A stretch of 64,000 bases of DNA from Natrinema sp. DC36 (lineage in GTDB: Archaea; Halobacteriota; Halobacteria; Halobacteriales; Natrialbaceae), in NCBI RefSeq assembly GCF_020405225.1, contig NZ_CP084472.1, positions 372,001-436,000 of the forward strand. Reading direction: 5' to 3'. Under the pieces are notes generated by a model. It was not told where the DNA came from, ran no database searches, and saw only the letters and a list, made by a program, of their open reading frames with translations. Shown piece by piece: positions 1-64,000 of this stretch. Every line of letters begins with the position of its first letter. The first letter of the stretch is position 1. A program made the position numbers and the translations under genes.

Positions 1-1
1 T

Positions 2-1396
2 CCATTCGGGCTCACCAACATGGCGTTCGACACGCTACTGGAGCGACAGCGCCACTCCGAGGGCGACCAGCGGAAGCGAGACGTCCAATCGGTCCTGAAA
101 GCGCTGGCACAGGCGAAACCGTTTGACCCGATCTGTCTGCCCGACGAGTATCGCCTCGCCAGAGCGGATCGGTTCGAGGGCTGGACCGAAGCCGATCTCA
201 CGACCCGCCACGGCTATCTCGGTCTCGAGCCGGCGGACGGTGTCGATCAGCTCCACGCGCTCAGAACCGACGCTCGAGCGACGAGCAACCTCAACCCGCT
301 CTCGGCGACGATGCGTGAGCGAAACACGACTATCGACCTGCTCTTCGATTCCCTGGCGACGGTCAACAACGGCGAGATAGAGCCGTGGTTGGCCACGTCC
401 TGGGACTGGACGGAACCGGATGCCAGCGAGCAGGAATCGACGCTGACCGCGACAGTCACCCTCCACGAAGACTGTCAGTTCCACGACGGCGAGCCGCTGA
501 CCGCCGAGGATGTCGCCTTTACCTATCGGTTCCTCGAAGACACGTCGCTCGGACGAGGGCCCTCGTCGCCGGCACCGCGGTATCAGGGCCACGTCGACGT
601 GATCGACGAGATCTCTGTCGACGACGACGCCGCCGATGGCGAGTACGAGCTGCTGTTCTCGTTCAAGGGCGGTCGGGAGGCCGCTAAGCGAGCGTTTACC
701 GTCCCGATCCTGCCGAAACACTACTGGCGCGATCTCGTCGACCGACGAACTGCCAACGGCGAGTTCACCGCGCCGCAAGGCCGGTGGATCGCCGTCACGG
801 GGGACCACATCCCGCCGGTCGGAAGCGGCCCGTTCCAGTTCGACAGTCGAACCCAGGACGAGCAACTCCGCCTCACCAGATACGAGGACCACTTTACGCT
901 CCGTGAGGACGTGGCTCTCCCCGGGCCGACCGTCGACGAACTCCGATTCGATATCGAACCCAGCAGCGCGTCAGCGATCAGCCGGGTCGCCGACGGGAAT
1001 GCGGACGTGACGGCCTCGATGCTCTCCGCATACACGTTGGACGCGCTTCCCGACTCCCCGGACGTCGAACAGTTGAAATCCACCTCGAGAACCTTCTACC
1101 ATATCGGATTCAACGTCCGCAACGCACCCTTCAGCAACACGCACTTCCGACGCGCGGTTTCGCAATTGATCGACAAGGAAGCGGTCGTCGAGGACGTGTT
1201 CTACGGACACGCAACTCCCGTCGCAACGCCGGTCACCGACGAGTGGGTTCCCGAGAGCCTCGAGTGGAACGGTGAAGACCCCGTACTGCCGTTCATCGGG
1301 TCGAACGGGGAACTCAACGTCGAAGCGGCGAAAGCGACGTTCGAGAGAGCCGGCTTCCGGTACGATGATAACGGTCGGTTGCTTGGAGGCTACTAG
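2..1396 (+). CDS. ABC transporter substrate-binding protein, family 5, circularly permuted (5' partial)
   Basis: Extracellular solute-binding protein of the peptide/nickel (SBP_bac_5) family. The reading frame is open from base 2, and its first residues (PFGLTN) match the interior of the paralog at 2413-4191 (PFGYTN), so the gene starts upstream of the window and the Met at base 20 is internal. Visible order: the end of a C-lobe (dipeptide-site region, ~1-75), then N-lobe motifs (LNPL, PWLATSW, FHDGEPLTAEDV, GSGPF), then RRAVSQLIDKEAVVEDVFYG and a terminal AGFRYDDNGR. In ordinary family members this last element is followed by the C-lobe, so the lobes are swapped. No permease or ATPase gene is visible beside it. 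The substrate is unknown; peptides are the usual guess. Confidence 0.88.
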   Translation, partial: PFGLTNMAFDTLLERQRHSEGDQRKRDVQSVLKALAQAKPFDPICLPDEYRLARADRFEGWTEADLTTRHGYLGLEPADGVDQLHALRTDARATSNLNPLSATMRERNTTIDLLFDSLATVNNGEIEPWLATSWDWTEPDASEQESTLTATVTLHEDCQFHDGEPLTAEDVAFTYRFLEDTSLGRGPSSPAPRYQGHVDVIDEISVDDDAADGEYELLFSFKGGREAAKRAFTVPILPKHYWRDLVDRRTANGEFTAPQGRWIAVTGDHIPPVGSGPFQFDSRTQDEQLRLTRYEDHFTLREDVALPGPTVDELRFDIEPSSASAISRVADGNADVTASMLSAYTLDALPDSPDVEQLKSTSRTFYHIGFNVRNAPFSNTHFRRAVSQLIDKEAVVEDVFYGHATPVATPVTDEWVPESLEWNGEDPVLPFIGSNGELNVEAAKATFERAGFRYDDNGRLLGGY

Positions 1397-1401
1397 GTGC
1401 G

Positions 1402-2274
1402 ATGCTCGCCGAGGTGCTGACTCAGCTCGTCGTCGTAATCGCGATTCTGGTGCCGGTGTCGATCATCGTCTTCATCGGCCGTGAGCGCCTCGCTCGAACG
1501 CGCTCGGAGTGGCGGACTCGGCTCAAGACGACTGCCCCGGTGATCGCCGTGTTGATCGTCGTCTTACTGATCAACCGGGTCGCCCGACAGACCGCGCCGA
1601 AGCTATCGCGGCAGATCGGGATCCGCCTGACGTCGGCGTTTTACAATATCGAAGGGGAGTTCATCCTGGTCTTTCAGACGATTCAGACCCCGGAGACGTC
1701 AGCGTATTTCTCGTCGGTCTACGTCTACGGCTACACGTTCCTGCTGATCTTCCCGGTTATCGCCTACTTTACCCTCTCCGATACCCGGGTCTTTCGCCGC
1801 CTGTTGACGGCCTACGCCCTCAACTACGCGATCGGTCTCGTCCTGTATATCTTCGTGATCGCGTACGGTCCTCGGAATCTGATGCCCGCCGAACTCATGG
1901 AGCGGATGTTGTACAACACGAACCCAGAGTACCAGTATCTCACCCGCGAGGTCAACGCCAGCACGAACGTCTTCCCGTCGCTTCATACCTCGCTTTCGGC
2001 GACCGTCGCGGCGTTCGCGTGGCAAACGCGGTCCGCGTTTCCGAAGTGGTTCCCCATCGCGGTCGTGCTGGCGGCGAGCGTCGCGATTTCGACGATGTAT
2101 CTCGGAATTCACTGGGGCATCGACGTCGCCGCGGGATTACTGCTCGCCGCCCTCTGTGTGAGCCTCTCGGATCGGCTCGTCGGTCGCTGGACGCTCGAGG
2201 AACTCGCTACAAAGGTCAGTGATCGATTCCCCTGGCTGCAGGAGCGACTCCCTTCGGTTCAGGAACAGGACTAA
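1402..2274 (+). CDS. PAP2-superfamily integral membrane phosphatase/phosphotransferase
   Basis: A 290-residue polytopic membrane protein with the PAP2 motifs PSLHTS (~197-202) and YLGIHWGID (~234-242). These supply the two catalytic histidines and the aspartate of the lipid phosphatase/phosphotransferase fold. Spacing and the PSLH variant resemble the AUR1/inositol-phosphoryl transferase branch more than classic PAP phosphatases. It has an N-terminal anchor and about five further hydrophobic segments; the C-terminus is charged and probably cytoplasmic. It starts 5 nt after the stop of the preceding binding protein, so it may be co-transcribed. The substrate (a prenyl or archaeal lipid phosphate) cannot be read from the sequence. 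Confidence 0.85.
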   Translation: MLAEVLTQLVVVIAILVPVSIIVFIGRERLARTRSEWRTRLKTTAPVIAVLIVVLLINRVARQTAPKLSRQIGIRLTSAFYNIEGEFILVFQTIQTPETSAYFSSVYVYGYTFLLIFPVIAYFTLSDTRVFRRLLTAYALNYAIGLVLYIFVIAYGPRNLMPAELMERMLYNTNPEYQYLTREVNASTNVFPSLHTSLSATVAAFAWQTRSAFPKWFPIAVVLAASVAISTMYLGIHWGIDVAAGLLLAALCVSLSDRLVGRWTLEELATKVSDRFPWLQERLPSVQEQD

Positions 2275-2412
2275 ACGCGGGGAACCGAGTCCAACTGAGT
2301 CGACAGATCCCCCACCTGATCTACCGAAGTCGTGCGGCGTCACCGACGACTCATCCATTCAGGGAACATAATACTGTTATAGCGCGGTGGGTAATGATGA
2401 GAGACGACCATA

Positions 2413-4191
2413 ATGAACGGACGACGTGGCGTCCCGAAACGCAGTAGCCGCGACACTGACGGCACATCCATCAGCCGTCGAGCCGCGCTCGCTGCGACCG
2501 CCGGTCTGACGGTCTCCACCAGCGGCTGTATGCAACGCCTCCGGAATCTCGTAACCCGGGACAATATCGACCAGCTCTCGCTAACGATCACTACCCTCCC
2601 CGCCGAAAGCGACAGAGCGTGCATCAGGATCGCGAACGGATTGGAACAGACGTTCACGGCAGCCGGAATCGATGTCTCCTTGGACGTTCGATCGGGCATC
2701 GACTTCCACCGGACGGTGCTGTACGACCACGATTTTGACATCTGTATCAGTCGTCATCCCGGCGGAACCGATCCCGACTACCTCTTCCAGGCGTTGTACT
2801 CGCGCTACGCCGACGAATCGGGCTGGCAGAACCCATTCGGCTACACTAACCTGGCCGTCGACGACCTCCTCGTGAAGCAACGCCGCGCCGAGGGCGATGA
2901 ACGACGGCAGGCCGTCACGAGCGCACTCGAGGCGATCGCGGTCGAGCAGCCGTTCGTTCCGATCTGCATTCCTGAAGAACACCGAGCCGTCAGAACGGAT
3001 CGATTCGCCGGCTGGAGCAAGGACCACCTCGCGACCCGTCGCGGCTATCTCGGTCTCGAGCCGTCGGTGGGCGTCGAGACGCTCCGCGCCACCCACACGG
3101 ATGCCAGACCGACGGAAAATCTCAATCCGCTCGCGGTCGACTATCGCGGTCGCGGAACGATTACCGAGTTGCTCTACGACTCGCTGGCGACGGACGATCC
3201 CACTGGCACCGTCCACCCGTGGTTCGCAAAATCGTGGGACTGGGACGGAGCGACGATCGATGTCCGACTGCGAGACGGGTGCGAGTTCCACGACGGCACG
3301 TCGGTAACCGCCAGCGACGTCAAGTTCACGTACGAGTTTCTCAAAGACATGTCCTTCGAGGATGGGGATATCGACTCTCCAGCCCCCCGGTTCCGCGGTC
3401 AGGTCGAATCCGTCGAGACGGTCGACACCCGGGGCCGCAATCGCGTCGAGATTACGGTCGGGACGAATCGAGCGGTCGGCGAACGCGCCCTTCTCGTTCC
3501 GATACTCCCCGAACACGTCTGGCGCGACCGGACAGCCGACGCCAGGGGACCAGGCACTGTCAGCATCGCTCAGGGGACCACGAAGGCGGTCGTGACGAAC
3601 AATATGGAACCGGTCGGAAGCGGCCCGTTCCGGTTCGCGGACCGAACCGAAGGCGAACGGCTCACCGTAGAACGGTTCGACTCTCACTTTACACTCGACC
3701 ACGACGTCGATCTGCCGTCACCGACCGTCGACGAGTTCTCGGTCGGAATCGCCCCGAGCAGTAAAACGGCGGTTCAGGCCGTCGAGAACGACGACGCCGA
3801 CGTCACGCTGTCGGCACTCGAGATGAACGTCATCGACGGCGTCAGCAGATCCGACGGTGGCCAGCTGGTCGAATCGCCGTCGTGGACGTTCTACTTCCTC
3901 GGCTTCAACGCGCGGAACGCACCGTTCAGTAACCCACGGTTCCGGCGCGTCCTCGCGCAGTTGATCGACAAGGAGTGGCTGGTGGAAGAGGTGTTCCACG
4001 GAAACGCACGACCCGTGGCGACGCCAGTCATCGACGAGTGGGTTCCCGAGAGCCTCGAGTGGAACGGGAGCGACCCCGAAACGCCGTTCCTTGGAACGGA
4101 CGGAGAGATAAACGTCAACGCGGCACAAATGGCGTTCGAAGACGCTGGCTTCCGATACGACGAGCAGGACCGACTCCGCGTCAGACAGTGA
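2413..4191 (+). CDS. ABC transporter substrate-binding lipoprotein, family 5, circularly permuted
   Basis: A 592-residue exported solute-binding protein. The N-terminus carries a twin-arginine signal (SRRAALAATAGL, ~21-32) ending in a lipobox Cys39 (STSGC), so it is a Tat lipoprotein. Residues ~56-222 correspond to the C-terminal lobe of SBP_bac_5 proteins: an L-x-I strand, IANGLEQTFTAAGIDV, DFDICISRHPGGTDPDYLF, then VEQPFVPICIPEEHRAVRTDRFAGW. Residues ~232-592 correspond to the N-terminal lobe: LNPL, LLYDSLA, PWFAKSWDW, LRDGCEFHDG, VTASDVKFTY, GSGPFRF, FRRVLAQLIDKE. This is the reverse of the usual order, fused by a ~20-residue linker. It is a paralog of the partial gene at the window start. 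Substrate unknown. Confidence 0.9.
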   Translation: MNGRRGVPKRSSRDTDGTSISRRAALAATAGLTVSTSGCMQRLRNLVTRDNIDQLSLTITTLPAESDRACIRIANGLEQTFTAAGIDVSLDVRSGIDFHRTVLYDHDFDICISRHPGGTDPDYLFQALYSRYADESGWQNPFGYTNLAVDDLLVKQRRAEGDERRQAVTSALEAIAVEQPFVPICIPEEHRAVRTDRFAGWSKDHLATRRGYLGLEPSVGVETLRATHTDARPTENLNPLAVDYRGRGTITELLYDSLATDDPTGTVHPWFAKSWDWDGATIDVRLRDGCEFHDGTSVTASDVKFTYEFLKDMSFEDGDIDSPAPRFRGQVESVETVDTRGRNRVEITVGTNRAVGERALLVPILPEHVWRDRTADARGPGTVSIAQGTTKAVVTNNMEPVGSGPFRFADRTEGERLTVERFDSHFTLDHDVDLPSPTVDEFSVGIAPSSKTAVQAVENDDADVTLSALEMNVIDGVSRSDGGQLVESPSWTFYFLGFNARNAPFSNPRFRRVLAQLIDKEWLVEEVFHGNARPVATPVIDEWVPESLEWNGSDPETPFLGTDGEINVNAAQMAFEDAGFRYDEQDRLRVRQ

Positions 4192-4280
4192 TCGGCGTCG
4201 TGTTCCCGTCGATGAGCGCGGAAGACGCGCTTCTCGCGTCGCTTATCGGCCGGAGAAGCGTCGAAAACGAGACGGTGACG

Positions 4281-4679
4281 TTATCGATCCTCGAGCGCGT
4301 CGGCGATGCGCTTGAGTGCGCGAGTCTGATCGCGTAGTTCGTCCCGCATCTGTCGGACCTCACGCACGAGTTCTTCGTTGCTCTCGTCCTGTGCGCTGGG
4401 ACCGCCGGGACCAGCACCCGGACCGCCCGGGCCGGCACCGGGGCCGCCACCGCCGCCCATCATGCCGCCCATCATCTGTGCAAACGGGTTGCCGCCGCCC
4501 ATACCGCCGGGGCCACCCGGACCGCCACCGCCGCCGAACGGGTTCTCGGGGGCCTCTCCTTCGCCGTCGCCCTCTTCGGCGCGTTTTTCGCGAATCTCCT
4601 CGACACGCTCGCGGAAGGATTTCTCCTCGCTATCCTCGCCTGTCTCTTCTCCGTCGGGAGAATCGTTTTCGTCCGTCAT
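4281..4679 (-). CDS. Gly/Pro-rich acidic haloarchaeal protein
   Basis: A 132-residue protein with three parts: an acidic N-terminus (MTDENDSPDGEE...), a charged helix (FRERVEEIREKRAEE), a Gly/Met/Pro-rich low-complexity middle (~48-95, with NPFAQMMGGMMGG), and a C-terminal amphipathic helix (LVREVRQMRDELRDQTRALKR) that could form a coiled coil. The start at 4679 is chosen because the stretch upstream (MLIRDMATLFPAAP) is not acidic and the MTDE start fits haloarchaeal N-termini. The coiled-coil plus Gly-tail design recalls prefoldin-like or membrane-adaptor proteins, but I do not recognise a function. Confidence 0.75.
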   Translation of the reverse strand: MTDENDSPDGEETGEDSEEKSFRERVEEIREKRAEEGDGEGEAPENPFGGGGGPGGPGGMGGGNPFAQMMGGMMGGGGGPGAGPGGPGAGPGGPSAQDESNEELVREVRQMRDELRDQTRALKRIADALEDR

Positions 4680-4752
4680 ACCAATCGATTCTGGAGCGGC
4701 GGGGAAAAGGGTTGCCATGTCTCTGATGAGCACGCCGGACCGAACGTGATGC

Positions 4753-5511
4753 CTACCCGAACGATCCCAGCGACGATTGCAGATCGCGATTCGACGGGCC
4801 CTCTTCGAGGTCGTACCCCACGAGGTCGCGCATATCCACGGCGTAAGTCGTCCCGCCGTTCGTGAGCGCGACCAACCGCCCTTTCACGCCCACGACGGTC
4901 CCCGAGGCGATCGTCTCGCGAACCGGACGCGTCTCGAGGTCGACCCCGTAGTCGAAGTCGAACCGCTCGAGGATATCGAACTCCGCGAGGGTGGACTCCC
5001 ACGCGGCCTCGTCGACCGTCGCGGCCAGCGAGGCGACCTTCGCCGGCGTCCGGACGCGATCGACCAGCCGCTGGGCGATCTCGGCCTCGATCTCGCGGGC
5101 GATCCGGCCGTTCGAGACGGTGTGGACGTGGGCCGCGCGGTCGGCTCCCTGTTCGCGCAGTCGGGTCTCGAGCCGCCGATGCTTGGTGACGCCGACCTTG
5201 AACGTGTCGGGGGCGAAGGCTGCGATGTACACCGCGTGCTCCTCGTAACAGTCCATTTCGTCTTTCAGGCAGGTGCCGGTACAGCGGGCACAGACCCACG
5301 TGCTCGTGTGGTACTCGCAGTAGGGGGCCGACGGCCGATCGCAGGCGACGTGCGCGCCGTCTTCGTCGATGGTGCCGGCACAGTGACGCTCTCCGAGCGA
5401 GTACGCGAGGTCCTCGCCGGCCTCGAGCGGTCGGTGGTCGATCTCCCCGGCGTCGTCGCTCACCAGCAGCGACGAGCCGTTCCCGCTCGAGCGGTAGCCG
5501 ACCAGTTGCAC
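4753..5511 (-). CDS. DUF2797 family protein
   Basis: A 252-residue soluble protein of the DUF2797 family. It has a central Cys/His cluster (CAG, CDRP, CEYH, CARCTGTC, ~47-88) that probably binds zinc. The following segment, VYIAAFAPDTFKVGVTKHRRLETRLREQGA (~93-123 in parts), resembles a GIY-YIG-type core: two strands, then a helix with arginines. The function is not established; a nucleic-acid role is an inference from the fold resemblance. The gene stands alone on the minus strand, divergent from 5638. Confidence 0.82.
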   Translation of the reverse strand: MQLVGYRSSGNGSSLLVSDDAGEIDHRPLEAGEDLAYSLGERHCAGTIDEDGAHVACDRPSAPYCEYHTSTWVCARCTGTCLKDEMDCYEEHAVYIAAFAPDTFKVGVTKHRRLETRLREQGADRAAHVHTVSNGRIAREIEAEIAQRLVDRVRTPAKVASLAATVDEAAWESTLAEFDILERFDFDYGVDLETRPVRETIASGTVVGVKGRLVALTNGGTTYAVDMRDLVGYDLEEGPSNRDLQSSLGSFG

Positions 5512-5637
5512 GGGTTCGGGTTGGGACCGGGCGTAAATAGGCGTAGCGCTCTCAGGATTCGCCGTCTCGGACGCGCCGACCGATCGTTCGGCGGCCGCCG
5601 AGGAAGACCTATCCGCGACGACCCCGATTGGTGAGCC

Positions 5638-5982
5638 ATGTCCCTCGAGGGAACGCTCGAGACGGCCGGTGACGACGCGCGTGACGCCGTGTTGTTCGTG
5701 TTCACCATTACCAACGCAGGCGGCGAAGCGGTCGAACTCGAGTTTACGGACGCGTGTACGGCGGAGTTCGTGCTCGCCGCGGACGAGGAAGAAGTTTGGC
5801 GATTCTCCGAGGGACGGGTGTTCGCGCAGGTACTCAGCTCGGAACCCCTCGCGCCCGGCGAGTCGGCGACGTACGAAGCGGAGTGGTCCGACCCCCAGCC
5901 GGGAACGTACACCGCGACCGCGGAGCTGCGAGCGACCGACGAGACCTGCGAGGCGAGAACCGACGTTTCGGTGCCGTCGTGA
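5638..5982 (+). CDS. BsuPI-like intracellular proteinase-inhibitor domain protein
   Basis: A 114-residue all-beta protein made of one Ig-like sandwich. FVFTITNAGGEAVELEFT, ERVW-like VWRFSEGRVF, PLAPGESATYEAEW and PGTYTATAEL match the BsuPI proteinase-inhibitor domain pattern. There is no signal peptide, so it is probably cytoplasmic. ATG at 5638 directly precedes the first predicted strand. The family name comes from a Bacillus protein that inhibits a serine protease; that activity cannot be assumed here. Confidence 0.8.
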   Translation: MSLEGTLETAGDDARDAVLFVFTITNAGGEAVELEFTDACTAEFVLAADEEEVWRFSEGRVFAQVLSSEPLAPGESATYEAEWSDPQPGTYTATAELRATDETCEARTDVSVPS

Positions 5983-6138
5983 CGCTCGCCGCTTTGGTGG
6001 CGTCGTAACACTCGCAACTTCGGTGCCGTCGTGAGACCCGTCGTTTGCGGGGTCGAACCGGTTCCAGCGCCGTCATCGGACCCGGCGACGAGGACCGGCA
6101 GCGAAGTCCATATACCGTGTCCATCCTAAGCGTCGGCC

Positions 6139-7056
6139 ATGCAAGCGCTGGTCATCGCGGCACACGGATCGCATCTGAATCCGGACGCCTCTGATCCGAC
6201 CTACGCCCACGCGGACACGATCCGCGAGACGGGCGCGTTCGACGAGGTCCGCGAGGCGTTCTGGAAGGAGGAACCCCACTTCCGCGAGGTCATCCGCACC
6301 CTCGAGTCCGACGAGGTGTTCGTCGTCCCGCTCTTCATCAGCGAGGGCTACTTCACCGAGCAAATCATTCCGCGGGAACTTCGCCTCGAGGACTGGGATC
6401 CCGACAGGTGGGAGTCGGACGGCACCAGCGCATCACAGGCCACGCTCGAGGCCGAGGACGTCGGCAAGACGATCCACTACTGCGGGCCTGTCGGCACGCA
6501 CGACGCGATGACGGACGTGATCATCCAGCGAGCCGAAACCGCGACCGAGAATCCGGACGTGGGAGAGGGGGTCGGCCTCTCGGTCGTCGGCCACGGCACC
6601 GACCGCAACGAGAACTCCGCGAAGGCCATCGAGTACCACAGCGACCGAATCGCCGAACGAGACCGCTTCGACGAGGTGAAGGCGCTGTTCATGGACGAGG
6701 AGCCGGAGGTCGACGACGTGACGGACTACTTCGAGAGCGACGACATCGTCGTCGTCCCCCTCTTCATCGCCGACGGCTACCACACGCAGGAGGACATTCC
6801 CGAAGATATGGGGCTGACCGAGGACTACCGGCTCGGCTGGGACGTGCCGAGCGAGGTCGACGGCCACCGGATCTGGTACACCGGCGCCGTCGGCACGGAG
6901 GACCTGCTGGCCGACGTCCTCCTCGAGCGGGCGGCCGACGCGGGAGCCGACATCGGCGACGCGCGCGAGGCGGTCCGCGAACTCGCCGCGTCGGTCGCCG
7001 AGACCGGGGCCGACTCCGGTCCCGAACCGAACGCCGGAGCGGGCGCGGGGGATTAG
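6139..7056 (+). CDS. cbiX: Sirohydrochlorin cobaltochelatase CbiX, two-domain form
   Basis: A 305-residue chelatase-fold protein made of two repeats. Repeat 1 has the metal-site motif AAHGSHLNP (~7-15) and VFVVPLFISEGYFT; repeat 2 has VVGHGTDRNENS (~150) and IVVVPLFIADGYHT. The family inserts cobalt into sirohydrochlorin early in anaerobic cobalamin synthesis. A linked DR2241-type partner follows after 4 nt, suggesting one transcript. The C-terminal ~30 residues are a Gly/Ala/Glu tail. No other cobalamin genes lie in the window. Confidence 0.92.
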   Translation: MQALVIAAHGSHLNPDASDPTYAHADTIRETGAFDEVREAFWKEEPHFREVIRTLESDEVFVVPLFISEGYFTEQIIPRELRLEDWDPDRWESDGTSASQATLEAEDVGKTIHYCGPVGTHDAMTDVIIQRAETATENPDVGEGVGLSVVGHGTDRNENSAKAIEYHSDRIAERDRFDEVKALFMDEEPEVDDVTDYFESDDIVVVPLFIADGYHTQEDIPEDMGLTEDYRLGWDVPSEVDGHRIWYTGAVGTEDLLADVLLERAADAGADIGDAREAVRELAASVAETGADSGPEPNAGAGAGD

Positions 7057-7060
7057 ACGC

Positions 7061-8197
7061 GTGACGGTCGCGACGGACGACCTCGAGGCGCTGCTCGACC
7101 GCGCGTCGTCGGGCGTCGCGTTCGACGGCCTCCGAATCGACGAGACGGACGACGGGTACAGCCTCGAAGCGGGCGAAAACCGGTGGCCCGGCCTCGACGA
7201 GGCCGCGTTGGGGCGCGCCCTCGAGTCCAGCGACGAGTACGTCACGAACTGGCGCTACTGGCAGGAAACGGTCGGCGGGGAGGGGACCGCGCGACGCGCC
7301 TTCCTCCGGTGGTGCGAACGAGCGCCGCTCGCGGACGCCGAGGACGCGGCGGATGCGGAAGCCACGGTCGACGCGCCGCTCGCCGTCCCCGAGCGGTACG
7401 ACGCGCTGCGCGACGGTATCGACCGCGAGTGGGGCCAGCTGTCTATCACGGCCCGCTTCGTCGATATCGACGACCCCGACGGCGAGCGCGTCTACGACCT
7501 CTGGCACGTCGACGATGCCGACAGCGATCTCGCCGACCTCGAGGTCTACGACGAGCCGCGAGACGCGCGAGAGATCGCGACGCACGACGATGACGGCCGC
7601 TATCGGCCGCTGAAGACCGCACCGACGCTTCCCGCCGGCTGGGCCTTCACCGGTCTCTCGGGTGACGACCTCGTCGACGCGATCGGGTTCTTCTATCCGG
7701 CAACGATCGCCAACTGGCATCGAGAACGACGGGGGGCCCTCGATGTCGACCACTGGCTCGAGACCGCCGAGCGACAGACCGGGATCTACGACGTGATCGA
7801 CGAACTCCCCCGCGAGGCCGTCGAGTGGATGGCCGAGGCCTGCTGCGTCGATTCCCAGTGTCTCCGTCGGCGGGAGTGGGAGTACGAGGACGGCGACGAA
7901 CTCGACGCCGACGGCGGCGACGGCCCCTTCCCCTGCCGCGAGCCCTGCTCGCTCGTGATCGCGGCCGCTCGCAAGTGGGCCATCCTCGAGTCCGAGGAAG
8001 AACGAACCTACGAGCTCGAGTTGACGACCAGCGAACGCAACCAGCTCGAGGAGCTGATCGACGCGGTCGCCGAGGGGCGGGTCGACGAGATCCGCGAAGC
8101 CGACGTCAACGACGGTGCGAACCGCTACCGGGCGCGGTACCTCCGGGCCAAGCGATTCGGCGAGGAGGGACTCGAGGCGACGCCGGTCGACGAGTGA
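7061..8197 (+). CDS. DR2241-family protein with C-terminal 4Fe-4S cysteines, CbiX partner
   Basis: A 378-residue protein starting at GTG, 4 nt after cbiX. The C-terminal third holds the cysteine set ACCVDSQC (~262-269) and CREPCS (~294-299), typical of the iron-sulfur domain first described in Deinococcus DR2241, where it is fused to CbiX. The N-terminal and middle parts (NWRYWQETVGGEG, FFYPATIANWHRER) form the associated stabilising region. In haloarchaea this is a separate gene beside cbiX. A redox or metal-handling role in cobaltochelation is inferred from context. Confidence 0.82.
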   Translation: MTVATDDLEALLDRASSGVAFDGLRIDETDDGYSLEAGENRWPGLDEAALGRALESSDEYVTNWRYWQETVGGEGTARRAFLRWCERAPLADAEDAADAEATVDAPLAVPERYDALRDGIDREWGQLSITARFVDIDDPDGERVYDLWHVDDADSDLADLEVYDEPRDAREIATHDDDGRYRPLKTAPTLPAGWAFTGLSGDDLVDAIGFFYPATIANWHRERRGALDVDHWLETAERQTGIYDVIDELPREAVEWMAEACCVDSQCLRRREWEYEDGDELDADGGDGPFPCREPCSLVIAAARKWAILESEEERTYELELTTSERNQLEELIDAVAEGRVDEIREADVNDGANRYRARYLRAKRFGEEGLEATPVDE

Positions 8198-8326
8198 ATC
8201 GGATATCGGCCCGTAATTCGTATTCCGGCTCGAGGCCCGGACTCGAGGCTGCGACCCGCCGCAACTCGACTTTCGATCCGTCGTCTGGGTTCGTACTGGG
8301 GAGTTGCACCGACGATACGCGACGAT

Positions 8327-8917
8327 CTACTGAACCAACAGAAACAGCGCGACGGCAAACCCAGCGACGACGATCGCGAGCCCCGCCGTGACGACCGGAC
8401 TGCCGATCGACGCCGCCGTCAGCGCGGCGATCCCGACCGCGACGACTCCGAGCGCCAGCACCGCCAGTGTTCCCGGCTCGAGTCCCGCGATATCGGTGAC
8501 CCGATCGACCGCGCGCTCGAGCGTCGTCGGCTCGGGCTCCGAGCGGGCGGGTTCGGCGAGGGACTCGTCGACGTCGACATCCGGCGGTCCGGGGACGACG
8601 GTGACGGCGATCGAGATCGACTCGGAGCCGTAGCCCGTCAGTACCTCGAGGTGGCCGTCGACGGGACGTTCGATCACGTCGGCGTTGACGGCAATCGGGA
8701 CGGTCGTGACGCCGTCCGGTTCGACGAAGTAGTTCGACTCCTCGAGCGATGCGATCCGTTCGAGGTCACCCGCGAGGCGACAGTGGACGTGTGCGGGCGA
8801 CTCGTGACCCGACAGCGAGAGGAGAAACGAGCCGTCGGTCTCGAGCGACGTGCTCGACGGCTCGAGCGCCTCGGCGGACCCGCGGTTGACGTGGACGGTG
8901 ACCGCTGGTTGAGACAC
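8327..8917 (-). CDS. Haloarchaeal membrane-anchored hypothetical protein (DUF7524-like)
   Basis: A 196-residue protein read from a GTG start at 8917. Residues 1-105 look like a beta-rich domain (VTVHVNRGSAEALEPSSTSLETDG). Residues ~106-135 are an acidic linker, and ~140-196 form two hydrophobic segments (LAVLALGVVAVGIAALTAA and VTAGLAIVVAGFAVALFLLV). It lies 15 nt after the Trm112-like gene on the same strand, so the two are probably co-transcribed. I recall this architecture as a haloarchaea-only domain of unknown function. Confidence 0.75.
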   Translation of the reverse strand: MSQPAVTVHVNRGSAEALEPSSTSLETDGSFLLSLSGHESPAHVHCRLAGDLERIASLEESNYFVEPDGVTTVPIAVNADVIERPVDGHLEVLTGYGSESISIAVTVVPGPPDVDVDESLAEPARSEPEPTTLERAVDRVTDIAGLEPGTLAVLALGVVAVGIAALTAASIGSPVVTAGLAIVVAGFAVALFLLVQ

Positions 8918-8932
8918 GATAGATCTGACCGG

Positions 8933-9127
8933 TTAGGCCGGCGTTCCCTCGCGCATGTCTGGCGGCAGCAGGTTCGGAATGCCGTCCTCGATGGGGTACT
9001 CCTCACCGCACTCGGAACAGACGAGGGTGCCGGCGATGACTTCCTCGTCATCGTGTTCGGCGTCCTCGAGCTCCAGGTCGTGTTTATCGAGCGGACAGCA
9101 GAGAATGTCCAGCAACGACTCCTTCAT
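8933..9127 (-). CDS. Trm112-like zinc-binding methyltransferase activator
   Basis: A 64-residue protein, MKESLLDILCCPLDKHDLEL at the N-terminus and LVCSECGEEYPIEDGIPNLLP near the C-terminus. The two Cys pairs (CC at 10-11 and CSEC at 37-40) and the YPIEDGIPNLLP strand are hallmarks of the Trm112/UPF0434 family. In archaea the family binds and stabilises several SAM-dependent methyltransferases that modify tRNA, rRNA and proteins. The start at 9127 is chosen because the family begins with the MK-L-D-IL-CP pattern; the open frame extends further upstream without coding character. Confidence 0.88.
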   Translation of the reverse strand: MKESLLDILCCPLDKHDLELEDAEHDDEEVIAGTLVCSECGEEYPIEDGIPNLLPPDMREGTPA

Positions 9128-9281
9128 ACTACGTAGGCTCGTCGCCTCCAGCAAAAGGTTTCGGGAACGTCGCTCGCGAGCGGACGGGCAACCGGGCGGT
9201 AGTGGGACTGGTGACGAAGCGTAGCGGTTTGCGCACGCCCGAGCGGAGAGCGGACGGCGGTCGAAGAAAACGGCCGTCGCG

Positions 9282-10697
9282 CTATTGGTACGGGTTCTCG
9301 ACGACGATGGTCTCCTCGCGGCCGGGACCGACGCCGACGGCGTAGATCGGCGTCTCGAGTTCGTCGGCGATGTACTCGAGGTAGGTCCGCGCGTTCTCGG
9401 GGATAGCCTCGTAGCCCTCGGCGGCGACCGCGCCCCAGTCGACTTCGGGCCAGCCGTCGAACGATTTGAACGTGGCCTCACAGCGCCCCCACTGTTCGGT
9501 CGTCGGCGGCATCGTGAAGATCTCCTCGCCGTCATCAGAACTCGGGGAGTTCTGATTGCTCGCCGAGCTTTGCTCGGCGGCGTCGAACTCGTAGCTGTGG
9601 CCGACTTCGACCGTCTCGAGACCCGCGAGCACGTCGATGTGATTGACCGCGAGTCCGGTGAATCCGTTCGCGCGGGCCGCGTGGCGAAGCATCGGCATGT
9701 CGAGCCAGCCGACGCGCCGCGGGCGGCCGGTGACGGTGCCGTACTCCCCACCCTCGTCGCGGATGTAGGTCGCGAGTTCTTCCTCGTCCGCGGCCCCATC
9801 CGCGTCACTATCGTAGTCGGGCGTCTGGTCCTCGACGCCGCCGAGTTCGGTCGGCAGCGGGCCGGTCCCGACTCGAGAGAGATACGCCTTGACGATGCCG
9901 ATGACCTCGCCGTCGCCGACGACGGTCGGGCCCAGACCGGTGCCGACGGTCGCGCCGCCCGCGGTCGGGTTCGAGGAGGTGACGTAGGGGTAGACCCCGT
10001 GGTCGATATCGAGGGAGGTACCCTGCGCGCCCTCGAGCATGACGTTCTCGCCGGCGTCGATCCGCTCTTGCAGGAAGGTCCCGCAGTCGACGGTCATGTT
10101 CTCCTCGGCGAGGCGCTCCCCGTACTCGCGATAGGTTTCATAGAGGTGGTCGATGTCGAACTCCTCGCCGGTCTCCTTGTCGAAGACCTCCTCCGCGAGG
10201 GCTTTCTTCTGGGGAACGACGTACTCGAGGCGCTCGCGGAGCACGTCGGGGTCGAGCAGGTCGCCGATGCGGACGCCGCGGCGGCCGGCTTTGTCCTCGT
10301 AGGTCGGGCCGATGCCGCGTTTGGTCGTCCCGGCGGCGAGGTCCTCCTTTTCCTCCTCTTCGATGCCGTCGAGCGCGCGGTGGTAGGGGAGAATGACGTG
10401 GGCGCGCTCGGCGACCCGGACGTCCGGCTCGAGACCGCGCTCTCGTAGCGTGTCGATCTCGTCGAACAGCGTTTCGGGGTTGACGACGCAGCCGTTGCCG
10501 AGGACGCCGATCTTCCCTCGAACGGCTCCCGACGGCACGAGCGACAGTTTGTACTTCGTTCCGTCGTGAACGACGGTGTGGCCAGCGTTGTCGCCGCCCT
10601 GATACCGGGCGACGACGTCGGCGGCGTCGCCGTAGAGATCGACGACCCCACCTTTGCCTTCGTCGCCGAGTTGCGACCCGACGATAGTGACGGTCAT
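9282..10697 (-). CDS. purA: Adenylosuccinate synthetase PurA
   Basis: A 471-residue enzyme that joins IMP and aspartate using GTP, the first committed AMP step. It begins MTVTIVGSQLGDEGKGG (P-loop-like GDEGKG) and has DNAGHTVVHDG, NGCVVNPETL, GRRGVRIGDL and GTGPLPTEL motifs of the family. The length is above the bacterial ~430 because residues ~373-389 (AAEQSSASNQNSPSSDD) are an apparent in-frame insert encoded by two DNA palindromes, placed between SYEFD and GEEIFTMPP. The core should be intact because the insert falls in a surface connection. A TATA-like box 25-33 bp upstream fits a leaderless transcript. Confidence 0.96.
   Translation of the reverse strand: MTVTIVGSQLGDEGKGGVVDLYGDAADVVARYQGGDNAGHTVVHDGTKYKLSLVPSGAVRGKIGVLGNGCVVNPETLFDEIDTLRERGLEPDVRVAERAHVILPYHRALDGIEEEEKEDLAAGTTKRGIGPTYEDKAGRRGVRIGDLLDPDVLRERLEYVVPQKKALAEEVFDKETGEEFDIDHLYETYREYGERLAEENMTVDCGTFLQERIDAGENVMLEGAQGTSLDIDHGVYPYVTSSNPTAGGATVGTGLGPTVVGDGEVIGIVKAYLSRVGTGPLPTELGGVEDQTPDYDSDADGAADEEELATYIRDEGGEYGTVTGRPRRVGWLDMPMLRHAARANGFTGLAVNHIDVLAGLETVEVGHSYEFDAAEQSSASNQNSPSSDDGEEIFTMPPTTEQWGRCEATFKSFDGWPEVDWGAVAAEGYEAIPENARTYLEYIADELETPIYAVGVGPGREETIVVENPYQ
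9531..9581. repeat. Palindromic element inserted in frame in purA
   Basis: About 51 bp made of two hairpins: arms ATCAGAACTC and GAGTTCTGAT with a 3-nt loop (9534-9556), and arms CGCCGAGC and GCTCGGCG with a TTT loop (9561-9579). It is flanked by the trinucleotide GTC on both sides. It encodes 17 Ser/Ala/Asn/Asp-rich residues that have no counterpart in usual PurA alignments. That makes it look like a small mobile palindromic unit tolerated in frame. Confidence 0.65.
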
Positions 10698-10721
10698 AAC
10701 AGCGGCGGGTTCTTGCCGGGC

Positions 10722-10730
10722 CGATAAACA
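10722..10730 (-). promoter_or_regulatory. TATA-like box of purA
   Basis: On the minus strand this reads TGTTTATCG, centred about 28 bp upstream of the purA ATG at 10697. That is the archaeal TATA distance for a leaderless mRNA. Confidence 0.5.
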
Positions 10731-10967
10731 GATTACGGTATGCGGGTGACTCTACCGAGGGCCGCGAATCCGCCACGCGAGCGACAGCGTCCGCGAAAAC
10801 GCGCTTCCCCGCCGGTCTCGGGTCTGTGACTTGAGGCACAACCGGAAGCGACAGATTCGGGTGACTCGCCCGCGGGCGTCTCCGACACGCCGGCGCCACC
10901 GAAAGTGTTAACTACTCACAGGAACAAACACCTAGTTGAGAGTGGACGTTCCGATTCTCGAGGGGAA

Positions 10968-10977
10968 CTTTTAAAAG
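10968..10977 (+). promoter_or_regulatory. TATA box of the HTH gene at 11003
   Basis: CTTTTAAAAG is a self-complementary AT-rich box centred about 26-30 bp before the first ATG codons at 10998 and 11003. The predicted start of transcription falls at or next to these codons. Confidence 0.6.
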
Positions 10978-11002
10978 GTCCAAAGACAAGTTAACAAATG
11001 CC

Positions 11003-11308
11003 ATGATAGACCGACTTGAGAAGGAAGTCGATATGTTGGAACGTCATCTGCAGGTCCTGAAGATGGTTATCGAGAACGAACCGATCGGGATCGTCAAGAT
11101 GTCGAACGAGACGGGGTACCCCCACCACAAGGTCCGCTACTCGCTTCGAGTCCTCGAGGAGGAGAACCTGATCGAGCCCTCGAGTCAGGGAGCGATCAAG
11201 ACCGAGCGCACCGTCGAGTTCGTCGACGAACTCGACGGCAAGCTCGACGAAATCGTCGAGAAGCTCGACGGCATGAAGATCGAAGACGTCGCGGAGATCG
11301 AAGGCTAG
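11003..11308 (+). CDS. Small archaeal HTH transcriptional regulator-like protein
   Basis: A 101-residue protein with an N-terminal helix (IDRLEKEVDMLERHLQVLKMV) and a winged helix-turn-helix core (IGIVKMSNETGYPHHKVRYSLRVLEEENLIEPS, ~28-60 in parts). A C-terminal amphipathic helix (KLDEIVEKLDGMK) may mediate dimerisation. The HKVRYSLRVLEEE stretch is the likely recognition helix. It belongs to a family widespread in Euryarchaeota annotated as predicted regulators; targets are unknown. An upstream ATG-CCA-TGA minimal frame overlaps its start codon. Confidence 0.85.
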   Translation: MIDRLEKEVDMLERHLQVLKMVIENEPIGIVKMSNETGYPHHKVRYSLRVLEEENLIEPSSQGAIKTERTVEFVDELDGKLDEIVEKLDGMKIEDVAEIEG

Positions 11309-11392
11309 TCTCGCGTCCGGTTCGGACGCCGTCGCCCGACCCCGCGGCCGCTAGCCGGTGCGTCGCCGACGAACGACACTTCTTCCCGCCGT

Positions 11393-11399
11393 TTTTTGC
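11393..11399 (+). terminator. T-run terminator after the HTH gene
   Basis: A run of T residues (GTTTTTTGCC) 85 bp after the stop of the 11003 gene, without a strong preceding hairpin. Archaeal RNA polymerase commonly terminates at such U-tracts. Confidence 0.4.
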
Positions 11400-11556
11400 C
11401 GGACAGCGGCTACTTATAGCTCACCTGTTCCTCTCAGAGCGTCGCTACGCCGAGAGAGCCACCGCGGCCGATTTGGTGATCAGTAGTAGGCACCGTCGGT
11501 ACGATGGTGATAACTGCTATCGACGGGGAAAATCGGACGGATTCGACGGCGGCGGC

Positions 11557-14286
11557 CTACAGCTCGGGGACGTTCATGTGGAACCCTTCGGAACGGGACT
11601 CGACCAGACAGAGGTGGTAGCCGTCCTTCCGGGAGAGGTTGACGTAACTCAGTTTCGAGCCCCGGCTGAGGAAGCCCCCGCTCGTGGCCTGCTCGGCCAC
11701 CTCGAGCGCGCCGGGTTCGAAGTAACTCGAGGTGACGGCGATCGCGGCCGCCAGATCCGGATAGTTCGCCTTCACCGCGGACGCGGCTTCCTCGAGTTCG
11801 CCGAGGAGTTCCTGCGTCGCCGGCTCCCGCGAGTCGTTGAGCGTGACCAGCACGAGCGGATTCCCCATTTTGTCGTAGGCGACGATGTCGAAGGTGACCT
11901 GGTCGGGGACGTCCTCGGTCTCGTCGTCCGCGAGCGAGATGGTCGCGCCGAGCTCGGCCCGATCGATCCGCGGGATCGCGTCGTACAGGTCACCAAGTCC
12001 GTCCGCGTTGCCGGTGTCGCGGATCTCGTAGAGCAGCATCTCGGTGAGCCAGTCGACGAACCGGTGTTCCATCGTCGACTCGAGGAATTCCTCGTAGGAC
12101 GTCCCGTCGACGGCGGCGTCACTCGAATCGAACCCGGTGTGGTGTTCCAGTTGGAGGTTCGACGCGACCTCGCTGCGATCCGCGTTGCCGTCGTGGGCCG
12201 TCTCGAGGGTCGGCTGACTCTTCGACCCGTAGCGAACGAAGAGATTCGTCCCCGAGAGCGCCTGCTGGGCCGAGAGCTGGGTGGTCGCGCTCGCTTCGGC
12301 TTCCACATCGCCGGCCTCGCGCTGGCGGGCGCGTTGCAGCTCCGTCTCGAGTTCCTCGATCCGCGTCTGGAGCCGCTCGACGGTCGCGGAGAGATCCTCG
12401 TTCGTCGACTGCAGCCGATCGCGTTCGGCCTCGAGTTCGTCGGCTTTCGCGACGAGCGCGTCGCGTTGCTCCTGTAGCGTCTCGACCTTCTCGGTGAGGG
12501 CCGCAACCCGTTCGTTGCGCGCGTCGGTCGCGGCGGCGGCCTCACTCCGTGAACCCGACTCCGCGTCTCGAGATCGGCCCGCTCGCGACCCGGCGGCGGC
12601 CGACGCCGTCGACGTCTCGGCCGCAGAGTCCTGCGAGTCCGCTCGAGCGTCGTTCGACGGGGTGTTGGCCGTGCTCGCGTCGGCCTGGTTCGACGACTGC
12701 TCCGACGAGGATCGATCCGGCGACGAGCGACCCGGTTTCGCCTCGCGTTCGCTCGCACTCGAGTCGGAAATCGCCTCGCTGTTCTCCGGATCGATCGACG
12801 GAATGCGTCGCGTCTCGCGCCACTCCTCCTCCCGTTCGAACTGCTCCTCGAGGCCGTCCTCCGCGCTCGTCGCCTCGGCCTCGGTGGCGGGTTCGTCGTC
12901 GGACGAGCCGACTGCCGTCGTCTCGTCGTCCTCGTCTGCGTCGTCCTCATCGACCCAGGAAATATCGTTCTGTTCGAGTTCCTCGGCCGCCGCCTCGACC
13001 TCCGCGAGGTTGGGACTCGAAGCGGACCCCTCGCCCGTCGTCGGTCGTGAATCATCGGTGTCGGCGTCGTCGGTTTCAACGGAATCCGCAGTTTCAGTCG
13101 GTTCGACGGCCGTCTCGGTGGACGCTGCAGTCGTCTCCGTGGTCGTCGACGGCTCGTTCTCAGTGCTGTCTCCGTCCGTCGGATCGGGCGCGGTACCCTC
13201 GCCGGCCGACGATCCTTCGACTTCCGGCTCCGCCAGTGCTGGCTCCGACTCCGATTCGGACTCGACCGATCCAGCGGATTCAGTGTCGGGATCCGCATAC
13301 TCCGTCGACTCGGTCTCCGCGCCCGTCTCCTGCTCTGCTGGGGTGCGTTCGTTGTCCGGGTCAGAATCCGGATCGAGATCGACGGACAGCCCCGAGTCGG
13401 TAATGCCCGCAGTGGCGGACTCCGACTCCGCTTCGCTTTCGTCGGTCGCCGTGATACCCGTCGCGTCGTCCGTCAGATCGATCTCCGACGACAGCGTCGG
13501 CTCGTCGTCGTCGGTGGCCGCTTCGATCGGGTCGCTCCCGGCCGCGTCGTCGGTGGCGACTGGGTCGGTGTCCGAGACGTCGATCGGGTCGATCGACGGG
13601 GTCGTTGAGTCAGTAGATGAGTCAGCGGTCGGATCGGACGCCGAGTCGGCAGCCGGAGACGGGTCGGTAGCGCCCGCGTCGACCGCTCGATCGGCCGTAT
13701 CGGCGCCTGTCGTCGATTTCGGCCCTGAATCGGGTTCGACGTCGGCCGTCCCTGGAACGTCGACGACATCGATCTCAACGTCGGTGACCTCGTAGATACC
13801 GACCTCGTCGGCCGCTCGCTCGAAGGCATCGTCCCCGGTGTGCAGCCGTTCGGCGTTGCCGATGTAGGCTGCGGCCATGCGGCGACCGCCGTAGTAGACG
13901 GCGTAGTAGTCGCCGCTGAGCACGTTCTCGCTCAGTTCGATGTAGCCGGTGAACGAGCCGCTCTGCAACGTGCCGTCGACCTCGCGAAGCGGTGTCTCGT
14001 TCGTGTAGTATTTCGCCCGCGGCTCGCCGCCCTGTTCCTCCATCGTACAGAGTAAGGGAAGCGACGAGTGGGGGGCCTCGTACCGCGTGCCCGAGGCAGT
14101 CTCGAAGTCCTCGATGTCGCCATCAACAACGCCGACGATGCGGCCGTTGAGCATAAAGAGCCACGTGCCCGCCGCCGATACGGCACCCGAAAAATCACTA
14201 TCAGCGAGATCGGAGAGACCGTCGAAACCGCCGTTGAATGGGCGGGAGTCCCACTCCTCGACGCGCTCTTGCGTGCGCGAGTCCAT
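11557..14286 (-). CDS. Large acidic coiled-coil haloarchaeal protein (DUF7527-like)
   Basis: A 909-residue protein in four parts. Residues 1-165 form a folded N-domain (EWDSRPFNGGFDGLSDLADS, WLFMLNGRIVGVVDGDIEDF, KYYTNETPLREVD, SGDYYAVYYGGRRMAAAYIG). Residues ~175-590 are a very acidic Ser/Thr/Asp/Glu linker. Residues ~592-658 form a long coiled coil (heptads in VAALTEKVETLQEQRDALVA). Residues ~672-909 form a C-domain (TNLFVRYGSKSQPTLE, VDWLTEMLLYEIRDTG, ITFDIVAYDKMGNPLVLVTL-like). No signal or membrane segment was seen. It resembles a haloarchaeal family of unknown function whose C-domain recalls nuclease-like or response-domain folds. The linker may be a halophilic disordered tether. Confidence 0.85.
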   Translation of the reverse strand: MDSRTQERVEEWDSRPFNGGFDGLSDLADSDFSGAVSAAGTWLFMLNGRIVGVVDGDIEDFETASGTRYEAPHSSLPLLCTMEEQGGEPRAKYYTNETPLREVDGTLQSGSFTGYIELSENVLSGDYYAVYYGGRRMAAAYIGNAERLHTGDDAFERAADEVGIYEVTDVEIDVVDVPGTADVEPDSGPKSTTGADTADRAVDAGATDPSPAADSASDPTADSSTDSTTPSIDPIDVSDTDPVATDDAAGSDPIEAATDDDEPTLSSEIDLTDDATGITATDESEAESESATAGITDSGLSVDLDPDSDPDNERTPAEQETGAETESTEYADPDTESAGSVESESESEPALAEPEVEGSSAGEGTAPDPTDGDSTENEPSTTTETTAASTETAVEPTETADSVETDDADTDDSRPTTGEGSASSPNLAEVEAAAEELEQNDISWVDEDDADEDDETTAVGSSDDEPATEAEATSAEDGLEEQFEREEEWRETRRIPSIDPENSEAISDSSASEREAKPGRSSPDRSSSEQSSNQADASTANTPSNDARADSQDSAAETSTASAAAGSRAGRSRDAESGSRSEAAAATDARNERVAALTEKVETLQEQRDALVAKADELEAERDRLQSTNEDLSATVERLQTRIEELETELQRARQREAGDVEAEASATTQLSAQQALSGTNLFVRYGSKSQPTLETAHDGNADRSEVASNLQLEHHTGFDSSDAAVDGTSYEEFLESTMEHRFVDWLTEMLLYEIRDTGNADGLGDLYDAIPRIDRAELGATISLADDETEDVPDQVTFDIVAYDKMGNPLVLVTLNDSREPATQELLGELEEAASAVKANYPDLAAAIAVTSSYFEPGALEVAEQATSGGFLSRGSKLSYVNLSRKDGYHLCLVESRSEGFHMNVPEL

Positions 14287-14343
14287 ACGTCAACAAGCGG
14301 GAACCACACCAAATACGTTTCGCCTAGACGACCGCGCTATTTT

Positions 14344-14622
14344 CTATATCTTCGATTCCGCGTCCTCGGCGAGTTCCTTCATCCGCTTGCCGATCCGACC
14401 GGCACTCGAGAACTCGTCTTCGCTCATCGCGCTCGCGAGCGCGTTGCCGAGGACGAAAACCGCGTGTTTGTGTTCACTCTTCGACTTGTGAACGTGCGAG
14501 GGGTCGACGTCGAGTTGTCGGTAGTGATCGAACAACGTCTCGTCGACCTCCTCGCGCTCCGAGAAGTACTCCATGATGACGACGAGTTCTTCGTGAAGCT
14601 CGAGGAGTTCGTCTTTATGCAT
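14344..14622 (-). CDS. UPF0058 family protein
   Basis: A 92-residue helical protein, MHKDELLELHEELVVIMEYF at the N-terminus, with LDVDPSHVHKSKSEHKHAVFVLGNALASAM in the middle. This is the His-rich signature of the UPF0058 family, common in haloarchaea and methanogens. The ATG at 14622 is preferred to a GTG two codons upstream because a TATA-like CTTAAATC lies ~25-30 bp before it. The His cluster may bind metal. Function unknown. Confidence 0.86.
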   Translation of the reverse strand: MHKDELLELHEELVVIMEYFSEREEVDETLFDHYRQLDVDPSHVHKSKSEHKHAVFVLGNALASAMSEDEFSSAGRIGKRMKELAEDAESKI

Positions 14623-14694
14623 ATACACGTGTAAGAACGGTTTCGATTTAAGCGTTGTGTGGCCGACGGTCGCAATAACGGCCGGAAGCGCTCA

Positions 14695-15351
14695 CTAGGC
14701 CGATACGTCCGGTTCGCTGTCAGCCCGACGAGAGACGGTGAGTGCCAGCGAGAGGATCCAGCCGCCGAACGCGAGGGCGGCGACGAATTCGGGGACGGCG
14801 AACCACGTCCCGGTATCGATTGCGCCGCCGAGGGACACCAGCCAGCCCAGCCACGCAACCGGGTGGACGATTCCGAGCCAGAACGAGGCGACCGCGAGAC
14901 GGCCATCGCCGGCCAGTGCCGCACCGGTACCGTAGATCCACCCCGCAAACGGTGCCACGCCGAACACGGTCAGTGCCGCGAGGCCGTGCAAACTCGTCTC
15001 GAGGTAGAGGGTCGTGTGTTCGAGGAAGAAGATCCCGACGCCGATCATCCCGACGACGGCGACCGCGAGTAGCACGATGCCGACGCGCTCGAGGCTGTTT
15101 CGACTCTCGAGCCACAGCCGCCACGCGAAGGGGAAACCGAGCAGCCCGCCGACGATCAGTCCACCGTTGAACAGGAAAAACGTCGGCGCGCCGTACCGAC
15201 CCATATCGGAGAGCGCCCGTCCGTGCCACGTGAACGTCTCGAGCGGTGCAACGATCGTGGCGAGCATGATCGCCCCAATCGAGACGATCGGTCCGGCGAA
15301 CCCACAGTACGTCGCGATCCGTCTCCAGGCAACCATAGCGCTGACTCGCAT
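14695..15351 (-). CDS. DUF998 integral membrane protein
   Basis: A 218-residue protein with six hydrophobic segments: IVSIGAIMLATIVAPLET, LFNGGLIVGGLLGFPFAW, VGIVLLAVAVVGMIGVGIFF, LHGLAALTVFGVAPFAGWIY, VASFWLGIVHPVAWLGWLV and VPEFVAALAFGGWILSLAL. The LSDMGRYGAP loop after the first segment is the DUF998 hallmark. The start at 15351 (MRVSAMVAW) or 15336 (MVAW) cannot be separated; the longer open frame upstream looks non-coding. No function is known for the family. Confidence 0.82.
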   Translation of the reverse strand: MRVSAMVAWRRIATYCGFAGPIVSIGAIMLATIVAPLETFTWHGRALSDMGRYGAPTFFLFNGGLIVGGLLGFPFAWRLWLESRNSLERVGIVLLAVAVVGMIGVGIFFLEHTTLYLETSLHGLAALTVFGVAPFAGWIYGTGAALAGDGRLAVASFWLGIVHPVAWLGWLVSLGGAIDTGTWFAVPEFVAALAFGGWILSLALTVSRRADSEPDVSA

Positions 15352-15558
15352 GTGCGTCTCAATCAACGTGACTATTCGGATCGTTGATTTCGCTGTGAGC
15401 GAACACCTGCGTAAGCGCAAGTGCCGGTAAAGGGGTAAGCCGCCGTCGAATCGACTCGAGCGAGGGTCCACACCATCAACTCTCGAGCGACAGATCCGAA
15501 CAGACGGGCGAGGCCCGCTGGAAGACGAAAAGTGGCTGGGAGTCGTGACGCGTCGCGA

Positions 15559-16725
15559 TCAATCGGCGCTGGCGGGAGCGGGCTCCGCGTCGACGTCCTC
15601 GCGGTGATCCGCGGGGAACCACGCGAGTTCGTGGTCGGTGCTAACGCGGACACCGACACGCTCGTCGAGGTCGATCCGGTCGGAGTGATTGTGCATGCAC
15701 TCGATCGTCTCCCCGCCGTCGAGTTCGACGCGATAGAGGACGGTCGGGCCGAGATAGCGCCGATAGACGACGCGGCCGTCGGCCTCCGCGCCCTCGGCCG
15801 GATAGGCGGTCACGTCGTCGGGCCGGACGAGCAGGTCGACGGTACTCCCGTCGTATTGCTGTGCCAGTCCGTGAACGTCGTTGCGGAGGACGCGGCCGAG
15901 CGCGGTGTCGACGCTGTCGCTGTGGACCTCACCAGAGAGGAAACTGGCGTGGCCGAGGAAGCCGGCGACGAATCGAGATTCTGGTTGCTGAAAGACCTGC
16001 TGCGGGCTGTCGATCTGTTCGATGTCGCCGTCGTTCATTACGGCGACCCTGTCGGAAATTGACAGCGCCTCCTCCTGATCGTGGGTAACGGAAATCGCGG
16101 TGACGCCCGTTTGCTTGATGATCCGGCGGACCTCCTCACGCATCTCGACGCGCAAACTCACGTCCAGGCTCGAGAACGGTTCGTCGAGCAACAACATCTC
16201 GGGTTCGGGGGCCAGCGAGCGCGCGAGTGCGATTCGCTGTTGTTGCCCGCCGGAGAGTTCGTCCGGATAGTGGTCGCCGTGTGCCTCGAGACCGACCAGA
16301 TCGAGGAGTTCGTCGACGCGGGCTGCACGCTCGGTCTCGGTCCGGTCTTGAAGGCCGAAAGCAACGTTCTCTCGCGCGGACAGGTGTGGAAAGAGGGCGA
16401 AGTCCTGAAAGACGATTCCGACGTTACGTTCCTCCGGCGGCACGAAGTTCCCGTCGCCCGAGACGGTCTCGTTCTGGAGTCGGACCCGGCCGGCGTCGGG
16501 TTTCTCGAGGCCAGCAATCAGCCGGAGCGTCGTGGTCTTGCCACAGCCCGACGGGCCCAGGAGGGTGAGAATTTCGCCGTCGTGGACGGAGACGGAAAGG
16601 TCACCGATGACGTCCTCGCTTCCGTACCGTTTCGTGACTCCGTCGAGTTCGAGAATCGACTCCCTCGCCGTCGGCTTTGCGGATTGTTCCTCGGCCGTCG
16701 TCGTCCGTAGTTGCCCGTTCACCAT
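15559..16725 (-). CDS. ABC transporter ATP-binding protein, iron(III)/spermidine type
   Basis: A 388-residue ATPase with Walker A GPSGCGKTTT (~56-65), Q-loop GIVFQDFALFPHLS, signature LSGGQQQR, Walker B MLLLDEPFSSLD and switch-His SVTHDQEEAL. A C-terminal TOBE-type domain (VRPDDVTAYPAEG) follows. This layout is the FbpC/PotA/MalK class that powers uptake of ferric ions, polyamines or sugars. Its promoter carries a DtxR-type palindrome, which favours iron or manganese. No permease or binding-protein gene is adjacent, so partners must be elsewhere. SD-like AGGAG lies ~9 nt before the ATG. Confidence 0.9.
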   Translation of the reverse strand: MVNGQLRTTTAEEQSAKPTARESILELDGVTKRYGSEDVIGDLSVSVHDGEILTLLGPSGCGKTTTLRLIAGLEKPDAGRVRLQNETVSGDGNFVPPEERNVGIVFQDFALFPHLSARENVAFGLQDRTETERAARVDELLDLVGLEAHGDHYPDELSGGQQQRIALARSLAPEPEMLLLDEPFSSLDVSLRVEMREEVRRIIKQTGVTAISVTHDQEEALSISDRVAVMNDGDIEQIDSPQQVFQQPESRFVAGFLGHASFLSGEVHSDSVDTALGRVLRNDVHGLAQQYDGSTVDLLVRPDDVTAYPAEGAEADGRVVYRRYLGPTVLYRVELDGGETIECMHNHSDRIDLDERVGVRVSTDHELAWFPADHREDVDAEPAPASAD

Positions 16726-16760
16726 ATATCGACTCCTCGCCGTCCGCCGGCGTACATGCC

Positions 16761-16776
16761 TTTAGGCACGCCTAAA
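16761..16776. promoter_or_regulatory. DtxR-type operator in the ABC ATPase promoter
   Basis: A 16-bp inverted repeat, TTTAGGC and GCCTAAA separated by AC, just downstream of the minus-strand TATA and overlapping the expected transcription start. TTAGGC/GCCTAA half-sites are the type bound by DtxR/IdeR/SirR-family metal-dependent repressors. A regulator of that family is encoded at 29690-30124. Confidence 0.7.
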
Positions 16777-16780
16777 ACAC

Positions 16781-16789
16781 TTATAATTG
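16781..16789 (-). promoter_or_regulatory. TATA box of the ABC ATPase gene
   Basis: On the minus strand this reads CAATTATAA. Transcription would begin ~25 bp downstream, near 16758, giving a leader of ~30 nt that includes the AGGAG ribosome site. Confidence 0.55.
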
Positions 16790-16827
16790 CCGGTCCAGCA
16801 CCGGACGGTGAACGCGCGACACGACGC

Positions 16828-17295
16828 TCAGAGTTCGACGCCGCTGGGGATCAGGCTGTGTTGCCGGAGCAGGCTCCCCTCGTCGTCGTAGACGAGAAAC
16901 GTTCGTTTGTCGTAGTCGACGAACGAGTCACCGTCGAGCGTGATCTCGACCGCGTACCGGCCCTCGTCGTCGGCGGCGTCGCCGTATCCTCGCGCAGCCT
17001 GAATGAACTGAAGGACGTCGTCGGCGTCCTCGTTGAGTTCGAGGATGAACTCGCCGGTTATACGATTGGTGACGCTCACTACCCCCGCAGTGTCGTCTCC
17101 TAACGGCCCCTGCAATCGAAGGGCAACGTCCGTTTCGCTCGCCTCGAGAACGTCGCCGCCGGGACCAGTCAGGCGCTCGCGAAGCATCGTCGCCGGGCCG
17201 GTGAAATCGATCGATACCACGGGCTTTTTCGGTTCGCCGTCGGTCTCGACCCAGTCGATATGAACGACATCTAACGTGAAGTGCTCGCGCCTCAT
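16828..17295 (-). CDS. DUF5793-like haloarchaeal protein
   Basis: A 155-residue acidic protein, MRREHFTLDVVHIDWVETDG at the N-terminus, followed by VSIDFTGPATMLRERLTGP, GVVSVTNRITGEFILELNED and YAVEITLDGDSFVDYDKRTFLVYD. It is all-beta in appearance and has no export signal. The MRREHFTLDV start at 17295 is chosen because the residues upstream are basic and the family begins there. A TATA-like box lies at ~17341-17352 on the minus strand. I recall it as a haloarchaea-restricted family of unknown function. Confidence 0.8.
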   Translation of the reverse strand: MRREHFTLDVVHIDWVETDGEPKKPVVSIDFTGPATMLRERLTGPGGDVLEASETDVALRLQGPLGDDTAGVVSVTNRITGEFILELNEDADDVLQFIQAARGYGDAADDEGRYAVEITLDGDSFVDYDKRTFLVYDDEGSLLRQHSLIPSGVEL

Positions 17296-17514
17296 TCCGT
17301 ACCCGTTGCTTCGGACTCCCACGGTATGAACGTAACGCACGGCAAATTATGTAGGCGGCCGAATTCGAACTGTAATTCATCGATAGTGGTCAACAATTCG
17401 TGCGGTATCGTGAGCACGGTGATTCGTCACTCGCCTCGAGCTGACGGTCGACGCACCGGTCGGCCGTCTCATTTATGGCAGTCGCGTCCGGACGTGTCAC
17501 GAAACCCGCGATCG

Positions 17515-19350
17515 ATGGAATCCTCAGACCACAGCGGTTCGGGCGGAGCGAGAACCGACGACGAGAGCGACGTCGACGCTCGTCCGTCCGACGATTCCGC
17601 GGCTACCGGCACCGACGGTTCGGACGTGGCCGCCGGCGAGCGCCTCGAGTCGACGATCGACGCCGCTCGGCGCGCGCTCCGACGGGTCGTCGAGACCCTC
17701 CGGGGGTCGACCGTCGACGTCGGAGCCTACGAGCCGGGCAGTCACGGTCCGCTGGTCACGTTCGACGACCGCCAGGGGCTCGAAGAAGTCGACCGATACT
17801 GGGTCGATGCACCGTTTTCGTTCGTCTCCATCGGCTACGACCACGACGCCAGCGAACACCGGTACCGGACAGTCGAACCGACGCTCCGCGACGAGGAGGC
17901 GGTCCTGCTCGAGACGCTGCTCGAGGACGTCCGCGATCCGCTGTTGTACCGCGAGGACGAGGGCGACGACATCGAGTCGCTGCTCCGGGAGACGATCCGC
18001 GAGTTCCTGGAGCGCTACGGGGCCGAGATCGACGCGGCGACGTTCTACCGCCTGTTTTACTACATCTACCGGGATTTCCGGGGCTACGGCCCGCTCGACC
18101 CGATCATGCACGACCCGCACGTCGAGGACGTCTCCTGTGACGGCTACGAGTTGCCCCTCTTCGTCTACCACGACGAGTACACCGACGTCGCGACGAACGT
18201 CTCCTTCGAGAAGTCCGCGCTCGATCGGTTCGTCGTTCGGCTGGCCCAGCACTCCGGCCGACACATCTCTATCGGCGACCCGATGGTCGAGACGACCCTG
18301 CCCGACGGCTCCCGGGCCGAACTCGCGCTGGGCGAGGAGGTGACACCGCGGGGCTCCGCGTTCACCATCCGAAAGTACGCCGACGAGCCGTTCACGCCCA
18401 TCGATCTGCTCGAGTACGGCACGTTCGACGTCGAACAGTTGGCCTACCTCTGGCTCGCGATCGAGCACAACAAGAGCCTGCTCTTCGCGGGCGGCACCGC
18501 GTCGGGGAAGACGACCAGCATGAACGCCATCTCGATGTTCATCCCGCCCCGATCGAAGGTGGTAACGATCGAGGACACCCGCGAACTCCAGTTATCTCAC
18601 GACAACTGGCTCTCGTCGATCACGCGCGAGCGAGTTCACGAGGGAACGGACGTGACGATGTACGATCTGTTGCGATCCGCGCTCAGGCACCGCCCCGAGT
18701 ACATCATCGTCGGCGAGGTCCGCGGCGAGGAAGCGATGACCCTCTTTCAGGCGATGAACACCGGCCACACGACGTACTCGACGATGCACGCCGATTCGGT
18801 GCAGACGGCCATCAACCGGCTCGAGAACGAGCCGATCAACGTTCCCCGATCGATGGTCCAGAGCCTCGACGTGCTCGCGGTGCAGACGCTGACACGCACG
18901 GGCGATCAGCGCGTGCGCCGGAACAAGGTCCTCGCCGAAATCGAAGGCGTCGACCAGCGGACCGGCGAACTCGATTACTCGACGGCCTACACGTGGAACA
19001 GCGAGACCGACAGCTTCCGGAGCGCCGGCAGCAAGCTCCTCTCGGAGATCCGGGACGAACGCGGCTGGAGCCAGCAGGAGCTACTGAGCGAACTCGCAAA
19101 CCGAAAGCGGTTCCTCGAGTACCTCCAGGCAAACGGTATCGCCGACTACCGACGCTTTACCGCGCTCGTCAACGAGTACTACAGCGACCCGGATCGGATC
19201 CTCGAGACGATCGCGGACGACGTGGACGTTGCTGCGGACGAGGCCGCTGATGATCCGACCGGTGACGACGATAGCGCTCCCACCCGCCCCGACGCGGGAC
19301 GCATCGACGGATCGACCCGAACTGAGATCGACGACGCTCGAGACGGATGA
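17515..19350 (+). CDS. Type II/IV secretion or archaeal pilus ATPase (PilB/TadA-type), locus 1
   Basis: A 611-residue motor ATPase. The acidic N-terminus (MESSDHSG) is followed by a linker domain with EVDRYWVDAPFSFVSI. The N2 domain has PIMHDPHVEDVSCDGYELPLFVYH in its core. The RecA-like domain has Walker A GGTASGKTT (~327-335), Asp-box IEDTRELQL, Walker B IIVGEVRGEEAM and His-box GHTTYSTMHADS. It drives assembly of type IV-like pili or a related exporter. The start at 17515 is preferred because the frame upstream to 17281 is non-acidic. It overlaps the next gene by ATGA, so the two are translationally coupled. Confidence 0.93.
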   Translation: MESSDHSGSGGARTDDESDVDARPSDDSAATGTDGSDVAAGERLESTIDAARRALRRVVETLRGSTVDVGAYEPGSHGPLVTFDDRQGLEEVDRYWVDAPFSFVSIGYDHDASEHRYRTVEPTLRDEEAVLLETLLEDVRDPLLYREDEGDDIESLLRETIREFLERYGAEIDAATFYRLFYYIYRDFRGYGPLDPIMHDPHVEDVSCDGYELPLFVYHDEYTDVATNVSFEKSALDRFVVRLAQHSGRHISIGDPMVETTLPDGSRAELALGEEVTPRGSAFTIRKYADEPFTPIDLLEYGTFDVEQLAYLWLAIEHNKSLLFAGGTASGKTTSMNAISMFIPPRSKVVTIEDTRELQLSHDNWLSSITRERVHEGTDVTMYDLLRSALRHRPEYIIVGEVRGEEAMTLFQAMNTGHTTYSTMHADSVQTAINRLENEPINVPRSMVQSLDVLAVQTLTRTGDQRVRRNKVLAEIEGVDQRTGELDYSTAYTWNSETDSFRSAGSKLLSEIRDERGWSQQELLSELANRKRFLEYLQANGIADYRRFTALVNEYYSDPDRILETIADDVDVAADEAADDPTGDDDSAPTRPDAGRIDGSTRTEIDDARDG

Positions 19351-21461
19351 GACTCGTCACCGTCGGTCCGCTGGCGTTGGCGGTGATGCTCTGTGCACTG
19401 GTCGTGAGCGCCAGATACGCCGATCGCGTCGATAGAGCCCTGAGTCGGATCGCGATCCGTCTCTTCGGGAGCACCGTCGATGCGGTCCGCGGCGAGCGCC
19501 CGGATAGGCGAGCGGCGTTACGAGCCGCACGGGTTCCGACGACCGGCCGCGATTACGGGTCGAAGACGCTACTGTACGCCGCCATCGCCGCCGTCGCCGG
19601 CTCGATTCTCGGAATCTACGCGATCTGGGGCCTCCTCGTTCTCCTCTCGATCGATCCCGAGACGCTGCGGGCGGCGCTCCCGGGCCCGCTCGGGTTCCTC
19701 GCGGCCATGGGCGGGCTCCCGTCCCTGTCGCTGGTCGAACTCGTCGTCCTCTTCTGTGGTTCCGCGCTCACGCTCGGGGCCGTGGCCGGCTACGCCGCGT
19801 ACTGGTTTCGGTGGTGGTATCCGGGGTACGTCGCCGACGCCCGCGCCCGACGGATCGAGGCGGGGTTACCCGCACTGGTCGCCTTTATCTACGCGCTCTC
19901 GCGGAGCGGCATGGCGTTCCCGGCGGTCGTCCGCGTCGTCGCCGATCAGCAGGACACCTACGGCGAGGCCGCCGCGGAGTTTTCGGTCGCCTGCCGGAGC
20001 ATGGACACGTTCGGAACCGACGTGATCACCGCCCTCCAGACGATGGGGCGGCGCTCGCCCAGCCCGCAGTTCCGCGAGTTCACCGAGAACCTCGTCAGCG
20101 TCCTCCAGAGCGGACAGGGACTCTCGCCGTTCCTCGAGCGACAGTATCAGGACTACCGCGAGGACGCCGAATCCCAGCAGGAGAGCGCCCTCGATTTGCT
20201 CGGGACGCTGGCCGAAGCCTACGTCACGGTGCTGGTCGCGGGGCCGCTCTTCCTGATCACCATTCTCGTCGTCATGGGGATCGCGGGCGACGACACGTTC
20301 GGACAGTTGCGGCTGTTCGTCTACCTCGTCTTGCCCCTGGCTAACGTCGGGTTTATGGTGTATCTGAGCACGGTGACCGACAAGCTCGACCCCAGCAGCG
20401 AGGTCGCCGAGGGGTCGCCCGCCGTCGACACCACGTCAGTCGACGCGGTCCCGTCAGGCGTCGAACGACGGGCCGACGGCGGGACTGGACCGGACGAGGG
20501 CGTCGCCACCGGACCGAGCCCGACCCCGCACCCGAACGTCGAACGGGTGCGGTACTATCGCCTGCTGGCCGGGATCTGCGATCGGTTCGGCCACCCGATT
20601 CGAACGCTCGTCGAGCGGCCGGCGCTCACGCTCGCGATCACCGTCCCGATCGTGCTCGGAGCACTGGTTAGTCAGCTTCCGACGGCGCTCGAGGGCGGAT
20701 TCGACGCGACTGCGGTCGACGACACCGTCGCCATCGGGACCTTCGGGGCCCTGACCGCCTTCGCGATCGCCTACGAACTCCACCGTCGCCGGCTCGCGGC
20801 GATCGAAGGCGCGGTCCCGGACCTGCTCGATCGACTCGCCAGCGTCAACGAGGCCGGCCTGTCGATCGTCGCGTCGATCGGCCGCGTTCGGGGGTCCGAT
20901 CTCGGGCCGCTCGGTCCCGAACTCGACCGGATCTGGAACGACGTCCAGTGGGGTGCAGATCTCCGGACGGCGCTCGGCCGATTCGAGGGTCGCGTCGGTA
21001 CCCGTTCGATCTCCCGGGTCGTCACCCTGCTCACCGAATCGATGAAGGCCAGCGGCAACCTCGAGACCACCCTCCGAATTGCCGCGCGACAGGCCGCGGC
21101 CGATCGCCGTCTCGAGCGCGAGCGAAAGCAGGCGATGGTCGAGTACATGGTGGTCGTCTACGTCTCGTTTCTGGTCTTCCTGTTCATCATCGCGGTGCTC
21201 GCCGGCTATCTGATCCCGAACCTCCCGACCGGGGGTGCGGAGCTGCCCGCCGCGTCCGGCACCGGAATCAGCGGCCTGGGCGGGTTCTCCCAGGTCAGTG
21301 CCGACGCCTACGCCACGCTGTTCTACCACGCGACCCTCGTTCAGGGGACGTTCTCGGGGCTGATCGCCGGCCAGTTGAGCACCGGGGATGTCGGAGCGGG
21401 GACGAAACACGCCGCCGCCATGATCGGACTCTCCGTGCTGGTCTTCGCACTTTTCCTCTGA
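19347..21461 (+). CDS. Type II secretion F-family membrane protein (TadC/PilC-type), locus 1
   Basis: A 704-residue polytopic protein with two GspF/TadC domains. The first (~170-310) has LPALVAFIYALSRSGMAFP; the second (~490-630) has VPDLLDRLASVNEAGLSIV and ARQAAADRRLERERKQAM. Hydrophobic segments lie at ~3-20, 60-90, 115-155, 285-345, 430-480 and 610-704. It forms the membrane platform for the ATPase encoded immediately upstream, whose stop codon it overlaps. No pilin gene is adjacent, unlike the second locus at the right edge. Confidence 0.92.
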   Translation: MRLVTVGPLALAVMLCALVVSARYADRVDRALSRIAIRLFGSTVDAVRGERPDRRAALRAARVPTTGRDYGSKTLLYAAIAAVAGSILGIYAIWGLLVLLSIDPETLRAALPGPLGFLAAMGGLPSLSLVELVVLFCGSALTLGAVAGYAAYWFRWWYPGYVADARARRIEAGLPALVAFIYALSRSGMAFPAVVRVVADQQDTYGEAAAEFSVACRSMDTFGTDVITALQTMGRRSPSPQFREFTENLVSVLQSGQGLSPFLERQYQDYREDAESQQESALDLLGTLAEAYVTVLVAGPLFLITILVVMGIAGDDTFGQLRLFVYLVLPLANVGFMVYLSTVTDKLDPSSEVAEGSPAVDTTSVDAVPSGVERRADGGTGPDEGVATGPSPTPHPNVERVRYYRLLAGICDRFGHPIRTLVERPALTLAITVPIVLGALVSQLPTALEGGFDATAVDDTVAIGTFGALTAFAIAYELHRRRLAAIEGAVPDLLDRLASVNEAGLSIVASIGRVRGSDLGPLGPELDRIWNDVQWGADLRTALGRFEGRVGTRSISRVVTLLTESMKASGNLETTLRIAARQAAADRRLERERKQAMVEYMVVVYVSFLVFLFIIAVLAGYLIPNLPTGGAELPAASGTGISGLGGFSQVSADAYATLFYHATLVQGTFSGLIAGQLSTGDVGAGTKHAAAMIGLSVLVFALFL

Positions 21462-21564
21462 CCGGCAGCCCCGCGGTAGCCGCGGCGGACTCGCCCATCC
21501 GCCCGGCAACCGTGGTGTCGATGTAGAAACGCTTTAGTCCCCGACGCCGGAAGCGGTAGTGGGA

Positions 21565-21703
21565 AGCGCACGGCCGCAAATCCGACTGTGTCACCCCCTC
21601 TTTCGGGTGGCTTGGGATTGCGGAAGTGCACGGCGAGAGCCACGTACTGTCGGACAGCGCAACTCCCGTCGCGGGAGCAGTGACTGTCGCTCGACAGACG
21701 ACA
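21565..21703 (+). ncRNA. Candidate structured RNA/leader before rps15
   Basis: Two consecutive hairpins in the 274-bp gap before rps15. The first has arms GCAC-CCGCAA / TTGCGG-GTGC around an inner CACCC/GGGTG helix (21568-21629). The second has CTGTCG / CGACAG (21647-21697) around CTCCC/GGGAG and ends with ACA at 21701. The two-hairpin-plus-ACA layout suggests an H/ACA guide-like RNA or a ribosomal-protein leader, but I could not match targets. Confidence 0.3.
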
Positions 21704-21735
21704 CTCGCGGTCAGTGCGATTCCTATCCTCAACCA

Positions 21736-22206
21736 ATGGCACGAATGCACACCCGCCGTCGCGGCTCGTCCGGTTCGGACAAGCCGTCGGCAGACGAACC
21801 GCCGGAGTGGAGCGACGTCGACTCGGACGATATCGAAGCCCGAGTCGTCGAACTGGCAGAACAGGGCCACGATCCCAGTCAGATCGGAATGAAGCTGCGT
21901 GACGAAGGCGTCACCGGCACGCCCGTCCCGGACGTCAAGCTGGCGACCGGGAAGAAGATCACCGAGATTCTCGAGGAGAACGACGCGAAATCGGAGTTCC
22001 CCGAGGATCTCCGGAACCTCATGATCCGTGCCGTGCGCCTGCGCGAGCACGTCCGTGAGAACCAGCAGGACTTCCAGAACAAGCGCGCCCTGCAAAACAC
22101 CGAAGCGAAGGTTCGCCGCCTGGTCAAGTACTACCGCGGCGACGAAATCGCGCCCGACTTCCAGTACTCCCACGAGGTTGCGACCGAGCTGCTCGAGGAC
22201 GAATAA
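21736..22206 (+). CDS. rps15: Small-subunit ribosomal protein uS15
   Basis: A 156-residue uS15 with the archaeal N-terminal extension (MARMHTRRRGSSGSDKP, then PPEWSDVDSDDIEARVVELA and GHDPSQIGMKLRDEGVTG) and the conserved four-helix S15 core ending RRLVKYYRGDEIAPDF. It binds 16S rRNA in the platform. The start at 21736 is fixed by the conserved MARMHTRRRG terminus. It opens a compact operon with the RecJ-like, Pcc1-type and eS1 genes; the next gene begins 5 nt after its stop. Confidence 0.96.
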   Translation: MARMHTRRRGSSGSDKPSADEPPEWSDVDSDDIEARVVELAEQGHDPSQIGMKLRDEGVTGTPVPDVKLATGKKITEILEENDAKSEFPEDLRNLMIRAVRLREHVRENQQDFQNKRALQNTEAKVRRLVKYYRGDEIAPDFQYSHEVATELLEDE

Positions 22207-22211
22207 CCCGC

Positions 22212-23435
22212 ATGTCCACCGAGGGTCGATCCGCCGAGCCGGCGTCCGCCACGAGCGCGCTCGAGAGCGCCGGCTTCGTCCGTCTGGTCGCCCGCGCCGA
22301 CGGCGACGCACTCGCTGCGAGCGGCCTCATCGCGAGCGCCCTCGCCGAGCGCGAGACGCCGTACCAGGTAACCGTCGGCCGAACGATCGCGGACCGATCC
22401 GATCGCGTTCCAACCCCGAGTAGCGAGGACGAGGCCACGATCCTCGTCGGCGCCGCCGACGCGGCCGAAACGGACGATTTCGTCCGGCTCGCGGCCGCGG
22501 ATCGACCGGCGACGCTGGAAGCCGTCGACCTCGTCCGCGAAATGGGTGCGACGCCGGATCCGGTGCTCGCACTCGCCGGCGTCGTCGCCGGCGGGAGCGA
22601 ACCCGGTGCCGGCGAGAGCGAGTGGCTCCTCGAGACCGCGCTCGAGCGCGGCCTCGTCGAGCAGCGACCGGGCGTCGCGGTGCCGACCGCCGATCCGGTC
22701 GACGGCCTCGCGTACTCGACGCGCCTCCACGCGCCGTGGTCGGGCGATCCCGACGCGACGCGCGAGGCGCTCGCGGACACCGTCGACGGCGACCCCGACG
22801 ACCTCGATGCGGACGATCACCGTGCGATCGGCTCGCTGGTCGCACTCGACGTGGTCGGTGCGGACGGGGCGGCCGACGCCGCCGCGGCGTCGATCGGGCG
22901 CGCGCTACGGCCGTACGCCACGCCCGAGGCCCCCTTCGCGACGCTCGGCGGCTTCGCCGACGTGCTCGAGGCCCTGGCCCGAACCGAACCGGGCACGGGA
23001 ACGGCGCTCGCGATGGGCCACGACGTCAGCGAGACGGCACTCGACGCCTGGCGCGAGCACGGACGCCGCGCTCACACTGCGCTCGCGGACGCCTCGACCG
23101 GACGCTACGACGGCCTGTTCGTCGTCGGGATCGACGACGGTCCCGTCGAAGCGGTCGCGCGGATCGCGGCGGCCTACCGGTCGCCGGAGTCGGCCGTTCT
23201 CGCCGTCGGAAACGGCGAATCGGCCATCGCGACCCGCGACGCCGACCCCCTCGATGCGACCGTCGAGGGCGTCGCCCGCGAACTCGAGACCGGAGCGGCC
23301 GACGCGGACTCGGAGACGGCCCCCGAGGCCGGTATCGCGGTCGAGTACGATGTCGGCCACCGACGCGGCTACCTTCGATACGACCCGGACGTGGACGAAT
23401 CGGCGATCATCGCGGCAGTGAGGGAGTTCCGATGA
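22212..23435 (+). CDS. RecJ-like DHH-superfamily protein lacking the DHH motif
   Basis: A 407-residue protein in the position occupied by a RecJ-like exonuclease in other haloarchaea, between rps15 and the Pcc1 paralog. The N-terminal VARADGDALAASGLIASAL (~28-46) aligns with the RecJ motif H-x-D-A-D-G, keeping D-x-D but with Arg in place of His. No DHH motif is visible where IVLVGAADAAETDDF-like sequence stands. The C-terminus (VEYDVGHRRGYLRYDPDVDESAI) is conserved in type. The enzyme core appears degenerate, so a structural role, Cdc45/GAN-like, is possible. Its stop overlaps the next start. Confidence 0.75.
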   Translation: MSTEGRSAEPASATSALESAGFVRLVARADGDALAASGLIASALAERETPYQVTVGRTIADRSDRVPTPSSEDEATILVGAADAAETDDFVRLAAADRPATLEAVDLVREMGATPDPVLALAGVVAGGSEPGAGESEWLLETALERGLVEQRPGVAVPTADPVDGLAYSTRLHAPWSGDPDATREALADTVDGDPDDLDADDHRAIGSLVALDVVGADGAADAAAASIGRALRPYATPEAPFATLGGFADVLEALARTEPGTGTALAMGHDVSETALDAWREHGRRAHTALADASTGRYDGLFVVGIDDGPVEAVARIAAAYRSPESAVLAVGNGESAIATRDADPLDATVEGVARELETGAADADSETAPEAGIAVEYDVGHRRGYLRYDPDVDESAIIAAVREFR

Positions 23436-23770
23436 GCCGGCGCGCGACGATCAGGACGGATCGCGACGACGCGGCCCTCATCGCGCGGGCGCTCAGCCCG
23501 GACAACACCGACGAGATGTCGACGACCGTCGAGTGCAATGGCACTGCAGCGACGGCCGACGACGATGACGAGCGCGCAGGCACCGTCGTGACGCGGATCG
23601 ACCGCGAGACGACGAGCGGCCTCCGATCGACGGTCGACGACTACGTCGTCAACCTCGAGGTCGCGATCGACGTGACGTCGCAGGCACGGACAGTACAGCA
23701 CGCGGAACCGACGGACACGGGACCTGTGTCCGAACGCGGTAGCGACTCAACACACGATACAACACAATGA
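23432..23770 (+). CDS. KEOPS Pcc1-family protein (Pcc1/Pcc2 paralog)
   Basis: A 112-residue protein coupled by ATGA overlaps to both neighbours. Its core (SRRATIRTDRDDAALIARALSPDN, then TVVTRIDRETTSGLRSTVDDYVVNLEVAI) has the Pcc1 pattern of a beta strand, a helix and a long C-terminal helix that dimerises. The C-terminal ~25 residues are a polar tail. Pcc1 supports the Kae1 enzyme that makes t6A in tRNA. A second Pcc1 gene lies at 56726-56992. Archaeal KEOPS is known to contain a Pcc1 paralog called Pcc2, and this gene is a good candidate. Confidence 0.8.
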   Translation: MSRRATIRTDRDDAALIARALSPDNTDEMSTTVECNGTAATADDDDERAGTVVTRIDRETTSGLRSTVDDYVVNLEVAIDVTSQARTVQHAEPTDTGPVSERGSDSTHDTTQ

Positions 23771-24408
23771 GTGAACGATCAGTTTCACGCGCGAAACAGG
23801 AGAAGCGGTGGTACACCGTTCTGGCACCCGAGCAGTTCGATCGCCAGGAACTCGGCGAAACCCCCGCTGACGAACCGGAAAAGGTCTACGACCGAACCAT
23901 CGAAACGACGCTCGGCGAACTCAACAACAACGCCAGCGAGAACAACACGAAGCTCACCTTCAAGATCAACGACGTGGGGAGCGACAGCGCGTACACGGAG
24001 TTCGTCGAACACTCCCTGACGCGGGACTACCTGCGCTCGCTGGTCCGACGCGGTGCCTCGAAGATCGAGGCTTACGTCACCGTCCTCACGACGGACGACT
24101 ACCGCGTCCAGATCCAGCCCGTCGCCTTCACGACGAAAAAGGCCGACGCGAGCCAGGAGAAGGCCATCCGCGAGCAGATGGTCGCGATGATCGAGGACGC
24201 CGCCGAGGACCGCTCCTTCGAGGAGATCATCGACAGCGTCGTCGAGGGACATCTCTCCTCCGCGATCTACGGCGAATCCAAGACGATCTACCCGCTTCGC
24301 CGCGTCGAGATCCAGAAGGCCACCCTCGAGGCACACCCCGAGGAAGTCGCCGAAGAGGAAGCGACCGCGGTCGACGTCGACGACGAAGACGTCGCTACGG
24401 ACGACTGA
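23767..24408 (+). CDS. rps3ae: Small-subunit ribosomal protein eS1 (S3ae)
   Basis: A 213-residue eS1/S3ae protein with EKRWYTVLAPEQFDRQELGE near the N-terminus, TLGELNNNASENNTKLTFKI, and FVEHSLTRDYLRSLVRRGASKIEAYV in the core, all family hallmarks. It ends in an acidic tail. It is the last gene of the rps15 operon, starting inside the preceding stop codon (ATGA). It sits on the small-subunit platform near the mRNA exit. Confidence 0.96.
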   Translation: MSERSVSRAKQEKRWYTVLAPEQFDRQELGETPADEPEKVYDRTIETTLGELNNNASENNTKLTFKINDVGSDSAYTEFVEHSLTRDYLRSLVRRGASKIEAYVTVLTTDDYRVQIQPVAFTTKKADASQEKAIREQMVAMIEDAAEDRSFEEIIDSVVEGHLSSAIYGESKTIYPLRRVEIQKATLEAHPEEVAEEEATAVDVDDEDVATDD

Positions 24409-24486
24409 ACCCGTCGCCGAGCACGATCGATTTTCGCGGTGCCGATTTCGACATTTTGGGCCAAAAACGACCGACAGCAGTCCGTC

Positions 24487-24792
24487 TCAGAGCTCGAGTT
24501 CTTCGGCCGACTCCACGTCGAATCGAGTCACCGTCGGCTCGCCGGCGAGCAGCTCCGGTAACGCCGACGAAAACTCCTGGAAGTGATCGGATTGCGTGTG
24601 CGCCCCGAGCGCGGCCTCGTCCTCGTACCGTTCGAAAAAGCGGACGACGTTCGGATCGGAGACGTCCGTCGTCGCCCGGTAGTCGATCATCCCGTCTTCT
24701 CGCTGTGACTCGGTGACGAGTTCCTCAATTAACTCGAGCGCGTCGTCGCGCCGGTCAGGGTCGATCGGAAAACTCGCGTGAATAACGATCAT
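24487..24792 (-). CDS. ABM/YgiN-type putative quinol monooxygenase
   Basis: A 101-residue ferredoxin-like alpha+beta barrel monomer: MIVIHASFPIDPDRRDDALELI, EDGMIDYRATTDVSDPNVVRFFERYEDEAAL and AHTQSDHFQEF are the antibiotic-biosynthesis-monooxygenase pattern. Such proteins dimerise and oxidise quinols or degrade reactive aromatics. No cofactor motif is expected. Monocistronic; the halocyanin-like gene upstream starts 73 bp away on the same strand. Confidence 0.85.
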   Translation of the reverse strand: MIVIHASFPIDPDRRDDALELIEELVTESQREDGMIDYRATTDVSDPNVVRFFERYEDEAALGAHTQSDHFQEFSSALPELLAGEPTVTRFDVESAEELEL

Positions 24793-24865
24793 TCCAACGG
24801 AATAGTTCGACCGGGAGGGGATAAAAGTAGTCCGCGAGGCTCGAGCCGGTGGCCTTCGGCGGCCG

Positions 24866-25300
24866 TCACTCCGAAACGACGATTTCGCCCATCATCTCGG
24901 CCCCTTCGTGGGGAATGCAGAAGTATTCGTACGTCCCGGGGATCTCGAAGGTGTGCTCGAACGTCTCGCGCGTTCCGAGTCGGCCGCCGCGGTCGTCCCA
25001 GGCGTCGTACGCGGCCGCCTGACTCTCGTAGCCACCGGACGCGAAATACTCGGCGTCGTCCGGAATGAGCGTTTCGTAGGCCGTGACGGTGTGGTCGGCT
25101 TCGCTCGTGTTCTTCCAGACCACCGTGTCGCCGACGGCGATCTCGTACACCTCGGGCAGGAACTCGGTTCGGTTCATGCCGATGTGGCAGTCGTCGCCGG
25201 TACAGGGATCTCCCTCGAGGACGCTGAGGGCGGACGAACACCCCGCGAGGCCGGCCGAGGCGGCGGTTCCAACGGCGGCGAGATAGGCACGCCGGTGCAT
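24866..25300 (-). CDS. Halocyanin-like blue copper lipoprotein
   Basis: A 144-residue exported cupredoxin. The signal MHRRAYLAAVGTAASAGLAGC has the twin-Arg and a lipobox Cys at ~21. The copper ligands can be read as His in SEADHTVTAY, then Cys, His and Met in YFCIPHEGAEMMG near the C-terminus. Such proteins carry electrons at the outer membrane face. A ~20-residue insert (YFASGGYESQAAAYDAWDD) sits between the first His and the ligand loop. An extra disulfide may form between CTGDDC residues. Confidence 0.86.
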   Translation of the reverse strand: MHRRAYLAAVGTAASAGLAGCSSALSVLEGDPCTGDDCHIGMNRTEFLPEVYEIAVGDTVVWKNTSEADHTVTAYETLIPDDAEYFASGGYESQAAAYDAWDDRGGRLGTRETFEHTFEIPGTYEYFCIPHEGAEMMGEIVVSE

Positions 25301-25409
25301 ACGTGATCGTTAGGAGAGTCGCGGTATAACCGCCCCGGTTCAATCCTCGAACGTGGGAACGCCCTGGAAACGAAAACACGTAAGGTAGCTCCCCGTCGAT
25401 TCCGGGCAT

Positions 25410-26135
25410 ATGCTCCCCCGGTTCGTCGGTCGGCTCGGCGTCGCCGACGCGGTGACGATCGCCAACGCCGCACTGGGGTTCGTCGCGGTCGTCGTCGCGG
25501 TCGTCGACATCGATCTGGCAGCCCGGTTGATCCTCCTGGCGGCCATCGCGGACGGCCTCGACGGCATCCTCGCACGCCGCTACGGCGGCACGGACGCCGG
25601 CCCGTACCTCGATTCGCTCGCCGACGTCGCCTCCTTCGCCGTCGCACCTGCCGTTCTCTCCTTCGTCGTCGTGCGGGACGGTCTCGGAATCGATTTCAGC
25701 GCGATCAGCGCCGAACTCCTGCTCGTGACGACGGTCTGTGCGCTGTTCGTCGCGATGGCCGTCACCCGACTCGGAATGTACACCGCCTACGATATCTCCG
25801 GCAGCTACACCGAAGGCGTTCAGACGACGCTGGCCGCGACGATCCTCGGTGCAGCGATCCTCGCCGGCGAAACCCAGCCGTGGCTCGTGCTCGCGGTCAC
25901 CGGCGCGTTCTGTTACCTGATGGTCTCGCGGATCCAGTACCCCGATCTGCTGGCTCGAGACGCCGCCATCATGGGCGTCATCCACGCCCTCGCGATCCTC
26001 GTTCCCGATTTCGTCGGTCGGACCTTTCCGTACGCACTCCTGACGCTCGGGCTGGCGTACATGGTGCTCAGTCCCTGGCTGTACTGGGGCGACGCCGAAC
26101 GAACCGGCGAGGTCGGCGTGCATGGAAACGCTTAG
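25410..26135 (+). CDS. pssA: CDP-alcohol phosphatidyltransferase, archaetidylserine synthase type
   Basis: A 241-residue membrane enzyme with the CDP-alcohol motif D-x2-D-G-x2-A-R-x8-G-x3-D-x3-D, read as ADGLDGILARRYGGTDAG followed by YLDSLAD (~48-70). There are about seven hydrophobic segments. It condenses CDP-archaeol with serine to make archaetidylserine. The haloarchaeal type with GRLGVADAVTIANAALG at the N-terminus has been linked to archaeosortase ArtA, which attaches a lipid to surface proteins such as the S-layer glycoprotein; the assignment to that subgroup is from family resemblance. Confidence 0.88.
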   Translation: MLPRFVGRLGVADAVTIANAALGFVAVVVAVVDIDLAARLILLAAIADGLDGILARRYGGTDAGPYLDSLADVASFAVAPAVLSFVVVRDGLGIDFSAISAELLLVTTVCALFVAMAVTRLGMYTAYDISGSYTEGVQTTLAATILGAAILAGETQPWLVLAVTGAFCYLMVSRIQYPDLLARDAAIMGVIHALAILVPDFVGRTFPYALLTLGLAYMVLSPWLYWGDAERTGEVGVHGNA

Positions 26136-26201
26136 GGCCGTGCTGACACGACCGTAGGGTATGGACACTGTCACGCGTCGGCGTCGCCTCGAGGTGGGAC
26201 G

Positions 26202-27551
26202 ATGAGCGAGGACGAGGCGAACGGTGACGACGGGACCGTCGAGGACGAACCGGGCGACGACGAACAGCCCGCCGACCTCGAGGAGATCCGCGAGCGACTC
26301 GAGGCGCTGGCCGTTGATCTCGAGGGACTCGATTCCACCCTCGAGGCGGCCGAGACCGAGGACGACCTCGACGTGGTCGAGGCGGACCTCGAGTCGTTCC
26401 GGGCCGAACTCGAGAGCGTCGAAGTGCCGGAGCCGCCTGAAGCCGACGAGGACGAGGAGGACGAAGACGCGGAACCCGCGCCGGAGGAGGAACTGCAGGA
26501 ACAATACGACGAAATCGAGAGCGACCTCTCGGACCTCGAGTCCGACCTCGAAGACCAGCGTGGCCCCTACGGCGAGGACGTCGTGGGTGAGATCGACGAC
26601 GCGAGCGGCACGATCACGGGCACCCGCTGGACGGAGGAGGGCAAGGCCGAACTGATCGAGGCGGTCGACGGCTTCCTCGACGAGTTGAACGGGCTACTCG
26701 GCAGCTCGGTCACGCTGGTCAATCGGGGCGAGACGGTTCCCGAACAGCTCGATGCGACCCTCGATGACGCGAGCGAGGCCGTCGAGGACGCCGCACTCGA
26801 CGCCGACGACGACGCCGAGACGATCGCGGACCTGCTCGAGGCGACCGACGATCTGCAGAGCGACATCGACGATGCGACCGAGTGGACCGACCTCGAGATT
26901 CGCGAGCAGCTCCGCCGCGAGGGCTACTACGACGTGCTCGATCACGTCAAGGACTTCCCGCCGGAGTGGCACGCGCTCAAGGTCCACGAGAAGCAGGGGA
27001 ACGTCGAGCAGATCCTGCTCGCCCTCGAGACGTTCGACTCCGACTTCATGGAGGAACACTGCATGGAGGCCCTCGAACGGATGGGGCCCGAGGAGGCCAT
27101 CGATCCGATGATCCAGAAGGCCAACCGCCGCGATCAGGCCGCGATGGCCGTCCTCGGAAAAATCGGCGTCGACGACGAGGAGATCGTCGAGACGCTGGTC
27201 GATTACGTCGACTCCAACCCGAACCTCCAGCAGCCCGCGTTCCGCGCCCTCGGCGAAATCGGTGCCGCGGACGCGGTCGAGCCGATCGCTCAACAGCTCG
27301 TCGCCGACGAGGCGGACGTCCGAAGCTGGGCGGCCCGCGCACTGGGCCTGATCGGGGACACCCGCGCCGTCGAGCCGCTCGCGGACGTCCTCGCGGACGA
27401 CGACTCCGATCGCGTCCGGGCCAGCGCCGCGTGGGCGCTCAACCGCATCGGCACCCAGGACGCTCTCGAGACCGTCGCCGACTACGACGACGACCGCGCC
27501 TACCTCGTCCAGGCCGAAGCCGAGAGCGTGGACCTCGAGCCCGCAGCCTGA
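26202..27551 (+). CDS. Acidic HEAT-repeat protein
   Basis: A 449-residue soluble protein. Residues 1-250 are very acidic and helical, with two coiled-coil-prone stretches (DLEEIRERLEALAVDLEGLD, EQYDEIESDLSDLESDLED). Residues ~270-440 hold HEAT/PBS-lyase-type repeats: AALERMG-like EALERMGPEEAIDPMIQ, AMAVLGKIGVDDEEIVETLV, AFRALGEIGAADAVEPIAQ, AARALGLIGDTRAVEPLAD, AAWALNRIGTQDALETV. Such repeats bind other proteins or act in cofactor maturation. No partner is visible. Confidence 0.88.
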   Translation: MSEDEANGDDGTVEDEPGDDEQPADLEEIRERLEALAVDLEGLDSTLEAAETEDDLDVVEADLESFRAELESVEVPEPPEADEDEEDEDAEPAPEEELQEQYDEIESDLSDLESDLEDQRGPYGEDVVGEIDDASGTITGTRWTEEGKAELIEAVDGFLDELNGLLGSSVTLVNRGETVPEQLDATLDDASEAVEDAALDADDDAETIADLLEATDDLQSDIDDATEWTDLEIREQLRREGYYDVLDHVKDFPPEWHALKVHEKQGNVEQILLALETFDSDFMEEHCMEALERMGPEEAIDPMIQKANRRDQAAMAVLGKIGVDDEEIVETLVDYVDSNPNLQQPAFRALGEIGAADAVEPIAQQLVADEADVRSWAARALGLIGDTRAVEPLADVLADDDSDRVRASAAWALNRIGTQDALETVADYDDDRAYLVQAEAESVDLEPAA

Positions 27552-27687
27552 CGATCGGCGTTACGGAGAACCGTCTTTCGACTGCTTCGACCGTCCGACA
27601 CTGGGAAAGTCGATACGGGCAGTATCACCTCTCGGTACCCTATACTCCACAGACGAATTCGATCGCGACCAGAACTCGGCACCGATA

Positions 27688-27697
27688 TTTTAAGTAG
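27688..27697 (+). promoter_or_regulatory. TATA box of the phospholipase D-like gene
   Basis: TATTTTAAGT centred ~28 bp before the ATG at 27720, the distance for a leaderless archaeal transcript. Confidence 0.55.
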
Positions 27698-27719
27698 AGA
27701 AAAGCGGCCAGACGGAGCG

Positions 27720-29510
27720 ATGGATCTCCGGCGGGCCGCCCTCGTCGCTGTACTCGCTTGCTGTCTCGTTGCCAGTGCAACGATACTCGCCGGGTTCGCG
27801 GTCGCCAACGGAACATCGGCGCCCGAACGGCCCGCCGTTCGAGCAACCGCGGATGGAACACCGAGCCCGTCCGAACTCGCCTGTCCCTCTCGAGCAGGGG
27901 AGAGCAATTCGACCCTCACTGACACGGCGAAGAGCCCCCAAATCGTCGGCCTCTACCCGAACCCCACCACTGACGGCAACGCCGGCGAGTTCGTCGTCCT
28001 CGAGGTCCCGTCCGAAACCCGCCTCGAGACCCTGACGCTCACGGACGGCCACACAACGGCGACACTCCCGAACGAGACGGTCACCGGGCGCATCGCGGTG
28101 AGCACGGCACCCAACGTCACGAAATCGCTGACCGAGCACCCGGTCCTCGGGCTCGAGGGCCACCTTCAACTCGCAAACGATGGCGACGACCTGCGACTCC
28201 GAAACGCGACGGCCACGATCGATTCCGTCTCCTACGACAGCGCGCCGGAAGCCGAACGGTGGTACCGAACGGAGCCGACCGACGCCGAGGCGGAGGGCGA
28301 AAGCGGCAGCCAGTGGTGGCCACGAGACGCGACCTGTCTCCCCGTCTCGAGCGCCGAGGTCGACGAGGCCACTGCGTTCGTCCTCCCCGACGGTCCCGCG
28401 GTTCCACGGGAGACGATCCGGAACGCCGACGATCGGCTGCTGCTCGCGGGCTACACCGTCACCTCCGACACGATCGCCGCGGACCTCGTCGATGCGGCCG
28501 AACGCGGCGTCGACGTCTCGGTGCTCCTCGAGGCGAGCCCCGTCGGTGGCACGCCGGCGGCGACCGAGGGCGTCCTCGAGACGCTCGCGGCCGGCGGGGT
28601 CGACGCGCGGGTTATCGGTGGCGAAAGCGCACGCTACCGGTATCACCATCCCAAGTACGCCGTCGCCGACGACCGCGTGCTGGTCACCAGCGAGAACTGG
28701 AAGGCCGCGGGCGTCGGCGGCGAGAGCAGCCGCGGCTGGGGCGTCCGACTCGAGGACGAGACGCTTGCAGCCGATCTCGCGAGCGTCTTTCGAGCCGATT
28801 TCGAGGGGTGGGACACGACAACGGGTGAGAACTACCGCGCGAACGCCTCGTTCGTCGACGACGAGGAGCAGGGCTTCTCGTCGTCTCGATCCGAGTTCCC
28901 GACGACCCACGAACCCGCAACGGTCCCCGTCGACTCGGCCGAACTCCTGCTCGCGCCGGACAACGCCGAGGGCCGACTGCGGGAGCTACTCGCCGGCGCC
29001 GACGACGAAATCCTCGTCGTCCAGCCCAGCATCGCCGCCGACGTCTCGCTGCTCGAGGCGACCCTCGAGGCGGCCCGCCGCGGCGTCGACGTGAAAATTC
29101 TGCTCGGATCGACGTGGTACAACGCCGACGAAAACGAGCGGCTCGCGGCCGACCTCGAGCGGGTCGCCGATCGAGAGGACCTCCCGCTCGAGGTCCGCCT
29201 CGTCGCGGATACCGACCGGTTCGAGAAAATTCACGCAAAGGGCGTGGTGATCGACCGAGAGGTCGCGATCGTCGGCAGCGCAAATTGGAACGCGAACTCG
29301 CTCGAGAACAACCGCGAGGTGCTCGTCGCGCTTCACGGCGAGCGAGTTGCGAGCTACTACGCCGACGTGTTCGAATCCGACTGGTCGGGCGATACCTGGT
29401 CGTTCCCGATCGGACTCAGCGTGGCGGTCGTCGTTGCACTCGCCGCTGCGGCGATTATCGGACGGCGGTACATTCGGTTCGGTGATCAGACGCTGTCCGA
29501 ACGCACCTGA
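27720..29510 (+). CDS. Secreted membrane-anchored phospholipase D-like protein
   Basis: A 596-residue exported protein. A Sec-type signal (~5-27) is followed by a lamin-tail-like domain (SPQIVGLYPNPTTDGNAGEF, ~77-95). Two PLD half-sites follow: HHPKYAVADDRVLVTSENW (~303) and KIHAKGVVIDREVAIVGSANW (~503), both H-x-K-x4-D. The C-terminus is a transmembrane helix (IGLSVAVVVALAAAAIIGRR) with a cytoplasmic tail. It probably acts outside the cell as a phosphodiesterase or nuclease. The substrate is unknown; the LTD plus PLD combination recalls secreted nucleases. Confidence 0.88.
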   Translation: MDLRRAALVAVLACCLVASATILAGFAVANGTSAPERPAVRATADGTPSPSELACPSRAGESNSTLTDTAKSPQIVGLYPNPTTDGNAGEFVVLEVPSETRLETLTLTDGHTTATLPNETVTGRIAVSTAPNVTKSLTEHPVLGLEGHLQLANDGDDLRLRNATATIDSVSYDSAPEAERWYRTEPTDAEAEGESGSQWWPRDATCLPVSSAEVDEATAFVLPDGPAVPRETIRNADDRLLLAGYTVTSDTIAADLVDAAERGVDVSVLLEASPVGGTPAATEGVLETLAAGGVDARVIGGESARYRYHHPKYAVADDRVLVTSENWKAAGVGGESSRGWGVRLEDETLAADLASVFRADFEGWDTTTGENYRANASFVDDEEQGFSSSRSEFPTTHEPATVPVDSAELLLAPDNAEGRLRELLAGADDEILVVQPSIAADVSLLEATLEAARRGVDVKILLGSTWYNADENERLAADLERVADREDLPLEVRLVADTDRFEKIHAKGVVIDREVAIVGSANWNANSLENNREVLVALHGERVASYYADVFESDWSGDTWSFPIGLSVAVVVALAAAAIIGRRYIRFGDQTLSERT

Positions 29511-29632
29511 TCGACGGTGACTGCCGCATCGAATCGGCCGTCTCGTGTTTCCGTCGCTCGAATGAAGCGGTGTACTCGGACGGGATCAGGTGTGCGAAAA
29601 GGGATTTTCATACGGACCGTTGTCAGTCATTT

Positions 29633-29667
29633 CCGGTGCAACCGCGACCGTCCTCCAGTTGCACCGG
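29633..29667. terminator. Perfect inverted repeat between convergent genes
   Basis: Ten-bp arms CCGGTGCAAC and GTTGCACCGG around a 15-nt loop lie between the stops of the PLD-like gene (29510) and the regulator (29690). The position fits a shared terminator; a regulatory site is the alternative. Confidence 0.45.
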
Positions 29668-29689
29668 TAAATCGTTACAACAGACCGTA

Positions 29690-30124
29690 TCAGTCCGCGT
29701 GACCGCCGGCCTCGAGTTCGAGCAGTTCACAGCAGTCCGCTTCCGCATCGAAACAGTCGGGACACTGCTCGGGCCGGTCGATGATCGTGTCCAGCCGTTC
29801 CGCGACGGTGTCGTCGATGACGCTCTCGAGGGCGCGGGCCTCGTCGCGAAACTCCTCGACCTCGAGGACGTTCGCGAGGAATCGCTCGATGATACAGTAT
29901 GTCTGGAGGGCATTGTGGGCGCGCTCGAGTCCTTCGTCGGTCAGACTGGCACCCTTGTACTTCTCGTGGTCGACGAGTTCGCGGTCCTGGAGTTTACCGA
30001 TCATCTCGTTGACGCTGGCCGGACTCACCTCGAGCAGGTCCGCAAGCGTTCCGGTCGATGCGGGGCCATCCTCGATTCGCTGCGCCAGATAGATCGCTTT
30101 GAGATATTGATCTGCGGTGTTCAT
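29690..30124 (-). CDS. DtxR/SirR-family metal-dependent transcriptional regulator
   Basis: A 144-residue regulator with a winged helix (TGTLADLLEVSPASVNEMIGKL and LVDHEKYKGASLTDEG) and the dimerisation/metal domain (LQTYCIIERFLANVLEVEEFRDEARALE). It ends in a Cys cluster (CPDCFDAEADCC) that may add a metal site. The start at 30124 (MNTADQYLKAIYLAQ) matches the family; the 15 residues upstream are not part of it. It lies next to a ferritin-like gene and sufCBD, so iron control is likely. A DtxR-type operator is present at 16761 in this window. Confidence 0.9.
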   Translation of the reverse strand: MNTADQYLKAIYLAQRIEDGPASTGTLADLLEVSPASVNEMIGKLQDRELVDHEKYKGASLTDEGLERAHNALQTYCIIERFLANVLEVEEFRDEARALESVIDDTVAERLDTIIDRPEQCPDCFDAEADCCELLELEAGGHAD

Positions 30125-30251
30125 GCTCTCCCTCCATTGGGACTGCCGTGGATCGCGTTCGTGTTGCACCGATCTAACCGAACCTGGGAGCCGATACGGA
30201 CGTCAGACGGCGAGCCGTCGATAGCGGTCGCCGCGGTCGTCCGTCCCTCGA

Positions 30252-30746
30252 TCATGCTCTGTGCTCCATGATCTCGGTCACTTCCTCGACGCCCTCTTTT
30301 TCCTCCTCGCGGATGCTGTACAGCGTCTCGAGCAGCCGATCTCGATCGACGGCGAACGCGGCGTCCGACGCCTCGATCGCGTTGATCAGGTCGTCGTAGA
30401 ACTTGTAGGCCGTCTCCTCGTTCGCCAACTGATCGTAGAGGACGCCGTCCGTATCCGCTGGCGGCCCGTACTGGGCGTCGACCAGCGCGTTGATCTCCTC
30501 GTATCCGACCGTTTCCGCCTCGAGATCGTCGATCAGCGCCTCGAGTCGCTCGCGGTGGTCGGCCGACTCGGCGGCCGCCTCGGCGAGCAACTCCTCCACC
30601 TCCTCGTCGAACTCCGCCCGCTCCTGGGGGGGCAGGGACTCGATGTGGTGGGCGGCGCGTGACTCGACGAGTTCCTCCAGTACGACCCCGATCTGCAGCA
30701 ATCGGGTCAACTGGTGGTCGCTCGAGACACGCTGTCCCAGACTCAT
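30252..30746 (-). CDS. Ferritin-like (rubrerythrin-type) protein
   Basis: A 164-residue four-helix protein. LQIGVVLEELVESRAAHHI, LLAEAAAESADHRERLEAL, QLANEETAYKFYDDLINAI and REEEKEGVEEVTEIMEH supply Glu and His residues in the spacing of a ferritin-like di-iron site. It has no rubredoxin Cys domain. A role in iron handling or peroxide defence is inferred. The gene precedes the DtxR-type regulator on the same strand, 127 bp away, and could share its control. Confidence 0.82.
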   Translation of the reverse strand: MSLGQRVSSDHQLTRLLQIGVVLEELVESRAAHHIESLPPQERAEFDEEVEELLAEAAAESADHRERLEALIDDLEAETVGYEEINALVDAQYGPPADTDGVLYDQLANEETAYKFYDDLINAIEASDAAFAVDRDRLLETLYSIREEEKEGVEEVTEIMEHRA

Positions 30747-30850
30747 ATCGTGACAAGAGAGCCGCTGTTACTTAGTCGTCTCGGAGAGCGGACAGCAAAA
30801 TCGGGCAGCGAAAACGAATCGGTACTGAATCGAAGCGGATGCGACGGCGG

Positions 30851-32071
30851 CTAGTCCCGCTGGCGCAGTCGAGCCCCGATCAGTCCCTCGAGGTCGTCAC
30901 GGAGTTCGTCGACGTCGATCTCCTCGAGGACGGGCACGAAGAAGCCCTCGACGAGCATGTTGCGGGCCGAACGCGGATCGACGCCGCGGGAGGTCATGTA
31001 GAACAGATCCTCTGCGTCGATCTGGCCGACCGTCGCGGAGTGGCTGGCCTCGGTGTCGTGGTTGTTGATGATCAGCTTCGGGGAGGCGTCGGCCTCGCTC
31101 TCGTCGGAGAGCATCAGCGTGTTCTCTCGCTGGTAGGAACTGGTGTCCCACGCGTCGGCGCCGACGTCCTGGACGCCCTCGTAGACCGAGCGAGCCACGT
31201 CGTCGGTAACGCCCCGGGTGACGAGGTCGGCGGTCGTGTGCTCCGCGCGGTGCCAGACCTTCGCGTCGAGGTCGAAGTGCTGATCGTTGTGGCCGTAGAA
31301 GGCCCCGACGATCTGCGTTTCCGACGAGTCGCCGCTGAGCGTCGTCGAGACCTCGGTCTTGGTCAGCTGCGTGCCGATGTTGCCCTCGATCCAGTCGATC
31401 GTAGCGTAGGTGTCGGCGACGCCGCGCTTGACGGTGAAGTTGTAGGCCTCCTCCGAGAGGTTCTGGAGGCTGCCGTACTGGACGTAGCTGTTCTCGCCCG
31501 CGGCGACTTCGACGACGCCGCTGTAGTACTGTTCGTCCTGCTCTGCGCCCGTCGACTGCCGCTCGATGATCGTGACCGAGGACGACTCCTCGGTGACGAC
31601 GAGCGTGTAGTTGAACAGCGAGCGGGAGTTCTGCTCGGTTCGGATGGCGACGTCCTCGGCGTCGACGCCCTCAGGGACGTAGACGACCGTCCCGGTGCTG
31701 AAGAGGGCGGTCGAGAGTGCCGTCAGGTAGTTCTCCTGCGGGTCCACGGTGCTGCCGAAGTGTTCCTTCAGGAGGTCCTCGTGTTCCTGAACCGCGTCGG
31801 CCCACGAGAGGACCTCGGCTTCGTCGGGACCGACCTGGTCCTTGTTCTCGGCCGCGTTCAGCGGATCCACGAGGGACTCGAAGTCCAGTTCGTGGAGGTT
31901 CGTCCAGTCCCGACCCGGCGTCCGGATGACGTCGGGCATCTCGAGTTCCTCGAGCGCGTCGAGGGCCTCGAGACGGGTCTCGAGGAGCCACTCGGGCTCG
32001 TCGAGGTCGCCGCTGATCTCGCGTACCTGTTCTTCCGTTAGATTGGCGTGTACCTGCGTTCCTGCACTCAT
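30851..32071 (-). CDS. sufD: Fe-S cluster assembly protein SufD
   Basis: A 406-residue SufD with the beta-helix core typical of SufB/SufD: NYLTALSTALFSTGTVVYV, EGVDAEDVAIRTEQ, TVVTEESSSVTIIERQST and the C-terminal LIINNHDTEASHSATVGQID-YMTSRG motif with the conserved His. It pairs with SufB and SufC to build Fe-S clusters. It is third in a sufC-sufB-sufD operon; its ATG at 32071 follows the sufB stop by one base. Confidence 0.95.
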   Translation of the reverse strand: MSAGTQVHANLTEEQVREISGDLDEPEWLLETRLEALDALEELEMPDVIRTPGRDWTNLHELDFESLVDPLNAAENKDQVGPDEAEVLSWADAVQEHEDLLKEHFGSTVDPQENYLTALSTALFSTGTVVYVPEGVDAEDVAIRTEQNSRSLFNYTLVVTEESSSVTIIERQSTGAEQDEQYYSGVVEVAAGENSYVQYGSLQNLSEEAYNFTVKRGVADTYATIDWIEGNIGTQLTKTEVSTTLSGDSSETQIVGAFYGHNDQHFDLDAKVWHRAEHTTADLVTRGVTDDVARSVYEGVQDVGADAWDTSSYQRENTLMLSDESEADASPKLIINNHDTEASHSATVGQIDAEDLFYMTSRGVDPRSARNMLVEGFFVPVLEEIDVDELRDDLEGLIGARLRQRD

Positions 32072-32072
32072 A

Positions 32073-33503
32073 TTATCCGAGGCTCCCCTCCATCTCGAGT
32101 TCGATGAGACGGTTGAGTTCGACCGCGTACTCGATCGGCAGTTCCTCCGTGATCGGCTCGATGAAGCCGGCGACGATCATCTTCTTTGCGTCGTCGTCGT
32201 CCAGTCCGCGCGACTGGAGGTAGAAGATGTCCTCGTCGCCGATCTTGCCGACGGTCGCCTCGTGAGCGACGTCGACCTTCGACTCCTCGATCTCCATGTA
32301 CGGCATGGTGTCCGAGGTGGACTCGTTGTCGAACATCAGCGCGTCGCACTCCACCGCAGTCGAGGAGTTCTCGGCGCCGTCGGCGATGTGGACGAGCCCG
32401 CGATAGTTGGTGCGGCCGCCGTCCTTGGAGATCGACTTGGACTCGATGGTCGAACTGGTATCCGGCGCGTTGTGGTAGACCTTCGCTCCGGTGTCGATAT
32501 CCTGGCCCTCGCCCGCCAGGGCGATGGTGATGTGGGTGTCGGTCGAGCCGCGACCCTTGAGGATGGTACACGGATAGAGCATGGTCACTTTCGATCCCAT
32601 GCTGCCCGAGACCCACTCCATCGTGCCGTTTTCCTCGCAGATGGCGCGCTTGGTGTTCAGGTTGAACGTGTTCTTCGACCAGTTCTGGACGGTCGAGTAC
32701 TGAACGTGCGCGTCCTCGCCGACGAAGACCTCGACGCCGCCCGAGTGGAGGTTGTGGGTGCCGTACTTCGGTGCGGAACAGCCCTCGATGTAGTGGACTT
32801 CGGAGCCTTCCTCGGCGATGATGAGGGTGTGCTCGAACTGCCCCATCCCTTCCGAGTTCATACGGAAGTAGGCCTGAACGGGCATCTCGACGGTAACGTC
32901 TTCGGGGACGTACACGAACGACCCGCCGGACCAGACGGCCCCGTGGAGCGCGGCGAACTTGTTGTCGCTCGGCGGCACGCAGGTCGTCATGAAGTGCTCT
33001 TTGACGAGTTCGGGGTGCTCGCGAACGGCCTCGTCCATGTTACAGAAGACGACGCCCTTCTCCTCCCACTGCTCTTGCATGTTCTGGTAGACGACCTCGG
33101 ACTCGTACTGGGCGCCGACGCCGGAGAGTGCGTTCTTCTCGGCTTCCGGAATGCCCAGCTTGTCGAACGTGTCCTTGATCTCGTCCGGCAGCTCCGTCCA
33201 GTCGTCGACGCCTTCGCGCTTGTCGACGTCCGGGCGGATGTAGGGGATGATCTCTTCGACGTCCAGTTCGGAGAGGTCGGGCATGCCGGGCCAGTCGGAC
33301 GGCATCGGCATATTCTGGTACTGCTCGAGCGCGCGGAGACGCCGCTCGAGCATCCAGTCGGGCTCGTCCTTGTCGTCGGAGATCATGCGGATGACCTCCT
33401 CGGTCAGGCCCTTCCCGGATCTAACGGCGGAGTTCTCTTCCTTCTTGAACTCGAACCGGGCCTCAGTGTCTGTCTCTTTTAGGTGGTCTTGATCGGAACT
33501 CAT
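32073..33503 (-). CDS. sufB: Fe-S cluster assembly protein SufB
   Basis: A 476-residue SufB scaffold. It has ISDDKDEPDWMLERRLRALE, CVPPSDNKFAALHGAVWSGGSFVYVP, YIEGCSAPKYGTHNLHSGGVEVFV with the conserved Cys, and CDALMFDNESTSDTMPYMEI near the C-terminus. It accepts sulfur and holds the nascent cluster with SufC and SufD. The order sufC-sufB-sufD on the minus strand fits co-transcription; sufC ends 60 bp upstream of this start. Confidence 0.97.
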   Translation of the reverse strand: MSSDQDHLKETDTEARFEFKKEENSAVRSGKGLTEEVIRMISDDKDEPDWMLERRLRALEQYQNMPMPSDWPGMPDLSELDVEEIIPYIRPDVDKREGVDDWTELPDEIKDTFDKLGIPEAEKNALSGVGAQYESEVVYQNMQEQWEEKGVVFCNMDEAVREHPELVKEHFMTTCVPPSDNKFAALHGAVWSGGSFVYVPEDVTVEMPVQAYFRMNSEGMGQFEHTLIIAEEGSEVHYIEGCSAPKYGTHNLHSGGVEVFVGEDAHVQYSTVQNWSKNTFNLNTKRAICEENGTMEWVSGSMGSKVTMLYPCTILKGRGSTDTHITIALAGEGQDIDTGAKVYHNAPDTSSTIESKSISKDGGRTNYRGLVHIADGAENSSTAVECDALMFDNESTSDTMPYMEIEESKVDVAHEATVGKIGDEDIFYLQSRGLDDDDAKKMIVAGFIEPITEELPIEYAVELNRLIELEMEGSLG

Positions 33504-33563
33504 TGGTTGATGTAGTTGTGTTTACGGCTGTAGCGTTATTACGGTTGTTCTAGTCGGATTCGG

Positions 33564-34472
33564 TTACGCGGTGCCGTAGACTTCCTCGCGGACCCAGTCG
33601 TACCCCTTATCCTCGAGCTTCTCGGCGAGTTCGGGACCGCCGCTCTTGGCGATCTGCCCGTCGAGCATCACGTGGACGTGATCGGGCTCGACGTAGTCGA
33701 GGATGCGCTGGTAGTGGGTGATCTGGAGGATCCCGGTGCCCTGCTCGTCGCGCAGCGCGTTGATCCCGTTCGAGACGTCCTGCAGCCGGTCGATGTCGAG
33801 CCCGGAGTCGATCTCGTCGAGGACGGCGATCGAGGGTTCGAGGATGGCGGCCTGCAGCACTTCGTTCTGTTTCTTCTCCCCGCCGGAGAAGCCGGCGTTG
33901 AGGTAGCGCTGGGCGAACTTCTCGTCCATCTCCAGCTGTTCCATCTTCTCCTGAAGGATCCCCTGGAACTCGGCGACGCCGACTTCGCCTTCGTCGACGT
34001 TGCCTTCCATCGGCGAGGTCTCGAAGCCGTCGTCTTCTTCTTCGACTTCCTCACCGTCTTCGTCCTCGAAGAGTTCCTCTCGCTCCTCGATCTTGGCGTT
34101 CAGCGCCGTTCGGAGGAAGTTCGTCATCGTGACGCCCTCGATCTCGGCCGGATACTGGAAGCCGAGGAAGATGCCGAGCGCGGCGCGCTCGTTGGGCTCG
34201 AGATCGAGCAGGTTCCAGGTTCGCTGGTCCTCGTCGATCTCGATATCCTCGCCGAACTCCTCGTCCTCGAGGTGGAGGAGAACCTCGCCCTCGGTGACCT
34301 CGTAGGCGGGGTGGCCGGCGATGACCTTCGCGGTCGTCGACTTCCCGGAGCCGTTCGGCCCCATCAGGGCGTGGATCTCGCCCGACTGTACTTCGAGGTT
34401 TACGCCCTCGAGAATCTTCTCGTCGCCCTCCGCGACTTCCGCATGCAGGTTGTTTAGTTCGAGACGTGCCAT
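33564..34472 (-). CDS. sufC: Fe-S cluster assembly ATPase SufC
   Basis: A 302-residue ABC ATPase with Walker A GPNGSGKST, signature FSGGEKKQNE, Walker B IAVLDEIDSGLD and His in QITHYQRIL. It powers the SufBCD scaffold. It is longer than the usual ~250 because of an acidic insert (~125-175, ELFEDEDGEEVEEEDDGFET and following) between the Q-loop and signature. The insert looks like a halophilic surface loop. First gene of the suf operon. Confidence 0.96.
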   Translation of the reverse strand: MARLELNNLHAEVAEGDEKILEGVNLEVQSGEIHALMGPNGSGKSTTAKVIAGHPAYEVTEGEVLLHLEDEEFGEDIEIDEDQRTWNLLDLEPNERAALGIFLGFQYPAEIEGVTMTNFLRTALNAKIEEREELFEDEDGEEVEEEDDGFETSPMEGNVDEGEVGVAEFQGILQEKMEQLEMDEKFAQRYLNAGFSGGEKKQNEVLQAAILEPSIAVLDEIDSGLDIDRLQDVSNGINALRDEQGTGILQITHYQRILDYVEPDHVHVMLDGQIAKSGGPELAEKLEDKGYDWVREEVYGTA

Positions 34473-34657
34473 AGTATTCTGTCGTATGGACGAAGGGCCG
34501 TTCGCCCCATAACGTTTTCGTGTTCGATTGGATGCAGTCCGATTTCGAGAAGATTATTTTCCGTTTCGGAAACCCACAGGTTCGAGTACAGCGAAGTCCG
34601 TTCGGGCGACTGCGGGAACGAACGGCGGCGTTCGCTTCGATGTCGTCACCGACCGAC

Positions 34658-37396
34658 TCACATGTAGCTGTCCAGGCCCGTCTGCTCCTGCCCGCTCTTC
34701 ACTTCGTCCCACGAGATGTCGAGCGCCTCGAGGATCCGCTCGATCGGTCCCTGCAGCGTCTTCTCGAGCATCTTGTCGTAGTCGACCTCGAACTCCTCGG
34801 GGATCTGGTCCTCGTACTCGAAACAGATGACGTCGGGGTCGCGCTTGAACGCGCCGTAGAGCGGGTCGGTTCGGGCGTCGAACCCTTCCTCCGCCTCGAG
34901 GCGCTCGAAGAACGACGGATCGACGCGGTCGAGGTAGAGGCGCTTTGGTTTGCTTCCGCGCTGGAAGTTGGTTCCAAGCAGCAGGTTAGCGTACTTCGCG
35001 CCGCGGACCTGCGCCGTGTCGGTGTCGTAGTTGTCCAGTCGCTTGCCGATCCCGCCCGGAATCGCGATATCCTCGAGCGAGATGTCACCGTCCAGGACGT
35101 CCTCGATGATGCCGTTGACGTACTCCTTCGCGCCTTCGACATCACCCTCGCGGACGATCATCTCGATGACCCGGTGTTGGACCTCCTTGGTGATCGGGGC
35201 GATATCCGAGCGCTGGTACTCGAAGCCGACGATGTCGACGTTGTTGACGTCCTTGCCCTCCTTCCAGGTGATGTGGCCCGCGTAGCGCTTCTTCTTGCCG
35301 GCCTGGAAGAATCGGCGGTAGAGCTTCTCGAACTCGATCTGGAAGCGGTGTTCCTCGGCGTTCAGGTCCTCGCGCGCGAAGTCGTCGTAGCGGCCGTTGA
35401 TGTACTCCTCGATCTCGAAGGACTGCTCGAGTGCTTCCTCTTTCGACACGTCGGGGCCGAGCTCGAGCATGACGCTGTCCGTGTCCCCGTACGCAACGGT
35501 GTAGTCCAGCTCGCCTGCGGCGGTATCCGTGAACTCGATCACTTCGCGGCCGGTCGCGGTGATCGCGGATGCCGCGTCCTTATCGTAGAGCCGAAATTGT
35601 TCCCACCCCGACACCCCGTAGAGCGAGTTCATGATGACCTTGACCGCGCCCTGCTGTCGGTCGTACTGCTCGTACTCTCTGGAACCGGGTTCGTACTCGT
35701 TGCGCTGGGACTTCTTCTCCTCGCGTTCGGCCAGCAACTCGTTGATCATCTCCCGCATGACGCCGTCCGGTTCCTTCCGAAAGTGAGTCGGTTCGGGCCT
35801 GGTCGGCGCAACGTAGGTCTCCCCGTCGTACTCGTCGGGATCGACTCGCGTCTCCGGCGAGGCGTTAATCGTCGTCATGCACATCGGATACAGCGACTTC
35901 AGGTCGAGCACGGTGACGTTTTCCTTGACGCCCGTGATCGGCTCGAACACCGCGCCGCCCTCGTACTCCTCGCCGGCCTCCTGTTGCCCCTTCGAGGGCA
36001 GCGCGAACCGCCCGTAGGCCTCGTGGAGGACGTACATGTCGACCGCGTCGCCCGGCGTCGGCGCGTCCTCGAGTTTACAGCCGACGAACGAGCGCACCTC
36101 GTCCCAGAAGGTGATGATTTCCTGCTGGCGGTCGAGTTCGACGCAGAGCTCCACGTCCCGGAGGTTGTACTCGAGCAGCCTGGTCGGATCGCCCTCCCAG
36201 AGGTCGCCGATGTCACCGGCGTAGCGCTCCTTCCCGACGCCCAGTTCAGCCTCGCCGACCGCATCCAACCGGTAGGAGTCGAGTTCGGAGAAGACCGTCC
36301 GCTGGTAGGCGTAGAGCAGGTCGAAGACGATGCGGCCCTTGATGTCGGGGCCGCCCCAGTTGCTGCGCCAGACCTCGTCGACGCGAGAGAGTTGGTCGAT
36401 AGAGAGGTCGTACTCGTGGTGGGGTCCCGCGAGTTCCTCGAGGCGGTCGAGGAAGTACGGCGCGTCGAAGTCCTCGAAGTTCCAGCCCGTGAGGATGTCT
36501 GGATCGGTGTCGTCGATGTACTCGATAAAGGCCTCGAGCATCGCTTCCTCCTCCGCGAAGGCTCGGACCTCGTGGTCGATATCCCCCTCGATGGGGTCGT
36601 AGTCGTCGATTTCGGTGGGGATCTCGCCGTCGCCGATCGGGGCCTCGTAGAGCCACATGATGTACTCGTCGTCGTACGAATCGTGGCTCGTCAGACAGAC
36701 GATCGGCTCCTCGCCGTCCTCGGGGAACCCCTGTCGGTCGTCGACCTCGATGTCGAACGTGTTCACGCGAGGGTCGGCGTCGACGTCGGCCGCCTCGACT
36801 TCGGTGTGGGGGACGACCAGTGAATCGTCGTCCGCGCGTCGCTCCGGCACCCGAATGCCGCTCCGGATGTCCTTGTCGATCAGAAACCGGTTCGGGAACA
36901 GGATGTCGGCCTCGAAGTGATCGAAGTCGTCTCGGATCTGCCCGACGTCCCGGGGCGTCTGGCCGAAGATTTTGGTGAGTTTCTCGCCCCGAATGCTCTC
37001 GTAGGGCTCGCCATTCTCGTCGTACTCCTCGCTGCCGGTGAGCCGGTCGTACTGCTCCGCTGGGGGCCGCTCGAGCGTCTCCGTCGGCGTGTAGAAGTAC
37101 GGCCTGAAGCCGACGAACTGAACGTGCTCGAGCGTGCCGTCGGGCGTCCGCCCGAACACGTGCATGATCGGTCGCTCCTCGTCGCCGTAGCCGGCGATCG
37201 TGTAGTCGACCTGCATCACGGCGAGTTCGAGTTCGCCCTCGGGTTCGGGGAGAGTCTCCTCGACGACGTCGATCACCTCTGCGGCGTTCGATCCGCCGTT
37301 ACCGGCGATGGCAACCGCCTCTTCTGCCGGCCGGTCGTCGGTCTCCTCGGAGTCGCCGCCGAACTCCGTGAGTCCGGTCTGGCCCGCCTCAGTCAT
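34658..37396 (-). CDS. polB: DNA polymerase B (family B replicative polymerase), inteinless
   Basis: A 912-residue family-B polymerase. The exonuclease domain shows NTFDIEVDD (ExoI), GWNFEDFDAPYF (ExoII) and LLEYNLRDVELC (ExoIII). The polymerase shows LDLKSLYPMCM (motif A), KVIMNSLYGVSGW (motif B) and AYGDTDSVML (motif C), with no intein at any of them. The start MTEAGQTGLTEF at 37396 is preferred to the upstream Met because the intervening residues are not acidic and a TATA-like box lies ~25-30 bp before it. Many haloarchaeal polB genes carry inteins; this one does not. Confidence 0.96.
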   Translation of the reverse strand: MTEAGQTGLTEFGGDSEETDDRPAEEAVAIAGNGGSNAAEVIDVVEETLPEPEGELELAVMQVDYTIAGYGDEERPIMHVFGRTPDGTLEHVQFVGFRPYFYTPTETLERPPAEQYDRLTGSEEYDENGEPYESIRGEKLTKIFGQTPRDVGQIRDDFDHFEADILFPNRFLIDKDIRSGIRVPERRADDDSLVVPHTEVEAADVDADPRVNTFDIEVDDRQGFPEDGEEPIVCLTSHDSYDDEYIMWLYEAPIGDGEIPTEIDDYDPIEGDIDHEVRAFAEEEAMLEAFIEYIDDTDPDILTGWNFEDFDAPYFLDRLEELAGPHHEYDLSIDQLSRVDEVWRSNWGGPDIKGRIVFDLLYAYQRTVFSELDSYRLDAVGEAELGVGKERYAGDIGDLWEGDPTRLLEYNLRDVELCVELDRQQEIITFWDEVRSFVGCKLEDAPTPGDAVDMYVLHEAYGRFALPSKGQQEAGEEYEGGAVFEPITGVKENVTVLDLKSLYPMCMTTINASPETRVDPDEYDGETYVAPTRPEPTHFRKEPDGVMREMINELLAEREEKKSQRNEYEPGSREYEQYDRQQGAVKVIMNSLYGVSGWEQFRLYDKDAASAITATGREVIEFTDTAAGELDYTVAYGDTDSVMLELGPDVSKEEALEQSFEIEEYINGRYDDFAREDLNAEEHRFQIEFEKLYRRFFQAGKKKRYAGHITWKEGKDVNNVDIVGFEYQRSDIAPITKEVQHRVIEMIVREGDVEGAKEYVNGIIEDVLDGDISLEDIAIPGGIGKRLDNYDTDTAQVRGAKYANLLLGTNFQRGSKPKRLYLDRVDPSFFERLEAEEGFDARTDPLYGAFKRDPDVICFEYEDQIPEEFEVDYDKMLEKTLQGPIERILEALDISWDEVKSGQEQTGLDSYM

Positions 37397-37718
37397 GATA
37401 GCGAGATTTGCAGTCGGCGGATAAAAACCCCTGCAATCCCCGCCCGCGAGCGGTGTCACACGGAGTGTGATCGATTACGGGGTGAGCCCGATTGTTACGA
37501 CCGACCCGACGGGAGTGTACGGCGAGACCACGACCCACGTAGAGACCGACGTTGTCCCTGTAGACCGGCTCCCCATAGTGACTTCGACAATATTATTCCG
37601 TGATAGGATATGGATATTTATTCTCCATAGTGGAGATGTTCATACGCTGCATCGAAGGCTTGCAGGAGCAACAAGACATATAACTTGGTAACACATAGCA
37701 TGGGATCAGGTGATCGAT
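37397..37718. other. Intergenic region between polB and the DUF7331-like gene
   Basis: A 322-bp gap. The left end holds the minus-strand polB promoter (GTTTTTATCC around 37418-37430). The right part is unusually AT-rich (~37590-37690) with a TCTCCA-TAG-TGGAGA palindrome (37622-37636) and a plus-strand TATA-like ACATATAAC (37676-37684). No gene was found. Confidence 0.55.
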
Positions 37719-37895
37719 GTGTCCACCCACATGAAAGACGATGCGACGGATCGGAGTGAACCGAGCAGCGAACCCGAGGGGACCGCAACGATCGAATCCT
37801 ACGAGACCGACGACGGCGTCGTCTTCTATGACGCCGAGAACCCGCTGGCGTGGGTAGAGACCTCCCGAACGCTCACACTCGAGGATCTGGCCTGA
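37719..37895 (+). CDS. Small haloarchaeal protein (DUF7331-like)
   Basis: A 58-residue acidic protein, VSTHMKDDATDRSEPSSEPE at the N-terminus and DGVVFYDAENPLAWVETSRT near the C-terminus. The FYDAENPLAWVE motif is typical of a short haloarchaeal family of unknown function. A GTG start at 37719 gives the M-S-T-H N-terminus of that family; the ATG at 37731 is the alternative. A TATA-like ACATATAAC lies 35-43 bp upstream. Confidence 0.7.
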   Translation: MSTHMKDDATDRSEPSSEPEGTATIESYETDDGVVFYDAENPLAWVETSRTLTLEDLA

Positions 37896-37931
37896 GACTA
37901 TCTGCCGTACCCGTGTCCCGGCACACCTGCG

Positions 37932-37946
37932 ACCCGCCATGCGGGT
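37932..37946 (+). terminator. Short hairpin after the DUF7331-like gene
   Basis: ACCCGC and GCGGGT arms around CAT, 37 bp after the stop. It is a possible terminator, though no T-run follows. Confidence 0.3.
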
Positions 37947-38048
37947 GAGCGGGATTGACTGGCAGTAGTCCGTATGAAACACAGTAGTCCGTATGAGACG
38001 GCACTTGCGAAGCGAACGCTTTTCCTCCCGCTGGTCATCGGATCGTAT

Positions 38049-38621
38049 GTGGTATTCGACCGGACCGAGAACGAGCCCGAGGAGTGGGACCCCGAAGAGG
38101 AGTTCTACGACCCCGACAGCGACGGGTTGACGATCCCCCAGGTGTCGACCGGAGACGACGAACCGGACGACGACCTCGATGATCTCTCGAGCGTGATCGA
38201 GCCACCCGCCGTTTCCACCGCCGAGACGGACGTTCCCGGTGACATCCTCCAGGCCTTCTGGGCGCTCGTGTTGGTCCTCAACGCCGCCGTCCTGGCCGTT
38301 TCACTCGGTCTGTTACTGGCCGTCTTCGAGGGGAGTCTGATTCGTGGTGGCGTCCTCGTCGCCGCCGGCGTCGTCCTGTTCGGGCTGGCCGGTCGACGAT
38401 ATCGGCGCTTCCGGAACGACGACGCCAGTACTACCAGCGACACGGACACCGACACCACCAGCCGCACCGACGACACCAACGATACTGACACCACCACCGG
38501 CACTGACGACACCGTCGAGAGCGATACTGACCCGATCGAGTCGACTGGGGACGATCGGGCCGAAACGACTTCCGGGGACATCTCCCGACACCAGTCACCG
38601 ACCCGAAACGACAGCCCATGA
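38049..38621 (+). CDS. Haloarchaeal membrane protein (DUF7322-like)
   Basis: A 190-residue protein with a conserved-looking N-terminus (VVFDRTENEPEEWDPEEEF, DPDSDGLTIPQVS), two hydrophobic segments (DILQAFWALVLVLNAAVLAVSL and GVLVAAGVVLFGLAGRRYRRF) and a long Asp/Thr-repeat tail (SDTDTDTTSRTDDTND-type). The GTG at 38049 is preferred because the residues before it (ALAKRTLFLPLVIGSY) do not fit the family; an ATG at 37974 is possible. It overlaps the next gene by ATGA. Confidence 0.7.
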   Translation: MVFDRTENEPEEWDPEEEFYDPDSDGLTIPQVSTGDDEPDDDLDDLSSVIEPPAVSTAETDVPGDILQAFWALVLVLNAAVLAVSLGLLLAVFEGSLIRGGVLVAAGVVLFGLAGRRYRRFRNDDASTTSDTDTDTTSRTDDTNDTDTTTGTDDTVESDTDPIESTGDDRAETTSGDISRHQSPTRNDSP

Positions 38622-39079
38622 ACACAATCGAGGACGACACTGGCAAACGGTACCTGCTTCTCAAGCGATCGGATAGCGCGAGTCTGGTTCGCGACCCCGA
38701 AACCGGCAACGAGTGTTACATCCAGAACGATCGCCTCGAGGCGGTGGGCGATGAATCGGCCCTCGAGACGGCTGCGCGAAGCGTGAGCGATCCGGTTCTG
38801 ACGCTACTGACCGCCGTCCACGACGAGGAAACACTAGGTCTACTGGTCGAACTCTCGGAGCGGGGACCGCTCTCCGTTCGCACCCTGCTCGACGCCTACG
38901 ACTTCTGTGAGAGCGACTTGCACGGCCGGCTCACGGTCCTTACCGCCGCCGGGCTGCTCGAGGAAACCGACGTCGCCGGCGAGCGCGGCTATCGAATCAC
39001 CGAAACGTGTGAGACCGCACTCGAAGCGATCCGGACGGATACCGAGGCGACGGACGAGTCGGCGGTAGAAGAGTCCTGA
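38618..39079 (+). CDS. Winged-helix haloarchaeal protein (DUF7346-like)
   Basis: A 153-residue protein translationally coupled to the preceding membrane protein. The N-terminal part (GKRYLLLKRSDSASLVRDPE, ECYIQNDRLEAVG) is a small beta domain. The C-terminal part (LLVELSERGPLSVRTLLDAYDF, DLHGRLTVLTAAGLLEETDVAG) is a winged helix. It is probably a DNA-binding regulator or sensor partner of the membrane protein. Targets unknown. Confidence 0.75.
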   Translation: MNTIEDDTGKRYLLLKRSDSASLVRDPETGNECYIQNDRLEAVGDESALETAARSVSDPVLTLLTAVHDEETLGLLVELSERGPLSVRTLLDAYDFCESDLHGRLTVLTAAGLLEETDVAGERGYRITETCETALEAIRTDTEATDESAVEES

Positions 39080-39128
39080 GCGCGAACGAACTGGCCGGCT
39101 CGAGACGGGGACGACTGATCGTTCGTCG

Positions 39129-41813
39129 TCAGTCCGACGCGAGCAGTTCCGCCTCCGGCGGCTGACCGCGCTCGAGCCGCGAGCGGTTCGACGTGGCGTC
39201 TTTTTCGACGCGAACGATGGAGTCGGCCGCGCCGACGAGTTCCTCGTCGTGGCTGACGACCACGATCTGTTCGACGCCGAGATCGCGCATCGACTCGACC
39301 AGCGAGACGAGCTGCGTGACGTGGCCCGAATCGAGGAAGACGGTCGGCTCGTCCAAGATCAGCGGCGGCATCGGGGCCGTTCCCTCGACACCCTCCGCGA
39401 GCAATCGGTAGATCGCACACCGCAGGCTGAGGTTGAACAACGCCCGCTCGCCCCCCGAAAGCTGTTCGGGCTCGAGCGCCTCGCCGTCCTTCTGATAGAC
39501 CGTCAGCCGGTAATCGCCGTCGAGGTCGATCGCCGCATAGGAGTCGTTCTGGTAGACGAGATCGAACGTCTCGTTGAGCAGTCGTTCGAGGGTCTCGACG
39601 TTGCGCTGGCGCAGTTCCGCCCGTAGCTCCCCGTAGGTCGTCTGCAGCGTCTCGGCTTCGTCGTAGAGCGACTCGAGTTGCTCGCACCGATCCTCGACCG
39701 TCTCGAGGCGCTCCCGGAGGCGCTCGAGTTCCTCGAGTTCGTTCTCGACGGCACCGATGGCGTTCTGGATCCCGTTTCGTTGCTCCTCGAGCTCCGCGAG
39801 TTTCTCGTCGACCTGTTCGATGTACGTCTCTGCGTTTTGCTTGTCCGCTCGCGCGGTTTCGACTCGCTCCTCGTCGAACGCCGACTCGAGTTCGCGCTTG
39901 CGGTCGCGCTTTTCGGTCAGTCCCTCTCGGCGCTCGTCGTTCATCGTCTCCCAGTCTTGCAGGCGCTCGCGGAGGGTTTCGATGTCGCTCTCGAGGTCGG
40001 CTCGTTCGTCGGCGATTTCCGAGCTGCGCTCGAGTGACTCGAGCGTCTCCGAGATTTCCCCGCGCTCGGTGTTGATCTCGCCGAGCGCTTCGCGCGCGTC
40101 AGCGACCTCCTCCTCGCGCTCATCCGCTGCGGCCCGCTTCTCCTCGGCGTCGGCCTCGTACTCCTCGGCGTCGTCCCGCAACTGATCGCGCTGGTCACGC
40201 CGGTCTGCAAGGCTTTCGCGTTTCTCCGTGAGCAGCTGCTCGATGTTGTCACGGTTCTCCTCGAGCCGATCGACCCGCCGTTCGGCCTCTCGCAGTTCCT
40301 CGGCGCGGTCGATCCGCTCGTCGACGTCGTCGCGCTCGGTCTCGAGGTCCTCGCGTTCGGCCTCGAGATCGGCGAGTTCCTCCCGGCGTTCGTCCAGCAC
40401 GTCGACGTGGGGGGAGTCTTCGACCGGCTGTCCGCACTCGGGACACTTCCCCTCCTCGAGCAGTCGTTCGCCCTCTTCGATCGCGTTCTCGGCGGCTCGG
40501 ATATCGGCGGTGATGTCGTTGTGCGCCGAGACGAGTTCCTCGCGCTCGGTCTCGAGGTCCTCGAGGTGCGATCCGGCCACCCCGAACTCGACCGGCGCGT
40601 CGTCGAACGTCGCCCGCGCGTCGTCAATCTGTTCGTCGAGGTCGTCGAGTTTCTCCTCGCGATCGGCGATCGTCTCCTCGTCGGCCTCGATCTGGTCCTC
40701 GAGTTCGTCGGCGTTCTCGCGGGCCCCCTCGGCCTGTGACTCGAGTTCGTCGGCCTCCTCACGGAGCCGCTCGATCTCGTTGGTCCCTTCCGTGATCGTC
40801 ACTCGGACCGACTCGAGGTCGTCTCGAAGCTCCTCGTCGCGGGCCTCGAGTTCGTCGATGCGGTTCCGAACGACCTCCTCGTCGGGATCGGCCGCCTCGA
40901 GATCGACGTCCTCGAGGAGGTCGGCGCGCTCGTCCGCGAGCTCCTCGCGTCGGCTCCGGATTTCACTGATCTCGTCGGTCGCGTCCTCGCGCTTGCGCTC
41001 GGTCTCCGAAATTTTCGACCGTAGCTCACCGATTTCGTCGTCGAGCTCCGCGATCTCCTCGCGGGTCTCCTCGTGGCGCTCGAGGACGTCCGCGGCGGCC
41101 TCGAGCGTCTCCTGAGCCTGCTCGCGCTGTGACTCGAACCGATCGATCTCGTCGGTGATGTCCGTGCGGCGGGACTCGAGGCCGTTCAGTCGCTCGTGGA
41201 GGTCCTTATCCTCCTTTTTCTGGACCTGTTTTCCGACGTCCTCGAGCACCTCCTGCTGGCCGTCGAGGACGGTTTTGACGCCGAGTCGAGCGTCGCTGGC
41301 CCGCTCGCGGTAGTCCTCGAGCGCGCCGAGCTGGAGGAGGTCGTCGATCATGTCCTGGCGATCGCTCGGCGAAGCGTGAATGAGCTTGTTCACCTCGCCC
41401 TGTCGGACGTACGCGCAGTTGACGAACGCCTCGGCGTCCATCCGCAGGAGTTCGGTCACCTCCCGACGAACGTCTCGAGCGCCCTCGATGGTCTCCGTCG
41501 GCGTCTCGAGGACGCATTTGGTCGTCGTCGCGCGATCACCGCGGAGTTTGAGGTGGCGTTCGATCTGGTACTCGCGACCGTCGTGGGTGAACCATAGCTC
41601 GATCTCGCACTCCTCCTCGCCGGTCGTGATGACGTCATCGAGGGTGCGCTCGTCCAGCGCTTTCGAGCCGTAGAGCGCGAAGAAGACCGCCTCGAGCAGC
41701 GTCGACTTCCCGCTGCCGTTAACGCCGTGGACGACGGTGACGCCGCGCTCGAGCGAGAGGTCGGCGTCGCCGTAACACTTGAAGTTCAACAGGCGGACGC
41801 GATCGACTCTCAC
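39129..41813 (-). CDS. rad50: DNA double-strand break repair ATPase Rad50
   Basis: An 894-residue SMC-like ATPase: Walker A GVNGSGKST (~30-38), long coiled coils (~150-440 and ~470-740), zinc-hook KCPECGQP (~455-462), signature LSGGERALFNLSL and Walker B PPLILDEPTVFLD. It works with Mre11 to process DNA ends. The start overlaps the end of mre11 by 4 bases, so the two are co-translated. The hook cysteines are intact, supporting dimer bridging. Confidence 0.97.
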   Translation of the reverse strand: MRVDRVRLLNFKCYGDADLSLERGVTVVHGVNGSGKSTLLEAVFFALYGSKALDERTLDDVITTGEEECEIELWFTHDGREYQIERHLKLRGDRATTTKCVLETPTETIEGARDVRREVTELLRMDAEAFVNCAYVRQGEVNKLIHASPSDRQDMIDDLLQLGALEDYRERASDARLGVKTVLDGQQEVLEDVGKQVQKKEDKDLHERLNGLESRRTDITDEIDRFESQREQAQETLEAAADVLERHEETREEIAELDDEIGELRSKISETERKREDATDEISEIRSRREELADERADLLEDVDLEAADPDEEVVRNRIDELEARDEELRDDLESVRVTITEGTNEIERLREEADELESQAEGARENADELEDQIEADEETIADREEKLDDLDEQIDDARATFDDAPVEFGVAGSHLEDLETEREELVSAHNDITADIRAAENAIEEGERLLEEGKCPECGQPVEDSPHVDVLDERREELADLEAEREDLETERDDVDERIDRAEELREAERRVDRLEENRDNIEQLLTEKRESLADRRDQRDQLRDDAEEYEADAEEKRAAADEREEEVADAREALGEINTERGEISETLESLERSSEIADERADLESDIETLRERLQDWETMNDERREGLTEKRDRKRELESAFDEERVETARADKQNAETYIEQVDEKLAELEEQRNGIQNAIGAVENELEELERLRERLETVEDRCEQLESLYDEAETLQTTYGELRAELRQRNVETLERLLNETFDLVYQNDSYAAIDLDGDYRLTVYQKDGEALEPEQLSGGERALFNLSLRCAIYRLLAEGVEGTAPMPPLILDEPTVFLDSGHVTQLVSLVESMRDLGVEQIVVVSHDEELVGAADSIVRVEKDATSNRSRLERGQPPEAELLASD

Positions 41814-43201
41814 GCGAAATCACCCAGCGAGGCGGTGTCGGCGTCGGCAGTCTCCTCGGGCTCGTCGCCGTCGTCCGGCGCGTCGCGGTCGGGCGGTGCC
41901 GTCGTCGCATCGCTATCGGTATCGGTGGCTGCCGTCTCGGCGCCTCCGTCCACTTCGGCTACTTCAGCCGCTTCGGTTGCCTCGGCATCTACCGAGTCAG
42001 CTGCTGTATCGGCGTCGTCGGTGAGCTGATCGGCGACCGTCGTCACGTCCTCGTCGCCCGGTTCGCGCTCGGGTGCGGGTGCGAACGCCGACTCGTCGTC
42101 CTCGAGTAACTCGCGGACCCGACGTTCGACGGACTCCCGAACGTTCGAGTCGGCGAGATCACCGTTTCGGACGCTCTCGTCGATCTCGAGGGCGGCGTTG
42201 CTGAGCCCCAGCTCGCGCACCCGCTCGCGAACGGCCTCGTCCGGGTTGGCGAAGCTCACCGACACGTCCTCGTCCTCGTCGGGGAGGTCCCGTCGGTCGT
42301 TCACGCGGGCGACGAGTGCGCCGCGGTCGATCGCGAGTTCCTCGATGGCCGCCGGGGCGATCGGTCGGCCCTCGCCCTCGACGGTGACGATGACGACCGC
42401 GTCCGCGAGGTCGTGCTGGCGGACGCGCTCCTGCACGCGGTCGATTCCCTCCTCCGCCTCGAGTTCGACGTCAACGAAAACGAACTCGCGAGTCGACGTG
42501 AGGCCGCGGCGGCTGATCGCGACCGTTCCGTCACCCTCGAAGTCGAGGAGGTTGTAGCCTCGATCCTCGCGCTCGCTGGCGCTGGCGCGCTCGGTCGAAC
42601 CGCAGTACGTAACCCACGTTTCTGAGACTTCTGCCGTGTCGGGCTTGTGGTTGTCACCCAGCAGAACGGCGTCGAAGTCGACCGTCGACTCCTCGAGGAC
42701 GGTTTCGGTGTCCCAGTCGGCGTGCGCGAAGGGTTCGAAGAGGCCGTGGCTCACCAGGCTCGCGTGGTCCGCTTCGTCCGGCAGCGAGTCGAAGTCGTAC
42801 GTGAGGTCCTCCCGGCGCGAGCGGGGGACGAAGTCGAGTCCGTAGACGGCGACGTCGTCGACGACGACCGGATCGGCACCGAGCCGGGCCGCCAGTCCGA
42901 GATCCGCGAAGAGATCGAGCCACTGCGCGTCGCGTTTCGACTCGTGGTTTCCCACGACCGCGAGAAAGGGGATATCGGCGTCGGCGAGCGTCCGGAGAAT
43001 TTCGACGGTTCCCTGCAGGTCGACCAGCGACGGCCGGCGGTCGTGAAAGAGGTCGCCGGCGTGGATCACCGCGTCGACGTCGTCGGCGACCGCGTCCTCG
43101 ACGACGGTTCGAAATGCCTCGAGGAAGTCCTGTCGTCGGTCGGGCGAATTGTACTGCTGGTACCCGATGTGGGTATCGCCCGTATGGATAACCCGCGTCA
43201 T
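41810..43201 (-). CDS. mre11: DNA repair exonuclease Mre11
   Basis: A 463-residue metallophosphatase nuclease with motifs HTGDTHIGY, IHAGDLFHDRRP, VVGNHESKRD, SHGLFEPF and LLGDNHKPD, which bind two Mn ions. The C-terminal ~80 residues are an acidic Asp/Ala/Thr tail (TVADQLTDDADTAADSV). It is the first gene of the mre11-rad50 unit. A TATA-like CCCTTTAGGG on the minus strand ~25-30 bp before the ATG suggests a leaderless mRNA. Confidence 0.96.
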   Translation of the reverse strand: MTRVIHTGDTHIGYQQYNSPDRRQDFLEAFRTVVEDAVADDVDAVIHAGDLFHDRRPSLVDLQGTVEILRTLADADIPFLAVVGNHESKRDAQWLDLFADLGLAARLGADPVVVDDVAVYGLDFVPRSRREDLTYDFDSLPDEADHASLVSHGLFEPFAHADWDTETVLEESTVDFDAVLLGDNHKPDTAEVSETWVTYCGSTERASASEREDRGYNLLDFEGDGTVAISRRGLTSTREFVFVDVELEAEEGIDRVQERVRQHDLADAVVIVTVEGEGRPIAPAAIEELAIDRGALVARVNDRRDLPDEDEDVSVSFANPDEAVRERVRELGLSNAALEIDESVRNGDLADSNVRESVERRVRELLEDDESAFAPAPEREPGDEDVTTVADQLTDDADTAADSVDAEATEAAEVAEVDGGAETAATDTDSDATTAPPDRDAPDDGDEPEETADADTASLGDFA

Positions 43202-43223
43202 TGGCCAGTCGTTGGCGAGCCGA

Positions 43224-43233
43224 CCCTAAAGGG
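43224..43233 (-). promoter_or_regulatory. TATA-like box of mre11-rad50
   Basis: Minus-strand CCCTTTAGGG, centred ~27 bp upstream of the mre11 ATG at 43201. Confidence 0.45.
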
Positions 43234-43423
43234 GTTGCGTGACCGAAGTGAAAGTAGAATCGATACGTCACGCGAAGTGGAAGAAGGCGTTCGTCTCGCG
43301 CCGGACTGCGGAGTGCGTCGTGCCGTGCTGATAAACCGCCGTTACAGTGGCGACACATTCGGATCGACTGCGACGACAAATCGAAGCGAAACGAATCGAG
43401 GTATCGAGAGCGACGATCAGCCG

Positions 43424-43693
43424 TTACGATCGAATATCGAGATCGTACAGGCGCTTGCGGGCGTCGGAGAACGAAAAGCGGGAGTCGATGACGTTTTCCT
43501 CGTCGAGCCGATTGAGCGCGTAACGGACCGTTCGGGAGGGCAAGAGCGTCTCGTCGGCGATCTGTTGTTGGGTCATCGTCTCGTTGTACTCGAGGACCTT
43601 CGCGACGAGTTTCGCGCTCGGCGGAAGGTCTCGAACGTCGTCCCACGTTCCTCGTTCGTCGGGTTCCTGTCGAAGCGACTCTGAAGCACTCAT
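43424..43693 (-). CDS. MarR-like winged-helix regulator
   Basis: An 89-residue regulator with a single winged helix: PPSAKLVAKVLEYNETMTQQ, then QIADETLLPSRTVRYALNRL (recognition helix) and NVIDSRFSFSDARKRLYDL. The start at 43693 (MSASESLRQEPDERGTWDDV) is chosen because the AT-rich stretch upstream is promoter-like. It is divergent from pan, and the 126 bp between them is rich in AATATT-type boxes. It could control itself or pan, but no operator was identified. Confidence 0.84.
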   Translation of the reverse strand: MSASESLRQEPDERGTWDDVRDLPPSAKLVAKVLEYNETMTQQQIADETLLPSRTVRYALNRLDEENVIDSRFSFSDARKRLYDLDIRS

Positions 43694-43819
43694 CCTACCT
43701 CTCCATTCCGAATACGGGGTAATAATATTTTCTATTCCATATAATGCTTTGTGGTAATATTTCGCGATTGAGTGCACCTACCCGAAGCCTCTTATGAACC
43801 AACACCCAAAGGGTGCGTG

Positions 43820-45037
43820 ATGAGCGACACCGTGGACGACGTCGACCTCCCATATGACGAGGACGAGGCGTCCCAACAGGAGAAAATACAGTCACTCGAG
43901 GACCGGCTGGAGATCCTCGAGGCGCAAAACGAGGAGATGCGCGACAAGCTCCTCGACGCTAACGCCGAGAACAACAAGTACCAGCAGAAACTCGAGCGGC
44001 TCACGCACGAGAACAAGAAACTCAAGCAGTCCCCGCTGTTCGTCGCCACCGTCCAGGAAGTCACGGACGACGGCGTCATCATCAAACAACACGGGAACAA
44101 CCAGGAGGCCCTGACCGAAGTCACCGACGAGATGCGCGGCGATCTCGAACCCGACGCGCGGGTCGCGGTCAACAACTCGCTGTCTATCGTCAAACCCCTC
44201 TCGAACGAAACTGACGTGCGCGCTCGCGTGATGGAAGTCACCGAGAGCCCGGAGGTCAGCTACGAGGACATCGGCGGCCTCGAGGACCAGATGCAAGAGG
44301 TCCGCGAGACGGTCGAGATGCCCCTCGAGAAGCCCGAGATGTTCGACGACGTCGGGATCGACCCGCCGAGCGGCGTGCTACTCTACGGGCCGCCGGGGAC
44401 GGGCAAGACGATGCTCGCCAAAGCCGTCGCCAACCAGACCGACGCCACATTCATCAAGATGGCCGGCTCGGAACTGGTCCACAAGTTCATCGGCGAGGGT
44501 GCCAAGCTCGTCCGCGACCTCTTCGATGTCGCCCGCGAGCACGAACCCGCCGTCATCTTCATCGACGAGATCGACGCCATCGCCTCCAAGCGAACGGAGT
44601 CCAAGACCTCCGGCGACGCCGAGGTCCAGCGGACGATGATGCAGCTCCTCTCGGAGATGGACGGCTTCGAGGAGCGCGGCGAGATCCGCATCATCGCCGC
44701 CACCAACCGCTTCGATATGCTCGACCGCGCCATCCTTCGTCCCGGCCGGTTCGACCGCCTCATCGAGGTGCCCAAGCCGAACGCGGAGGGTCGCGAGATC
44801 ATCTTCGAGATCCACACGCGCGGGATGAACGTCGCCGACGACGTCGAGTTCGCCCAACTGGCCGAAGACGCCGACAACGCCTCCGGTGCCGACATCAAAG
44901 CCGTCTGTACCGAGGCCGGCATGTTCGCCATTCGCGACGACCGCACCGAGATCCGAATGGAAGACTTCCACAACGCCTGGGACAAGGTTCAAGCCGAATC
45001 CGACGAGACCGAAGAGGTCTCGAAGACGTTCGCCTGA
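43820..45037 (+). CDS. pan: Proteasome-activating nucleotidase PAN
   Basis: A 405-residue AAA ATPase that unfolds proteins for the 20S proteasome. An N-terminal coiled coil (QEKIQSLEDRLEILEAQNEE, ~16-75) leads to an OB-like domain (PLFVATVQEVTDDGVIIKQH). The AAA core has Walker A GPPGTGKTMLAKA (~190), Walker B VIFIDEIDAIAS, Arg fingers in RPGRFDRLIEV, and an AAA lid. It ends KTFA, so the penultimate Tyr of the usual HbYX tail is Phe. The start at 43820 excludes 16 non-acidic residues upstream. A small membrane protein gene lies downstream on the opposite strand. Confidence 0.96.
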   Translation: MSDTVDDVDLPYDEDEASQQEKIQSLEDRLEILEAQNEEMRDKLLDANAENNKYQQKLERLTHENKKLKQSPLFVATVQEVTDDGVIIKQHGNNQEALTEVTDEMRGDLEPDARVAVNNSLSIVKPLSNETDVRARVMEVTESPEVSYEDIGGLEDQMQEVRETVEMPLEKPEMFDDVGIDPPSGVLLYGPPGTGKTMLAKAVANQTDATFIKMAGSELVHKFIGEGAKLVRDLFDVAREHEPAVIFIDEIDAIASKRTESKTSGDAEVQRTMMQLLSEMDGFEERGEIRIIAATNRFDMLDRAILRPGRFDRLIEVPKPNAEGREIIFEIHTRGMNVADDVEFAQLAEDADNASGADIKAVCTEAGMFAIRDDRTEIRMEDFHNAWDKVQAESDETEEVSKTFA

Positions 45038-45422
45038 ACTCGCTCTCGAGGTCGGTGTCGTTTCTCGCTCCGTTTTTCGCCCGTCTGAGCAACGGCGCTC
45101 GAGCGAACGGTCGCGGGTAGTCGAGAGCTGCAGTAAGGATCGAGTATCGGAGTGGGCAGTCTCGACAGGAGAGGCGGTGCCATCACTGTTCAAGAGTTCT
45201 GGAGACGTACCTTTTTCTCGTCGGGTTCGCTCGCGTTACTCGCTCACCGCTCCTCCAAAAATCTACGCTAAAAAGGCCGCTCGCTCCCGGTGATCGCTCG
45301 CGGGTGCACCCCTTGTGACTCGACCGCAGCGAAAACTCCTCGGCCTGCGCTGATCGGAGTAGAGACGTAGCAATGAGGAGCGACGGTGGTGTCAAATCAG
45401 CCGCCAGTACATCATCTCGCGC
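45038..45422. other. Intergenic region with repeat-like sequence after pan
   Basis: A 385-bp gap. The stretch ~45210-45310 (CTTTTTCTCGTCGGGTTCGC, then CCAAAAATCTACGCTAAAAA, then GGCCGCTCGCTCCC) looks like a repetitive non-coding unit rather than a decayed gene. I recall similar sequence in other haloarchaeal genomes but could not check. The rest holds no gene. Confidence 0.45.
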
Positions 45423-45560
45423 TTATAGGACCGAAAAGACGAGCCACGGCACGATGAACAGCGCCAGCGTCAGCACCGCGAGGATCAGTCCGTACCCGAT
45501 GCCCATTCCAGCCGCGGTGAGCCACGCCGGATGCTCGAATTCGCCGAGATCGACTGCCAT
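45423..45560 (-). CDS. 45-residue single-pass membrane microprotein
   Basis: A complete small ORF: MAVDLGEFEHPAWLTAAGMG, then a hydrophobic helix (IGYGLILAVLTLALFIVPWL) and a short VFSVL tail. The minus-strand TATA-like GTTTAAGC at ~45583-45590 lies ~25-30 bp before the ATG, fitting a leaderless gene. The amphipathic N-terminus plus one helix resembles small regulatory membrane proteins. Function unknown. It faces pan tail-to-tail across the gap. Confidence 0.72.
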   Translation of the reverse strand: MAVDLGEFEHPAWLTAAGMGIGYGLILAVLTLALFIVPWLVFSVL

Positions 45561-45641
45561 ATGCTTGCCATCCGGTGACGAACGCTTAAACGTACCGGAA
45601 CGCCGGTTCGGCGGCGACTCGAGTGGCCCCCGCGTTACAAA

Positions 45642-45863
45642 CTATCGATAGATGTTCTCGTACCGGTCGCGGTACGCTCGCAGCGCGAGCCGCGCCCTGC
45701 GCCTCGATGTGAAGCCGAAGCCGACCGCCTCGCACTCGTCGGCGTCACACTCCCACCGGAACGTATCGGAATCGGGATCTCTCGTTACCGATGCGTCCGT
45801 CTCGCACAGCGGACAGGTCCAGCCCCACCGCATATCGCCCGCGTAATCGTCGGATCGTTCCAT
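45642..45863 (-). CDS. Small zinc-ribbon protein
   Basis: A 73-residue protein with CPLC (~17-20) and CDADEC (~37-42) pairs, a probable zinc ribbon, followed by a basic helix (RRRARLALRAYRDRYENI). The start at 45863 (MERSDDYAGDMRWGWTCPLC) is preferred because 17 upstream residues lack coding character. It could bind nucleic acid or a partner protein. I do not recognise the family with certainty. Confidence 0.72.
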   Translation of the reverse strand: MERSDDYAGDMRWGWTCPLCETDASVTRDPDSDTFRWECDADECEAVGFGFTSRRRARLALRAYRDRYENIYR

Positions 45864-46066
45864 ACTGTTCTCGGCCGTTCTCGGTACCGTCGCCGAAAAA
45901 GAGTGGACCTCCAACTGTGTCCTCTCTTATACGCCCGAATACTCCGACTCGGTGCGACGAGCTCGAAAGCGCCCTCTGGCGCACACCCGATGTCGACGAC
46001 CGAATCTCAGTACGTGCCGACCCGACGGCCGTCAGGGTAATCGGGGTGCGATGAATCGGAGACGGT

Positions 46067-47347
46067 ATGAATCGACGGCAGTCGCTTCGATTACTCAGCA
46101 CAGCAACCGTGACGGCGCTCGCCGGTTGTGCGGGCGGGACGCCGAACGACGGCAGCAACGGCGACGCTTCGACCGCAGGGAATGAGTCGAAAAAGCGCGT
46201 CTCGGGCGGCTGGCCGATGGCGGATTTCGACCCCTCGCACTCGGGGTACGCGCCCGACGAGCGCGGCCCGGCGAGTTCGCCGGCCCCGCTCTGGCGGACA
46301 GGAACCGGGAGCAACAGACGATTAACCGAGTCGGGGCTCAGCGGGGCGCCAGCCATCCGGGACGGAACGCTCTACCTCGGGGCGGCAAGCGGAGACGTCA
46401 TCGCGGCGGACGCGACGACCGGCGAGGTTGTCTGGCAGAACGGGACGAACTTCTACATCGAGTCTTCCGTGGCGATCGGCGACGAGCAACTGTTCGTCGG
46501 TGCAGGTGACAACCACGTCCACGCCTTCGACCTCGAGAACGGCGACCGGAACTGGAAGCGAAACCTCGGTTCGAGCGTGGACTCCTCCGTGATATATACC
46601 GACGACCTCGTCCTCTGCAAACCCGTCTTCGGGTCCCTGACGGCGGTCGAATCCGGGACCGGCGAGCCCGTCTGGGAGTACGGCGGCGGAAGCGGGTATA
46701 CGCCGTCGGTTCGCGACGGCGCCGTTTACGTGCCGACGTCGACCACCGACTGCGGTATTTGGTCCGACTGCACGACCACGGGCGGCGTCGACGTACTCGA
46801 CGTCGAGAGGGGCGAGAAGACGGACCACTGCGAACTGGGGGAAGGCGTTCGGCCGATGTCGACCCCGACGCTGGACGACCAGCAGCTGTATCTGGCGGCC
46901 GAAGGGGGGAGAGTGTTCGCGGTCTCGCTCGAGTCTCTCGAGGTGGTCTGGGAAGGGGAGATGGCGACCGAAATCGACGCCGTCCCCACCGTCTCGGACG
47001 TGTTGGTCACCGGCGACACCGACGGCACCGTCTACGCGTTCGATACGGCAGACGGCACCGAACTGTATCGGTTCGAGGCGGGATCCTCGGTGACGGGAAC
47101 GTGTGTCGCCTCGGAGACGCTGTACGTCGGCGCGGCGCGCGGATCCGACGGCGTCGTCCACGCGCTGGACCCGGCATCGGGAGAGAAACGGTGGAGTCAC
47201 GAACTGCAAACGGCGGTGACGACGAGCCCGGTCGTCGTCGACGGCGCGCTCTGTATCGGCGACAAGGACGGATCACTTCGGGTGCTCGTCGCCGAGTCGG
47301 AGCTGGAATCGTACGCGCCCGCCGGGAACGCCACCGCGTCTGAGTGA
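46067..47347 (+). CDS. PQQ-like beta-propeller lipoprotein
   Basis: A 426-residue exported protein. The signal MNRRQSLRLLSTATVTALAGC has twin Arg and a lipobox Cys at ~21. PQQ-type blades follow: GTLYLGAASGDVIAADATTG, EQLFVGAGDNHVHAFDLENG, GAVYVPTSTTD, QQLYLAAEGGRVFAVSLESL, LVTGDTDGTVYAFDTADG, LYVGAARGSDGVVHALDPAS and ALCIGDKDGSLRVL. Such propellers act as extracellular scaffolds or dehydrogenases; no PQQ-binding catalytic set is evident, so BamB-like scaffolding is more likely. Confidence 0.88.
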   Translation: MNRRQSLRLLSTATVTALAGCAGGTPNDGSNGDASTAGNESKKRVSGGWPMADFDPSHSGYAPDERGPASSPAPLWRTGTGSNRRLTESGLSGAPAIRDGTLYLGAASGDVIAADATTGEVVWQNGTNFYIESSVAIGDEQLFVGAGDNHVHAFDLENGDRNWKRNLGSSVDSSVIYTDDLVLCKPVFGSLTAVESGTGEPVWEYGGGSGYTPSVRDGAVYVPTSTTDCGIWSDCTTTGGVDVLDVERGEKTDHCELGEGVRPMSTPTLDDQQLYLAAEGGRVFAVSLESLEVVWEGEMATEIDAVPTVSDVLVTGDTDGTVYAFDTADGTELYRFEAGSSVTGTCVASETLYVGAARGSDGVVHALDPASGEKRWSHELQTAVTTSPVVVDGALCIGDKDGSLRVLVAESELESYAPAGNATASE

Positions 47348-47437
47348 GTCTCGACGACCGCCGTGAGAAATGAGCGACGACTCTCCGAGGACCCGCCGAG
47401 GCCCGACCCGAACGGAGATCGAGGGCGCGTTTCGGAC

Positions 47438-47447
47438 CGTTTTTACC
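47438..47447 (+). promoter_or_regulatory. TATA-like box of the GMP synthase gene
   Basis: CGTTTTTACC centred ~28 bp before the ATG at 47471; fits a leaderless transcript. Confidence 0.45.
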
Positions 47448-47470
47448 CGGTGATCCGCTACGAACACCCA

Positions 47471-48025
47471 ATGACGACTATCGTCGTGGTGGACAACCAC
47501 GGACAGTTCACCCACCTCGAGCACCGGGCGCTTCGCGACCTCGGCGTCGACACGGAGTTGATCGACAACGACACGCCACCCGCGGAGGTCGACGCCGACG
47601 GCGTCGTCCTCTCGGGCGGCCCGGATATGGATCGGATCGGACGGTCTGCCGAATACCTCGACGCGGACGTCCCCGTTCTCGGTATCTGCCTGGGCATGCA
47701 ACTGATCGCCGAAGAGCTGGGCGGTCGCGTCGGGGGCGGCGAGTACGGCGGTTACGCCGACATCAGCGTCGACATCGTCGACGCGGAGGATCCGCTGACC
47801 GGCTCCCTGCATCCCGAGACTCGCGTCTGGGCGAGCCACGCCGACGAGGTCAAAGCGTTGCCCGAGGGCTTCGATCTGACGGCGAAAAGCGACGTCTGCG
47901 GCGTCGAAGCGATGAGCGATACCGACCGCGATCTCTACGGCGTCCAGTGGCACCCCGAGGTCGCCCACACCGAGGAGGGCGACGAGATCTTCGAGAACTT
48001 CCTGTCGATCTGCGAATCGCAGTAG
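47471..48025 (+). CDS. guaAA: GMP synthase glutaminase subunit A
   Basis: A 184-residue class-I glutamine amidotransferase: catalytic Cys in GICLGMQLIAEELGG (~76), His in GVQWHPEVAHTEEG (~159) with the adjacent Glu. In archaea it is a separate subunit that hands ammonia to GuaB-type ATP-pyrophosphatase to make GMP from XMP. The synthetase subunit is not in the window. The start at 47471 (MTTIVVVDNHGQFTHLEHRA) is fixed by the conserved N-terminus. Confidence 0.95.
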   Translation: MTTIVVVDNHGQFTHLEHRALRDLGVDTELIDNDTPPAEVDADGVVLSGGPDMDRIGRSAEYLDADVPVLGICLGMQLIAEELGGRVGGGEYGGYADISVDIVDAEDPLTGSLHPETRVWASHADEVKALPEGFDLTAKSDVCGVEAMSDTDRDLYGVQWHPEVAHTEEGDEIFENFLSICESQ

Positions 48026-48364
48026 GCGTACGGACGATTCAGCTTTATTGGCGGTCGATATCGTCCGTCTCAGCTGCGAGCTACACGCGTATCGAAATCA
48101 GCGCCCTCCACTCGTACACCGTATTTTCCGGATCTCCTCTCGCTTAGAGAGACAACTCTCCCGGGCGATCGGACGCATCGTCGCTGACTCGATCCGCCGT
48201 GTCGTTCGTCGTGTCGAAGCGACGATCGGTGGCGTCGTCCGCCTCCTGCTCCGCGTCTCGATCAGCTCCGGCGTCACGAGTTATAGCCGAACGCCGATAT
48301 CGGCTCGGAAATGGCAAATGAGCATCCAGTAGTATCTTCACTGCCCACCCAGATATGAGAACTG
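48026..48364. other. Intergenic region between guaAA and lutC
   Basis: A 339-bp gap with no recognised gene. A weak minus-strand frame (48144-48341) is listed separately. A TATA-like box for lutC is not obvious. The CTCTC/GAGAG-type short repeats near 48130-48150 may be a terminator. Confidence 0.45.
48144..48341 (-). CDS. Doubtful small acidic ORF
   Basis: From a GTG at 48341 the frame encodes 65 residues ending in an Asp-rich stretch (DAGADRDAEQEADDATDRRF). The composition is haloarchaeal, but the N-terminal half is not, and there is no clear promoter. It may be chance coding in GC-rich DNA. Confidence 0.2.
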   Translation of the reverse strand: MKILLDAHLPFPSRYRRSAITRDAGADRDAEQEADDATDRRFDTTNDTADRVSDDASDRPGELSL

Positions 48365-48871
48365 ATGACAGTCGACACTGTCGGTCGGTTCGAACGCGCA
48401 CTCGAGGGACTGGAAGTAGGACTCGAGCGCGTCGCGGCCGCCGACGCGACCGAGCGAATCGAAACGATCGTCGCGGAGCCAGCGGTCGGTTCGCCGCTTC
48501 CCTTCGACGGCGTCTCGCTCCCCGGCGAGGTGACGACCGAGCCGACGACCGCCGAACTCGAGGCGGCCCGGACGGGCGTCACGCCGGTCGGCTTCGCGAT
48601 CGCGGAGTACGGCAGCGTCGCCGTCGAGTCGACGGCCGACGGCGCGGAGCCGATCAGCCTCTACCCGGAGCGCCACGTCGCGGTCGTCGCGGCCAGCGAC
48701 GTGGTGCCGGATCTGAGCGCCGGCTTCGACCGCCTCGCTGACGGCTTCGACCGGGGTCGGGACAGCGTCGTCTTCGCCACCGGACGGAGCGCGACCGCCG
48801 ACATGGGTGATCTCGTCCACGGCGTCCACGGCCCCGGCGACGTCCGCGTGATCGTCCTGGAGGATCGATAG
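48365..48871 (+). CDS. lutC: LUD-domain protein LutC
   Basis: A 168-residue LUD (LutC/YkgG) domain protein: MTVDTVGRFERALEGLEVGL, VGFAIAEYGSVAVESTADG, ISLYPERHVAVVAASDVVPD and SVVFATGRSATADMGDLVHG are family motifs. It works with LutA and LutB in NAD-independent lactate oxidation. It ends one base before the start codon of the lutB-lutA fusion gene, so the two form an operon. Confidence 0.92.
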   Translation: MTVDTVGRFERALEGLEVGLERVAAADATERIETIVAEPAVGSPLPFDGVSLPGEVTTEPTTAELEAARTGVTPVGFAIAEYGSVAVESTADGAEPISLYPERHVAVVAASDVVPDLSAGFDRLADGFDRGRDSVVFATGRSATADMGDLVHGVHGPGDVRVIVLEDR

Positions 48872-48872
48872 G

Positions 48873-51251
48873 ATGGCTCAGCGCACCCGAACGGAGCGGG
48901 CCGACCGGATCCGCCACCTGCTCGAGACCGAAGGCGAGGCCATCCACGCCCACGCGAGCGCGTCGAACGCCCGCCGATACGAGACCTACGGCGCGACCGA
49001 CGACCTCGAGGCGCTGCGAACGGAAGCCCGTTCGATCAAGGAAGACGCTATCGGCCGGCTTCCCGACCTGATCGAGACGGTCCGGGAGGCGGTCGAGGCG
49101 AACGGCGGCACCGTCTACCTGGCCGACGACGCCGCGGACGCGAACGCGTACGTGGCCGACGTGGTCGAGTCACGGACCGATGCGAACGGAACGACGGAGG
49201 ACGGCGACACGCCGTCGGTCGTCAAGTCCAAATCGATGACGACCGAGGAGATCGATCTCAACGAGGGACTCGAGACCGAGGGAATCGCGGTCACCGAAAC
49301 CGACCTCGGCGAGTGGGTGCTGCAGGTCGCCGACGACACGCCATCGCACATCGTCGGGCCGGCGATGCACATCTCGCGGCCGGAAATCGCCGACCTGTTC
49401 AACGAGCGCTTCGACCCCGACGAGCCCTTCGAAACGGCCGAGGAACTCACTCGGTTCGCCCGCGACCACCTCGGCGAGCACATCCGCGAGGCCGACGTGG
49501 GGATCACCGGCGCGAACTTCGTCGTCGCCGACAGCGGGACGATCACGCTCATCACGAACGAGGGCAACGCGCGCAAGTGTGCGGTCACGCCCGACACCCA
49601 CGTCGCGATCGCGGGCGTGGAGAAGCTGATTCCGACGCTGTCCGATCTCGAGCCGTTCGTCGACATCATCGCCAAGAGTGCGACGGGCCAGCCGATCTCC
49701 CAGTACGTGACGATGCTTTCGCCCCCGACGGATTCGCCGACGCTGGACTTCGATTCGCCTGACGAGCCAATTACGGGCGACGATGACGGTGCGGCTGACG
49801 GGTCGGGAGCGGCGGACGGAACCGGGGATCCGGATCGCGAGTTCCACCTCGTCCTGCTCGACAACGGCCGCATGAACATGCGCGAGGACGACCAGCTCCG
49901 GGAGACCCTCTATTGCATCCGCTGTGGGGCCTGCTCGAACTCGTGTGCGAACTTTCAGTCCGTCGGCGGCCACGGTTTCGGCGGCGAGACCTATTCGGGC
50001 GGGATAGCGACCGGCTGGGAAGCCGGCGTCCACGGGCAGGAGTCCGCGGCCGAGTTCAACGACCTCTGTACCGGCTGTTCGCGCTGTGTAGACGCTTGCC
50101 CGGTGAAGATCGATATTCCGTGGATCAACACCGTCGTCCGGGATCGGGTCAATCGGAGCGGCGAGTCGGAATCCTACGACTTCCTCGTGGACGGTCTCAC
50201 GCCCGACGAGGAAACGGGCGGCATCGATCTCGGCAAGCGCTTCTTCGGCAATATCGGCACCGTCGCGAAAGCCGCCAGCGCGACCGCACCCGTCTCGAAC
50301 TGGCTCGCCGACGTCGGTCCCGTCCGTAGGCTACTCGAGCGAACCCTCGGAATCGATCACCGGCGCGACCTTCCCTCGTTCCAGCGAGAGTCACTCGTCG
50401 ACTGGTTCGAGGGGCGAGGGGGCTTCGCCACCTCGAAAAGGCGAGCGGCGGAGCCGCGAGTACAGCGAGGCGGGGCGGCGGTCTCGAGCCGGCGGGCGGA
50501 GCGAGCCGGTACTCGAGACGGAGATACCGGCCTCGACCGCGAGGTCGTCCTCTACCCCGACGTCTACACGAACTACGTCGACGTTGACCGCGGGAAGGCC
50601 GCCGTCCGGACGCTCGAGGCGCTGGGCGTCCCGGTCCGCGTGCCGGACCTCCCCGAGAGCGGGCGGGCGGCGCTCTCCCAGGGGATGATCGCGACGGCGG
50701 ATCGGCAGGCCAGTCGGCTCTACGCCGCGCTGGCTGAGGATCTCGACGCCGGCCGGGACGTGGTCGTCATCGAGCCCTCCGATCTGGCGGCCGTGCATCG
50801 CGAGTACGAGCGGTTGCTCCCCGAGGGGTCCGTCGAGCGACTCCGCACGAACAGCTACGAGATCTGTGAGTACGTCTACGGGCTGCTCGAGAACGGCGCG
50901 GACCCCTCGGCGCTGTCGACCGGCGACGGCGCGGAGCCGGTCGCCTACCACTCCCACTGCCAGCAGCGCACGCTCGACCTCGAGGCACCGACGGTAGCCG
51001 TTCTCGAGCGCTGTGGCTACGCGCCCGAAACCTCCAGCGCCGAGTGCTGTGGCATGGCCGGCTCGTTCGGCTACAAGCGGGAGTACTACGAGCTGAGTAT
51101 GGATGTCGGCGAGCGGCTGGCGTCGGAGGTCGAGGGCGCGGAGACCGTCGTCGCGTCGGGAACCTCCTGTGGAGACCAACTCGAGACGCTGCTCGATCGC
51201 GAGGTCCCTCATCCGATCGAGTTGCTCGCCCCCGGTGGGTATCGGGCGTAG
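48873..51251 (+). CDS. Fused LutB-LutA lactate utilisation iron-sulfur protein
   Basis: A 792-residue protein. The N-terminal LUD domain (~60-280) has ITGANFVVADSGTITLITNE. Two 4Fe-4S sites follow: CIRCGACSNSC (~349) and CTGCSRCVDAC (~400). The C-terminal part is LutA-like with a CCG domain (HCQQRTLDLEAPTVAVLERC and AECCGMAGSFGYKREYYELS). The first CCG half lacks the usual Cys pair. Between them, ~514-552 is an Arg-rich insert (TSKRRAAEPRVQRGGAAVSS) coded by palindromic DNA, unlike the acidic surroundings. It likely oxidises lactate or a related hydroxy acid at the membrane. Confidence 0.9.
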   Translation: MAQRTRTERADRIRHLLETEGEAIHAHASASNARRYETYGATDDLEALRTEARSIKEDAIGRLPDLIETVREAVEANGGTVYLADDAADANAYVADVVESRTDANGTTEDGDTPSVVKSKSMTTEEIDLNEGLETEGIAVTETDLGEWVLQVADDTPSHIVGPAMHISRPEIADLFNERFDPDEPFETAEELTRFARDHLGEHIREADVGITGANFVVADSGTITLITNEGNARKCAVTPDTHVAIAGVEKLIPTLSDLEPFVDIIAKSATGQPISQYVTMLSPPTDSPTLDFDSPDEPITGDDDGAADGSGAADGTGDPDREFHLVLLDNGRMNMREDDQLRETLYCIRCGACSNSCANFQSVGGHGFGGETYSGGIATGWEAGVHGQESAAEFNDLCTGCSRCVDACPVKIDIPWINTVVRDRVNRSGESESYDFLVDGLTPDEETGGIDLGKRFFGNIGTVAKAASATAPVSNWLADVGPVRRLLERTLGIDHRRDLPSFQRESLVDWFEGRGGFATSKRRAAEPRVQRGGAAVSSRRAERAGTRDGDTGLDREVVLYPDVYTNYVDVDRGKAAVRTLEALGVPVRVPDLPESGRAALSQGMIATADRQASRLYAALAEDLDAGRDVVVIEPSDLAAVHREYERLLPEGSVERLRTNSYEICEYVYGLLENGADPSALSTGDGAEPVAYHSHCQQRTLDLEAPTVAVLERCGYAPETSSAECCGMAGSFGYKREYYELSMDVGERLASEVEGAETVVASGTSCGDQLETLLDREVPHPIELLAPGGYRA
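50412..50530. repeat. Palindromic insert in the lutB-lutA fusion
   Basis: Contains a hairpin GCGGC-GGA-GCCGC (50445-50457) and a stem GTCTCGAG + CCGGC / GCCGG + CTCGAGAC (50481-50519) with an 11-nt loop. It encodes ~40 residues with 11 Arg/Lys in an otherwise acidic protein, and it lies in the linker between the LutB and LutA parts. Confidence 0.55.
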
Positions 51252-51392
51252 CGGGCGCTCGGCATCTTCCGCTGCGGTCGCGGTCCCTTTCGCGGATGTC
51301 GTTGAGGAGGGACTGTCGAGTCCCGACCGCCGATCCGGGGGAGCATCGGAGAAAGACGTAAGTATGTGATACGGTGTATCATAACGCGGTAA

Positions 51393-52691
51393 ATGTCCAC
51401 AGTAGACAGGGACGTTCTTCGCGATCGGATCGAGGACAAGCGCGAGGAACTCGTCGATCTCCTCGAAGAACTCATCGCCCAGGAGTCCGTGACCGGCAAC
51501 GAAAAGCCCGCACAGGAGGTCGTCGTGTCGCGGTTGGAATCCCGCGGGCTCGAGGTCGACACGTGGGAACCCGACGCCGACGACCTGCGGGACCACCCCG
51601 GGTTCTTCGAGACCTCGTCGTACGCGGCGTACGGGTACGAGGACCGCCCGAACGTTGCAGCGACGAGGGACGGCGTTGGAGACGGGCGATCGCTAACCCT
51701 GAGCGGACACGTCGACGTCGTTCCGGTCGACGAAGACGAGTGGCGCTACGACCCGTGGGACGCCACCGTCGAAGACGGTCGCCTCTACGGACGTGGGAGC
51801 AACGACATGCTCGGCGGCGTCGCATCCATTCTCGTCGCCGTCGAGGCGCTCGACGACCTCGGCGTCGAACTGGCCGGCGACCTCACGATCCAAACGACCA
51901 TCGAGGAGGAGGACGGCGGCCCCGGCGGTGTCCTCTCCGCGCTCGAACGCGGCTATCGGCCCGACGCGGCGATCATCACCGAGCCCTCCGGCCTCCCGAA
52001 CATCGGGATGGCGAGCGCCGGTGTCATGTACTTCCGCGTTCGCGTGCCGGGGAAGTCCGCACACGCCGCGCAGGGTTACGCGGGCGTGAACGCCATCGGG
52101 AAGGCGACGAAACTCTATCGGGCGCTGGACGAACTGGATCGGGAACGGAAATCGCGCATCTCCTACGAACCGGCCGTCCGGCAGAACCCGAAACTCGACG
52201 GCCACGAGACTAACCTGAACGTGGGAACGATCGAGAGTGGCGATTGGCCCTCGACGGTGCCGTCCGGAGCGGTGTTGGAAGGACGCATCGGTTGGCCACC
52301 CGGCGAAACGCGCGAGGAGGTTCGGGCGGACGTGGAAGCGGCCGTGCGAGCGGTCACCGAGGACGACGAATGGCTGTCCGAGCATCCGCCCGAGTTCGAG
52401 TGGTTCGGCTGGTACGCCGCGCCGCACGAACTCGACACCGACGAGGAAATCGTCCGACTCGCGCGGGAGAACGCGGAGACGATTACCGGCGAGAAAACGA
52501 CCTTCGGCGGCGGAAGCGCCGGCAACGACGAGCGGTTCTACAATCGGTATTACGACATTCCCTGTCCATCGGTCGGTCCACGCGGCGCGAACATCCACGG
52601 TGCCGACGAGTACGTGGAGATCGAGTCGCTCGTCGAGACGGCACAGACGCTCGCGCTGACGGCGATCGACTGGTGTGGAACCGGAGAGTAA
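51393..52691 (+). CDS. M20-family metallopeptidase/deacylase (ArgE/DapE-like)
   Basis: A 432-residue enzyme with the M20 zinc ligands: LSGHVDVVPVDEDEW (His and Asp), GRGSNDMLGGVAS (Asp), and TTIEEEDGGPGG (Glu pair). A dimerisation domain (KSAHAAQGYAGVNAI) interrupts the catalytic one, and a C-terminal His is in ANIHGADEYVEIE. The family removes acyl groups from amino acids or cleaves dipeptides. Substrate unknown; no pathway genes are adjacent. Confidence 0.92.
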   Translation: MSTVDRDVLRDRIEDKREELVDLLEELIAQESVTGNEKPAQEVVVSRLESRGLEVDTWEPDADDLRDHPGFFETSSYAAYGYEDRPNVAATRDGVGDGRSLTLSGHVDVVPVDEDEWRYDPWDATVEDGRLYGRGSNDMLGGVASILVAVEALDDLGVELAGDLTIQTTIEEEDGGPGGVLSALERGYRPDAAIITEPSGLPNIGMASAGVMYFRVRVPGKSAHAAQGYAGVNAIGKATKLYRALDELDRERKSRISYEPAVRQNPKLDGHETNLNVGTIESGDWPSTVPSGAVLEGRIGWPPGETREEVRADVEAAVRAVTEDDEWLSEHPPEFEWFGWYAAPHELDTDEEIVRLARENAETITGEKTTFGGGSAGNDERFYNRYYDIPCPSVGPRGANIHGADEYVEIESLVETAQTLALTAIDWCGTGE

Positions 52692-53027
52692 CGCCGACCA
52701 GCTACTCCGGACCACCGGCAACGCCGGCCCGTTCACCCTCGGATCGACACGAGTCTCTTCGTGGGGCTTCGCGATCGACTGCTCGCTCCACCGCCGCGCA
52801 GGGGCACGTCTCACGCCGCGACCGCTGATCGATAGGGCTCGCCCATCGACGTCTGTGAAGGTGCGGGAAACTCCAGATCGTACCGCCGCAACTGCTCCGC
52901 CTGCGGGTTCGACGTCGTCCCTCGACGGATACCTGGTCTGCTGGCTTACGGGCAGGGAGCATCGTTTCGGCCACCGAAAACCGTCTGGGATAGTGATATA
53001 CGTGTCAGCGTTGAGGGTGGAACTGGT
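52692..53027. other. Gene-free region before the enoyl-CoA hydratase
   Basis: A 336-bp gap. No haloarchaeal coding frame was found; the open minus-strand frame here is Arg/Cys-rich and basic. A TATA-like GTGATATAC lies at ~52994-53002, ~28 bp before the next ATG. Confidence 0.55.
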
Positions 53028-53816
53028 ATGCTTGGTGAAGACGTACTCTTGGACGTACAGGACGGCATCGCGACCGTCACGCTGAACCAACCGGACCGGA
53101 TGAACGCCCTCTCGGCGGGCATCAAAACCGGTATCGAGGAAGCGCTCGACGAAGTATCCGACCGAGACGACGCACGAGTGGTCGTCTTCGAGGGGGCGGG
53201 GAAGGCGTTCTGCGCCGGCGGCGACATCAGCGGCATGGACGACGCCGAGTACACGGACCACGAACGCACTCAGGGCATCGTCGAGGCCTGCGAGGCGATC
53301 CCGATCCGTATCTACAACCTCGAGTTGCCGACGGTGGCGACGGTCGACGGCTACTGCGTCGGGGCCGGCGTCGGCGTCGCGATGTCCTGTGACATGGTGC
53401 TGGCGAGCGACCGCGCCCGGTTCGGGCTCGCGTTCCGGGACATCGGCCTGACGCTCGATTACGCGACGTCGCTGTTCGTCACGCGGGCCGTCGGCCCGTA
53501 CGTCGCGAAGGAACTGGCGCTCACCGGCGAGACGATTACCGGCGAGGAGGCCGACGAAATCGGACTGGTCAACCACGCGTATCCGGCCGACGAGTTCGAG
53601 GACGAGGCGGGTGACCTGATCGAGCGGATCGCCACCGGACCGACGGTCGCGCTGCACTACTCCGTTCGCAACATCGACCGATCGCACAACAGTTCGATTC
53701 AGGAAGTTGTCGAGCGGGAAGCGCAATCCCAGAACCTCGCCAGTAGCACGCGGGACCACCAGGAGGGCGTCGAGGCGTTCGGCGAGGACCGCGACCCCTC
53801 GTTCGACGGTCACTAA
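53028..53816 (+). CDS. Enoyl-CoA hydratase/isomerase family protein (1)
   Basis: A 262-residue crotonase-fold protein: VTLNQPDRMNALSAGIKTGIE, GAGKAFCAGGDISGMDD (oxyanion loop), and VATVDGYCVGAGVGVAMSCD with the second oxyanion Gly. The catalytic Glu positions are partly replaced in the GLAFRDIGLTLDYAT stretch, so hydratase, isomerase or hydrolase activity cannot be fixed. It probably acts in fatty-acid or amino-acid CoA degradation. Convergent with a paralog 28 bp downstream. Confidence 0.9.
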   Translation: MLGEDVLLDVQDGIATVTLNQPDRMNALSAGIKTGIEEALDEVSDRDDARVVVFEGAGKAFCAGGDISGMDDAEYTDHERTQGIVEACEAIPIRIYNLELPTVATVDGYCVGAGVGVAMSCDMVLASDRARFGLAFRDIGLTLDYATSLFVTRAVGPYVAKELALTGETITGEEADEIGLVNHAYPADEFEDEAGDLIERIATGPTVALHYSVRNIDRSHNSSIQEVVEREAQSQNLASSTRDHQEGVEAFGEDRDPSFDGH

Positions 53817-53844
53817 CCGCGTTCCGGCCGGTCTCGAGCGGGCG

Positions 53845-54636
53845 TCACTGCCCCCGGAATTCCGGCTCCTCGCCGCAGCGCAGCGCCTCGACCGCGCGTT
53901 GGTAGTCCTCGGTCTCGAAGACGATCGTCTGCCGCGTCGCCTCGTTTGCCAGCGCGTCGTCGAGGCTCGTTTCGTGACTCGTCCTGATGAGCTCCTTGAT
54001 GTGTTTGAGAGCGATCGGCGGCCCGTTCGCGATCTCCGCGACGATCTCGTCGGCCCGCTCCTCGAACTCGTCGGTCGGGAAGACGTGATTGACGAGTCCG
54101 AGGTCGCGAGCGCGGTCGCCGTCGACGATCCGGCCGGTCATCGTCAGTTCCATGGCGAGTCCGCGACCGACGAGTCGGGGGAGGACGTACGAGATGCCAC
54201 AGTCCATGCTCAGGCCGAAACGAACGTGCGAAAAGCCGATCCTGGTTCTCTCGCTCGCGAGCGGAACGTCGCACGCGATGGCGAACCCCGCCGCATCGCC
54301 GATGGCCGGCCCGTCGATCTTCCCGATGACGGGGAGCGGATGGGTGATGATCTCCCGGACGAGCCTGTGCTCGTGGCGCTGAATTTGCTCGACGGTGTCG
54401 TGTAACGACCCGTCTTCGGCGTCCGACTCACCCATCGACTCCACGTCGAACCCCGACGAGAACGCGTCCCCGGCACCCTCCAGCACGACACACCGCGCCT
54501 CGGTGTCGCGCGCCGCCTGCAGCGCGTCGTAGATCGCAAGATAATCGTCTCGAGAGAGGGGATTCCCTCGTTCGGGCTCGTTCATCGTGATCGTGACGAC
54601 GCGATCGGCGAACTCGGTATCGATACTGTCCGACAT
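53845..54636 (-). CDS. Enoyl-CoA hydratase/isomerase family protein (2)
   Basis: A 263-residue crotonase-fold protein with VTITMNEPERGNPLSRDDYL, GAGDAFSSGFDVESMGE (oxyanion loop) and VIGKIDGPAIGDAAGFAIAC. The following GFSHVRFGLSMDCGISYVLP carries a Met-Asp at the general acid region. It lies head-to-tail opposite the first crotonase gene and differs from it substantially, so the pair is probably not a recent duplication. CoA substrate unknown. Confidence 0.9.
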   Translation of the reverse strand: MSDSIDTEFADRVVTITMNEPERGNPLSRDDYLAIYDALQAARDTEARCVVLEGAGDAFSSGFDVESMGESDAEDGSLHDTVEQIQRHEHRLVREIITHPLPVIGKIDGPAIGDAAGFAIACDVPLASERTRIGFSHVRFGLSMDCGISYVLPRLVGRGLAMELTMTGRIVDGDRARDLGLVNHVFPTDEFEERADEIVAEIANGPPIALKHIKELIRTSHETSLDDALANEATRQTIVFETEDYQRAVEALRCGEEPEFRGQ

Positions 54637-54789
54637 CGTCAGTCACGTCACCGAGTACGCGTGTAAAATTTCCGTGCAGTCAGACGGCCGGCAGAACGGG
54701 ACAGTACGAACCGGCCACCGACCCGGCCCCGCGAGATCGACGCCTTCGACCCTCTACTCTTACGTGGCCGCGATCGTACGATACCGGCA

Positions 54790-55227
54790 ATGGCGTCGCT
54801 CCCTATGCGCGATCACGTCCGTCCGACTACCGGCGACTACCCGGACGGAATCTACCGCGTCGTTGGTACCGGCGACGAGTCCACCACGCTGCTTCGGGTC
54901 GGGGACGCCGACGGTCGGCGAACCACCACCGGCGAGATCGTGACGGTCGCCGACGACGACCTCGAGACGTTCGAACCGGTTGAAAATCCGGACGGGAACC
55001 GGCCGCTCAGTGCCACCGTCGCGTCGACCGCCCGAATGAGCTACTGGTCGCTCCGAGCGTTCGGGCAGCAACTCGCCGCGCAGCCGCTCCCGACCGCCGT
55101 CGCGCTCGCGCTCGTCCTGGTCGGGTTCGTCGGCGAGGGCGTCGTTCCGTTCCCGGAAATCGTCCTGACCGTGTCGGTGCTCGTCGGCAGTCTCGGACTC
55201 GCGTTCATCGGGGGCGGTCGCCTGTAG
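54790..55227 (+). CDS. Haloarchaeal membrane protein of unknown function
   Basis: A 145-residue protein. The N-terminal domain (DGIYRVVGTGDESTTLLRVG, GEIVTVADDDLETFEPVENP) is soluble and beta-rich; two hydrophobic segments follow (LPTAVALALVLVGFVGEGVV and IVLTVSVLVGSLGLAFIGGG). The start at 54790 or 54805 (MRDHVRPTTGDYPDG) cannot be decided. I do not recognise the family. Confidence 0.68.
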   Translation: MASLPMRDHVRPTTGDYPDGIYRVVGTGDESTTLLRVGDADGRRTTTGEIVTVADDDLETFEPVENPDGNRPLSATVASTARMSYWSLRAFGQQLAAQPLPTAVALALVLVGFVGEGVVPFPEIVLTVSVLVGSLGLAFIGGGRL

Positions 55228-55313
55228 CGACCTCCCAGCGGTCGATCACGGCTCGAACGAGTCGCTCACCGAGTCTCACCGAACGGCCGAAAAGCGAGTC
55301 GGGTTCGCAACCG

Positions 55314-55565
55314 TTACTGTTCGCCGAACAGGTCGTCGACCGCCTCTCGAGCCGCGAGCGCTGCGTCGTCGGCGACTTGGTCGGGATTGGCTTCGTCGTC
55401 GGGCGCGTTGAGGTAGACGTCGACCTCGAGAACGCCGTCCTCGAAAACGACGGTCACGTCGTAATCGCGCACGTCGGATTGTTTGTACTGCGAGAAGATC
55501 ACGCCCTCTGCAGCGTCGGCTGCCGTCTGGACGACGGTCTCGTCAGACGGCTCGTCGGTCGACAT
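55314..55565 (-). CDS. DUF3194 protein next to prefoldin beta
   Basis: An 83-residue acidic protein with AADAAEGVIFSQYKQSDVRDY and VTVVFEDGVLEVDVYLNAPD, the DUF3194 core. The family is almost always located beside prefoldin beta in archaea; here it follows that gene immediately (the prefoldin stop at 55566 abuts this start). Its role is unknown, but co-occurrence suggests a chaperone-related function. Confidence 0.86.
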   Translation of the reverse strand: MSTDEPSDETVVQTAADAAEGVIFSQYKQSDVRDYDVTVVFEDGVLEVDVYLNAPDDEANPDQVADDAALAAREAVDDLFGEQ

Positions 55566-55964
55566 TTATGCGCCGCCAGCGCCCGGGCCGCCGGGGCCGG
55601 CCGGACCGCCCATGCCGCCGCCACCGCCGAGCATCTCCTCGAGTTCGCTCTGGAGGCTCTCGAACTGGTCCTGCACGCGCTCTTCTTGCTTCTCGAGCGT
55701 CTCGAGGCGGATCTCGAGCGTGTCGACCTTGTCCTCGAGGTCCTCCTCGGCCTGGTCGTAGTCAGTCTCGACGAGGAGTTCGCCGACGTTCCGGTACATG
55801 GTCGTTCCCTCGTCGATGTTCTCGAGTTCGTCGAGGGCGTTCTGGGCGTCGGTGAGTCCCGACTCCGCTTCCTGTTTCTGGACGGCGACTTCCTGTGCCG
55901 TCTCCTGAAGATCCTGTAGCTGCTCGATTTTCTCCTGTGCTTCGGGCGGCAGGTTTCCTTGCAT
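55566..55964 (-). CDS. pfdB: Prefoldin subunit beta
   Basis: A 132-residue coiled-coil chaperone subunit: [20 protein letters not shown], the hairpin [20 protein letters not shown] and a second coil ([20 protein letters not shown]). The C-terminus is a Gly/Pro-rich tail ([20 protein letters not shown]). Six subunits (2 alpha, 4 beta) hold unfolded proteins for the thermosome. The Gly tail is unusual in sequence but common in haloarchaea. Confidence 0.95.
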
Positions 55965-56066
55965 ATCTCGACCGTCGCCCTCCGGACTGATAAAGACCAG
56001 CTTTGTCTTCCGAATCGCCGTTCGGCCGCGGACCGACGGCCGACCTATCGGCAGCGTCCGAGCGGG

Positions 56067-56615
56067 CTACTTCGAGCCGCTGCCGTCCGACGCAACCGCC
56101 TCGTCGCTGGCCCCCGGCGCGGCGGCGCTGTCGGTCCGAATCACGAGATAGCCGCCGACGGTGAAGAGCGCACCCCAGACCAAGAACGCTGCGTCCCACA
56201 GGATGATCGGGCCGGGACCGGCGGGCCAGACGTGGTGAAGCCCGAGTAGCTGGTGGTTGACGAGTCCCTCGACGACGTTGAACACGCCCCAGCCCATGAT
56301 CACCGCGCCGAGCAAGATGCGTCCGGATTTCGGCACCGGATGGAACCGCCACGCGCGAGAAAAGAGGACGAGACCGATGATCGTGAAGGTGTACGTCGCG
56401 AGGTGAAAGAATCCGTCGGCCATGACGTTGAGCTCCAGATCCGTCGCGACGCTCGAGTCGGGATACGACGATAGCATGTTGTGAATCTGGAGAATCTGGT
56501 GGAAGACGATCCCGTCGAAGAAGCCGCCAAGCCCCACTCCGAGTGCGAGGCCGGCGACCACCAGCGGCTTGGCGTCCCGTCGCAATCCGAGCCACGTCTC
56601 GTCACGTTCGGCCAT
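56067..56615 (-). CDS. DUF2243 integral membrane protein
   Basis: A 182-residue protein with four hydrophobic segments: VVAGLALGVGLGGFFDGIVFH, MADGFFHLATYTFTIIGLVL, ILLGAVIMGWGVFNVVEGLV and IILWDAAFLVWGALFTVGGY. FDGIVFHQILQ and NHQLLGLHHVWP carry conserved His residues, suggesting metal or quinol handling. The family is linked to cytochrome-oxidase-type contexts elsewhere. It sits inside the prefoldin/rpoP/pcc1 group but its location there may be incidental. Confidence 0.85.
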   Translation of the reverse strand: MAERDETWLGLRRDAKPLVVAGLALGVGLGGFFDGIVFHQILQIHNMLSSYPDSSVATDLELNVMADGFFHLATYTFTIIGLVLFSRAWRFHPVPKSGRILLGAVIMGWGVFNVVEGLVNHQLLGLHHVWPAGPGPIILWDAAFLVWGALFTVGGYLVIRTDSAAAPGASDEAVASDGSGSK

Positions 56616-56725
56616 ACTGATTCCTCGAACGAGGCGATCAAAACGCCGGTGCCTGCCTGTTCCGGGATCACGGGCGTTCTGAGACCGATACCGGGAAGTC
56701 GGCGCGAGTCGAGGATATCGTGGAA

Positions 56726-56992
56726 TTACCGCGACTCGAGAACGCGCTCGCCCGCGTCGGCGGTCCGTTCCGCCACGTCGATCAGCGAAAACCAGGTGTT
56801 CAGCGCCGCCCGTAGCGCGATCACGTCGGCGGCGACGATCTCGATCAGGATATCCCGTCCGTCTCGCTCGAGGGCCGTCCGCGAGCGCTCGTCGTCGATC
56901 TCGCCGATTTCGCGAGCGACGCTCTCGGCGACGAGTCGGGCGCGCGACGGCGTCTCGAACTCGAACTCGAGGGTCGCGTCGTGAGAAGCCAC
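56726..56992 (-). CDS. pcc1: KEOPS complex subunit Pcc1
   Basis: An 88-residue Pcc1: ATLEFEFETPSRARLVAESV, then RDGRDILIEIVAADVIALRA and ALNTWFSLIDVAERTADAGE, the beta strand plus long helix that dimerises and contacts Kae1. It starts at GTG (56992), 4 bases after the rpoP stop, in the archaeal rpl37ae-rpoP-pcc1 order. Together with Kae1, Bud32 and Cgi121 it makes t6A at tRNA position 37. The second family member is at 23432-23770. Confidence 0.88.
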   Translation of the reverse strand: MASHDATLEFEFETPSRARLVAESVAREIGEIDDERSRTALERDGRDILIEIVAADVIALRAALNTWFSLIDVAERTADAGERVLESR

Positions 56993-56996
56993 GTGG

Positions 56997-57131
56997 TTAC
57001 CGGACGTCGACTTCCTTGACGTCGCGGCTGCGTTCTTTCAGGAGCACGCGGTGACCGCAGTAGGGACAGCGGACGCCGCCGTACTCGTCGAGCTGGACGT
57101 CGCGTTTACAGCGGGAGCATTTGTAACTCAT
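56997..57131 (-). CDS. rpoP: RNA polymerase subunit P (Rpo12)
   Basis: A 44-residue protein, [20 protein letters not shown] then [20 protein letters not shown]. Two CxxC pairs bind zinc and the C-terminal LLKERS basic patch is conserved. It is the archaeal Rpo12/Rpb12 subunit. Located between rpl37ae and pcc1, the usual order. Confidence 0.96.
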
Positions 57132-57148
57132 ACTGGTATCGAAGCGGG

Positions 57149-57418
57149 TTACTCGTCCTCGGTGTCTTCTGCGAGGGCAGCGCGGATGGAGCGCTTGACG
57201 GTGCGGCCGGCGGGGGTCTCGGGGCGGTACGCGCCGCCGGTGAAGACTTCGCCGGTCTCCTCGTTCTTCCAGATGCCGGTGCCGACGCGGGTGACGTCGT
57301 CGCCGTCGACTTCGGCGTTCTTCATGTCGTCTTCGATCTCGCTGACGCGGCGTCGTGCGACGCGGCCGTAGCGGGCTCCGAACCGACCGGCGCTACCGAC
57401 CTCTCCTTTGTTGGCCAT
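57149..57418 (-). CDS. rpl37ae: Large-subunit ribosomal protein eL43 (L37ae), cysteine-less
   Basis: An 89-residue eL43. The N-terminus ([20 protein letters not shown]) and the C-terminal [20 protein letters not shown] are family-typical. The zinc-ribbon region, where C-x2-C ... C-x2-C is expected, reads [20 protein letters not shown] followed by ETGEVF, with no cysteine at all. It binds near the 23S/5S rRNA. TTTAAG on the minus strand at ~57446-57452 is its TATA-like box. First gene of the rpl37ae-rpoP-pcc1 group. Confidence 0.93.
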
Positions 57419-57483
57419 AGTAGTGCTGTCTATCGCCAGCGGATTCTTAAACCTGTTGAGTCACGTCGGCTCGTGCAGGGGGA

Positions 57484-57502
57484 TCGTCTCACGGTGAGAC
57501 GA
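57484..57502. promoter_or_regulatory. Near-perfect palindrome upstream of rpl37ae
   Basis: Nine-bp arms TCGTCTCAC and GTGAGACGA with a single-base centre, 30 bp upstream of the rpl37ae TATA. It could be an operator, or a terminator for the minus-strand gene at 57550. Confidence 0.4.
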
Positions 57503-57549
57503 GGTGATCGAGCCGACGCGGTCGAGACGGGTGAGTCGAATCGGGACGG

Positions 57550-57756
57550 CTACGACTCGCCGATCCGCTCGGCGACCGGCCACGCCAGCAGCTCCAGAAA
57601 GACGAGCGCGAGCGCGGCGACGTATCCGACCGGTGCGAGCGGCGCGCCGAGCAGCCACGTTCCGATACCCGTGGTCGCGATCAGCGTTCGCATCGCGAGG
57701 CCGCTAACCGCCACCAGCGGAATCAGGGTCAGGACGGCGTCCGGTCGCTCGAGCAT
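57550..57756 (-). CDS. Small haloarchaeal membrane protein
   Basis: A 68-residue protein with two hydrophobic segments: AVLTLIPLVAVSGLAMRTLI and LAPVGYVAALALVFLELLAW. An AT-rich stretch lies right upstream of the ATG. I do not recognise the family. Confidence 0.6.
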   Translation of the reverse strand: MLERPDAVLTLIPLVAVSGLAMRTLIATTGIGTWLLGAPLAPVGYVAALALVFLELLAWPVAERIGES

Positions 57757-57894
57757 GACTAATTATATCTAATTACATCGGTCCCATTAAGGCTGGGAGA
57801 ACCAGCAGCACCTGTCACCGCCATCAGGAAGCCACAATACTTGCCTCGAGAATCTCCCGACCGCGATACTGCCATCGTCGGCTGAAGCTGGCAA

Positions 57895-58656
57895 CTACTG
57901 AAACTCCGCGTCCGTGAGCACGTCGTTCAAATCCTCGCGGATCCGCTCGCCCATCTCTCGATCGCGGGCGGTCGTCACGACGCGGTTTTCCTGGACGCTC
58001 GAGCCGTCCCGCAACAGCATCCGCACGTTGCCGCCGTCGTCGGCGCGGGTCACCTTCGCGCGCATGCCGGACTGAGAGCCCTTGCCACCGGCGTCGATCG
58101 GGCCGGGAATCACCTTCTTGACGTGCGGATGGTCCGCGACGGTCCGAATGGCCCGCATCCCGGTCCGCCCCCCGATGAGCGTCGTGTGGCTGCCGCCGAT
58201 TTTCTCGGCCGGCGGCGTCTCGACGACGTCGAGCGCGCGATTCCCGCGGCGCTCGAGGACCGCCCGAACCGGATCGTCGTCGTCGACGCGATAGAACGAG
58301 TGGTGGGTGTCATTTCGAACGGCGCGAATCACCGTCCGGACGCCGCCGGCGTAGACCTCCTCGGGACGTTTCCGACGTATTTCGTCGCCGATCAGGCCCG
58401 CGAAGTTCCGGAGTTCGATCGGCTCGTTCTCGCCGTCTTCCGGCGTCGTCGTGATCGTCGTCTCGCCGAGTACTAGCTCGTCGCGGTCGGCTTCGGAATC
58501 GCGGTCGGTCGGCTCGTCGGGTTCGCCGGCGAGCATCGTGATGGTCGCTCTGTCGCGCGCCGCCTCGAGAACGATCGCCTCGGTGTTGGCCTCCCGACAG
58601 ACCAGACAGAAGTCCCCGGGTTTCTCGAGGGGCGATGCGCAGTGGCGACACTCCAT
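57895..58656 (-). CDS. DUF2103 metal-binding protein
   Basis: A 253-residue protein. An N-terminal zinc ribbon (MECRHCASPLEKPGDFCLVC) is followed by a core with GGRTGMRAIRTVADHPHVKK and VIPGPIDAGGKGSQSGMRAK, the DUF2103 signature, and a basic C-terminus (VTTARDREMGERIREDLNDV). The start at 58656 removes 37 upstream residues that are not acidic. The family is predicted to bind metal and perhaps nucleic acid; function unproven. Confidence 0.85.
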   Translation of the reverse strand: MECRHCASPLEKPGDFCLVCREANTEAIVLEAARDRATITMLAGEPDEPTDRDSEADRDELVLGETTITTTPEDGENEPIELRNFAGLIGDEIRRKRPEEVYAGGVRTVIRAVRNDTHHSFYRVDDDDPVRAVLERRGNRALDVVETPPAEKIGGSHTTLIGGRTGMRAIRTVADHPHVKKVIPGPIDAGGKGSQSGMRAKVTRADDGGNVRMLLRDGSSVQENRVVTTARDREMGERIREDLNDVLTDAEFQ

Positions 58657-58800
58657 AGCGGGGATTCGGGAGACGGATGTAAAACAGGCGTGTTTCCGAC
58701 CGGACCCGCGGGTTGCCGGCAGTTCGTCGACCGACCGTCTCGAAACGCGCGGGTCTCGGGGACACAAACGAGCCGAACCGACGGTCGGTCGCGTGTCCAG

Positions 58801-60459
58801 TTACCCGCCGCTGACAGTCCGCTCGGCGCTCGCGACGGTTCCATCCGCGTCGGTAGCGGTAACGACGATCCGATACGACGCGAGCCGCTCACTCCCTCGA
58901 GCGCGCAACTCCCTGGTCGCGGTTACGGCATCGCCGTCGTCATCGTTCAGAGTTACCTGGATCGCATCGATAGCCGCGGCCGTCTCGGGCTCGTCGGGGT
59001 CGCGGAGTTCGAACCGAACGCGCCGGAGGTTGCCGTCCGGATCGGTCGCGTCGAGGGTGACATCGTAGCGATCGTTCCCGCCGGTGTTCGGAGCGATATC
59101 GGTGATCGTCACGCTCGGTTCGGTATCGGAGCTCTCGCCACCGTCGGTCGATCCGCCGCCGTCGGAATTCGAACCGCCGTCGCGATCCGTCACACGGATA
59201 TCGAACGCGACCTCTCGAGACGAACCCTCGCCGAAACGAAGCGTCGGCTCGACGTCTCGAGTCCGGTTGATGTCGTCGGGAGCGTCGTAGACGAACGTCG
59301 CGCGTCCCTCGACGTCGGTGACGGACTGGACCGCCCGAACGGTGCCGTCACCGTCGGCACTCCCGGTCACGGTAACACCGCTAACGGGGTTGTCGAACCG
59401 ATCGCGCGCCTCGACGACGAGCCGCTGGCGACCGCCCTCCGGGATCGCCGTCGCGTTGCCGTCGACGTCGGTGAGGTACGCCGCCTTCTCCTCGCTCACC
59501 CCGCTACCGAGGGCGACGGCCCCGAGTCGGAGTTCGTAAGTGGCTCCCTGCTCGAGCGCCAGCGTCAACTTCCCGCAGGGGTCCGGCGGCGCTCGCTGAC
59601 AGTCGATACTCCTCACGTACCGGCCGTCGTCCGGCTCGCCCGCCGAGTCGAGTTCGTCTGCCAGGAGATCGGCCCACTCGTTTTCGGTGAGCCGGGTGGG
59701 GACCGTCAGCGTGACCGGTTCGCCGTCGTCGCGGACCGTCACCGTCCGGGCCGGCGCGCTAGTCGGTTCGACGCCGATCGAGACATCCCCCGCCCGCGAG
59801 ACGGAGCGTTCGCCCTCGAGCGCGACGAAATCGATCCGGCGGCCGTCGACGAGATTCTGCTCTGTCTCGGCTCGGTTCGTCCCGTCGAATCGATCGTAGA
59901 CGACCCACGGCTCGGAGACCGTCACCGGCGCGCTCCCGTACTCGTTGTAGTCCGGCGCGTACTCGAGCGATCGGGTCTCGAACGTCCGCGGCGTTCCGTT
60001 CCAGTAGTCGCCGGTCTCGCCGGCGGCGGCCGCGTTGGCGATCTCGAGCGTGTCGGGCTCCGTCGTCCGGACCGTCCCGGAGACGGGTGGCGGATTGACG
60101 AAGAACAGCCGGGGCGGGTAGCGAAGCCCGGCCTCGATCGAGACCGTCTCCTCGGACCCGGTCGCGGCGACTCGATCGATAGTCCCGGCGATGCCCCTTA
60201 CGTCCGTCTGGACCCGTTCGTTGTGCTGGAACTCGAGTCCCTCGTTCAACGCCGGAATCGCCGTCATCTGGAGGACTGCGAGCAACGCGAGCGCGAGTGC
60301 GAACATCAATATCGCGCCGATAACGGGTGAGACGGCGCGATCAGTGTCGGAAGCCATCCTTCGCACGCCCGCACGTTCCGTCGACCGTGCGTCGTTCTCG
60401 GGATCGTCGTTCTCGGGATCGTCGTTCTCGGACGGCTCGTGGGAGGTATGTCCGTACAT
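58801..60459 (-). CDS. Large archaeal type-IV-pilin-like protein with Ig-like domains
   Basis: A 552-residue exported protein. A long acidic leader with a 15-bp tandem repeat (coding ENDDP units) precedes the archaeal pilin motif RAVSPVIGAILMFALALALL (~41-60), the site cut by prepilin peptidase. Residues ~70-330 are a pilin-type beta region; ~335-420 an Ig-like domain (DRFDNPVSGVTVTGSADGDG); ~440-552 a second one. It is much larger than usual pilins (~150). It starts 2 bases after the TadC-type gene stop, so it belongs to pilus locus 2. It may be a tip or adhesin pilin. Confidence 0.86.
   Translation of the reverse strand: MYGHTSHEPSENDDPENDDPENDARSTERAGVRRMASDTDRAVSPVIGAILMFALALALLAVLQMTAIPALNEGLEFQHNERVQTDVRGIAGTIDRVAATGSEETVSIEAGLRYPPRLFFVNPPPVSGTVRTTEPDTLEIANAAAAGETGDYWNGTPRTFETRSLEYAPDYNEYGSAPVTVSEPWVVYDRFDGTNRAETEQNLVDGRRIDFVALEGERSVSRAGDVSIGVEPTSAPARTVTVRDDGEPVTLTVPTRLTENEWADLLADELDSAGEPDDGRYVRSIDCQRAPPDPCGKLTLALEQGATYELRLGAVALGSGVSEEKAAYLTDVDGNATAIPEGGRQRLVVEARDRFDNPVSGVTVTGSADGDGTVRAVQSVTDVEGRATFVYDAPDDINRTRDVEPTLRFGEGSSREVAFDIRVTDRDGGSNSDGGGSTDGGESSDTEPSVTITDIAPNTGGNDRYDVTLDATDPDGNLRRVRFELRDPDEPETAAAIDAIQVTLNDDDGDAVTATRELRARGSERLASYRIVVTATDADGTVASAERTVSGG
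60391..60430. repeat. 15-bp tandem repeat in the pilin leader
   Basis: GTCGTTCTCGGGATC repeated 2.7 times in tandem (15-bp period), in frame with the codons of an Asp/Glu/Asn/Pro repeat in the pilin leader. Confidence 0.7.
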
Positions 60460-60461
60460 GA

Positions 60462-62831
60462 TTACACCAGGAAAAAGAACGCGACGACGGTGAGAACGAC
60501 GAGCCCCAGTCCGTATTTGAGGCCGCTGAGGACGTCGTTCTCGGCCAGTTTACCGGCGATCAGTCCGCTTCCGAACCCCTGAATCAGCGCCGAGTGAAGG
60601 AAGAGAAGTTCGTAGGTCTCGACGGGGATCGCACCCAGCGAGACCGGTCCCTCGGCCGCCGTCGTCCCGGATTCGGCCGCTATTTCGGCGATCGGCGCGA
60701 GATAGCTCGCGCTGACCATGACGATGACCAGCAGATAGACGAGGAAGCCGATCACGACGATGGCGACGTAGGAGCCGACTTCGCGCCGGCGCTGCCGGGC
60801 GAGTTTCGCCTGCGCTCGAGTGTTCCTCGCCGCGATCTCGAGCAGGCCGTGGAGATCGCCGCTCGAGCGGCTCCCCTCCGCGACCAGCGTCATCGTCCGA
60901 GTGAGTTGGGGAACGTTCAGCCGGTCGGCGAATCCGAGCAGCGCCTGTGTCAGGTCGTGGTTCCAGGCCACGTCGTTACGAACCCGGCGGAGCTCCTCCG
61001 CGAGCGTCCCGCTCGCCCACCGCGTGACGAGGTCGAAGGCGTCGACCACGTCGACGCCCATCTGGTTCGCGCTGGCGAGGATGCTCAGCACGTCCGGGAA
61101 CCGCTCGGTGATGACGTTCGTCCGCCGGCGTTCACGTTCGTGGAGGAGCAGCAGCGGCGCGGTCGCGGTTACCAGCGGGAGGACGACGAGCCCGACGGTC
61201 GTTCGGAGCGGCGTCGTGAGAAACCCGGCGACGGTCGGCTCGACGAGCCCGACCCAGACTCCGACTCCGACGACGGCGATCGCGGCCGGTATCGTCAGCC
61301 CCAGCGAGAGGACGGGGCGGCGTCTGATCGCCCGAAACGGATCCGAGAGGAACGCTCGAAGGCCGGTCTCTCGTCTGGACTGCCGGTAAGCGGGAAAACG
61401 AGGATCGTCCTCGACTCGCTCGGTCCGGATCGTCCGTTCGTCTTCGACGGCGAGGCTGGCCGTCGGCTCCTGGTAGGGCCGCGAGAGCAGGTCGACGGTG
61501 AGCAGGAATCCGACCATCGCTAGCGGGAAGACGACGTAGACGAGCCCCGCGATCAGGCCGACCGTCTCCGCGCCGAGGAAGCTCACGACCATCAACACGA
61601 CGATCAGGAAGAGCGGAGCCGCGACGAACGCGACGACGAACACCTCGCTGAGCACGCCGAGCGTCTCGATGAACGACGCCTGTTCCTCGAGCGCGTCGTC
61701 GAGCGTCTCCTCGGACTCCTCCTCGAAGAACGTCTCGAGGTCGCCGCCGGAATCGAGGACGCCCAGCAGGTCGTCGAGGAACCGGCGGAAGTCGTCGCTC
61801 GGGGTGAGCAGCCGGACGTTATCCAGGGCCTGCAGCAGGTCGTTTCCGAACAGGTCGATCTCGCGAACGACCAGGTCGAACTCGTTTGCGACCTCGCCGT
61901 AGACCTCCTCGCTGTCCCCGAGTCGACGACACACGTCGATGAAGTTCATTCCGCCGCTGGACAGCGCGTACATGAACGTGATCGCGTAGGGAAGGTTGAG
62001 CGCGATGCTCCGCCGCCTCGCGGCGACGACGCTCCGCGGATAGTAGTAGTTCCGGCCGACCCAGACGGCACCGCCGGCGGCGAGCGAACAGCCCAGGGGA
62101 ACGAGCAGCGCGGCGACGAGCAGCGGATTCGTCAGGAAGGCGTCCCGCGTCCGGCCGGAGAGTCCGAAAAGCGGCTCGAGAACGTCGAACCACGTGCCGG
62201 TGACCGCCAGCACGACGAGCGCGGCGTTGGCGACGATTCCAGCGGCGATCGCGGCGATCACCGCCAATTTGACGCTATCGGTCAGATACGTATCGTAGGT
62301 ATCCCGGACGCGGGCCTGCTTGAGCAGCCGCTGGAGACCGCGGTATCGCTCCGGTCGCGTCTTGAAAAACGTCCGAATACGCCCGTACGAATCCCTGAGT
62401 TCGCGTTGCTCCGCCGCGCCGAGTTCCCGCTCCTCGGCGAGGGGCTGACTGAGCACCTCCTCGGGCTCCGGTTCAGCGTCGTCCAGTTCCGCTCGGCGTC
62501 CGTCACCCGCCTCGTCGAACGAGTCGTTCGAATCCGACTCGAACGAGACCGTCGGCTCGTCGTCGAACGCGTCCTCGAGAACGGCCGCGGCCGTCTTCCG
62601 ATCGAGGGACGGCTCGCGGAACGCGGCTTCGTCCGTATCGCGCTCGGGATCGTCATCGGGGCCGATATCGTCACCGACCGAGGCGGTGTCGACATCACCG
62701 TCGGACCGATCGCGGTCGGCATCGCCGTTGGATTGATCGCGGTCGGCACCGCTTTCGGACCACCTGTGGTCCACATCGTCATCGGACCGCTCGCGTTCAT
62801 CATCACTGCCGGACCGGTCGCGCTCGGTCAC
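60462..62831 (-). CDS. Type II secretion F-family membrane protein (TadC/PilC-type), locus 2
   Basis: A 789-residue polytopic protein with two GspF/TadC domains. The first has LNLPYAITFMYALSSGGMNF and the second has FPDVLSILASANQMGVDVVD and TLVAEGSRSSGDLHGLLEIA. The N-terminal ~150 residues are a very acidic DRS-type repeat region. It forms the platform for the ATPase just upstream and assembles the pilin gene downstream. The stop of the ATPase is 3 bases before its start. Confidence 0.92.
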   Translation of the reverse strand: MTERDRSGSDDERERSDDDVDHRWSESGADRDQSNGDADRDRSDGDVDTASVGDDIGPDDDPERDTDEAAFREPSLDRKTAAAVLEDAFDDEPTVSFESDSNDSFDEAGDGRRAELDDAEPEPEEVLSQPLAEERELGAAEQRELRDSYGRIRTFFKTRPERYRGLQRLLKQARVRDTYDTYLTDSVKLAVIAAIAAGIVANAALVVLAVTGTWFDVLEPLFGLSGRTRDAFLTNPLLVAALLVPLGCSLAAGGAVWVGRNYYYPRSVVAARRRSIALNLPYAITFMYALSSGGMNFIDVCRRLGDSEEVYGEVANEFDLVVREIDLFGNDLLQALDNVRLLTPSDDFRRFLDDLLGVLDSGGDLETFFEEESEETLDDALEEQASFIETLGVLSEVFVVAFVAAPLFLIVVLMVVSFLGAETVGLIAGLVYVVFPLAMVGFLLTVDLLSRPYQEPTASLAVEDERTIRTERVEDDPRFPAYRQSRRETGLRAFLSDPFRAIRRRPVLSLGLTIPAAIAVVGVGVWVGLVEPTVAGFLTTPLRTTVGLVVLPLVTATAPLLLLHERERRRTNVITERFPDVLSILASANQMGVDVVDAFDLVTRWASGTLAEELRRVRNDVAWNHDLTQALLGFADRLNVPQLTRTMTLVAEGSRSSGDLHGLLEIAARNTRAQAKLARQRRREVGSYVAIVVIGFLVYLLVIVMVSASYLAPIAEIAAESGTTAAEGPVSLGAIPVETYELLFLHSALIQGFGSGLIAGKLAENDVLSGLKYGLGLVVLTVVAFFFLV

Positions 62832-62834
62832 GGT

Positions 62835-64000
62835 TCAGTCGTCGGCCTCCGTCATCGCGATCTCGTCGGGGTCGAGGTCGCCGGCGCGGACCTCCTCGAG
62901 GATGTACTCCGGATCGCGGATGAACCCCTGGATAACCCGCGCGACGCTCTCGTAATCGGTTATTTCGGCCTCGAGGAGGTATCGCAGGACCGCTTCCCGT
63001 CGATCGAGTTCCCGCTCGATGTGCCCGGGCGTCCAGCCCCGTTCGTCGGCGATGGCGCCGAGGACCGTCGATCCCGAGGTCTGTTCGAACCGATCGGCGT
63101 GGGGATCGTACCGAAACACCTCGTGCGGGGCGATCTCGTCGGCGTCCCCGTCCGGATCGCCGTGGCTGAACTCCACGAGCCGTCGATTCCGCCGGACGCG
63201 CTTGCCGTTCTGGGTTGTCTGCTGCTGGATCGAGACGATATCGAGGTTGCCGATCATCTGCGTCGGGACGTTCAACGGCTCGTTCCGGAGTCGACTCAAC
63301 AGCCCGCGGACGGAGTCGGCGTGAAACGTCGTGTACGCCGTGTGGCCGGTGGCGATCGACTGGAAGAAGGTGAGTGCGACGTCGCTTTCGGTGCGGATCT
63401 CGCCGACGACGAGGTACTCCGGTCGCTGGCGCAGGGCGGCCTGCAGCAGGTCGAACATCCCGACGGAGCCGCGCCCGCCCGCGGTGACGCCGTCTCTGGT
63501 AACGCTCTGAATCCAGTTGTCGTGGGGGAGCGTGAGCTCCGGCGTGTCCTCGATGGAGACGACCTTGCTCTCGGGCGGGACGAACATCGAGACCGCGTTG
63601 AGGCTGGTCGTCTTCCCCGAGCCGGTGCCGCCCGCGAACATGAGCGAGGCGTTGTTCTCGACGGCCAGCCAGAGGTAGGCCATCTGCTCGAGCGAGAACG
63701 TCCCCCAGTTGACGAGGTCGACGGGCGTGAACGGTACCTCGGCGAACTTCCGGACGGTGAAGTTCGCGCCGCCGGTCGTCACCTCGCCGCCGAGGGTGAG
63801 CTGGACCCGCGAGCCGTCGGGTAAGGAGGCGTCGACCAGCGGGTCGGCGACCGAGAGATGTTTGCCGGCCCGCTGGGCGAGGCGCACGACGTAGGCGCTC
63901 AGCCGCTCGTCGCCGAACGCGAGGTTCGTCCGGAGGTCGCGGTAGCCGTGGTGGTAGACGAAGACGGGTTTGGCCGCGCCGTCACAGGAGATGTCCTCGA
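62835..64000 (-). CDS. Type II/IV secretion ATPase, locus 2 (5' partial)
   Basis: A motor ATPase cut at the right window edge; the frame continues through base 64000. EDISCDGAAKPVFVYHHGYR at the edge matches the N2 domain of the locus-1 ATPase. It has Walker A GGTGSGKTT, Asp-box SIEDTPELTL, Walker B LVVGEIRTESDVAL and His-box GHTAYTTFHADS. The C-terminus lies just before the TadC-type gene. It drives the second pilus or secretion apparatus. Confidence 0.92.
   Translation of the reverse strand, partial: EDISCDGAAKPVFVYHHGYRDLRTNLAFGDERLSAYVVRLAQRAGKHLSVADPLVDASLPDGSRVQLTLGGEVTTGGANFTVRKFAEVPFTPVDLVNWGTFSLEQMAYLWLAVENNASLMFAGGTGSGKTTSLNAVSMFVPPESKVVSIEDTPELTLPHDNWIQSVTRDGVTAGGRGSVGMFDLLQAALRQRPEYLVVGEIRTESDVALTFFQSIATGHTAYTTFHADSVRGLLSRLRNEPLNVPTQMIGNLDIVSIQQQTTQNGKRVRRNRRLVEFSHGDPDGDADEIAPHEVFRYDPHADRFEQTSGSTVLGAIADERGWTPGHIERELDRREAVLRYLLEAEITDYESVARVIQGFIRDPEYILEEVRAGDLDPDEIAMTEADD

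Follow-up and report, generated by a model that had tools for sequence, protein, structure and literature searches.

The insert in the LUD-domain gene of Natrinema sp. DC36 is very probably a copy of a short DNA element, built of two hairpins, that is dispersed in haloarchaeal chromosomes, and this is the best explanation of the data as a whole. The element forms a family with a paired structure, is present in frame in unrelated core genes, and differs in presence and absence between close species. The copy lies in a window of 64,000 nucleotides (the whole stretch of DNA that was analysed), and its surroundings are as follows.

50414–50462, plus strand: two-hairpin element matched by model R1 with 60.6–60.7 bits, covering about residues 514–530 of the host protein
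50415–50435, plus strand: hairpin 1, CGAGGGGGC-TTC-GCCACCTCG, with a triloop; a 9-bp variant with one G-A mismatch (50420/50430), from the fold and comparison with loci L010, L011, L014, and L015
50436–50440, plus strand: purine spacer AAAAG between the hairpins, from the sequence
50441–50461, plus strand: hairpin 2, GC-GA-GCGGC-GGA-GCCGC-GA-GT, with a triloop and an internal GA/GA mismatch
50424–50474 (approximate), plus strand: 51-nt (17-codon) excess over an empty ortholog, from linkers of 69 (L009) and 52 (L012) residues
50481–50519, plus strand: 13-bp palindrome of the preliminary description, in homologous linker beside and outside the R1 core; absent from L010
48873–51251, plus strand: host open reading frame (ORF), 792 amino acids, with a LUD domain, a 4Fe-4S dicluster, and a Cys-rich (CCG-like) end; a LutB-LutA or LdhH-like fusion

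The LUD domain of the host ORF was detected with 132 bits (PF02589). The curated models NF045670 (LdhH, 419 bits) and TIGR00273 (LutB, 331 bits) each scored below the curated cut-off, and the CCG model reached 20.5 (cut-off 20.6). Because the best curated models remain under their cut-offs, "lutB-lutA fusion" is a fair description of the ORF rather than a proven assignment. Homologs of the protein at E ≤ 1e-100 were found in 99 of the 119 genomes searched, the own genome counted, and its closest named relatives belong to Natrinema species. No relative of the protein was found in the viral contigs scanned. The linker that holds the insert is located between the iron-sulphur and Cys-rich regions. 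In an AlphaFold model, residues 519–534 have a pLDDT below 50, within a prediction that is weak overall (mean pLDDT 67.9).

The element has the general form CGAGGNGGC-NNN-GCCNCCTCG, a purine spacer, and GCGAGCGGC-NNN-GCCGCGAGY, and the matched core is 45–61 nt long. R1 is a covariance model made from alignment A1 (18 copies), which has the window copy and other LUD copies among its rows; therefore, the scores of these copies are partly built in. The window core scored 60.6 bits (E 1.2e-13), and the next best match in the 64 kb scored 17.4 bits. In A1, 98.0% of the cells are paired with 16 both-side changes, and none of 500 shuffles was as high. In A2, whose 79 distinct rows were fitted to R1, 98.6% are paired with 137 both-side changes (shuffled 35.5; slid versions ≤7). 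A palindrome by pure chance is ruled out by the window background and the covariation. Among the 35 coding copies described below, 32 have full complementarity over the outer 7-nt arm of stem 1, and 13 different arm sequences occur. Folded as DNA, the window core reached −14.5 kcal/mol (z −2.11, 6 of 200 shuffles as good), which is modest because hairpin 1 has a mismatch. Positions −4 to −1 before the hairpins favour G, A/G, G/A, and A. Among LUD orthologs with identical arms, the loop of hairpin 1 is either GAA or its reverse complement TTC, swapping Glu for Phe (L010 vs L011; L014 and L015 vs L022). Inversion of the hairpin in the DNA could produce such a switch, and allele exchange or substitutions would also fit. 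At filled and empty sites read by eye, the element ends resemble the targets (GAG/GCGAG); therefore, no target-site duplication is readable.

In the own genome (G000), R1 gave 47 matches at E ≤ 1 with the window copy third best, and at least 22 of them scored ≥39.8 bits; these counts are lower bounds (150 of 11106 candidates scored). The preliminary description had supposed a dispersed palindromic element in a tolerant linker with intergenic relatives, and these copies, which lie in and outside genes, agree with it. Fifteen of 16 other chosen haloarchaeal genomes, from eight families, carry 2 to 29 R1 matches at E ≤ 1e-6, and G081 has no match at this threshold. In a phylum sample of 80 genomes (E ≤ 1e-7, stricter filters), R1 was found in 11 of 11 genomes within the order and in 0 of 69 outside it; the outside set, drawn without GC matching, is a weaker control. 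A search for hairpin 2 and its tail in 125 family genomes gave matches in the same gene in several species and in intergenic-looking DNA, with the same order of parts in both kinds of location. The pattern of spacer plus hairpin 2 occurred in 43 of the 125 family genomes, and the reversed control in none of them. In the own genome, a plain DNA search with the whole segment returned the self-match and short weak pieces alone, and the exact hairpin-1 pattern with up to three mismatches had a single occurrence. A general repeat search returned nothing. Seven tandem R1 matches spaced by about 64 nt form an element array at G134:C1:963561-964007. The intergenic copies L157, L159, and L122 are followed by a shared tail, GGAGTGCTTTTG...TTTTGCCGAGG, which is perhaps part of another repeat.

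Eighty copies from four genomes (G000, 22, all ≥39.8 bits; G018, 18 of 21; G128, 23 of 29; G006, 17 of 18) were sorted by a simple codon model into 35 coding, 40 noncoding, and 5 unsure copies; L179 and L186 were called noncoding yet lie inside ORFs. All 35 coding copies are in the sense orientation and without an in-frame stop. The frame running from S-E-A-x-R-A-S onward is used by 31 of them; three others are the LUD-type variant with a 9-bp stem, in phase from the TCG codon, and one differs. Stops per frame over the 80 copies are 8, 10, and 7 in antisense and 7, 33, and 8 in sense, where the last is the favoured frame. Since most copies are free of stops in five of the six frames, stops do not force the choice of strand and frame. 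The outer arm is CGAGGCG in 15 of 35 coding copies and CGCGGCG in 29 of 40 noncoding copies, and the two sets perhaps differ here through selection on codons. Ser, Ala, Arg, and Glu abound in the encoded peptides, where Arg plus Lys amount to 18.7% (flanks 7.9%) and Asp plus Glu to 19.5% (flanks 23.0%). The basic, Arg-rich character first ascribed to the insert is true of the window copy, with a net charge of +4, but the predicted mean over the 35 coding copies is −0.14, which is approximately neutral. In the own genome, the hosts are iPGM (two copies), an AhpC/TSA redoxin, an M32 carboxypeptidase, PepF, LeuS, a DUF7122 protein, a 2-oxoacid dehydrogenase acyltransferase (E2), and an HhH-GPD protein with a weaker copy (33.6 bits).

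Orthologs of iPGM, PepF, M32, LeuS, and the redoxin differ in length by 42–63 nt, always by multiples of three and in some cases between sister species. Site 1 of iPGM (+48 nt) is filled in 4 of the 21 rows read (G000, G018, G025, and G006) and empty in 14 of 21; it is degenerate in G017 and G003 and holds a different array in G021. Site 2 of iPGM (+63 nt) is filled in just two of the 21 rows, those of G000 and G015, and is thus empty in the close relative G018. These rows are 21 of 29 iPGM loci, the motif not having been located in the other eight. The M32 site (+51 nt) is filled in the own genome and empty in G018, G006, and G021. Another 12-residue insert is seen nearby in the M32 gene of G025. 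The PepF site (+51 nt) is filled in the own genome and empty in G018 and G021; the LeuS site (+42 nt) is filled in the own genome and G027 and empty in G018, G014, and G025; and the redoxin site (+48 nt) is filled in the own genome and G018 and empty in G006 and G021. The reading left out PepF L277, L278, and L279 and LeuS L285, and the length gaps of G018 (PepF, M32, LeuS, and iPGM site 2) were taken from flank BLAST. The four HhH-GPD orthologs that were read all carry the element, and no empty site was seen among them. The best-matching solved homologs have no insert at the corresponding place in M32 (7a03), PepF (2qr4), and iPGM site 2 (1ejj); the alignment to solved homologs is less clean at the insert in iPGM site 1 and LeuS. 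An intein or a spliced intron is ruled out because the six measured inserts are 42–63 nt long, are multiples of three, and have no in-frame stop.

The hairpins may also act at the RNA level, by affecting the stability, processing, or pausing of mRNA or by providing a protein site, mostly in intergenic copies, with the coding copies being by-catch or also used. We regard this as rather unlikely, and it may hold alongside the dispersed element. It would agree with the strong covariation and with the several intergenic copies embedded in longer repeated stretches. The element DNA is also more alike than either 90-nt flank in all eight chosen ortholog pairs, which are few, include three at one site, and were compared over ungapped flanks, that of the LUD 3′ side being clearly shifted; this likeness is in favour of the dispersed element as well. 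However, the coding copies behave as translated inserts would, since 35 of 35 are sense and without an in-frame stop, and Rfam gave sub-threshold matches only, with no family at the gathering score, in 48000–52500.

With somewhat less than even probability, copies of the dispersed element would be made through a single-stranded hairpin intermediate, by template switching or strand invasion while DNA is replicated or repaired, or by some enzyme. With a length divisible by three, an insert would be translated as a hydrophilic stretch rich in Ser, Ala, Arg, and Glu. Selection would then keep copies in surface loops or linkers, in the sense orientation and mostly in the frame S-E-A-x-R-A-S...R-A-A-x-P-R. 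In the LUD gene, the element occupies a linker that varies anyway and probably has little effect on the enzyme; its "function" is likely its own persistence. No mobilising enzyme was found.

A more specific agent would be a Y1 (HUH) transposase that acts on the hairpins in trans, making R1 a non-autonomous transposon of the REP/RAYT or IS200/IS605 type. This is compatible with the observed family, structure, and distribution of the dispersed element and differs in the agent, which we consider unlikely. The short purine-rich tag before the hairpins, the small size, and the dispersed copies are in its favour, and IS605-related palindromic PATEs occur in Haloquadratum according to the sections of PMC3119063 used here. 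However, the tag is GARA-like rather than GTAG, and 8 of 17 genomes (G000, G021, G006, G134, G122, G076, G077, and G088) have no Y1_Tnp match at E ≤ 1e-5. Genomes among these are rich in copies (at least 22 in the own genome, 18 in G006, and 18 in G134), while G081, with a Y1 gene, yields no R1 match at E ≤ 1e-6. Over the 17 genomes, the transposase does not track R1 copy number. A Y1 enzyme may have been present once and since lost.

The linker of the LUD protein was read in 110 loci, minus L096 and L118. An RGG and a basic stretch of variable length lie between DWFE and DREVVLYPD in all 28 genus rows read (the own included), and a basic linker is also found in closer homologs of other Natrialbaceae genera, such as L037, L038, L046–L050, and L113. 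In more distant homologs, among them L065, L082, L088, L089, L091, L094, and L110 of Natrialbaceae, the linker is short and has no basic stretch; therefore, this stretch is not a family-wide trait. Orthologs without the element still have a basic linker of the RGGxxASSRRAxRA type. Therefore, part of the Arg content belongs to the native linker, and the element edges in the LUD gene are ambiguous. The preliminary description held that a basic segment conserved in orthologs with a different DNA sequence would speak against an insert, and this is half the case, as the basic linker is kept where the element is missing. An additional AAEPR segment is present in the window, L010, and L015 and in a longer version in L011; segments of this type are found in other genera too (L052, L129, and L133). 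The 17-residue excess over the empty ortholog L012 covers RGG-FATSKRRAAEPRVQRGG, and the exact placement of the 51 nt is ambiguous because RGG is repeated.

The region 50412–50530, previously described as a whole as the insert, does encode an Arg-rich stretch within the fusion protein, as its sequence and translation confirm. Its strong self-complementarity was reproduced (RNA fold −61.1 kcal/mol, z −2.87, equalled by none of 200 shuffles), and the reported 13-bp stem with an 11-nt loop is present, with 50481–50493 pairing with 50505–50509 and 50512–50519 around a TA bulge. However, only 17 residues (51 nt) exceed the empty ortholog, and the remainder is homologous linker. An inserted palindromic element exists as well, in the form of the two-hairpin core at 50414–50462, but the 13-bp palindrome is not that element. 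The region of this palindrome folds with z −2.22 (6 of 200 shuffles as good); L010, the relative with the most similar protein, is without the palindrome and gives z −0.29 (69 of 200).

R1 scored ≥40 bits in 8 of the 54 LUD loci searched. In a LUD tree of 42 rows made with the linker removed, the six element-bearing rows need at least four presence changes, three of which are forced by starred branches. The LUD gene of G021 has a second R1 copy (58.5 bits), which on our reading appears to sit within hairpin 2 of the first copy and to break it. Other LUD-type genes, L154 (G010), L230 (G018), and L317 (G006), have the variant with a 9-bp stem in the matching linker, KRGGNATSKKRA. They look like a paralogous gene, and the pattern suggests that the element was inserted long ago, spread by gene conversion, or was gained repeatedly at one site. 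The LUD linker of Halogeometricum pallidum has an R1-like match (L090, 4440–4488, 32.9 bits), and that of Halorussus amylolyticus (L067) has a 16-bp triloop palindrome of unrelated sequence.

Ordinary linker evolution would make the insert an Arg/Ala/Gly-rich low-complexity linker that has lengthened through slippage and tandem duplications in GC-rich DNA, with the palindrome as a by-product of composition. The basic, length-variable linker of the 28 genus rows would suit it, as would the doubled RGGHAAS in L052 and the 15 perfect hairpins of the whole window, which are little above the mean of 10.5 in 20 dinucleotide shuffles. As an explanation of the insert it is highly improbable, since an identical core type with covarying stems occurs in unrelated genes and intergenic DNA, orthologs have empty sites, and 60.6 bits stand against a 17.4-bit background. 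It is strongly disfavoured for the R1 core, whereas the remaining linker (about 50475–50530) likely did evolve in this way.

Tandem hairpins of other sequence are also found within genes. One pair is located in the gene at 9285–10751 (minus strand), which we take to be purA from a sequence motif and the name in the preliminary description.

9534–9579, minus strand: tandem pair of triloop hairpins (8 and 10 bp, 4-nt spacer), in frame in purA; not an R1 match

This stretch encodes AAEQSSASNQNSPSSD and resembles R1 in architecture alone, its sequence being unrelated; in this sense, the earlier view that the LUD insert repeats what is seen in purA, though with another element, fits. In-frame tandem triloop hairpins unrelated in sequence to R1 are present at L354, 15078–15130, too. 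A sequence-blind scan of 464 kb found five tandem triloop hairpin pairs, those of purA and L354 among them, and none in three shuffles; the result depends on the setting, as 5-bp stems with spacers of 3–5 gave no excess (2 vs 1, 2, and 1). The iPGM gene of G021 (L253) has four tandem triloop hairpins (9, 9, 7, and 10 bp) with short spacers near the place of R1 in the others, and the last of them appears to hold host sequence plus its inverted copy. Possibly, then, the constant is the architecture and not the sequence, and we tentatively suggest a haloarchaeal DNA-level process that would write triloop-hairpin arrays into genes and spacers and keep their arms paired. This suggestion is based on the unrelated in-frame hairpins of purA and L354, the four-hairpin array of G021 together with the Halorussus palindrome, the 13 outer-arm sequences of the 35 coding copies, which nearly always have a perfect complement, and the GAA and TTC loops on identical arms in LUD orthologs.

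With the dispersed R1 element, protein-coding palindromes, known from some bacteria and from a single methanogen, extend to eight families of haloarchaea. This extension rests on at least 22 copies in the own genome and on the presence/absence pairs in core enzymes. Each in-frame copy is predicted to lengthen its protein by a short peptide segment. In the annotation of haloarchaeal proteins, short inserts rich in Arg, Ser, and Glu call for caution, since a dispersed DNA element may lie behind them instead of a functional motif. Some haloarchaea are genetically tractable; therefore, the spread of the element and its effects on proteins are directly testable.

A literature search, with subscription journals partly covered, yielded no report that we recognised as describing the R1 element. 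Several known systems are comparable, as far as the parts of the cited papers used here describe them. The SMRs of Haloquadratum walsbyi are transposase-free small repeats whose mobilisation is called enigmatic, and these and the PATEs resemble R1 as small haloarchaeal repeats without a transposase (PMC3119063). However, SMR-A is about 110 bp long with terminal inverted repeats, and in-frame insertion into genes does not appear in that part of the description (PMC3119063). REPs, the GTAG and CGTC palindromes, are likewise small hairpin repeats, some of which are mentioned within coding regions (PMC3733652). Unlike them, R1 lacks the GTAG tag and combines two different hairpins in a fixed order, and the own genome gave no Y1 transposase match.

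Protein-coding palindromes are known in Rickettsia, Wolbachia, and Methanocaldococcus jannaschii (PMC2229807, PMC2996958). The palindromic coding repeats of M. jannaschii (PMC2996958) show that palindromes fused to protein genes have a precedent in archaea, although in a methanogen, and are compared here by description; PMC2229807 cites Suyama et al. 2005 for archaeal gene-fused repeats. The Rickettsia palindromic elements (RPEs) and the Wolbachia palindromic repeats are, like R1, short palindromes found in intergenic DNA and in frame in genes of conserved proteins (PMC2229807, PMC2996958). R1 is RPE-like in kind, with many palindromic copies per genome, in-frame copies in conserved genes that are empty in orthologs, and 40 of 80 copies noncoding. 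However, RPEs are given as 105–146 bp with long stem-loops and in bacteria (PMC2229807, PMC2996958), and R1, with two hairpins in 42–63 nt, departs from RPEs proper in length and shape. Set beside the available RPE description, R1 is thus distinguished by its small addition, its two hairpins, the GA/GA mismatch in the second, its compensating changes, and its haloarchaeal hosts.
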